Source of the DNA: Candidatus Hebobacteria bacterium
GTDB lineage: Bacteria > Armatimonadota > Hebobacteria > Hebobacterales > Hebobacteraceae
NCBI GenBank assembly: GCA_029821495.1
Contig: JALGTG010000004.1
Span: 1 to 32,682, forward strand
Reading direction: 5' to 3'
DNA: 32,682 bases
Under the pieces are notes generated by a model. The model saw only the letters and a list, made by a program, of their open reading frames with translations. It made no database searches and had not been told where the DNA came from. Below, one piece after another: positions 1-32,682 of the stretch. A program made the translations under genes and the position numbers. Numbering within the stretch: position 1 is the stretch's first letter; the number at the start of each line of letters is the position of its first letter.

Positions 1-2181
1 CCAGTAGCCGCGGATGTTGCGATGCCAGCCGGGGGGAGCATTGGCGCGGGAGATGATGATGGCGGAGGTGTCGCTCGGAGGCTGTCCTGGATACTCAGCC
101 ACTGCGTACTGATGGTTGCGGTGTCGGAGCAATTCGCGGGCGAGGCGGGAGGCGTGCTCTGGCGAGCGGCTGTGGAGAATGAGGGCGGGGCCTGACTGCT
201 CCAGGAGCTTCTCGGCATCGAAGGGCGGGGCTGGCGGCGGCGGCGGGGCGGCTGGCGGAGGTTTGGCTGTGAACTCCAGGGCGGATTCCCCGTGCTGCGC
301 TTCGAACAGGGCGCGGAGGAGGCCCATCAGGAGCACGGCAGAATCCCAGAGGCGGCGCTTCTCACCGGCCCAGGCCGGATCGTGCATGTCGTGGAACTCC
401 CAGACGCATCCTGTGGCGGAGCAGAAGCTGAGCGCGCGGCGGGAGAGCTCACCGGCGAAGGTGCAGCTTGGGGAGGTGGCGGCCGCATAGAGAACGTAGC
501 CCGGCGTGCCGCCATCGATGGTGGCGCTGCGCGAGTGGGCGCGGATGCCGCGGTCGAAGCCGAGTCGGTACCAGCTCGTCGTTAGCCCCGCGCAGATGTA
601 GGGGTCGCTTGCCGGCAGCACACCGAGGATCGCGCCGCGGGCGAGGACGCCCGGGCAGAGGGAGGAGTCGAGCGATCCGTCGCCGCCGCGGCCGACGGCG
701 TACCACTCGGCCTCGCCCTGCTGCGGGGCGAAGCGGCGGATCGCCAGTCGGGCCTTCGATGCCATCACGCGATAGCTGGCGGCACGGTCTGAATCTCCGG
801 CGCGGGCGGCGAGATCGGCGCCGTACTCGGCCGAGGCGATGAGGAGCCAGGAGTTGTCGAGGAGGTCATCGAGCTCTCGCACCGGGGCGGCCAGCAGCCA
901 GGTTTCGTCGCCGTTCATAGGCTGGAGTCCGTTGGGGGGCAGGGCGGAATGGTCGAGGCAGCCGCGGACCATGTCCCAGTATGTGAGGCCGTCGATTCCG
1001 CCCAGGCGGTCTGCGTCGCGGACCATTAGCACGAGGTAGTGGGGAAGCTCCACACGCTGGTATCCATAGCCGGCCCCGTCGCCGGATGGGATGTCGTAGT
1101 AGGAAGCGATGCCTGAGGCGCGCCAGGCGCGGTGGAGGAAGTCGAGGCTGACACGGGCTTCCTGGGTGAGGCCGAGTTCGAGCAGTGCGCGCTGGACCCA
1201 GTAGCTGTCGCGAATATAGGCGCGGTCGTGCGCATAGCGGAGAGAGCCGGTGTGGATGGCGTCCGGCCCGATGTGGGAGCGGACGAGGCAGAGGAGCGAG
1301 TCGAGGAGGTCATCGGTGCGCGCGTCGGCAGTGACGAGAGGAGTGCGCGCACACCACTCCGTCCATTCCGCTCTGGTGGTCTCCAATATATTGAGGAGAT
1401 CCGGCAGGGCGGCCTGGGCGCGGGCTATGTGGCCGGCGAGGGCGTGCTTGTCGTCGACGGCGGTGAGGAGAATGGCGGCTGCAGCGCGCGCTCCCGGCCG
1501 GAGTGAACCGATGTCAACCTCGATACTCTGGCCGCGCGTCGCGAGGGGCGCGTTGGAGACAAGCGCGAGATGGTCGCCGCGCTGCCAGGTGCTGGCGTCG
1601 ACGCGGGACCAGTCGCCCGATGACATGAAGTCCGCGGCGAGACGCGGCCGGCAACTCGAATCCCCGGTGTTCTCGACCAGGAACCACCGGACAAGGAAGT
1701 TGTGGGCGGGGTCCATGGGAGCGAAGTCCACACATGTGACGCGGAGGCCGTCGAGGTCGCTTTCGGACACGGCGATGGCGGTGTGGCGGATGCGGCGGAG
1801 GGTCTGCTCCGGGAAGTCCGAGAGTGGGACGGGCCCCGGTCGCTGCCGGCCGCGGCGCGAGATGTGCACGGACAGCGTGAGAGGCCTGGGCAGGACGCGG
1901 ATGGTTCGGCGGTCGGCGTAGAAGACGTCGAGCGAGGTTAGGTCGTCGGGATTGCAGCCGACCGCGGCGAAGACGTTGGGGCTGCCGAGAGTGAGGCCGT
2001 CCGGGCTGGCCGGTTTCTCGGGTGTCGTTCCGGCGTGTTTGAAGGTGGACCATGTAGAGTAGCTCTGGGCTTCGAGCCAGGCGGCGAGTTCCCGGGCCTG
2101 CGGGCCGCCGAGAGGACCGCGACCGCAGGCCACGAGCGAAGCCAACAGAATCAGCAACAGCGCCAGTCTTGAGTATCGCAT
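1..2181 (-). CDS. Lipoprotein with six-hairpin (alpha/alpha-toroid) glycosidase-like core, 3' end missing
   Basis: The reading frame stays open for 727 codons to the left edge, so the C-terminus is missing. The start ATG at 2181 follows a GGGAG ribosome site. The N-terminus MRYSRLALLLILLASLVAC is a lipoprotein signal with a lipobox ending in Cys19, so the protein is probably anchored to a membrane outside the cytoplasm. Residues about 310-460 hold motifs such as YIRDSYWVQRALLELG (about 322-337) and later helical segments that resemble GH15/debranching-enzyme (alpha/alpha)6 toroids. A Pro/Ala linker at about 636-655 leads into a second domain that runs off the window. A beta-rich N-terminal region (about 50-260) precedes the toroid, as in GH15-like enzymes. 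The exact family and substrate are not recognisable. It has its own promoter and is probably separate from the upstream dehydratase gene. Confidence 0.75.
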   Translation of the reverse strand, partial: MRYSRLALLLILLASLVACGRGPLGGPQARELAAWLEAQSYSTWSTFKHAGTTPEKPASPDGLTLGSPNVFAAVGCNPDDLTSLDVFYADRRTIRVLPRPLTLSVHISRRGRQRPGPVPLSDFPEQTLRRIRHTAIAVSESDLDGLRVTCVDFAPMDPAHNFLVRWFLVENTGDSSCRPRLAADFMSSGDWSRVDASTWQRGDHLALVSNAPLATRGQSIEVDIGSLRPGARAAAAILLTAVDDKHALAGHIARAQAALPDLLNILETTRAEWTEWCARTPLVTADARTDDLLDSLLCLVRSHIGPDAIHTGSLRYAHDRAYIRDSYWVQRALLELGLTQEARVSLDFLHRAWRASGIASYYDIPSGDGAGYGYQRVELPHYLVLMVRDADRLGGIDGLTYWDMVRGCLDHSALPPNGLQPMNGDETWLLAAPVRELDDLLDNSWLLIASAEYGADLAARAGDSDRAASYRVMASKARLAIRRFAPQQGEAEWYAVGRGGDGSLDSSLCPGVLARGAILGVLPASDPYICAGLTTSWYRLGFDRGIRAHSRSATIDGGTPGYVLYAAATSPSCTFAGELSRRALSFCSATGCVWEFHDMHDPAWAGEKRRLWDSAVLLMGLLRALFEAQHGESALEFTAKPPPAAPPPPPAPPFDAEKLLEQSGPALILHSRSPEHASRLARELLRHRNHQYAVAEYPGQPPSDTSAIIISRANAPPGWHRNIRGYW

Positions 2182-2207
2182 TGCCAGAGTGCACTCCCGG
2201 GGTAGTG

Positions 2208-2243
2208 CGCGAAGACTGTAGCGCGCGGTCGGGCCGCCGTCAA
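2208..2243 (-). promoter_or_regulatory. Sigma70-type promoter of the lipoprotein gene
   Basis: On the minus strand TTGACG (2243-2238) and TACAGT (2220-2215) are separated by exactly 17 bp. The expected transcription start is near 2208, giving a leader of about 27 nt to the ATG at 2181. It lies in the 99-bp gap after the enolase-superfamily gene, so the lipoprotein gene probably has its own transcript. Confidence 0.6.
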
Positions 2244-2280
2244 GCTCGCGTCATCGCGCAGGTGTGAGTCGGGATGCCTT

Positions 2281-3354
2281 TCAGGTCGGCGGGGGCAGGA
2301 GGTCCTCGTTGATCTCGACGCCGAGGCCGGGTCCCTCGGGTACAGAGAGGTGGCCGTCTTTGACTTCGAGCACGGGCTCGCGGAAGAGGGATGTCATGAG
2401 GGGATTGGGCTCGATGTTGTACTCCTGGGAGTAGCGGACGCTGGGGGTGGATGCCGCGAAGTGCAGGTTGGCGAGAGTGCCGAGGGGCTGTGTCTGGTGA
2501 GGGGTGCAAACGCACCCGTGGGCCTCGGCGAGGTGCGCGACCTTCTTGCAGACAGAGAAGCCGCCGGCCTTGATGAGGTCGGGCTGCACGATGTCCACGG
2601 CCTCGCGCTCGAGCATCTCCCGGAAACGAGGCAGCTCCCAGTCCTGTTCGCCTCCGGCAACGGGCATGTCGAGGGCCTTCGCGACCTTTGCCGTCGAGTC
2701 GAGGTCCCAGTAGGGACATGGCTCCTCGAAGTGGAAGACGCCGTGCCCCTCGAGACGGCGTCCGAGCTCGATGGCGCGGGGGGCGCTGAAGCAGCTATTG
2801 CCGTCCACCATGATCTCGATGTCATCGCCCAGGACGGCGCGCACCTCCTTGACGACCTCGATGGAGCGGCCGGGCGCGGCGTCTCGGTCGAACCCGAACG
2901 TAGAGCCGACGCGGACTTTGACGGCCGTGAAGCCGTGTTTCTCGACCAGCGCGGCGAGGCGCTTGGCCTCGTCGGCCGGGCTGATGTCGCGTCGCATGCT
3001 GGAGGCATACATGCGGACCCTCTTCCGGTAGCCTCCGCCGAGCAGCTTGTATATCGGCTGGGCGAGGGCCTTCCCCATGATGTCCCAGAGGGCAATCTCG
3101 ATGCCGCTCACCGCCATCGCCATGCTCTGCCCCGCGAGCTTGTAGGTGGCGACGAACAGCTTCTCCACAATGGCCTCGACGTCGAAGGGGTCGCAGCCGA
3201 CTGCGAGCGGCGCCAGCGCGTGCTCGATGTGGGCGGCCACTAGGCGGTTGTTCATCGGGCTGCATTCGCCGTAGCCGACGATGTTCTCGTCTGTGGAGAC
3301 TCGGACAAGCAGATTGGACTCTACGGGGATCGGGTTGATGGCGGCGATCTTCAC
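2281..3354 (-). CDS. Mandelate racemase/muconate-lactonizing family protein (sugar-acid dehydratase-like)
   Basis: A 357-aa enolase-superfamily protein of normal length. The GTG start at 3354 follows GGAAGAGGA; upstream in-frame codons lack family similarity. The N-terminal capping domain (1-110) is followed by the TIM barrel. Visible active-site residues are K146-x-R148 at the end of strand 2, metal ligands D184 (VDGNS), E210 (FEEP) and E236 (GGEQD), and a D259/H286 dyad (QPDLIKAGG, PHQTQ). This pattern belongs to the mandelate racemase subgroup, whose members mostly dehydrate or epimerise sugar acids. Many relatives have KxK where this has KxR. The substrate cannot be assigned. Carbohydrate-active neighbours suggest sugar-acid catabolism, which is inference. 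Confidence 0.88.
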   Translation of the reverse strand: MKIAAINPIPVESNLLVRVSTDENIVGYGECSPMNNRLVAAHIEHALAPLAVGCDPFDVEAIVEKLFVATYKLAGQSMAMAVSGIEIALWDIMGKALAQPIYKLLGGGYRKRVRMYASSMRRDISPADEAKRLAALVEKHGFTAVKVRVGSTFGFDRDAAPGRSIEVVKEVRAVLGDDIEIMVDGNSCFSAPRAIELGRRLEGHGVFHFEEPCPYWDLDSTAKVAKALDMPVAGGEQDWELPRFREMLEREAVDIVQPDLIKAGGFSVCKKVAHLAEAHGCVCTPHQTQPLGTLANLHFAASTPSVRYSQEYNIEPNPLMTSLFREPVLEVKDGHLSVPEGPGLGVEINEDLLPPPT

Positions 3355-3391
3355 TGGTCCTCTTCCTTCGACGGCTGATGTGCTGTGCTTC

Positions 3392-3407
3392 CGAGCGCGA
3401 GCGCTCG
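3392..3407. promoter_or_regulatory. Perfect palindrome upstream of the dehydratase gene (possible operator)
   Basis: CGAGCGC-GA-GCGCTCG is a perfect 7-bp inverted repeat about 38 bp upstream of the GTG start at 3354. It contains the CG-centred 8-mer GAGCGCTC, which recurs at 21412-21419. CG-centred even palindromes are typical of LacI-family operators, but no regulator gene is in view and short GC-rich palindromes arise by chance. Confidence 0.3.
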
Positions 3408-3500
3408 AATCCTGCCGGTGGAGGCGCGTTGCCTGACGGCTCAACGATTGGAGCGGCCGGAATAGCTCGTGGTCTCCTCGATAACGCGGCGGGCCAGCGC

Positions 3501-3535
3501 AAAAGATCAGCTCCCGGCCGGACGGCCGGGAGCTG
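3501..3535 (-). terminator. Intrinsic terminator of the secreted-protein gene
   Basis: A perfect 13-bp stem pairs 3508-3520 (CAGCTCCCGGCCG) with 3523-3535. On the minus strand it is followed by ATCTTTTGC. It lies about 43 bp beyond the stop codon of the gene at 3578-4645 and points the same way, as expected for rho-independent termination of that gene. The T-run is short (four T). Confidence 0.75.
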
Positions 3536-3577
3536 TGTTGGAGTCTGCTATCAACGCGAGTTGCCTCGCTAGAGAAC

Positions 3578-4645
3578 TCAGTGGCGGGGAACGAGGAACA
3601 CGTCGTCAGAGCCCTCGATTCCCTGGCCGTCGTAAGTCGCGCCGTGGAGTGTTGCCACACCGCCCTGCAGCTGTGATGGGTCGAAATCCGCGGTTCGGAA
3701 CAGAAGGAGGAGGTCGGGGAGGCCGTCACCGTCTACGTCGCCCGGGCGGGCGGCGTAGATGCCGTGCTTGCCTCTCTGTAGTACTGGGGCGCCCGCCAGA
3801 TCGACAGTGCTGGGGTCTACGGAGGTGGCGTCGAACGTGTCAGTGGAGAAGATCGCGACCGGCGTCCCGCCGCGTGACTTAAGGTTGATGGGATTGGGAT
3901 AGCTGCCGGGCTTTATGTCGATTTCAGGGTCTATCACTGCGGACTCTTCGGGCTGCCACATAGCGAGATCGTCGAAGTAGACGACGTTTGCGAAGTTGAT
4001 GTAGGGGTATTCGAGGTAGCTGCCTGCGGCGACGCCCCACTGGCTCAGGGTCAGGTGCCCCATGACTGGATCGTCGAATTCACTCGGCGTGATGGTCACG
4101 CCCTGTGCGACGAGCACGTCGTCCACCCACAGGTCGGCCGTCAGGGTGCTGAAGTCGAGGTCGGCGCGGACCGTGCACCATGTGCCCGGCGTGTAGGGTG
4201 CGAGATCTACAGTGCCTTCGCCGTAGAACAGCACCTTGCCGTAGCCGGCATCTACACCGAACGAGTTCCACATCGGTGCCTGGTAGCCGTTGCGCGTCAT
4301 GAAGCCGACGAGGCCGACCCACCCTAAGCTCGGGTCCACGCATACAGATGCCTGGTAGCTGAGCTGCTCCGGCACCTCATCTAGGCTGACGTAGTCCATA
4401 CGCGCGGACCAAGGCCAGCTATCCAGTCGGAATGACCTGGTCCCCGTGCCGTAGTCCTGGTCGGATACTGATGCTGTCTTCCCAAAGGAGAGGGTGAGCC
4501 ACCCATTCTCGGATGGATAGGCTCCCACGGCCACGTTCTCGAAGCCGTCACTGAAGGGCAAGGGGGCCGCCCAGGCGGCGCTGCACAGCGGCACGGCCAG
4601 GGCCAAGAGGGACACGCAAAGAAACTTGAGACCGCCTCTGTCCAT
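3578..4645 (-). CDS. Secreted protein with jelly-roll-like domain and C-terminal DIKPGS-type domain
   Basis: A 355-aa protein with a signal peptide (basic start, hydrophobic LCVSLLALAVPLCSAAWA, cleavage near 26). Residues about 30-220 look like a LamG/concanavalin-type beta-sandwich: FSDGFENVAVGAYP at the start and repeated WxVDDVLV/VYFDDLA beta motifs, a layout common in carbohydrate-binding extracellular modules. Residues 237-355 form a recognisable extracellular domain opening with EIDIKPGSYPNPINLKSRG and carrying a calcium-loop-like D303-V-D-G-D-G and a DGQGIEGSD segment. This domain is frequent at the C-termini of secreted proteins in environmental genomes; its function is unknown to me. 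No catalytic residues are evident, so a binding or surface role is more likely than an enzyme. It is monocistronic, with a terminator just downstream. Confidence 0.8.
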   Translation of the reverse strand: MDRGGLKFLCVSLLALAVPLCSAAWAAPLPFSDGFENVAVGAYPSENGWLTLSFGKTASVSDQDYGTGTRSFRLDSWPWSARMDYVSLDEVPEQLSYQASVCVDPSLGWVGLVGFMTRNGYQAPMWNSFGVDAGYGKVLFYGEGTVDLAPYTPGTWCTVRADLDFSTLTADLWVDDVLVAQGVTITPSEFDDPVMGHLTLSQWGVAAGSYLEYPYINFANVVYFDDLAMWQPEESAVIDPEIDIKPGSYPNPINLKSRGGTPVAIFSTDTFDATSVDPSTVDLAGAPVLQRGKHGIYAARPGDVDGDGLPDLLLLFRTADFDPSQLQGGVATLHGATYDGQGIEGSDDVFLVPRH

Positions 4646-4658
4646 TGCTGATCGCCTC

Positions 4659-4674
4659 TAGGGGTATTATTCCA
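4659..4674 (-). promoter_or_regulatory. Possible extended -10 promoter of the secreted-protein gene
   Basis: On the minus strand TGG-AATAAT (4674-4666) gives an extended -10 with 5 of 6 matches to TATAAT, about 20 bp upstream of the ATG at 4645. The -35 position (CCGACG or similar) is poor. The local A/T richness stands out in this GC-rich DNA. Confidence 0.38.
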
Positions 4675-4744
4675 TGGCTGGACCGGCGTCGGGGACTGGA
4701 TTCTGCGTGTGCAGGCCGTGGTTTCGGCTCCTGGAGAGGTCGGG

Positions 4745-4774
4745 TTGACACCCGTGCAGTCGCGTCCCTATACT
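4745..4774 (+). promoter_or_regulatory. Near-consensus sigma70 promoter of the glycosyltransferase-lipA operon
   Basis: TTGACA (4745-4750) is a perfect -35. It is followed after 18 bp by TATACT (4769-4774), 5 of 6 matches to the -10. Transcription should start near 4781, about 40 nt before the GTG at 4821. This is the strongest promoter match in the window. Confidence 0.8.
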
Positions 4775-4820
4775 CACGTGACGGTCAGGCCCCGCTGTGA
4801 TGGAGGTGAGGAGACCTCAC

Positions 4821-5747
4821 GTGGCAAATCTGCCGGCTATCAGTGTGATCCTGACGACCTGCGATCGGCCTGAGTACCTGTTGGCGGCGGCTGAGAGCGT
4901 ACTGGCGCAGCGGCTGCCGCCGGCCGAGATGGTGGTCGTGGACGATGGGAGCGGAGAGCACACAGGGGCGATGGTAGCGGCCCCGCCGGGGCAGGCCGCG
5001 GTGGCGGTACGACGGGTGCGCGGACCTGGGTCCGGGCCGGGAGCGGCGCGGAACGTGGGCCTGCGGGAAACGGCGGGAGAGGTGGTGGCGTTCCTCGATG
5101 ACGACGATCTGTGGGCGCCAGAGAAACTGGAATGGCAGGCGCAGTGGCTGGCGGCGAATCCGAGGCTGGGAGTGGTGGGCACTGACTGCGTGCGGGCGCG
5201 GGATGGAGTTGCACGAGGCCCGAGCTTGCGCGAGCGGCCGCGTCGACTGCGGAGGGTGTCGCGGGGCGCGCTGCTGAGAGGGAATAGGCTGGTGATGTCG
5301 AGCGTGGTGGCGCGGCGAGAGTGTTTCGAGGAATGTGGACACTTCGACGAGTCGCTCCGGCTGGCCCAGGACTGGGATATGTGGCTGCGGATCTCGGAGA
5401 GGTGGGAGATAGGGATCGTGCCTGCGGCGCTCACGATCTATCGCATTCACGCCGGCCAGCGGAGTGCCAGCAGACTGGCGATGAGGGCGTGGGAAGTTGA
5501 GGTGCTGGAGCGCGCGGCGGGGCGACTGGGGTCGGACGGGCTGAGGCTGCGGGGGGTGGCGCGACGGCGGCTGGCCTGGGCGCACTGCAGGCTGGCGAGG
5601 ATGCTGGCGCGCATGGGGGATCGAGAGAGGGGCGCGGAGGAGATCAGGCGGGCAGTTGGATCGCTGCCGTACCACCCCGCGGTATGGGGGGCTCTAGCGC
5701 GATGCGCGTTGGGCGGGTGCGCGCCGGCGGGGGCGAGAGAGCTATGA
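4821..5747 (+). CDS. Family 2 glycosyltransferase
   Basis: A 308-aa GT-A fold glycosyltransferase. The GTG at 4821 is chosen because GAGGTGAGGAG (4803-4813) sits the right distance upstream; GTG/ATG codons at 4797/4800 overlap that site. The N-terminus has the GT2 signature ISVILTTCDRPEYLLAAAESVLAQ and VVVDDGS. The metal/nucleotide-binding acidic cluster is FLDDDDLWAPEKL (about residue 92). The acceptor-site region contains FDESLRLAQDWDMWLRIS. It has no membrane segments, so it acts in the cytoplasm, transferring a sugar from a nucleotide donor to a glycan or lipid-linked acceptor. The acceptor is unknown; surface polysaccharide or LPS is plausible. Its stop overlaps the lipA start (ATGA), indicating translational coupling with a functionally unrelated gene. 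Confidence 0.88.
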   Translation: MANLPAISVILTTCDRPEYLLAAAESVLAQRLPPAEMVVVDDGSGEHTGAMVAAPPGQAAVAVRRVRGPGSGPGAARNVGLRETAGEVVAFLDDDDLWAPEKLEWQAQWLAANPRLGVVGTDCVRARDGVARGPSLRERPRRLRRVSRGALLRGNRLVMSSVVARRECFEECGHFDESLRLAQDWDMWLRISERWEIGIVPAALTIYRIHAGQRSASRLAMRAWEVEVLERAAGRLGSDGLRLRGVARRRLAWAHCRLARMLARMGDRERGAEEIRRAVGSLPYHPAVWGALARCALGGCAPAGAREL

Positions 5748-6595
5748 GGGAGCGCCTGCCTTCCTGGCTGATTCCGCCTGCGCCAAGACGGCCTCAGCTG
5801 GCGAGGCTCGGGCGGAAGCTGGGCGAGATTGGGGTGCATACGGTGTGCCAGAGCGCGCGGTGCCCAAACCTGGGCGAGTGCTTTGGCCGGGGCAACGCGA
5901 CTTTCATGATTCTGGGAGATGTGTGTACACGGGACTGCGGATTCTGCGCGGTGACGCATGGGACGCCGAGGGGGCTGGACTCTGAAGAGCCGGTCAAGGT
6001 GGCGGAGGCGGCCGCGATGCTGGGGCTTCGGCACGTGGTGGTTACCTCGGTGACGCGAGATGATCTTGCGGACGGCGGGGCGGAGCAGTTCGCGGCGACT
6101 GTGAGGGCGGTGAGGGAGCGGCTGCCTGAGTCGACGGTCGAGGTGCTGACGCCGGACTTCCGCGGCAGCCGGCAGTCGCTGGCAACCGTCTTGGGGGCGC
6201 GGCCCGAGGTGCTCAACCACAACGTGGAAACCGCGCCGCGCCTCTATCCTGATGTCAGGCCGCAGGCGGAGTACGAGCGGTCGCTGAAGCTGCTCGCCCG
6301 GGCGCGCGAAATGGCGCCGGGTGCGATGACGAAGAGCGGAGTCATGGTGGGGCTCGGCGAAACACAGGACGAGGTGGGGGCCGTGCTGCAGGACCTGCGG
6401 GGCGCGGGCGTCCAAGCGGTCACTATTGGCCAGTATCTCCAGCCGACTCGGCGGCACGCTCCGGTGGTCGAGTACATCAGGCCCGAGGTGTTCCTGGAAT
6501 ACGAGCGCGCGGCCCGGGCGATGGGCTTCTCGCATGTGCTGAGCGGACCATTGGTGAGGAGTTCGTACCACGCCGCGGAGATGGTTGGAGACTGA
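5744..6595 (+). CDS. lipA: Lipoyl synthase LipA
   Basis: A 283-aa radical-SAM enzyme that inserts two sulfurs into octanoylated lipoyl domains of the 2-oxoacid dehydrogenases and the glycine cleavage system. The auxiliary cluster motif C35-x4-C40-x5-C46 and the radical-SAM motif C61-x3-C65-x2-C68 (CTRDCGFC) are both present, as is the C-terminal RSSYHA serine-ligand motif. Other conserved segments are GRGNATFMILGD, SVTRDDLADGGAEQF, VLNHNVET, KSGVMVGLGE and QYLQPT. The length is normal. The ATG at 5744 overlaps the glycosyltransferase stop. No lipB or lplA lies in the window, so octanoyl transfer must be encoded elsewhere. Confidence 0.97.
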   Translation: MRERLPSWLIPPAPRRPQLARLGRKLGEIGVHTVCQSARCPNLGECFGRGNATFMILGDVCTRDCGFCAVTHGTPRGLDSEEPVKVAEAAAMLGLRHVVVTSVTRDDLADGGAEQFAATVRAVRERLPESTVEVLTPDFRGSRQSLATVLGARPEVLNHNVETAPRLYPDVRPQAEYERSLKLLARAREMAPGAMTKSGVMVGLGETQDEVGAVLQDLRGAGVQAVTIGQYLQPTRRHAPVVEYIRPEVFLEYERAARAMGFSHVLSGPLVRSSYHAAEMVGD

Positions 6596-6616
6596 GGTCG
6601 GCCCGACGAAATGGGG

Positions 6617-6622
6617 TATATT
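6617..6622 (+). promoter_or_regulatory. Possible -10 element upstream of the tamB-like gene
   Basis: TATATT matches 5 of 6 positions of the -10 and stands in a short A/T-rich patch in the 68-bp gap after lipA. The -35 position (TGAGGT, 18 bp upstream) is poor. It would start transcription near 6629, about 35 nt before the GTG at 6664. Confidence 0.38.
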
Positions 6623-6663
6623 CTGCGTGAGGCCGCCGCCGCGCACGGGCGGCGAGCAGCTAT

Positions 6664-9600
6664 GTGTTCCGGGAGCCGATGCGTAGACTAGCGAGACTGC
6701 TGCCCTATCTGGCCGTGCTGCTGTTGCCGCTCGTTGCGCTGGTTGTACTGCTGCGGGCGGGACCTCTGGCGGCGCATCTCCGAGCCGTTATCGAGAACGA
6801 GCTCTCGCGCCAGTTGGACCGCGAGGTGAGCATCGGCAGCGCGTCTGTGGGTCTCTACGGCCGCGTGGTGCTGCGCGATGTGGTTGTGGAGAACGAGGAT
6901 GGGTCGCGTCTGCTGGCGGCGCCGGAGGTGAGCGCGCGTGTGGGACGCGAGGGGAGCTGGGTACCGGTTCTCTCCGGGATGACCGATGTGCGAGAAGTCA
7001 AGCTGTCGAGGCCGGAGATCTCTCTGGTGCGCGACGCAGAGGGGGAGCTAACTGTCGGGGATCTGGTCGCGCGGCAGGCGGAGCGGCCGAGTCAGTTTCG
7101 GGGGAGGGTGGTGGTAGAGGATGGACGGCTCGTCTTCGTTGACGAGACGCGCGGGGGGCTGGCAACCGTACTCGAGGGGGTGGACTTCTCGCTCCAGCAG
7201 TCGGGAGATGGGGGGAGCGCGTTCTCGCTGAAGGCGAGAGGGCCCGAGGGAGCATTCGCATCGCTGAAGGTGGAGGGCCGGAGGGACGCGGAGACCGGGG
7301 AGACAAGCCTCTCCGGGTCCGTCCACGACCTCGACATCAGCTATGCGCTGGCGCGAGCACCTGAGATGGAGGCGCTGAGCATCTCGCGCGGCCGGGGGAA
7401 TGTGGCAGGGTCGCTGACCATCGGCAGACAGAATCCCGACGGCACTAATGTGGCGTATGATGTCGAGGTGGCAGTGGCCGATGCAGAGGTGAGTTTCCCG
7501 TGGCTTCGGCGACCACTGGCTGATGTCAATGGGACGGTGCGCTTCGTGGACGGCGACGTGCACCTGACTGGCATTTCGTGCACACTGGCGGGGGCCCCGG
7601 TCGCGGCGGAAGGGATGATAGAGGACCTCAGCGACCCGCGCCTGGCGCTGGAGGTCTCGGTCTCGGGGATTCGGTACGAGCAAGTGCGGGCACTGCTCCC
7701 CGGGGTAGCGCTGCCATTGGGGATAGGTCTGCCCAGCCCGGTCCACATCGCGGCGCATGTGGAAGGTCCTGCCTCGGACGTGCGCGTGACCGGGGAGGCC
7801 AAGGTGCGCGTCATTGAGTTCCGCGCAATCCCCTGGAACGATCTCGTCGGCAGATTCGAGTACTCGAAAGGACGACTGGGGCTGAGTGAGCTACGGGCGC
7901 ACGGCAGTCCGCGGCGGCTTGCGGGCGACCTGGTGGTGGACTGGAGCGCGGGACAGAGCGCGGTCGAGGGCAGCATAGAGCTGACTGATGTTCCACTGTC
8001 TACGCTCGCGCAGATGGCCGGGATAGACAGCGCGGGCCTGCTCGGGACCGCCTGGGTGCAGGCGACGGTAAGGTCGGATGGGGAGCAGTCTCTGGCGGGA
8101 GAGTTCAAGGTCAGTGGGGCAGTGGTGCAGGGGCTGCACCTGGGGCGAGTCGAGGGTGAGTTCGAGTTGGCGGGTCAGAGCGTCTCCGCCCGGGGACGCG
8201 TGTCCGAGGGGTCGGTGGGAAGCGGGCGCTTCTCGACCACATGGTCGGCCGGCGGTGGTTCCACCATCGAGGCGGAGTTCTCGTCGCTCGACCTGTCGGC
8301 GGTCGGCGCCGCCTTAGGTCGGCCGGGTGTCAGCGGCATGCTTGCGGGCACGGCAATGGCCTCGTGGGACCCGCGAGCTGTGAGCGGTTCGGGATCGCTC
8401 GTGCTGGGGCCGGGTGAGGTGGCGGGGAGGGCTTTCGAGTCAGTCTCCGCCACGGTTGATGTTTCGCCTGTGAGGCTACAGGTCTCCGATCTGGTTCTCG
8501 TGATGGGTGAGGGCGAGTACAGAAGTGAGTCACTGAGCCTGACGGGCTGGGCGGGTGAATGGAGCCAGGCCCGGATGGAGGGGAGCCTGAGCGTGCAGGG
8601 AGTGGCCCTCGCGGACTGGCTGCCGCCGCAGTATGCGGTGGAGGCGCCGGAGGGGCGCGTCGACGGCGAGATCGAGCTGTGGGGGAGTCCGGCAGATCCG
8701 GGGGTCGGACTGAACCTGAGGCTGAGGTCGCTGAGGGTGGCGGGTCGGCCCATTGAAAGTGGGCAAGTCGTTGCGCGGTATGAGAGGGGCGGGCTGGCCA
8801 TCGAGGAGATGTTTCTGAGCGATCGCGGGAGCCGCTTGGTGGTGAGCGGTGGCTACGATCCACGAGCGGGCCTGAATCTAGGGGTGGGGGTCGATCCACT
8901 GAAACTGTCCCGGATTGCGCCAGCGACGCGCCGGCGGTATGGCGTGATACTGGGGGGAGAGATCACGGGGGCCGCGAAAGTGACGGGCCCGCTGGCGGAT
9001 CCTCGGATTGAGTTTCGGGCGGAGTCAGACTCGCTGGTCGTCAACGGGGAGGAGGTGGATGACTTCGCCGTTTCGGGGAGGTTCGAAGAGGGCGCACTGC
9101 GAGCTGATTCGTTGCTGGTGAGAGTGGCTGGAGGGATGCTGTCTATCCTCGACGGGGTGGTGGACCTACGGGAGCAGACGGTCAGTGTGGAACTCCGGCT
9201 CGCCGACCTGGACCTGGGCAGGCTGTACCAGGCCGGTTACTTGTCTGTGTGGCGGCTCGCCCGGGCCGGGGTCCGCTCGCCGTACCTGGCGCGGTACGCG
9301 GAGATCCCACATCCACTTACCGGGCTCCTGACAGCCGAAGTGCGGGTGGAAGGAAGTTTGGACGCGCTCCGGGTTACCACGGACAACATGTCGGTTTCGG
9401 GGCTGGGCTACGGCGGGAGGCAGATCGGGAGGATAGAGGGCGATCCGGACGATGCCGACGTGAGGCTGCTGCTAGGTGTGGAGCAGGGGCGCCTCGTCAC
9501 TCATGAGGCGCTGGTCAACCTCCGAGCCAGCGACGCCATGGGTGACGCACAGATCAGCGGGGGCATTACGCCCGACGGGGAGATCTCCTTGGTGGTTGAC

Positions 9601-11373
9601 AGCCTCGGGTACCTTGATCTGAGCTTGCTGGGTCCGTGGCTTCAGTATCCCCTCGATCTCGACGGTCGCGCGACGGTCAATTTCGACGTCAGTGGGCCGG
9701 TCACGAAGCCGGTAGTTGTGGGAGACGTGCTGGTGGATCAGCTTCGTCTCGGCCCGTTTCGGGCCGAGCAGGCGACGGCCAGCCCGATATCCGTCGAGGA
9801 GGGAGTGCTGAAGGTGGAGCAAGTGCAGTTCACCAACCCACCGGAGGCAGGGCACTCGGCCACGGAGGCAACGGGAAGGATCGAGTTCCCGCTGTTCACG
9901 GGCAACGGGACGACGGACGTCGATCGGCCGTCCGGCCCTAGGGGGGAGCTGCACATCAGGAACGGCAGCGTCGTGCCTGTAGAGGGGATGCAGCCCATTC
10001 TCTTCGACGCGGATGTCTACGTGGATGGGAACAGCATCACTCTCGGCAGGCGGGCGGGGTCGGACGGGGAGGGATCCGGTCCCGGGATCAGGGGACTTGC
10101 CGGCTCGGGCCGCTTCTCGGTCGGCGGAGAGGTCGAGCTGCAGCGCTCGGCCTCCGCGGACTGGCGGAGGCACAGATTCGATGTCACCCTCGATCTGGAG
10201 TCTGCTGAGGTGATGGTCCCCGAGCTAGTGAGTGCGAAGCTGGATGGGAGGTTGTGGCTGACGAACGGGGAGGTTCGCCGCAGCCCCGAGGAGAGGGCGC
10301 AGCGCGCGGTCTGGTCCGTGTTCGAGCGTGGTGTAGCCGGAGTCGCGCATCCCGCGCTCCTTGCCGCGGCCGAGGGCATCCGACGTGACATGTATGGCTA
10401 CCCGCCAGCACTTCTGACAACCATGCCGGGCCGGCCGTTGGTGCTGTCCGAGCCTGCGCTCGTGGTGCCTAACCTGGGATCGATGGTCGGGGCGGGAGAG
10501 GACCGGGTGGGACCGGGTGTAGACCTGGCGATTCGGGTGGGTGCGCCGTTGGAGGGAGGGGGCGAGCCAGGGGATGCCGAGGACCTCCCAACAGAGGTGG
10601 ACGTTGATCTTGGTCTGCTGAGAGTGAGGGGGCCGGCGTGGGGATACTTGAGGGTGGGCGGCGAGCTGAGTTCGGACGGCTATACCCTGGACGGCGAGTT
10701 CACAGCGCGCGACGGCGAGGTCGTGTTTCCCAACGCGGTGCTGATGCTGCGGCGAGGGACGGTGCACTTCGGCCGGCAGAGGGGCCGCGAGCCGGAGGTG
10801 AGGATCGCCGACGCAGAGGCGGTTGGGCGGGTGGGAGATTACAACATCACTTTGAGACCCGCGGGCCAGGTGTACCCCTTCGAGCGATCCTCGGAAGGAA
10901 GGGGAGGCGCGGAGGAGGGGGAGGAGCGACTCGATCCCCTGCCGCTGCTGCCGCTGAACGCGACAACGATTCCCTACCTGAACCCGTATCTGGCTGCGGC
11001 CCTGCTGTGGGGGCCGGTGGTCGCGCCGACGAGAGGTGGTGGGTGGACGAGCGAGGGACTGATTGAAGAGCCGGGTAGAGGAGGACAGGGCACCGGGGAG
11101 ATCGCGGGCGTGATGCTGCCGGCCTGGGGCAGGGAGTCGGGCGCGCCCGAGCTGTCGTTGGATGTCACGCTTCAGGGCCCTGTGCAGATGCGACTCGGCG
11201 AGCGGATCTTCAGCCGGGTTCTGGTCACCTATGTGAGCCCGGTGAGTGGTCCGGAGGGGTCGCGCTCTCTCGGTGTGACGTACGAAGTGGTTCCGCCGCT
11301 CGTTTCGCTGGGCTGGAGCGTGGACGAGCAGGAGCGAACGCGATGGGAGCTGAGGGCCTTCCGGTCGTTCTGA
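6664..11373 (+). CDS. tamB: TamB/AsmA-superfamily inner-membrane-anchored periplasmic protein
   Basis: A 1569-aa protein with one N-terminal membrane anchor (about residues 9-30, LLPYLAVLLLPLVALVVLL), then AsmA-like sequence (NELSRQLDREVSIGSASVGLYG). A very long series of short beta-strands with AsmA/DUF490 character follows, for example recurring xxGxxxVxGxxxDPRxxL segments. The C-terminal TamB domain is recognisable: DGEVVFPNAVLMLRRGTVHFG, then RVLVTYVSPVSG and GVTYEVVPPLVSLGWSVDEQERTRWELRAFRSF-like ending. Such proteins bridge inner and outer membranes with a hydrophobic groove; roles include phospholipid transport and outer-membrane protein assembly. No TamA is adjacent, but BamA is two genes on. 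The GTG at 6664 is used; ATG 6679 is an alternative with GGGAG very close. Confidence 0.85.
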   Translation: MFREPMRRLARLLPYLAVLLLPLVALVVLLRAGPLAAHLRAVIENELSRQLDREVSIGSASVGLYGRVVLRDVVVENEDGSRLLAAPEVSARVGREGSWVPVLSGMTDVREVKLSRPEISLVRDAEGELTVGDLVARQAERPSQFRGRVVVEDGRLVFVDETRGGLATVLEGVDFSLQQSGDGGSAFSLKARGPEGAFASLKVEGRRDAETGETSLSGSVHDLDISYALARAPEMEALSISRGRGNVAGSLTIGRQNPDGTNVAYDVEVAVADAEVSFPWLRRPLADVNGTVRFVDGDVHLTGISCTLAGAPVAAEGMIEDLSDPRLALEVSVSGIRYEQVRALLPGVALPLGIGLPSPVHIAAHVEGPASDVRVTGEAKVRVIEFRAIPWNDLVGRFEYSKGRLGLSELRAHGSPRRLAGDLVVDWSAGQSAVEGSIELTDVPLSTLAQMAGIDSAGLLGTAWVQATVRSDGEQSLAGEFKVSGAVVQGLHLGRVEGEFELAGQSVSARGRVSEGSVGSGRFSTTWSAGGGSTIEAEFSSLDLSAVGAALGRPGVSGMLAGTAMASWDPRAVSGSGSLVLGPGEVAGRAFESVSATVDVSPVRLQVSDLVLVMGEGEYRSESLSLTGWAGEWSQARMEGSLSVQGVALADWLPPQYAVEAPEGRVDGEIELWGSPADPGVGLNLRLRSLRVAGRPIESGQVVARYERGGLAIEEMFLSDRGSRLVVSGGYDPRAGLNLGVGVDPLKLSRIAPATRRRYGVILGGEITGAAKVTGPLADPRIEFRAESDSLVVNGEEVDDFAVSGRFEEGALRADSLLVRVAGGMLSILDGVVDLREQTVSVELRLADLDLGRLYQAGYLSVWRLARAGVRSPYLARYAEIPHPLTGLLTAEVRVEGSLDALRVTTDNMSVSGLGYGGRQIGRIEGDPDDADVRLLLGVEQGRLVTHEALVNLRASDAMGDAQISGGITPDGEISLVVDSLGYLDLSLLGPWLQYPLDLDGRATVNFDVSGPVTKPVVVGDVLVDQLRLGPFRAEQATASPISVEEGVLKVEQVQFTNPPEAGHSATEATGRIEFPLFTGNGTTDVDRPSGPRGELHIRNGSVVPVEGMQPILFDADVYVDGNSITLGRRAGSDGEGSGPGIRGLAGSGRFSVGGEVELQRSASADWRRHRFDVTLDLESAEVMVPELVSAKLDGRLWLTNGEVRRSPEERAQRAVWSVFERGVAGVAHPALLAAAEGIRRDMYGYPPALLTTMPGRPLVLSEPALVVPNLGSMVGAGEDRVGPGVDLAIRVGAPLEGGGEPGDAEDLPTEVDVDLGLLRVRGPAWGYLRVGGELSSDGYTLDGEFTARDGEVVFPNAVLMLRRGTVHFGRQRGREPEVRIADAEAVGRVGDYNITLRPAGQVYPFERSSEGRGGAEEGEERLDPLPLLPLNATTIPYLNPYLAAALLWGPVVAPTRGGGWTSEGLIEEPGRGGQGTGEIAGVMLPAWGRESGAPELSLDVTLQGPVQMRLGERIFSRVLVTYVSPVSGPEGSRSLGVTYEVVPPLVSLGWSVDEQERTRWELRAFRSF

Positions 11374-11389
11374 CGGAGAGGCGGCCATG

Positions 11390-11418
11390 TTGCCGGCCCC
11401 TGGCAAATGTGTTAGACT
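11390..11418 (+). promoter_or_regulatory. Sigma70-type extended -10 promoter upstream of the sigma factor gene
   Basis: TTGCCG (11390-11395), a 17-bp spacer, and TAGACT (11413-11418) preceded by TGT, giving a TGn extended -10. It starts just after the tamB stop codon and would supply basal transcription of the ECF sigma gene and probably the genes behind it. Confidence 0.55.
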
Positions 11419-11424
11419 CGGCGG

Positions 11425-11452
11425 CGAACCTTGTGCCTGCTCGGGTGTCCAA
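11425..11452 (+). promoter_or_regulatory. Candidate ECF (sigmaE-like) autoregulatory promoter
   Basis: CGAACCT (11425-11431), 15 bp, then GTCCAA (11447-11452). The known E. coli sigmaE consensus is GGAACTT, about 15 bp, GTCTAA; 5 of 7 and 5 of 6 bases agree, including the key AAC and GTC cores. Transcription would begin near 11459, about 66 nt before the GTG at 11525. Self-activation is common for ECF sigma genes. That this sigma factor reads a sigmaE-like sequence is inference. Confidence 0.42.
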
Positions 11453-11524
11453 ACCAGCGGTCAGGCCGGCCGTTGGCGTGGTGGAGCGGGCGACTTTACT
11501 CATCCGCCAAGCAGGTGGGCCTCA

Positions 11525-12109
11525 GTGGACGATCGTCCAGCGCAGGACGGCGAGCACGGCGGCCATCCGGTAACCGAGGCCTTCGATGAGCTTTTCCAGG
11601 CGTACGAGCAGAAGATATTCAACCTCGTGTACCGGCTCGTGGGGAACTACGAGGATGCCGCCGACCTGACGTCCGATACGTTCGTGCGCGCGCTGCGCGG
11701 GTACGATCGGTTTCGGGGCGAAGCCCATCCGTATACGTGGTTGTACCGCATCGCACTGAACCTATGCAAGAACTACTTCCGGCAGCAGCATCACCGCAGC
11801 CGCGTCCACTCGTTCTCCCTGGACAGCCCGGTTTCGAGCGAGGAGGGGACCGTGGCCCGGGAGTTGGAGGACCGGAGCCCCGCCTTGGATCAGCAGATCG
11901 AAGCGCAGGAGCTCGGCGGCGAGGTGCAGAAGTGCCTGCTGCAACTGCGGTCGGATCTGCGCGCGTTGATCCTTCTGCGAGACCTTCTGGGGATGTCCTA
12001 CCGAGAGATTGGCGGAGTCCTCGGATGCTCGGAGAAGGCTGTGAAGTCCCGCCTCTTCCGAGCGCGGGCACAGCTGCGGGACGCGTTGGGGCCGTACATA
12101 TCGGAGTAG
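11525..12109 (+). CDS. ECF-type RNA polymerase sigma factor (RpoE-like)
   Basis: A 194-aa group 4 sigma factor. The GTG at 11525 is supported by AGGTGGG six bases upstream and by normal family length; in-frame codons back to 11387 would add an unlikely low-complexity tail. Region 2 spans FDELFQAYEQKIFNLVYRLVGNYEDAADLTSDTFVRAL and the WLYRIALNLCKNYFR segment. Region 4 contains LRALILLRDLLGMSYREIGGVLGCSEKAVKSRLFRARAQL, the helix-turn-helix that reads the -35. No anti-sigma gene follows, which is unusual for this group. The gene sits between tamB-like and bamA-skp-lpxD genes. In E. coli, bamA, skp and lpxD belong to the sigmaE regulon, so a role in envelope-stress control is a reasonable inference. 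Confidence 0.92.
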   Translation: MDDRPAQDGEHGGHPVTEAFDELFQAYEQKIFNLVYRLVGNYEDAADLTSDTFVRALRGYDRFRGEAHPYTWLYRIALNLCKNYFRQQHHRSRVHSFSLDSPVSSEEGTVARELEDRSPALDQQIEAQELGGEVQKCLLQLRSDLRALILLRDLLGMSYREIGGVLGCSEKAVKSRLFRARAQLRDALGPYISE

Positions 12110-12140
12110 AGGGAAGCCAACCGAGGCGGAAGGGGTCAGG

Positions 12141-12176
12141 ATGAACGCCGCGGACATCTCAGTCTGGAGGCCGTGA
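12141..12176 (+). CDS. 11-codon micro-ORF abutting the bamA start
   Basis: ATG AAC ... CCG TGA encodes MNAADISVWRP. A purine-rich GGAAGGGGTCAGG lies directly upstream, and the stop overlaps the bamA ATG (TGATG), a layout typical of translational coupling. The bamA ribosome site GGAGG (12166-12170) is inside the micro-ORF. It may be a leader peptide, a remnant of a lost anti-sigma gene, or chance. Nothing in the peptide itself indicates function. Confidence 0.3.
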   Translation: MNAADISVWRP

Positions 12177-14065
12177 TGCATCGTGCTACATGCTGCGTTC
12201 CTGTGTTGGTGCTGGTCCTTTGCCTGCTGATGCTGGGGGTCGTCTGGGCCGCGGAGGGGGAGGGCGAGGGAGAAGCGCGGGCGGCCAGCTCGGCGGAGGA
12301 ACCGACAGCGATCGCGCCCGCAGCGGAGTCAGAGGAGACTCCCGGCACGCCGTCAGCACCCTCTCCCCTCTCTACCCCTATCGAGGTGGAGAGCGAAGAA
12401 GAGGTCGGCGGGCCGGAAGCCGTGCCGCCGCCTATTGCGGCCATCGCGGTGAAGGGCAACCGGCATATAGCGGAGGACGACATACGGGCGGTGATAGAGA
12501 GCGAGGTGGGAGGCGCGTATTCCGAGGAGCAGGTGAACCGGGATCGGCGTGCTGTGCGGAACCTGGGATGGTTCCAGCGGGTGAGCGTGGAGAGGGAGAT
12601 CGGAGAGGACGGTGTCAGTCTCGTGTTCCGGGTGGAGGAGAACCCGCTCATCGAGGATGTCCGATTCGAGGGCATCAAGGCCCTAACCCGTGAGGACCTG
12701 CTCGCGGCAATGGCGACCGGGCCCGGGCAAGTGTACAGTAATCCCCTGCTGCTGCGGGACAAGGACTCGATTCAGAAGCTGTACGAGTCTAAGGGACATG
12801 ACCTGGCGATGGTCGTGGGGCAGAAGATGGCCGACGGCGTGTTGACCATCTCGATCGCTGAGGGCGAGATTGAGGCGATCAGGATTGAGGGGAACACGCG
12901 CACTAAGGAGTACGTTATCCGCCGGTACATCAGGACGAAGGCGGGGGAGGTGTACGACGGCCATAAGCTGTCTCGGGATGTCACTCGGCTCATGAGTCTG
13001 GGTTACTTCGAGACGGTCCGCTACGAGGCCGATGTAGGCACCGAGCCTGGGAAGGTCGTTGTCATTATCACAGTGGTGGAGAGGCGGCTTACGGGCAACG
13101 CGGGATTCGGTCTGATGTACAGCTCATCGGCGGGCGGGCTGGTCGGCTTCGTGGATCTGATGAAGACCAACGTGGGGGGCACCGGCCAGGTGGTCAACCT
13201 AAGAGGGGAGTTCGGCGGGCGCACCAGCTACGAGATGGGGTACCATCATCCTTGGATCATGAACCCGGAAACGCGGCTCAACCTGGGCGTCTACAATCGC
13301 TTGATAGTGAGAGAGGCATTTGTCACGACGGAAGAAGGTGATCGGCGGAGTATCCTCTACGACGAACGACGCGCGGGGGGCAATCTGACGCTTGGGCGGC
13401 CGGTGTCGGACCACACGACGGCGTTCGTCCGGTTCCGGTCGGACGACGTGTCCATCTCCGGCTTGACGGAAGAGGAGGAGCCGTTCCTCGGCGGCGCGGC
13501 GTTCGCGCCGAGGGATGTGCGCAGCGTCACATTGGCGGTGTCGAGCGACACGCGGGACAGGAGCTACAATCCCAGGCGAGGAGCTTACTCCCAGCTGTCG
13601 ATGGAGTTCGCGGGGGTATTCGGGGGCGTGGATTTCAACAAGTACACTGCGGACAATCGGCGGTACATCCCGGTGGGCGCGAAGAGCGTGATCGCGGTGC
13701 GGCTCCTCGGGGGTGTCGTGACGGGAGAAGCGCCCTACCTGGAGCAGTTCCTGGTCGGCGGGACCGAGTCCCTGCGGGGGTATCGGACGGATAGACTCGC
13801 CGGATCGCGAATGGCGATCGTGAACACCGAGTACAGGTTCCCGCTGACGGAGAATCTGCTGGGCGTTGTCTTTGTGGATGTTGGCGATGCGTGGGGCGGA
13901 GCCATCGCCAGCGATCCGTTCTTCCAGGGAGACAAGTCGTTCACGGCCCATGTGGGCTATGGTATAGGCATCCGAGTGCGCACGCCGATTGGCCCTCTGC
14001 GCCTCGACATAGGGTTCAGCGAGGATGGGACAGAGACGCACTTCGGGGCGAGGCACATGTTCTAG
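12176..14065 (+). CDS. bamA: BamA-type outer-membrane protein assembly factor (Omp85)
   Basis: A 629-aa Omp85 protein, shorter than E. coli BamA (about 800). The ATG at 12176 has GGAGG five bases upstream. A signal peptide (VLVLVLCLLMLGVVWA) is followed by an acidic, low-complexity linker (about 25-80). Three POTRA domains are visible: one starting IAAIAVKGNRHIAEDDIR, one starting IEDVRFEGIKALTREDL, and one starting IEAIRIEGNTRTKEYVI with DVTRLMSLGYFETV. The 16-strand barrel follows, including RGYRTDRLAGSRMAIVNTEY and a C-terminal aromatic residue (HMF), the usual recognition signal. It folds and inserts beta-barrel proteins in the outer membrane. The gene heads bamA-skp-lpxD, a common conserved order. 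Confidence 0.94.
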   Translation: MHRATCCVPVLVLVLCLLMLGVVWAAEGEGEGEARAASSAEEPTAIAPAAESEETPGTPSAPSPLSTPIEVESEEEVGGPEAVPPPIAAIAVKGNRHIAEDDIRAVIESEVGGAYSEEQVNRDRRAVRNLGWFQRVSVEREIGEDGVSLVFRVEENPLIEDVRFEGIKALTREDLLAAMATGPGQVYSNPLLLRDKDSIQKLYESKGHDLAMVVGQKMADGVLTISIAEGEIEAIRIEGNTRTKEYVIRRYIRTKAGEVYDGHKLSRDVTRLMSLGYFETVRYEADVGTEPGKVVVIITVVERRLTGNAGFGLMYSSSAGGLVGFVDLMKTNVGGTGQVVNLRGEFGGRTSYEMGYHHPWIMNPETRLNLGVYNRLIVREAFVTTEEGDRRSILYDERRAGGNLTLGRPVSDHTTAFVRFRSDDVSISGLTEEEEPFLGGAAFAPRDVRSVTLAVSSDTRDRSYNPRRGAYSQLSMEFAGVFGGVDFNKYTADNRRYIPVGAKSVIAVRLLGGVVTGEAPYLEQFLVGGTESLRGYRTDRLAGSRMAIVNTEYRFPLTENLLGVVFVDVGDAWGGAIASDPFFQGDKSFTAHVGYGIGIRVRTPIGPLRLDIGFSEDGTETHFGARHMF

Positions 14066-14098
14066 AGTTGATGGGCGAATCGGGAGGAGATGAGCGAT

Positions 14099-14836
14099 AT
14101 GCTTCAGAGAACGGCTGGTAGCCTGGCGCTTGGCATCGCGCTGGCCGCCATAATGGTGTGCGGGACGGTTTGGGCCGCGGAGACAGCGCCGCGCTTGGGC
14201 GTGGTGGACATGGATAGGATCGCGGTCGAGTACCGGGCGATGCAGGACTTGAACCAGCAGTTCCAGCAGTTCCAGCGAAGTCAGGACGAAGCGCTGGAGG
14301 CGCGCTATAAGACGCGCGTGCTCGACGATGACGAGAGGCAGGAGTACCTGGACCTGGCCGACATGGGCGCGCCTACGGCGGAGCGCGACAAGCGCCTCTC
14401 CGAGCTGGCCGACCTTTCCGACACGCGGGAGCGCAGGTTGCTGGAGCTCCGGCAGAAGGAGGAGCGCAGTCCGTTCGAGGAGGATGAGTACGACCAGCTC
14501 AGGGTACTCTATGACATGCGGATGCAGGAACTGGCGGCCGTCCAGGCCGATCTGCAGCAGACGCGCCGGGCGAAGCAGGAAGAGCTAACGAAGGTGGTGA
14601 CGGACAGTGTCGATGGTGCAGTGAAGGCCGTGGCCGAAGAGCAACAGCTTTCGACGGTCGTGCGGAAGGAGATGGTTCTCTACGGGGGGTTGGACATCAC
14701 GGAGGACGTGTTGGCCAAGTTGAATGCCGAAGCGCCGGCAGAGCTGGAAGGGGCGGAAGAGCCGGCAGAGCTGGAAGGGGCGGAAGAGCCGGCAGAGCTG
14801 GAAGAGGCGGGGGAGTCAGCGGCAGAGCAGCCGTAG
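14099..14836 (+). CDS. skp: Skp/OmpH-family periplasmic chaperone
   Basis: A 245-aa protein with a signal peptide (LALGIALAAIMVCGTVWA, cleavage near 26). The ATG at 14099 is preferred because GGAGGAG ends at 14089, nine bases upstream; an ATG at 14090 touches it. After LGVVDMDRI, the classic OmpH opening strand, comes a long Gln/Glu/Arg-rich coiled-coil arm, then a closing segment (VKAVAEEQQLSTVV...LYGGLDITEDVLAKLN) matching the OmpH core. The tail is three tandem acidic repeats of PAELEGAEE type. Family members hold unfolded outer-membrane proteins on their way to BamA. Placement directly after bamA is typical. Confidence 0.88.
   Translation: MLQRTAGSLALGIALAAIMVCGTVWAAETAPRLGVVDMDRIAVEYRAMQDLNQQFQQFQRSQDEALEARYKTRVLDDDERQEYLDLADMGAPTAERDKRLSELADLSDTRERRLLELRQKEERSPFEEDEYDQLRVLYDMRMQELAAVQADLQQTRRAKQEELTKVVTDSVDGAVKAVAEEQQLSTVVRKEMVLYGGLDITEDVLAKLNAEAPAELEGAEEPAELEGAEEPAELEEAGESAAEQP
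14734..14814 (+). repeat. Three tandem 27-bp repeats in the skp 3' end
   Basis: Copies at 14734-14760 and 14761-14787 are identical; 14788-14814 is diverged at its end. They keep frame and encode PAELEGAEE, PAELEGAEE, PAELEEAGE. The near identity points to recent slippage or unequal recombination. Confidence 0.9.
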
Positions 14837-14854
14837 CGCGTGAGGCGCAGCGAG

Positions 14855-15895
14855 ATGAATCTGCGGGAGCTGGCGGACGAGCTTGGGGCCGAGCTGGTGG
14901 GCTCTGACGGCGAGGAAGAGGTCGCCGGCATCAGGGGGCTGGAGAGTGCAGCGCCGGGCCACATAAGCTACGTTGAGGACGAGGCGCGCCTCCGGCAGGC
15001 CGAGGATGGGCCGGCGCTGGCACTGATCGCCCCGGCGGCGCTGAGAGAATCCGTCAAGCCGCTCCTGCTGGTGGCCAATCCTCGTCTGGCATACGCTCGT
15101 GCGCTCGGCCTCCTCGGGCACGCAGAGGGGCGGCTCCCCGCGGGCGTAGACGCGTCGGCGCGCGTCGGCGCCGACGTTGTGATCGAGGAGGGGGCTGCGG
15201 TCGGCGCATACGCCGTGGTCGGGGACGGCGCGCGCATCGGGCGAGAGAGCCAGATTCATCCACTGGTCGTGGTCGGCAGTGGGGTGACGGTGGGTCCGGA
15301 GTGCGTCATCCATCCGAATGTGACTCTCTACGACGGGGTGCGACTCGGCGCGCGCGTGATAGTGCACGCCGGGACCGTAATCGGGAGCGCTGGATTCGGG
15401 TATGTGCAGGACGGGGATCGGCACGTGCGTATCCCCCACACAGGAACGGTGGTCGTGGGAGACGACGTCGAGATCGGAGCGAACGTCACGATTGACCGCG
15501 GGACGACGGCGGCGACAGTGATCGGCGAAGGGACGAAGATCGACAATCTGGTGCAGGTGGCCCACAATGTCAAGGTCGGCCGGAACTGCATCCTCGCCGG
15601 GCAAGTGGGGATTTCTGGCAGCGTCACCCTGGGAGATGGGGTGATGATGGCCGGGCAGGCGGGGATCGTGGATCACGTCAGTGTAGGGGATGGAGCGCGC
15701 GGGGCCGCCCGGGCCGGGATCATGTCTGACGTGCCGTCTGGGACGGTGGTCATGGGTGCTCCCGCTCGACCGCGCGGCGAGCAACTCCGGATCGACGCGG
15801 CCGCGCGGCGCTTGCCCGAGCTGCTGCGCTTGGTGCGGGGCCTGGCGCGTCGGGTGGCCGATCTCGAGAAGCGACTGCGAGGCCCTTCGGACTAG
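14855..15895 (+). CDS. lpxD: UDP-3-O-acylglucosamine N-acyltransferase LpxD
   Basis: A 346-aa protein; ATG 14855 is taken as start, GTG 14840 being an alternative. The N-terminal uridine-binding domain (1-95, [16 protein letters not shown]...[15 protein letters not shown]) is followed by a left-handed beta-helix of hexapeptide repeats (about 96-300). It has the family motifs [31 protein letters not shown] and [14 protein letters not shown]237 matches the catalytic base of the family. A C-terminal helix (about 311-343) completes trimer-type architecture. It adds the N-linked hydroxyacyl chain in lipid A synthesis, in the cytoplasm. This shows the organism makes LPS. The stop codon TAG lies within the first bases of the 131-bp repeat that follows. 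Confidence 0.95.
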
Positions 15896-16022
15896 AAGCT
15901 GTTTCACAACCTCCATCTGAGGTTATGAAGCAGCAGCACAAGCCGGCAGGCTCCAGCAGGCGCATTTCAGGCCAGCTTCTCTAGCGGACAGCCAGGCCAG
16001 TGAGGGTTATGAAATGCGCTCT
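15892..16022 (+). repeat. 131-bp structured dispersed repeat, copy 1
   Basis: It aligns without gaps to 30313-30443 (121 of 131 identical, same orientation). Hairpin A pairs 15898-15913 with 15919-15934 (16 bp, loop CATCT, one C-A mismatch and one G-T wobble here). Hairpin B's base pairs 15960-15969 (GCGCATTTCA) with 16010-16019 (TGAAATGCGC), perfect 10 bp, closing a 40-nt interior. AGAAGCTG (15894-15901) can also pair with CAGCTTCT (15973-15980), competing with hairpin A. The element fills the whole space between the convergent lpxD and GH38 genes and contributes to both stop codons. It holds no gene. It may be a MITE/REP-like element, a structured RNA, or a bidirectional terminator; the type is unknown. 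Confidence 0.88.
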
Positions 16023-19000
16023 AGGACAGCCGGGGTTCCTGGACATACTGCACTCGTCCGTACCACATCACCTTGGCGACCGCCCACAGCCCCTCGGCGT
16101 GGCCGCGAACCGCGAAGGCGAAGCTGCTCTCCTCCCCAGCGTCCAGGCGGAAGCAGTGCAGGCGCGGGGTAACCGAACTGAGAGCGAAGCTGTCCACGCT
16201 CTCGCCCCACGACTCCACTGGAGTAATGAGGGCGAGCTGACCTTCCACGTAGTCGGGATTAGGGTTCGCGAGTCGAGCCACATAGCCATCGTCCCCGCGG
16301 GCCAACGTTGCCTCCAGAGGCCGGATGTCGCCGATCGGCAGCACATCCTGGAGTTCGCGTTCCCCGTCTCGCACAACGGCGCGGAGGAATTGCGGGGAGG
16401 CGTCGGCCGGCACGATCACCATCACCTCGAAGACGGCCTGGGACGCCGCCGGGATGCGGAACGGTATCTGCCTCGGTATGAGTGTCCATTCGGACGGCGC
16501 GATCACCTCGACCGTGCCTGAGATCTCTCGATCCCGCGAGTCATTGCTCACTCCGAGGGAGAAGCGGGTGTTCTGTCCAAGCGGCAGATCCCCCGCCATC
16601 CATACGGTGACCGGCTGGTTACCGATGGGGGCCGCGCCGACGTTGTGATCCCAGTAGCGGCAGTGGGTGGCTCGGGAGAGCTCCGCGCACGGGCCGAGTT
16701 CCTCCGCGGAGCCGCCTCGCGCGGAAGGTCGCGCTTGCTCCGCGAGCCGCGCCAGGCGAGATCCCAGGGTGACGATCCCACATGCGGGAACATCGAGCAG
16801 CACCTCCGCCGGCCGCCGCCACCCAGGGCGGGTGATGGTGGCATCTGCCGTCCTCTTCTCCAGCAGGTTCGCGAGCCATGCCTCTTGTGGTTCGGCCGCA
16901 AAACGGAGGGTGGCCTGGGTGGGCCTTCCCTCTGCTTCATAGGCACGCAGCACTATGCCCCTTTCGGGATCAGAGCACTGACTGTCGTGGTGCTCCGCCA
17001 GTGGATTCCCGAGTGGCTTGACTGCGGCGATGACAAGGTTGGGGACATCGCTGGAAACGAGGCCGAGCTCCGCGGGCAGCGACCCGGAAGACACAGGCGT
17101 CTGGCACGCGATGAGGGGATTGTTCACTTCGTGGCCGGCGCGCACGACGCCCCCGCGGCGCCAGTCGCCCGGGTGGGACAGGAGGGAGTGCTCGAAGACG
17201 TGCGTCTTGTGTTCGGGCACGAAGAAGTGGCTGAGCTTCCCCTCACCCCACGGCATCGCGTTCCACGGTGCGGTGTGGAAGAGAAGGCTGACGAGGGTGC
17301 CGTCCTGCTCGAGGCTGGCGGCGAGCGAGCCGCGGTTGATCAGGGCGACGCCATGGTCGTCGCAAGGCTCGGCTGCTCCGGAGAGGTCGCATGCCTCCGA
17401 GATCTGCATGCTGTCGGCCTGGATATCTGCCGCGATGGCCTCTGCCAGGTGCGGCATGCCCTTCGGATCGGCGGTGTCGGCCACCAGGACGGGTACGTCC
17501 GGGGATTGCCCCTGGGGATCCGGACGACTCACGAGCACACCGCCCCACGGGCGGTCTGCGAGCGCGTCCGCCAGCTTCGCCGATGCCTCCGGGTGGGCCG
17601 ACAGGACTTTCTGGGAGTACGCGTTGTCGCGTCCGAGGCTGATACGGAAGGCACAGTTTCCGGTGTCAGTCTCGAGGTCGTCCGTTTCCAGCCAGTGCGT
17701 GCATGTGACGCCGCGACTGAGGAGTGCCCTCTCAATTGAGCGAACGACAGCGCGGTGCTTCAGGTCGCGCGGGCTGATGATCGCGCAAGGGGCCAGTGGC
17801 AGGGAACCGGCCTGCCGCTTTCCGGACATGATGTGAAGGGCCGGAGCGGGACCGACATCAACCCAGTTCTGAGCGGCCCCGAGCCCGCAGCCGGAGGGAT
17901 TCCGCCCCTCTAGCGTGCGGAAGTCGAATCGGCCGCGGCTTCTCTTGCGCACCACCGCGGCGAAGCGGTCCTCGAAGGTCGGCGTGCCCCCGCTGATTGC
18001 CAGGGGGAAAGCGAGGGCGAGGAGCTCGTGCTCTCCGCGATACTTGCTGAGCGTGGTGCGCAGGTCAATTCTCGGCAGTCCTTTGTAGAGAGTGATCTCC
18101 TGCACCACGCCGCATCGCTCGGGAAGCTCGGTAGTGACGCGGAGCTGGTCGAACACCGGGCCCCGCGATACGGCGACCGATGCCGGGCGCGCGCTCGACC
18201 GGATCGTCTCGCCAGTGGTGTGCAGCTCCCAGGCCGCCAGCTCGCGGCCGGGCTGCTCTGTGAGAGCGATGAGCTCGTTTGCGGGACCGGCCTGGGGGTG
18301 CAGCAGCTCCTTCTTGGCGCGCTTGTCGTAGATGCTCGTCAGTCCGCCACCGGCGGCCGCGTCCGCGTGAACGGACACATACTCGTTCTCAATGGCCGGT
18401 TCGTCGGATTCTTCCGTCTGCGCCTTGGGCGGCAACTGCTGTGCGGGCCTCAGGTAATAGGTGCGATAGCCCAGCGAGGGCACCTCGGTGGCGAGGAACG
18501 CTATCTCGACCCATGGATCGCCCGTGTTCCCGGCGCGGCCGATCGTCTGGCAAGGCACTCCCTTGCCGGCTTCGTCGGTCAACGTGAATCCGGGAGAGAG
18601 CGCGTCGTCGAGAGCCACGCGAGCTCGGCAGATGTCGCTCCGCGTCCAACTAAGCGAGTTGAAGACGACGAGGGCCGCGCCGCCGGGCCGCGCGCCGCGG
18701 GGTTTCGCGGTGTCAACCATCCGGGCGGTGTAATCGAGCGCTCTGCCCTCGGCTTCGGCCGCCAGGTCGAGCGCCTCGCGGTAGCACGACAGCAGGTCCA
18801 GGTACGGCACGTCGGCGCAGGTGCCCGAGATGGCGTCATGGTGCTGGCAGAAGAGGACCTGGCGCCATGCTTTGTCGAGGGCGAGGTCCGGGTATCGAGC
18901 CCCGACGAGCGCGGCGAAGGTGGCCCACTTCTCTGCGCTGAGAATCCGGTTCTCGGCGAGGCGGTTGGCGATCTTGAGATCCGCCCTCGTGACCAGGGTC

Positions 19001-19809
19001 CCCATGTGATACCAGGCGAAGTCGCGCCCGAGCGCCGGTATGGTGGCGCTTCGTAGCTGGACCTCGGGCCTGACACATTCGAGGTAGTGGCGCGGGGTGC
19101 TGAGGAGGATGACCGGGTCGCGCGCTGTGAGCTCGCGGGAATGCCCGGTGAGCCAAGGAGGAGGGGCCATCATGTCGCCGCCGAGGAGGCGGAGGTCGTG
19201 GCGCAAGCCGAGCTGGGCCTGGTGTTCGAGGCCGTTCGCAACCGTGTCGAGCAGTTCCTCGAAGCTGTCCGGATAGTAGTCTGAGGGCTCGCGCTTCTGG
19301 GGCAGGGCCGTGCCGTCGGGGGAGAGCGCGTAGCAGAGGGGCGGCGCTCCCGCTATGTCCTTGGACCAGACGAGCGACTGAAAGCCGGACTTGGCCGCGA
19401 GCTGGGGAAGCTGAAGACAGTGGCCAAAGACGTTGAGCGGAAGGTAGACGGTAGGCTGAGCGCCCAGCATGGCCTCCTCGAAGAGCCGGCCATACAGCAT
19501 GTTGCGTATGATGGCTTCGCCCTGCAGGCACATCTCTCCAGGGTGATTGTACGAGCCGCCTGTCTCAAGTCGTCCGCTGGCGATGATCTGTTGCACGAAC
19601 TCACGGTGCTGGCTGTAAGCCGCGTAGAACGACCGGAGGCAGTCCGTCTGCGGGAGCAGGAGATGGTAGCCGCCGTCCTCGCGACATGCCTCCAGGTACT
19701 GCTCGATCAGCTTAAAGGCTGTACGGGTGCAGGTCCGCTGGTCCTCGGCCCCCACGGGGCGGTAGTTGAAATAGGGCGCTAGGTGGATGGTAGCGCGTTC
19801 CTCTGCCAT
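16021..19809 (-). CDS. GH38 alpha-mannosidase-like protein, catalytic zinc site apparently lost
   Basis: A 1262-aa protein; ATG 19809 has GGAGG six bases upstream. The fold is recognisable as GH38: LETGG..., GEAIIRNMLYGRLF, FGHCLQLPQLAAKSGF, YHMGTLVTRADLKIANRLAENRIL and QHHDAISGT. Large beta-sandwich domains follow from about 350 to the end. Active family members have zinc ligands equivalent to His90, Asp92, Asp204 (also nucleophile) and His471 of Golgi mannosidase II. By eye, PHSHND becomes PYFNYR (N15, R17), the nucleophile Asp is N126 (LNVFGH), and only H324 (HHDAISGT) remains. It also lacks a signal peptide. It may be a binding or regulatory pseudoenzyme, or may use different chemistry. 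It ends a three-gene operon with two SIS proteins. Confidence 0.85.
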   Translation of the reverse strand: MAEERATIHLAPYFNYRPVGAEDQRTCTRTAFKLIEQYLEACREDGGYHLLLPQTDCLRSFYAAYSQHREFVQQIIASGRLETGGSYNHPGEMCLQGEAIIRNMLYGRLFEEAMLGAQPTVYLPLNVFGHCLQLPQLAAKSGFQSLVWSKDIAGAPPLCYALSPDGTALPQKREPSDYYPDSFEELLDTVANGLEHQAQLGLRHDLRLLGGDMMAPPPWLTGHSRELTARDPVILLSTPRHYLECVRPEVQLRSATIPALGRDFAWYHMGTLVTRADLKIANRLAENRILSAEKWATFAALVGARYPDLALDKAWRQVLFCQHHDAISGTCADVPYLDLLSCYREALDLAAEAEGRALDYTARMVDTAKPRGARPGGAALVVFNSLSWTRSDICRARVALDDALSPGFTLTDEAGKGVPCQTIGRAGNTGDPWVEIAFLATEVPSLGYRTYYLRPAQQLPPKAQTEESDEPAIENEYVSVHADAAAGGGLTSIYDKRAKKELLHPQAGPANELIALTEQPGRELAAWELHTTGETIRSSARPASVAVSRGPVFDQLRVTTELPERCGVVQEITLYKGLPRIDLRTTLSKYRGEHELLALAFPLAISGGTPTFEDRFAAVVRKRSRGRFDFRTLEGRNPSGCGLGAAQNWVDVGPAPALHIMSGKRQAGSLPLAPCAIISPRDLKHRAVVRSIERALLSRGVTCTHWLETDDLETDTGNCAFRISLGRDNAYSQKVLSAHPEASAKLADALADRPWGGVLVSRPDPQGQSPDVPVLVADTADPKGMPHLAEAIAADIQADSMQISEACDLSGAAEPCDDHGVALINRGSLAASLEQDGTLVSLLFHTAPWNAMPWGEGKLSHFFVPEHKTHVFEHSLLSHPGDWRRGGVVRAGHEVNNPLIACQTPVSSGSLPAELGLVSSDVPNLVIAAVKPLGNPLAEHHDSQCSDPERGIVLRAYEAEGRPTQATLRFAAEPQEAWLANLLEKRTADATITRPGWRRPAEVLLDVPACGIVTLGSRLARLAEQARPSARGGSAEELGPCAELSRATHCRYWDHNVGAAPIGNQPVTVWMAGDLPLGQNTRFSLGVSNDSRDREISGTVEVIAPSEWTLIPRQIPFRIPAASQAVFEVMVIVPADASPQFLRAVVRDGERELQDVLPIGDIRPLEATLARGDDGYVARLANPNPDYVEGQLALITPVESWGESVDSFALSSVTPRLHCFRLDAGEESSFAFAVRGHAEGLWAVAKVMWYGRVQYVQEPRLS

Positions 19810-19838
19810 CTCGAGCCTCCGTGCAGCTCACATGCCAG

Positions 19839-20576
19839 TCAGAGAAATCGAAGTCGGTCGCGGTAGCGGGCGAGCACCTCGCGGTTGTGCTCGTCGCCGC
19901 CGGCGATGTTGGCGCTCATGAAGATCGGGGGCTGCTCGTCGCGATCGATTAGGTTCGCCGTGGTCTGGACCACGAGGGCCTGCAGGATGACCGAGCCGAT
20001 GGCGGTGGAGGTAGGGCCGACTCTCTGCCCCAAACCCGGAAGCGATATCGCGGCGTCGCCGGGATCGACGTGATTGTCTATCACAATGTCGGCGACGTCG
20101 TGAAGGCGCTTCCCGCTGGAGTGTCGAGAGGGGTAGCCGTTCGCGTACGCGCGCGAGGTCAGAGCGACCACCGTCAGGCCGCCGTTCTTGGCGGCGAGGG
20201 CCATATCAATGGGCGCGGCGTTGCGGCCGCTGGTGGAGAGGACGATCATCACATCCCCGGCGCGCGCCCCCGACTGCTCGAAGAGCTTCGGCGTGTAGCC
20301 CTCTTTCCGCTCCCACTCTGTGGTCTCGGTCACCGGACGGTGGTCGAGGAGGACTTCGTCGCCGAAGATGGGCTGCACGAGAATCAGGCCGCCGGCTCGG
20401 TAGAAGATGTCCATGCTCAGGGCGGCGCTGTGGCCGCAGCCGAAGACATAGATCATGCCGCCGCGGGCGATCGCGTCGGCCATTGCCTCTGCCGCCTCGG
20501 CCATAGGCTTCTGCTCATCCGACCTGACTTCTTGGAGCTTAGCTGAGAGCGCGTCGAAGTAGCGGTCGATCCACAT
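19839..20576 (-). CDS. SIS-domain sugar-phosphate-binding protein, UPF0309-like (copy 1)
   Basis: A 245-aa protein with one SIS domain. The N-terminal helical segment (YFDALSAKLQEV) leads to IYVFGCGHSAALSMDIFYRAGGL, the phosphosugar loop region, then VMIVLSTSGRNAAPIDMALAAK with the Ser/Thr-rich sugar-phosphate motif, and SRHSSGKRLHDVADIVIDN. It strongly resembles UPF0309 proteins, which are related to GmhA-type isomerases and MurQ/GckR-type binders. It likely binds or isomerises a phosphorylated (amino)sugar in the cytoplasm. AAGGGGA precedes the ATG at 20576. It lies 12 bp after its paralogue and 29 bp before the GH38-like gene. Confidence 0.85.
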   Translation of the reverse strand: MWIDRYFDALSAKLQEVRSDEQKPMAEAAEAMADAIARGGMIYVFGCGHSAALSMDIFYRAGGLILVQPIFGDEVLLDHRPVTETTEWERKEGYTPKLFEQSGARAGDVMIVLSTSGRNAAPIDMALAAKNGGLTVVALTSRAYANGYPSRHSSGKRLHDVADIVIDNHVDPGDAAISLPGLGQRVGPTSTAIGSVILQALVVQTTANLIDRDEQPPIFMSANIAGGDEHNREVLARYRDRLRFL

Positions 20577-20588
20577 GTGCGAGTCCCC

Positions 20589-21338
20589 TTAGACACCCGT
20601 ATCGCGGTAGGCTGCCTCGGCAGACGAGTTGAACTCCTCGCCGTCGGGCAGGTTGATGGAGCGATAGACGTGGGGTTTCAGTCCCCGCGCCAGCATCTGC
20701 GAAACCGCCTCCGATATCACGGCCCAGATAATGTAGCAGAATGCCACACCCGAACTGGGCGCAACTCCCGTATCGAGTCCTTCCACATTCAGCACCGCAT
20801 CGCCCACAACGCCGCAGTTGTCTATGACGACATCAGCGACTTCGAACAGCCGCTCGGCACTGCTGTGTCGGCTCTCCACGGCGCGGCTGTAGGTGGTGTT
20901 TGTGATCGCCACAACGTGGAGGCCCCTGCGCTGGGCCGCGCGGGCCACCTCCACAACCGAGGCGGCCCTCCCTGAGACACTGCTCACCAGGAGCACGTCG
21001 CCGGGGGCCAGGGCGCTGCGCTCCACCGCGAGCGCCGCGAGCTTCTCGTCCTCCTCGCCCCGATGGGCGAGCTGCCGCTCGCCGACCTGTTCGGCCCGCT
21101 TGGGCGCCGGGCGGCTCTCGAGCGAGAGGGAGAACTGCAGGTGGTTCAACATGCAGAGGCCGCCCGCGCGGTGGATGGCCTCCCGGGAGCAGTGTCCAGT
21201 GTCGTAGAAGTGAAGGCCTCCACCGGACTCCGCGGCCTCCGCGATCAGCTCGGCGGCCCGGCCGATCGCGGGGAGTTGAGTAGAGCGAATGTGCTCGAGG
21301 ATCTCGTCGCAGCGCGCGAACCAGCGTTCTGCCGACAT
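20589..21338 (-). CDS. SIS-domain protein, paralogue of its downstream neighbour (copy 2)
   Basis: A 249-aa protein starting at ATG 21338, six bases after AGGGAGG; the frame stays open further upstream without similarity. It shows YDTGHCSREAIHRAGGL, VLLVSSVSGRAASVVEVARAAQ and VESRHSSAERLFEVADVVIDN, matching the same regions of the next gene. The two are therefore old tandem duplicates, now well diverged (GCGHS versus TGHCS at the ligand loop), and may act on related sugars or form a heteromer. This is the first gene of the minus-strand operon; the start is divergent from the toroid gene at 21478. Confidence 0.83.
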   Translation of the reverse strand: MSAERWFARCDEILEHIRSTQLPAIGRAAELIAEAAESGGGLHFYDTGHCSREAIHRAGGLCMLNHLQFSLSLESRPAPKRAEQVGERQLAHRGEEDEKLAALAVERSALAPGDVLLVSSVSGRAASVVEVARAAQRRGLHVVAITNTTYSRAVESRHSSAERLFEVADVVIDNCGVVGDAVLNVEGLDTGVAPSSGVAFCYIIWAVISEAVSQMLARGLKPHVYRSINLPDGEEFNSSAEAAYRDTGV

Positions 21339-21410
21339 TGGCGACCTCCCTAGGACTCGAATGCCCTCGCGGCCCGCCTGCACCGCCAGCGCTATCTTCC
21401 GCCCCGCTCT

Positions 21411-21420
21411 GGAGCGCTCC
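21411..21420. promoter_or_regulatory. Palindrome in the divergent SIS/toroid intergenic region
   Basis: GGAGCGCTCC is a perfect 10-bp palindrome lying between two divergent starts (21338 and 21478). It includes the GAGCGCTC core also seen at 3399-3406. A shared operator is possible, but about one chance occurrence of such a GC-rich 8-mer is expected in a window this size. Confidence 0.25.
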
Positions 21421-21477
21421 TCTGTGCCGAGGGAGCGGCAGGGGCGCCGCGGGGACACGGCGTACTATGTCGGCCGT

Positions 21478-22986
21478 ATGCCTCGGCGGGATGAATACGA
21501 GGCGGCGGCGAGGGCGGTTGCGGGCCACCTGGCCGAACGGCAGCGGCCGGACGGCGGCTTTCCGGGGCCCGACCACTATGGGGTCACAGCCGCGGTATGG
21601 CTCTGGTCGCACTTCGGCGCGGAGTTCGTGGCACAGATGGACCGCGCCTGGGACCGGCTCAAGGGCGACCCGCCGGCTACCCACGGCGAGTTCAACACCT
21701 ACGCGCTGCTCCAGTGTCGGGAGCGTCTGGGCGCCGGCCCGGTGGACGCCCTGGTGCGGCGGCTGCGGTTTGGGGGACGACACTCCGCAAACTGGATGTT
21801 GCTCCGCGCGGTTTGCCGAGCGCTGCCGGGGCCTCGTTTCTCGCCATTGCAGTCGAGCCTGGGAGCGCGCGCGGCACTGATCCGGTATGCTCGCCGGGGG
21901 TTCATCGCAGATAGGCCCGGAGTGCGGTCATTCGCCTACCACGCTTTCTGCGGGGCGCTGCTGGCAGACCTGTGGAAAGAGCGGCGCGCGCGGTGGGCGG
22001 GTGTCGCGGCGGCGCGGGCTGCGCACTTCGCGGCACGGTTTGTCTTGCCGAATGGCGACGGCATGTACGTCGGCCGGGGACAGCAGCAGATCTTCGGGTA
22101 CGGCGCTCTCCTCTACCTGCTGGAAGCCGCTGCGCAGCTCACGGGCGAGGATGTGTTCTCCGAGGCAGCGGACCGGGCCTTCAGTCGTCTTATGCAGTTC
22201 CAGCGCGGGGACGGGTCGTTCCCGCTGGTGCTACGAGAAGGCGAGCCGGCGGAGCCGTGGTCGCCGGATGCGCCCCTGCCTGGATGGTACTCTTACAACC
22301 GCTATGCTGACTATCTGCCATTCCTCGGGTGCTTTCTCCTGAAGGCTGCCCGGCCGAACGCGCCGTCGCTCGGCCAAGTAGCCCCGGCGGGGCCGCACCC
22401 GGAGTTGCGCGTCTGGCGGCAGGCCCGCTACGTCGCGGTGCTCGCCGCCCCGGGCGGCGCCTCCACCAACGACATGGCATTTCCGTACGTCTGCTGCGGG
22501 GGACAGTCGCTCTTCCCATGCTACGGCGCAGAAGGCGACCAGGCGCCCGCAGAGGCAGCGCCGCTTCCGTACGCTACGCTCGCGGCCGGACAGCAGTATG
22601 CGTTCCGCGAGCGGCTGCGGTACCGCTTGACCGATACGGGACTCACTGGCGCGTCGCGCCTCGTGCATCATGTCAGGGACTTCGACTTCGGCCCCGCGGG
22701 CTTCGCGTGCCGGGACCGAATCACGTTTCGCCGCCGGTGCAGCTTCTCTCAGTTCGTGCCCGCGAACTTCCCGCTCAGGGCTCTGCGGCGAGCGGCGGAC
22801 GGGACGTTCGAAACCTGGCACCGCGGTGCCAGGGTGAGTCTCGAACTGCATCCCGACGGGTCCAGCCACCCGGATGTCGGGGTCAGCGCGAGCGGGCCTC
22901 TCGTCGCGCTGAGACATGCGATGGGCCGTGTGGAGGCGCGAGCCGGGGATGTCGTGTCCACCGAGCTGCGAGTGCGGTTCCTGTGA
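21478..22986 (+). CDS. Alpha/alpha-toroid protein with C-terminal beta-sandwich, function unknown
   Basis: A 502-aa cytoplasmic protein without a signal peptide. ATG 21478 is taken as start where similarity-like sequence begins; no clear ribosome site precedes it. The N-terminal two thirds hold helix pairs with AERQRPDGGFPGPDHYG and LMQFQRGDGSFPLVL, motifs seen in prenyltransferase/terpene-cyclase toroids and in polysaccharide-lyase or glycosidase toroids. The last third (about 330-502) is beta-rich (LRYRLTDTGLTGASRLVHHVRDFDFG, ISFRRRCSFSQF-like), resembling the beta-sandwich of heparinase/PL-type proteins. A toroid plus sandwich argues for a carbohydrate enzyme rather than a cyclase. The DxDD motif of hopene cyclases is absent. 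No catalytic residues are assigned. A TACTAT (21463-21468) close before the ATG could serve a nearly leaderless transcript. Confidence 0.7.
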   Translation: MPRRDEYEAAARAVAGHLAERQRPDGGFPGPDHYGVTAAVWLWSHFGAEFVAQMDRAWDRLKGDPPATHGEFNTYALLQCRERLGAGPVDALVRRLRFGGRHSANWMLLRAVCRALPGPRFSPLQSSLGARAALIRYARRGFIADRPGVRSFAYHAFCGALLADLWKERRARWAGVAAARAAHFAARFVLPNGDGMYVGRGQQQIFGYGALLYLLEAAAQLTGEDVFSEAADRAFSRLMQFQRGDGSFPLVLREGEPAEPWSPDAPLPGWYSYNRYADYLPFLGCFLLKAARPNAPSLGQVAPAGPHPELRVWRQARYVAVLAAPGGASTNDMAFPYVCCGGQSLFPCYGAEGDQAPAEAAPLPYATLAAGQQYAFRERLRYRLTDTGLTGASRLVHHVRDFDFGPAGFACRDRITFRRRCSFSQFVPANFPLRALRRAADGTFETWHRGARVSLELHPDGSSHPDVGVSASGPLVALRHAMGRVEARAGDVVSTELRVRFL

Positions 22987-23387
22987 GTCAGCAGCGCGCG
23001 CCGGGAGTCTACCACTTAGTCCTCCACCTGGCGAAGCCGACGCTCCTGCGCGTTGGGAAGCTGGGGCGGTTTACATTCCCAGCCGGATACTACGTGTACA
23101 CCGGCAGCGCGATGAGTGGGCTGGAGCGGCGACTGGCGCGGCATAGGCGGCGGAAGAAGAAGCTGCGATGGCACATAGACTACCTGCTGGGGCGCGCAGA
23201 CCTAGTGGAGGTGATTGCGCTCGCAACGCGACAGAGATGCGAGTGTGAACGTAACCGGCAGATCATGTCACTGCCCGGCGCAGAGATTGTAGCGCCCGCT
23301 TTCGGCTCCAGCGACTGTCGGTGCGCCACTCACCTGGTGTACTTCGGAGCCCTCCGGCCGAATGTCTCCCGGCTGGGAACGCACTGA
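22983..23387 (+). CDS. DUF123 (GIY-YIG-like) protein
   Basis: A 134-aa protein starting at GTG 22983, overlapping the stop of the preceding gene (GTGA). It matches the DUF123 pattern well: PGVYHLVL..., LRVGKLGRFTFPAGYYVYTGSAM, ARHRRRKKKLRWHIDYLL, and the end FGSSDCRCATHLVYF with conserved Cys residues. DUF123 is related to GIY-YIG nucleases and in some organisms is fused to endonuclease III, suggesting DNA repair, but its activity is not well established. Functional connection with the upstream gene is not obvious; the overlap implies co-translation. Confidence 0.88.
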   Translation: MSQQRAPGVYHLVLHLAKPTLLRVGKLGRFTFPAGYYVYTGSAMSGLERRLARHRRRKKKLRWHIDYLLGRADLVEVIALATRQRCECERNRQIMSLPGAEIVAPAFGSSDCRCATHLVYFGALRPNVSRLGTH

Positions 23388-23473
23388 CGCGACGGAAGGC
23401 TGGATGACACGCGGCAGGCAGGACCGAAGCAAGCGCGCCGTGGGGCGCGGGCGTGAAGTGGCCGGCCTGCGGG

Positions 23474-24442
23474 TTATCGCCTCCGCGTCGTTCGGGCTTC
23501 CCGGACGAACTCGCGATAGTAGGGGATAACGTCGTCGAGCTGTGCCGCTTGACAGAGGAGAGCGCGGACCCGGCAGGTGGCGGTGGATCGGGGCTTGACG
23601 TCTGCGCCCACGAGTCCCAGGCCCACGGTGCGCTCGGCGCCGTTCAGCCAGATGGAGCTGCACTCCTCCGTGAGCGCCATGTAGGCGAGGGCCCACTCTG
23701 AGTTCTGGCCCCACATAACGACCATCGGGTAGTCGTAGCCTTGCGGCTCGACGGACAGCCCGATGCCGGCCATGCGGAGGCCGTTCCACCGCCCGTCGGC
23801 GATCAGCTCGGCTGCACCCATGTTCCGGGGGTAGAATCTCTGGAGACGCGGCCCCGCCACCGCGTGCACCCATCTCCCACTGGCGTGGACGTACGTGTTC
23901 GACTGCCTCGTAGGCATCAGCGTCTCGACCCCTGCCTCGAAGCCCTTCATGCCCTTGGACAGCGTGAACGCGAAGGTGACATCTACGCCGCCCTCGGGGA
24001 GAAGCTCATAGCGGGCCGTGGCTGCAACGGGCCACTTGGGAGCCTTGTCATACTTGAAGAGGACTGCTTCCTTAGCAACTGAGGCATTGCAGGCAGCCCC
24101 CTCTCGAGGAACCAAGAGCCCCCCGTCGCCGCGGGCGAGGTAGTGACGCAGCGAAAGCACTTCCCTGCACGGGCTGGGCAGGGACTTCCCCTCGAGGCAT
24201 TCGGAGAACTCGATTCCCCTGTCGGGGTCGGCGAGGCGGACGTACCCTCTCAGCCCTCCAGCCTCGAACTCGTAGAGGGGCACTGGTCGGAGCGCGGGCG
24301 GGGCGGGCCGACCCTTGGCGCCGGCGCCCGACGGTCTCGCCGCCTCCTTCGTGGGACTCCGCTTCTTCGCGCGGCCCTTGGCCGGCGCGCGCTTCTTCGC
24401 AGCCTTCTTCGTCTTCTTCCTCGGGGCTTTCTTTGGACTCAT
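23474..24442 (-). CDS. Unknown protein with histone-H1-like Lys/Ala-rich N-terminal tail
   Basis: A 322-aa protein; ATG 24442 lies 10 bp after the ThiF-like gene, so the two are probably co-transcribed. Residues 1-50 are a strongly basic low-complexity tail (SPKKAPRKKTKKAAKKRAP and AKGRAKKRSPTKEAA), like bacterial H1-type or AlgP-type tails that bind DNA or polyanions. The rest is beta-rich (YEFEAGGLRGYVRLADP, VDVTFAFTLSKGMKGFEAGVETL, MVVMWGQNSEWALAY), resembling a galactose-mutarotase-like or carbohydrate-related beta-sandwich; I do not recognise a named family. It has no signal peptide. It is convergent with the DUF123 gene. Confidence 0.72.
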   Translation of the reverse strand: MSPKKAPRKKTKKAAKKRAPAKGRAKKRSPTKEAARPSGAGAKGRPAPPALRPVPLYEFEAGGLRGYVRLADPDRGIEFSECLEGKSLPSPCREVLSLRHYLARGDGGLLVPREGAACNASVAKEAVLFKYDKAPKWPVAATARYELLPEGGVDVTFAFTLSKGMKGFEAGVETLMPTRQSNTYVHASGRWVHAVAGPRLQRFYPRNMGAAELIADGRWNGLRMAGIGLSVEPQGYDYPMVVMWGQNSEWALAYMALTEECSSIWLNGAERTVGLGLVGADVKPRSTATCRVRALLCQAAQLDDVIPYYREFVREARTTRRR

Positions 24443-24452
24443 CCGCCGCAGC

Positions 24453-25199
24453 TCACACGCTGCCGCAGACGGGGCAGTCTGCGCGCCGCTGCACGGGGAA
24501 CTTGTAGAAGTCCATGGCATTGGCGTCGTAGGACAGCATCTTGCCCTTCAGCGTCTCGCCAAAACCAGTCAGCACCTTGATGGCCTCCGCGGCCGCTAGG
24601 CACCCAAGAGCGGCCGACACCGCGCCTAGTACGGGGAACCCATAGGTTTCCCACCACGTCGGCTTCTCCGGCACTAGGCACGCGAGGCAGGGGGTCTCCC
24701 CCGGCACGATCGTAGTGAGGGTGCCCTCCATCCCGTACATGGCGGCTTCGACCATTGGCTTGCGCAGCTGGACGCAGGCCTTGTTGAGGGCATACCGCTC
24801 CTCGAAGCTCGGGGGACAGTCACAGACGATGTCCACTTGCGAGACCCACTCCTCCGCGTTGTCGTCCTTGGCATCGTCCCCCAGCGCGACCACTTCGCAC
24901 TGTGGTTGGAGTCGCTCGAACAGCTCCGCCGCGCACTCGACGCGCGGCTTGCCTACATGGTCGTATCGCATCAGGATCTGACGGTTCAGATTGGACCAGG
25001 TAAGGTCCCCGGGGTGAGCGAGCACCAACCTGCCAACGCCGGCCATCCCAAGGTACAGGGCCACTGGTCCGCCCAGCCCGCCTACGCGGGTGACCAGCGC
25101 CGAGGAGTTCTTCAGCTTGCGCTGCGCATCTTCGCCGAAGCCGGGAATGTCCATCTGTCGCTTGAACATCTCCCGGTCACGATCTGTGAGTTCTGCCAC
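24453..25199 (-). CDS. ThiF/MoeB/HesA-type E1-like adenylyltransferase
   Basis: A 248-aa protein; GTG 25199 is chosen because GGGAGG lies five bases upstream, though the frame opens at 25238. The Rossmann nucleotide site is VGGLGGPVALYLGMAGVG, the NLNRQ motif is present, and paired zinc-type cysteines occur as CLACL and CPVC. Two canonical MoeB positions differ: the DFD strand reads HPG with Asp one residue on (HPGDLTWSNLNRQ), and the DCTDN motif reads DCPPS, losing the essential Asp of MoeB. I believe a subfamily shares this, so it may have its own chemistry. Relatives adenylate the C-terminus of a small ubiquitin-like sulfur carrier; none is found next to it. Confidence 0.88.
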   Translation of the reverse strand: MAELTDRDREMFKRQMDIPGFGEDAQRKLKNSSALVTRVGGLGGPVALYLGMAGVGRLVLAHPGDLTWSNLNRQILMRYDHVGKPRVECAAELFERLQPQCEVVALGDDAKDDNAEEWVSQVDIVCDCPPSFEERYALNKACVQLRKPMVEAAMYGMEGTLTTIVPGETPCLACLVPEKPTWWETYGFPVLGAVSAALGCLAAAEAIKVLTGFGETLKGKMLSYDANAMDFYKFPVQRRADCPVCGSV

Positions 25200-25470
25200 A
25201 TCGACCTCCCGAGGGACATCAGCTGCACGGCCGCTCACCGCGTCTGCTGCCTCACCATCCCCGATGCACTACACTACATGAATGAGTTCGACTACAGCGG
25301 GCATTCGTCCTTGTCGCGGCTGAGGAGGCCGGGGGGCGGCAGTCGAGCAGCATGGGGGGAGTGCCCGCCTCGCAGTTGCCCCGCACACCGCCTCCGCATG
25401 CGTTCGTGCCACCCGGCCCCTGGACAGGGCCTAGCGTTGCCACTGGCGTTCACCGGGGCGTGATTGCGGC
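25200..25470. other. Intergenic region without a recognisable gene
   Basis: These 271 bases separate the DUF4129 gene from the ThiF-like gene, both on the minus strand. A small GGCCC/GGGCC hairpin near 25420 lacks a T-run. I see no tRNA, riboswitch or small ubiquitin-like gene. The promoter of the ThiF-like operon probably lies here, but no convincing -35/-10 pair is visible. Confidence 0.5.
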
Positions 25471-26967
25471 CTACTGCTCCCTCTCCAGCGTCCTGGCAGC
25501 GAGGTATGCTCGCCGGCGCAGCGCAAGGTCCTCGGGCGAAACGCCCTCCGTAAGCGCCTGGCTGATCCGTTCCCAGAAGCGGCGGACCTCACCTGGATCG
25601 GGCAGCTCGAAGTGTCCTCCGCCGTACATCGCTCCTGCATAGGCCCAGGTCAGCGCCATCAGCGGCTCTCGGGCATCGGGGGCGGACGCTTGCAGAGCAT
25701 GTGCGTACTCGAACGGCGTCTGGCCGCGGCGCCGTCCGCTTCCCAGCATCTCGGCGAAATCGAGGAGGAGGTGGTACGTGCGGATCACCAGCTCGCGCGG
25801 CGACAGATCGGCGAGCACGTCGGGATCCTCGAATGGGTTGGAGAGTGGATCCTCAGGCGTCCCGGCGGCGCGTCCCTCGGGGACTGCCACTGTCGCTTTG
25901 CGCGGGCCCATCAGTCGCCTGACGGCAGTGACGAAGCCTCGCCACGCGCGCGCTGCGAGGGCGAGCACCGCGCCCAGCACCCAGAGAAGCCACCTGGCCG
26001 CGCGGCCTCTGCGGAATCCCCAGACCAGGATCAGAGCAGCGAGCAGGAGGAACAGAAGGAGCCAGAGGGCCAGCATAGCCCGAGGCAGCGCGAGGGCCGC
26101 TGCTGCGACGCGCTGCACGCCGGCCGCAGCCTGCCGCGAGGCGCTGCTGAGGGGCTCCTCCCGGGGGAGAGCGGGGGGGGAGGGGTGCGCTGCGGCGCTG
26201 CTTGCGTCGCCGGCCTCTGGACTCTCTGGAGATGGGCGGAGGGGGACGGCCGCGGCAATGGCGGCAGAGGCGAGGAGGAAGAGAAGACCGGCGGCAATCC
26301 ACCTGCGGTGCGAGCCGGCAGGCATTACCAGGTTCCCCTCGCGCGCGGAGCGCTCGAAGAAGCTCATGCGCTCGACAAACATGAGACCGAAGCTGAGGAC
26401 CGCGAGCGCAATCAGCCATCCCGTAGGGACGGGCACAGTCTGCGAGCCCCTGGCCCAGGCAGCGCCGAGTCCCAGCACCAGGAACGCGAGAAGCAGTGCC
26501 AGGGCGAGGGCGGCGCGCACCCCGACCGCTGGGGAGCTTGTGCGTAGAAGTTGAAGACCGGCCTCGCGCCGGGCCGCAGGGGGATCGGCGTCGCCTGCGA
26601 TCCAAGGCAGGAAGTGCCAGATGAACGTCATCTCGCCTGCAACCGCAAGACCGCATAAGACCGCGGCGCCCTGGGTCGTCCGGTCCACGGACAGGGCGAC
26701 CGCGGCGACCAACGCCCCGAGCGCCAACGAGGAGGCCGAGGACCAGAGCCATGGCGCGGGCTCGCGGCGGCCGGCGTAGCCGAGGCCGGCCGCCATCAGG
26801 AGAACGGCCGCGGCGCCAAGCGCGCCGAGGAGGCCGGCGCGGGGCGCAGTCAAGATGACCAGCACCGCGGGGTAGGACACCACGACGAGCACCAGCCAGG
26901 TAGACCAAGACCAGATATCGACCTGGAAACGCTGTCCTGAAGGCCGGCTGTCAGAGGGGAAGATCAC
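25471..26967 (-). CDS. Multi-pass membrane protein with C-terminal DUF4129
   Basis: A 498-aa protein. GTG 26967 is chosen as start: GGAGG lies nine bases upstream and the 17-bp overlap with the preceding DUF58 gene suggests coupling. About eight hydrophobic segments occur: six or so in the first 260 residues, and two more after an Ala/Pro/Ser-rich loop. The C-terminal 120 residues (ELVIRTYHLLLDFAEMLGSGRRRGQTPFEYAHAL, LTWAYAGAMYGG) match DUF4129, the domain usually at the end of transglutaminase-like membrane proteins that accompany DUF58 and MoxR. The transglutaminase core with its Cys-His-Asp triad is not visible here. A role in envelope or protein-complex maturation is inference. Confidence 0.8.
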   Translation of the reverse strand: MIFPSDSRPSGQRFQVDIWSWSTWLVLVVVSYPAVLVILTAPRAGLLGALGAAAVLLMAAGLGYAGRREPAPWLWSSASSLALGALVAAVALSVDRTTQGAAVLCGLAVAGEMTFIWHFLPWIAGDADPPAARREAGLQLLRTSSPAVGVRAALALALLLAFLVLGLGAAWARGSQTVPVPTGWLIALAVLSFGLMFVERMSFFERSAREGNLVMPAGSHRRWIAAGLLFLLASAAIAAAVPLRPSPESPEAGDASSAAAHPSPPALPREEPLSSASRQAAAGVQRVAAAALALPRAMLALWLLLFLLLAALILVWGFRRGRAARWLLWVLGAVLALAARAWRGFVTAVRRLMGPRKATVAVPEGRAAGTPEDPLSNPFEDPDVLADLSPRELVIRTYHLLLDFAEMLGSGRRRGQTPFEYAHALQASAPDAREPLMALTWAYAGAMYGGGHFELPDPGEVRRFWERISQALTEGVSPEDLALRRRAYLAARTLEREQ

Positions 26968-28156
26968 GGATGTCCGCCTCCGAAGAAACGCGCGCCGCCG
27001 TAATACCAAGCGTTTCCAATGCCGCTACACTGGCCCGCAAGTCGGCGGCCCTGCCTACCAGCGTAACGCCAACCTCTAACCCCGCGCTGCGCAGGGCGAT
27101 GATGCTGGAAAGCGCGCCTTCCGCGACACGGGGGGTGACGACGAGCACCAGAGAACCGAGGGCCAAACCTTCCTTCTCCCCGGCCAGGATCTCGGATAGT
27201 TCCGCGGCGGGACCCAGTTCCGCCCGGCCAAGTGCGGACATGACGGCGGCGAGCTGATCGCGGCCCCGCCCGGCCCGGACGCGCGCGGGCCCCTTGGCCT
27301 GCTGGGCGGCCGGGTCGGCGCCCAGCACGAGCAGGCCAACGCGCTGATGTCGGTCGAGCAGGTGGTGGGCGACAGATGCCGCGGCGACGATGGCAAGCTC
27401 TGCCCTTTCCTCGGCATCGACCGGGGAATCAGGGTAGTCGCTGCGCCGGAGGTTGAGCACGAGCAAGATGTCAAGCTGTGCGGTGATCTCGAACAGCTTC
27501 GACTGCAGCCTGCCCGTATGAGCTGTGGCGCGCCAGTGCACCCGACGAATACCGTCGCCGTCCTGGTACGGCCTCACACCGACGACTTGCGTTGGGTCCT
27601 CGATCACGCGCTGGCGTGCGCGCAGTTCGCCAACGGGGTGGCGAGATGGCGCGCGGGCGCGCGTGATCGCGACCACTCTAGGATACACTGTCAGGCGCGC
27701 AGGCGCTCCCGCGACGCGGTCTCGCTGGACGATGCCGAACAGGTCCCCAGTGCGCAGCACCGTGGGTCCGACTTGGTGGTAGCCGCGCCGCGCGCCGTGC
27801 AGAGAGTACTGGAAGCTGAACTCGCCCCGGCCCGCGAGCGGCCCCACCCGGCCCCGCACTCCCGTCATCGGCAGGCCCGCGGGCAGGGATTCGGCCGCCG
27901 CCAGCCAGAGGACCGGAATGCGGCTCCGGTTGACCACCTTCACCTCGACTCTCGCGTCGCCACCGAACGGCACTCGGTCAGAGGAGAGCTGTCGGTCGGC
28001 GGAGACGCCTCGGTGTGCCGCCCGCGAGGCCAGGAGGCCAACCAGCCAGGTCACCACCATTAGGTAGCCCACCCAAGCGAACGCCACAGACCGCGTGGTC
28101 CATGCCAACGCCAGCGCCAGTGCCGCGAGCAGGACCCACAGCAGCGGCAGGATCAT
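26951..28156 (-). CDS. DUF58-domain protein
   Basis: A 401-aa protein; ATG 28156 follows GGAGATAG. Two membrane segments (about 2-20 and 25-45) form a hairpin at the N-terminus. A beta-rich region (about 50-150, YSLHGARRGYHQVGP, LRTGDLFGI) is followed by the DUF58 signature GVRPYQDGDGIRRVHWRATAHTGRL and a vWA-like alpha/beta half (LDILLVLNLRRSD). DUF58 proteins normally work with a MoxR AAA+ ATPase and a transglutaminase/DUF4129 protein. Only the latter follows here; the MoxR partner must be elsewhere or absent. It begins 19 bp after the transketolase stop. Confidence 0.9.
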   Translation of the reverse strand: MILPLLWVLLAALALALAWTTRSVAFAWVGYLMVVTWLVGLLASRAAHRGVSADRQLSSDRVPFGGDARVEVKVVNRSRIPVLWLAAAESLPAGLPMTGVRGRVGPLAGRGEFSFQYSLHGARRGYHQVGPTVLRTGDLFGIVQRDRVAGAPARLTVYPRVVAITRARAPSRHPVGELRARQRVIEDPTQVVGVRPYQDGDGIRRVHWRATAHTGRLQSKLFEITAQLDILLVLNLRRSDYPDSPVDAEERAELAIVAAASVAHHLLDRHQRVGLLVLGADPAAQQAKGPARVRAGRGRDQLAAVMSALGRAELGPAAELSEILAGEKEGLALGSLVLVVTPRVAEGALSSIIALRSAGLEVGVTLVGRAADLRASVAALETLGITAARVSSEADIRDLPL

Positions 28157-28175
28157 GGGCTATCTCCAGTCTCGT

Positions 28176-30221
28176 TCAGCGCCGAGACGCCAGCCGGCGC
28201 GCCTTATCCGCGATGGCCTGCGCCGTGAGGCCGAACTTCTCGGCGATCACCTTCGATGGGGCGGATGCGCCGAAGCGGTCAATCCCGTGCACAGCACCTC
28301 CGTCACCCACATACCGCGCCCACCCGAAGGTGACTCCCGCCTCTATCGCGAGACGAGGGACGGACGCGGGCAGCACCTCGGCGCGGTAGCTCTCCGGCTG
28401 TTCCTCGAATAGCTCCCAGCTCGACAGGTTGACCACGCGGACTCGCAGGCCCTCTTCGGCCAGCAGACGAGCCGCCTCCAGCGCCACATGGACCTCCGAT
28501 CCGGAGGCGACCAGGATCAAGTCGGGGTCGGCCGCATCGAACAGAGTGTAGCCCCCGCGCCGCAGCATGTCGGCGGGGGCCGAGTCCGTGCGGTCGAGCA
28601 CGGGGACGCCCTGGCGGGTCAAGATAAGGGCTGTGGGTCCGCTCTGCCGCGCGATGGCGGCCAGCCAAGCGACGGCGGTCTCAACCGCGTCGGCCGGTCG
28701 AACGACGGTAAGGTTGGGGATAGCTCGAAGCGCCGCGACGTGCTCGACGGGCTGATGTGTCGGGCCGTCCTCGCCGACGAACACACTGTCGTGAGTGAAC
28801 ACGTAGACGATTCGCAAACCCATTATGGCCGCCAGCCGAATTGAGGGCCGCATGTAGTCGGAGAAGACGAGGAACGTGCCGCCGTAGGGGATGAACCCGC
28901 CGTGCAGAGACAGACCGTTGAGGATGCCGCCCATCGCGTGCTCGCGCACGCCGAAGTGCAAGTTGCGTCCTCCAAAGCGTCCCTTCTTCAGATCCCCTTC
29001 GTCCTTGATGAGAGTCTTGGTGGAGGGCGCTAGGTCGGCTGAGCCGCCGACGAGGCCGGGGATCTCCGCGCTGAGGGTCTGGAGAACCTCCCCCGAGGCA
29101 TTCCGGGTGGCGATTCCCTTTCCCACCTCGAACTCAGGCATGCGGTCGGCGATGCCCGCCGGCAGGCTGCCCGACATCTGCGCATCCCACCGGTCGGCAA
29201 GCTTGGTGTGTTTGCCGCGCCACTCTTCAAACCCCCTGCGCCAGGCAATCGCCTTCTCATCGAGCTCCTCACGGCGCCGCGCGAAAAGCTCCCTCACGAC
29301 ATCGGCCACGAAGAAGGTGGGCTCTGTCGGAAAGTCCAGCGCCTGCTTTGTAAGCTGCACTTCCTCCTCGCCCAACGGCGCGCCGTGAGAGTCGGCTGTG
29401 TCCTGCTTGTTGGGGCTCCCGTAGGCGATATGCGTGCGGCAGATAACGATGCTGGGCCGTTCCGTTTCTCGACGGGAGGCCTCAATGGCATCGGCAATGG
29501 CCTTCCGGTCGTGCCCATCCACCCTGAGGACATGCCAATCGTAGGCCTTGAAGCGGGCCTCGACGTCCTCGCTGAAGGCCAGGTCGGTGTCGCCCTCGAT
29601 CGTGATGTGGTTGTCGTCGTAGAGGTATATGAGGCGGCCGAGACCCAGGTGACCGGCAATGGAGGCCGCTTCGTGGGAGATACCCTCCATGAGGTCGCCG
29701 TCGCTCACGATGCCGTAGGTGAAGTGATCCACTATCACCTCATCCTCGTTGAAGGTCTCCGCAAGCATACGCTCTGCCAGGGCGAGCCCCACTCCGTTGG
29801 CGAAGCCCTGTCCCAGCGGGCCGGTCGTCGTTTCCACGCCCGGGCCGCACCAGTACTCGGGATGTCCGGGTGTGCGGCTGCCCCACTGCCGAAACTGCTT
29901 CAGGTCTTCCAGGGAGAAGCCGTATCCGAATAGATGGAGCATTGAGTAGAGCAGCATAGAGCCGTGGCCGGCGGACAGGACGAAGCGGTCGCGGTCGGGC
30001 CATTCGGGATCGGACGGGCTGTGGCGCAGAAAGCGCGTCCAGAGGACATAGGCGGCGTCGGCCATGCCCATAGGCATGCCAGGGTGCCCGGACTTGGCCT
30101 TCTGTACGCCGTCCATGGCCAGCCCGCGTATCGTGTTGACCGCCAGTTGCTCGAGATCGTCGCCGCTCAGTTTCCGCCCATAGGTCTTCGGGTCGGCCTG
30201 GCTGGTGGTAGAGTCGGTCAC
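28176..30221 (-). CDS. tkt: Transketolase
   Basis: A 681-aa thiamine-diphosphate enzyme of the non-oxidative pentose phosphate pathway, moving two-carbon units between sugar phosphates in the cytoplasm. GTG 30221 is chosen because GGAGGA precedes it by eight bases. Family motifs are [19 protein letters not shown] (H46), [37 protein letters not shown] with DDNHITIEG for TPP/metal binding, HGAPLGEEE, and [15 protein letters not shown] containing the catalytic Glu. The [18 protein letters not shown] pyrimidine-domain region is intact. The length is standard. It is first in a likely transcript with the DUF58 and DUF4129 genes, which are not obviously related in function. Confidence 0.96.
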
Positions 30222-30312
30222 GTTGCAGTTCCTCCGCATCGAATCGCGAGCTTCTCTCGACAGCACGCTCTACTGTCTGTTTTGGCGCGCCGACGCTGGA
30301 TATCCTGCCTGC

Positions 30313-30443
30313 CTAGAAGCTGTTTCATAACCTCCATCTGAGGTTATGGAACAGCAGCACAAGGCGGGAGGCTCCAGCAGGCGCATTCCACGCCAGCTTC
30401 TCTAGCGGACGGCCAGGCCAGTGAGGGCTATGGAATGCGCTCT
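30313..30443 (+). repeat. 131-bp structured dispersed repeat, copy 2
   Basis: The second copy of the element at 15892-16022, in the gap between divergent genes tkt and the DUF4091-type gene. Hairpin A pairs 30319-30334 with 30340-30355 over all 16 positions (one G-T wobble). Hairpin B's base is GCGCATTCCA (30381-30390) with TGGAATGCGC (30431-30440). Relative to copy 1 its internal T-A pair has become C-G on both arms, a compensatory change. The 335-bp gap 30222-30556 holds this element and the small hairpins after it, and no gene. Confidence 0.88.
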
Positions 30444-30495
30444 CGTCGCATTCCTCGAAAGGGCAGCAGTGCCGTCGTCCCGAACCGCTAGGGCC

Positions 30496-30537
30496 GAGAG
30501 CGCACCATAGCGCTCCTTCCGGCGCGGAGGCGCTCTC
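30496..30537 (+). other. Mutually exclusive inverted repeats upstream of the DUF4091-type gene
   Basis: GAGCGC (30498-30503) can pair with GCGCTC (30510-30515), loop ACCATA; or GAGAGCGC (30496-30503) can pair with GCGCTCTC (30530-30537). The alternatives lie just before the ribosome site GGAGG (30542-30546). They could be an attenuator-like leader or an operator; both are weak in such GC-rich DNA. Confidence 0.3.
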
Positions 30538-30556
30538 GAACGGAGGTCTCGGGACC

Positions 30557-32682
30557 ATGAGGACGATGCTAGCCACTGCACTCGCAGCGCTCTTGTTGGC
30601 GCTTGCTTCTACCGCTGTGCCGGCCGCAGAAAGGGCCGGGAACATGCTGCCCAACCCATCATTCGAGGCGGGCGAGGTCGCCCCCGCGGCATGGTCCCTC
30701 TCCACCGTCGGCGCTGGCGGATGGGAGTCCGACGCCCACGATGGCGGTCGCTGCGTGAGCATCACCGGCATGGGCGACGACACCACCTGGTGGTCGCCAA
30801 TAGCAGCCACCCAACTGGAGTCGGGCCGGCTCTACCACGTGTCGTACTGGGCCCGCCGCGGGCCCCAGTCGAGCGGCGGCGTGGCCATCGCCGGCATCGA
30901 CCCCGTCAACCGCGATACCTCGCCCGGTAGGGAATGGGGGAGGATGGGCTTCTTCTTCCGCAGCTCTGACATGCCGCGGCGCGATGCCTTCTTCCGGCTG
31001 GGGCAGTGGCATGTGAAGGGCACCATCCTGTTCGATCAGGCTGCGCTCACCCCCGCCGTCGCCGTCCACAAACGTCCGGAGACCCTCGCCCTTCCCCTGG
31101 GCGAAGGGGAGAGCGTGATAGAGGGCGGCTACACGGCGACCCACCGGCTTGGCGGACCCGGCTCCACCAACTTCCGGTGCCTCGAGCGGTTCAACGCATG
31201 GTTCAACACCAATCGCTGGGTCTTCAACGACGTTGCCGAGGTGGTCTACCGCCACCGCGTCGGCAGGCTCAGCCAGTCCGAGTCGGAGATAGAGATAGGT
31301 GTCAACTGGCGCGAACAGGGGGTGCTGGTCGTCGAGGCCAGCAGGGATGGTGAGACGTGGCTGGAGGTGGGCCAGATCGCGAAGGTGTCGCGAGTGGGGC
31401 TTCCGGTGCCGCCGCGGCTGCTCCCAGCGCGCGAGCTCTGGGTTCGCCTGCGTTCAACGCGTGAGTCGTCGCTCCAGGTGGACGCATACGAGTACCGGTG
31501 CCGACTCCAGGAGGCCGAGCCAGTCTCACGCGCAGTGGGAGCGACGCGCTACCTGGCCATTCCGCGCTCGACGCCGGACTTCGAGGTCGAGGTGCTGAGC
31601 GTGGGGGATCTCCGGCCGGGCGGGGACACGACGGCCGAGGTAGTGCTGCGCAATCGCGGTCCGCGCCGCACCGTCTGGGTCACAGTGGCAACCGAACGAG
31701 ACAGCACGGCCCTCTCCCTGTCACAGCAGAGAGTCTCCCTCACAACGGATGTCCCGAAACGGGTGGGCCTCTCCTATCACGTCGAGGCCGCCGGGAGCTA
31801 CCTGCTGCGGATTAGCTGCGTGGATGCCGGCACCGAGGAGGTCCTCTGGGAAGCTGAGACGGAGTTCAGCGTCCCGCCGCTGTATGACGCGCGCGGCGGC
31901 GAGTTGCTCTCGGAGGATCCGGAGCTGGCGGTATGGTGGTGTGAGCCCGAGCGGAAAGTGAGCCGCGACAGGCCCGCGCCGGAGGTCGTCGGCAATGCTC
32001 TTCGCATCAGCGCTGCCGGCAACGAATACGAGGCCGCGCAGTTGGTTCTGACGCCGCGCCGGTCGATCCAGCAGTGTCAGGTCTCGGTGACCGATCTCGT
32101 TGCCGAGAGCGGCGCCAACATCCCCGCCTCCGAGATCGAGATTCGGTCAGTCGAGTATGTATTTGTGGCTCAGCCGACAGACGACGTGGGAGCGGTCGAT
32201 CACTGGCCCGACCCTCTACCGTTGCATGAAGGAAGCGCGGCACTGGAGGCGAGACGCAACCAGCCGTTCTGGATAACCGTTCACGTTCCGGCCGGCACCC
32301 CCGCTGGCGACTATCGAGGCGAAATCGAGATCGCGGCGGATGGTGTCGCGCGGCAGATTCCGTTCCTGCTTCACGTGTGGGATTTCGACCTGCCGGAGGA
32401 GACCCACGTCCGCAGCGGCTTCGGCCTCTCGGCAGCGAACGTGCGGCGCTATCACAACCTGGAAACACAGGATGAGTACGAGCCGGTCCTCGACCTGTAT
32501 CGGCAAAGCTTCGCCGAGCACCGCGTGGCGCCATACTCGGTCGGGGCCGGGATCGGGGTGGAGTGGGAGAAGCTGCCCGGCGGCGAAGTCGAGCCGAAGG
32601 TGGACTTCTCCGCCTTCGACCGCGCCGCGCGCCGCACTCTGGATGAGCTTGGGTTCAACAGCTTCGTGCTGCCCCTCGCCGG
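30557..32682 (+). CDS. Secreted DUF4091-type carbohydrate-active protein, 3' end missing
   Basis: The frame is open for 708 codons to the window edge, so the protein is incomplete. ATG 30557 follows GGAGG by ten bases. A signal peptide (LATALAALLLALASTAVPA) leads into a beta-sandwich with the opening NMLPNPSFEAGE typical of CBM4/9-like carbohydrate-binding modules (about 28-165). A central beta-rich portion and a CARDB-like segment (LRPGGDTTAEVVLRNRGP, about 350-420) follow. From about 480 the sequence ISAAGNEYEAAQLVLTP, then HVPAGTPAGDYRGEI and FLLHVWDFDLPEETHVRSGFG, matches the N-terminal part of DUF4091-type glycoside-hydrolase-like proteins, whose barrel would follow off the edge. Substrate unknown. 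Confidence 0.8.
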   Translation, partial: MRTMLATALAALLLALASTAVPAAERAGNMLPNPSFEAGEVAPAAWSLSTVGAGGWESDAHDGGRCVSITGMGDDTTWWSPIAATQLESGRLYHVSYWARRGPQSSGGVAIAGIDPVNRDTSPGREWGRMGFFFRSSDMPRRDAFFRLGQWHVKGTILFDQAALTPAVAVHKRPETLALPLGEGESVIEGGYTATHRLGGPGSTNFRCLERFNAWFNTNRWVFNDVAEVVYRHRVGRLSQSESEIEIGVNWREQGVLVVEASRDGETWLEVGQIAKVSRVGLPVPPRLLPARELWVRLRSTRESSLQVDAYEYRCRLQEAEPVSRAVGATRYLAIPRSTPDFEVEVLSVGDLRPGGDTTAEVVLRNRGPRRTVWVTVATERDSTALSLSQQRVSLTTDVPKRVGLSYHVEAAGSYLLRISCVDAGTEEVLWEAETEFSVPPLYDARGGELLSEDPELAVWWCEPERKVSRDRPAPEVVGNALRISAAGNEYEAAQLVLTPRRSIQQCQVSVTDLVAESGANIPASEIEIRSVEYVFVAQPTDDVGAVDHWPDPLPLHEGSAALEARRNQPFWITVHVPAGTPAGDYRGEIEIAADGVARQIPFLLHVWDFDLPEETHVRSGFGLSAANVRRYHNLETQDEYEPVLDLYRQSFAEHRVAPYSVGAGIGVEWEKLPGGEVEPKVDFSAFDRAARRTLDELGFNSFVLPLA

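Follow-up and report, generated by a model that had tools for sequence, protein, structure and literature searches.

What does a GH38 glycosidase do once most of its metal site has been replaced? The question is raised by a gene in the window, by which we mean the whole analysed stretch of 32,682 nucleotides from Candidatus Hebobacteria bacterium (genome G000 below, an Armatimonadota bin of 3.0 Mb that is 91% complete and has CP070816.1 as a relative). From the window alone, the original prediction had read this gene as a long, intact mannosidase relative that lacks the nucleophile and three of four metal-site residues. We compared the gene with its orthologues, analysed the selection acting on it and asked which function would fit best.

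The gene, its protein and its operon

The GH38-like gene (Table 1) is intact, with no internal stops, and has a GGAGG ribosome-binding site 9 bases 5′ of its ATG. The GH38 framework was borne out by Pfam, which finds GH38N, alpha-mannosidase middle, GH38C and GH38C2 domains and a C-terminal NPCBM_assoc domain, each scoring over its cut-off (GH38N, middle and C-terminal domains: 58.1, 57.2, 59.6 and 23.1 bits versus 25, 31.1, 25 and 22). The best conserved segment between this protein and its orthologue in genome G001 is the C-terminal one (residues 1061–1262, 76% identity). The best NCBIfam match is the E. coli-type mannosylglycerate hydrolase MngB (PRK09819), a cytoplasmic type of GH38, but the score, 102 bits, is below the cut-off of 1138 and our protein is not a member. 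No signal peptide is apparent and strand 1 of the barrel starts at residue 7. As the protein starts straight with this strand, it is probably located in the cytoplasm.

Table 1. Features of the GH38-like gene and of the SIS genes preceding it (positions in the window)
Feature	Position	Strand	Details
GH38-like protein, zinc site and nucleophile lost	16021..19809	-	1262 aa, ATG start, stop within coordinates
Catalytic barrel GH38N, residues 1-260; N15, R17, G20, N126, D212	19030..19809	-	Pfam and alignment
Codons 15-20, formerly His-x-Asp-x-x-Trp, now N-Y-R-P-V-G	19750..19767	-	Alignment
Codon 126, formerly nucleophile/zinc ligand Asp, now Asn (AAC)	19432..19434	-	Alignment
Codons 324-325, His and Asp of HHD, kept	18835..18840	-	Alignment
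NPCBM_assoc (NEW3) domain, residues 1078-1147	16369..16578	-	Pfam
SISb, 245 aa, relative of NagS/SCO4393 (UPF0309, PRK02947)	19839..20576	-	Profile match and residue alignment
SISa, SIS_2 paralogue, 249 aa from ATG at 21338	20589..21338	-	Pfam and residue alignment

The linkage to a pair of SIS genes that had been pointed out in the window proved to be conserved in the family. The genes run head to tail in the order SISa–SISb–GH38, separated by 12 and 29 bases (the listed frame of SISa begins at a GTG further up), and the same order is found in G000, G003, G004, G005 and G007. The contigs of G002 and G006 end earlier. In G001 the C-terminus of SISb lies 5′ of the GH38 gene and is followed by a scaffold gap; a loss of the SIS pair from this genome was ruled out, as the truncation of SISb sits at a run of 100 N. 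The record for G001 is presented as a single chromosome with joins of 100 N in it (L051:12060-12170). The one next to the SIS genes attaches unrelated sequence, namely a sulfatase-like ORF, and this makes the gene order across that join unreliable. A GH38 protein in a SIS operon was seen in this family only. Since G005 and G007, which have a complete active site (see below), share the same operon, the operon is older than the loss of the site. Membership of an operon is no proof of interaction.

SISb is a distant relative of NagS, the GlcNAc-6-phosphate dehydratase SCO4393 of Streptomyces, and keeps its eight key residues (H53, S54, R64, E94, S119, S121, D179 and N228); S91 is Thr in G000. SISa matches H53, R64, D179 and N228 and is without S54 and the S91-x-x-E94 motif. 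R64 and N228 of NagS reach into the partner's site, and NagS homologues of about 30% identity outside Streptomycetaceae are reported to be without NagS activity (PMC12680351). SIS genes in tandem pairs occur widely across Armatimonadota (loci L136–L147). In these pairs, too, the SISb-like proteins keep the NagS catalytic set, and the SISa-like ones are without S54 and S-x-x-E and keep the partner-reaching residues; six of the seven cases tested lie downstream of a BadF/BadG-type kinase gene. The division of residues suggests that tandem SIS proteins would be obligate heteromers, and it is reasonable to take SISa–SISb for a heteromeric enzyme acting on a sugar phosphate.

Active site of the GH38-like protein and of its orthologues

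We aligned the protein with the canonical orthologues of G007 and G005, to which it is 58–59% identical. The alignment of the site is free of gaps, which rules out that a misalignment conceals canonical residues, and the residues called in the window (PYFNYR with N15 and R17, N126, and the kept HHDAISGT with H324) were all correct. The canonical APHFHYDPVW reads APYFNYRPVG (H15N, D17R and W20G) and LPLDVFGH reads LPLNVFGH (D126N), while QHHDAISG is retained with H324 and D325. In a profile alignment of canonical relatives with S. pombe Ams1, positions 15, 17, 20, 126, 324 and 325 correspond to H290, D292, W295, D402, H615 and D616. The zinc ligands of Ams1 are H290, D292, D402 and H615, with D402 as the putative nucleophile and D493 as the putative acid/base (PMC7609781). 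Thus, the protein lacks the His-x-Asp ligands at the end of barrel strand 1 and the nucleophile Asp that doubles as a ligand, and keeps the fourth ligand, the His of HHD; the loss of three of four metal-site residues is thereby confirmed. In addition to what had been predicted, the Trp of the −1 subsite is gone. The acid/base Asp is present (D212) and aligns with Asp in 25 of 25 canonical rows in the MAFFT alignment, which is not shifted at this position, as opposed to the Ams1 profile alignment, which is shifted by one residue. With such a site, the protein very probably cannot act as a zinc-dependent GH38 mannosidase.

The gene is present at the same locus in all eight family genomes examined, in G002 only as a fragment at a contig end, and no orthologue contains a stop. 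The active site is complete in G005 and G007, and the fragment in G002 stops short of it. (DAOVEW010000176.1 (L005), titled Bacillota bacterium, is the same 4352-base contig as the one from G002, an Armatimonadota member, and its label looks wrong.) G000, G001 and G004, a clade of three genera, have all lost the zinc His-x-Asp and the Trp, a form that rests on three incomplete metagenome bins. The original prediction looked to orthologues for conserved non-canonical residues, and this expectation held in part: loss of His-x-Asp and Trp does define a clade, but position 15 is N, Q or R and position 17 is R, R or H in G000, G001 and G004, respectively, and only G20 is identical. Loss of the nucleophile is confined to G000 (one genome, one base change), as its two nearest zinc-less orthologues keep D126. 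D212 is retained in all three; H324 and D325 are kept in G004 and are Tyr and Ser in G001, which has thus lost the fourth ligand. The different replacements across the clade are easier to explain by removal of the site than by the building of a particular new one. The original prediction had left open a changed or an absent hydrolase activity; judging from this variability, absence appears likelier, and a changed activity less likely.

A second group, G003 and G006 (L014 and L016), shows another, independent erosion of the site and evolves faster, with residues 1–260 only 34% identical to the G000 protein. G003 reads H15, G17, S126, G212, H324 and A325 with the Trp deleted; in G006 the N-terminal part is missing at a contig end, and H324 and A325 can be read. 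Outside the family, 24–27 more distant relatives from Armatimonadota and Actinomycetota that cover the site are all canonical (L037 and L040 of G012 were excluded for masked or broken frames). Where their neighbourhoods were examined, the surrounding genes belong to sugar catabolism and encode, for instance, sialidase-like BNR proteins, GFO/IDH/MocA oxidoreductases, a fucosidase, a PfkB kinase and an ABC sugar-binding protein.

Selection, fold and the number of losses

We compared the fate of 48 positions that are strictly invariant in the canonical set. In the clade of G000, G001 and G004, six of seven active-site positions changed, against four of the 41 others (Fisher p 1.1e-4), leaving 37 of the non-catalytic invariants retained; three of seven and none of 41, respectively, were altered in each of the three genomes. 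As silent sites are close to saturated, we used a branch codon model instead of pairwise dN/dS, and its omega values are approximate, although the contrast with 1 is large. For residues 1–562, omega was 0.069 on the zinc-less branches and 0.074 on canonical and connecting branches (p = 0.71). An omega of 1 for the zinc-less branches was rejected with 2dlnL of 706 over codons 1–562, and of 325 for the barrel alone. For residues 240–1262, omega was 0.046 on the G000 and G001 branches, while the tips of G003 and G006 gave 0.139, versus 0.072 for LpxD on the same tips. The three-genus clade, therefore, maintains full constraint, and the G003/G006 clade is somewhat relaxed and still constrained. 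These results agree with the earlier reading of the gene as no decaying pseudogene, and we are highly confident that the GH38-like protein of G000 is functional.

The GH38 fold is predicted to be intact. An AlphaFold2 model of residues 1–1060, built from a shallow alignment of 25 rows, has a pLDDT of 85.9 and a pTM of 0.89, and its best matches among solved folds in Foldseek are GH38 alpha-mannosidases (with a moderate TM-score, 0.66 by query). The model of a canonical orthologue (pLDDT 84.6) likewise finds GH38 alpha-mannosidases as best solved matches. The active site itself was compared by sequence.

We reconstructed the species phylogeny from LpxD, transketolase and genes of the neighbourhood, and rooted it with genomes of five other families. 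(G008 has two LpxD copies, L088 and L090, with one in-frame TAG each.) In this tree G003 and G006 branch first (support 97), followed by a split of G002 with the pair G005 and G007 from G000 with the pair G001 and G004 (support 100). The canonical G005 and G007 fall between the groups with eroded sites, which implies an independent loss in each of these groups. It is implausible that a full site was regained, and the rooted tree rules out a single loss. The GH38 tree alone could not decide the number of losses, as the long G003 branch was unstable (support 35–50).

Possible functions without the zinc site

We consider it probable that the G000 gene encodes a cytoplasmic GH38 pseudoenzyme, kept by selection, with a non-hydrolytic job. 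It would descend from a typical GH38 glycosidase that depended on zinc and came to occupy third place in an operon, behind the genes of two NagS-like SIS proteins. The zinc-binding His-x-Asp and the sugar-subsite Trp were then lost in the lineage of G000, and again in that of G003 and G006. In G000, where the nucleophile has gone as well, retaining zinc-dependent cleavage of alpha-mannosides would be impossible in the usual way, and we infer from the residues that its protein is hydrolytically inactive; G001 and G004 keep both catalytic Asp, and weak metal-independent activity is possible there. Since purifying selection acts in full on the fold and on the remainder of the protein, the job is expected to be a non-hydrolytic one. 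Binding appears the most likely, as the glycan cleft, the acid/base Asp and the carbohydrate-associated C-terminal domain have all been kept. The GH38 protein may serve as a sugar-binding scaffold or a regulatory partner of the SIS enzymes from the same operon; such a role in binding or as a scaffold with the SIS proteins is a tentative suggestion, drawn from the operon context. The sugar sensor or scaffold that the original prediction had tied to the SIS pair is possible on the same terms. A more specific version, in which the GH38 fold would be the sugar-binding regulatory subunit of a heteromeric SISa–SISb enzyme and an arginine would hold the sugar in place of zinc, is unlikely. If it applied, the two losses of catalysis in the family would imply that a regulatory role beside hydrolysis already existed in the common ancestor.

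It is also conceivable, but quite unlikely, that the protein is a glycosidase or transferase of altered chemistry, in which a basic side chain (R17 in G000 and G001; R15/H17 in G004) takes over from zinc in holding the sugar hydroxyls and D212 acts as acid/base on a different substrate. The retention of D212 throughout the clade and of D126 in two of its members would fit, as would the presence of at least one Arg in the former H-x-D pair of every member and the undiminished purifying selection on the barrel. However, a working new site should be conserved, and the replacements vary; the nucleophile is Asn in G000, G001 no longer has H324 and D325, and none of the three retains the Trp. The three arginines are a small number and may be due to chance. 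The same variability of replacements might be expected of a mannosidase that is no longer needed and is drifting before the gene breaks, and the fast divergence of the N-terminal part in G003 and G006 (a branch of 1.5 substitutions per site), with a tip omega twice that of LpxD (0.14 versus 0.07), points the same way. We nevertheless regard relaxed selection as very unlikely: the omega of the zinc-less clade is as low as that of canonical lineages with neutrality strongly rejected, non-catalytic invariants are mostly kept, the reading frames are all open, and even in G003 and G006 omega is far below 1. That an assembly or binning artefact or a misalignment hides the canonical residues is hardly credible. 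It is true that every genome here is a metagenome bin and that the G001 scaffold is joined with runs of N, but the site is missing in three bins of separate genera, several of the replacements require substitutions at two bases (D17 to R, codon GAY to CGC) and the region aligns without gaps. This explanation is refuted for the site as a whole, the single-base D126N being the one weaker point.

The pseudoenzyme that we favour shares with GH38 alpha-mannosidases (E. faecalis 5kbp/3lvt, S. pyogenes 2wyh, S. pombe Ams1 6lz1 and Golgi mannosidase II) all four GH38 Pfam domains, the best fold matches, the acid/base Asp, HHD and the general framework. It differs from them in lacking the His and Asp zinc ligands, the nucleophile Asp and the −1 subsite Trp, and in carrying the extra C-terminal NPCBM_assoc domain. 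Non-catalytic relatives of glycosidases whose fold was kept by selection after loss of catalysis are known from other fold families, namely chitinase-like lectins (GH18) and klothos (GH1). The case of G000 differs from these in that a metal site was lost, in a bacterium and in an operon with sugar-phosphate SIS proteins. A limited search of the open-access literature found no description of a GH38 pseudoenzyme. Automatic annotation of these genes as alpha-mannosidases would be wrong. One syntenic locus offers a series from the complete site, through loss of zinc with the nucleophile kept, to loss of both, along with erosion in a second lineage, and permits testing which function of a large glycosidase persists once catalysis is gone. 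Also conserved at this locus in the family, at 55–70% identity, are two proteins without Pfam or NCBIfam matches, encoded at 21289–22986 on the plus strand and 23474–24520 on the minus strand.
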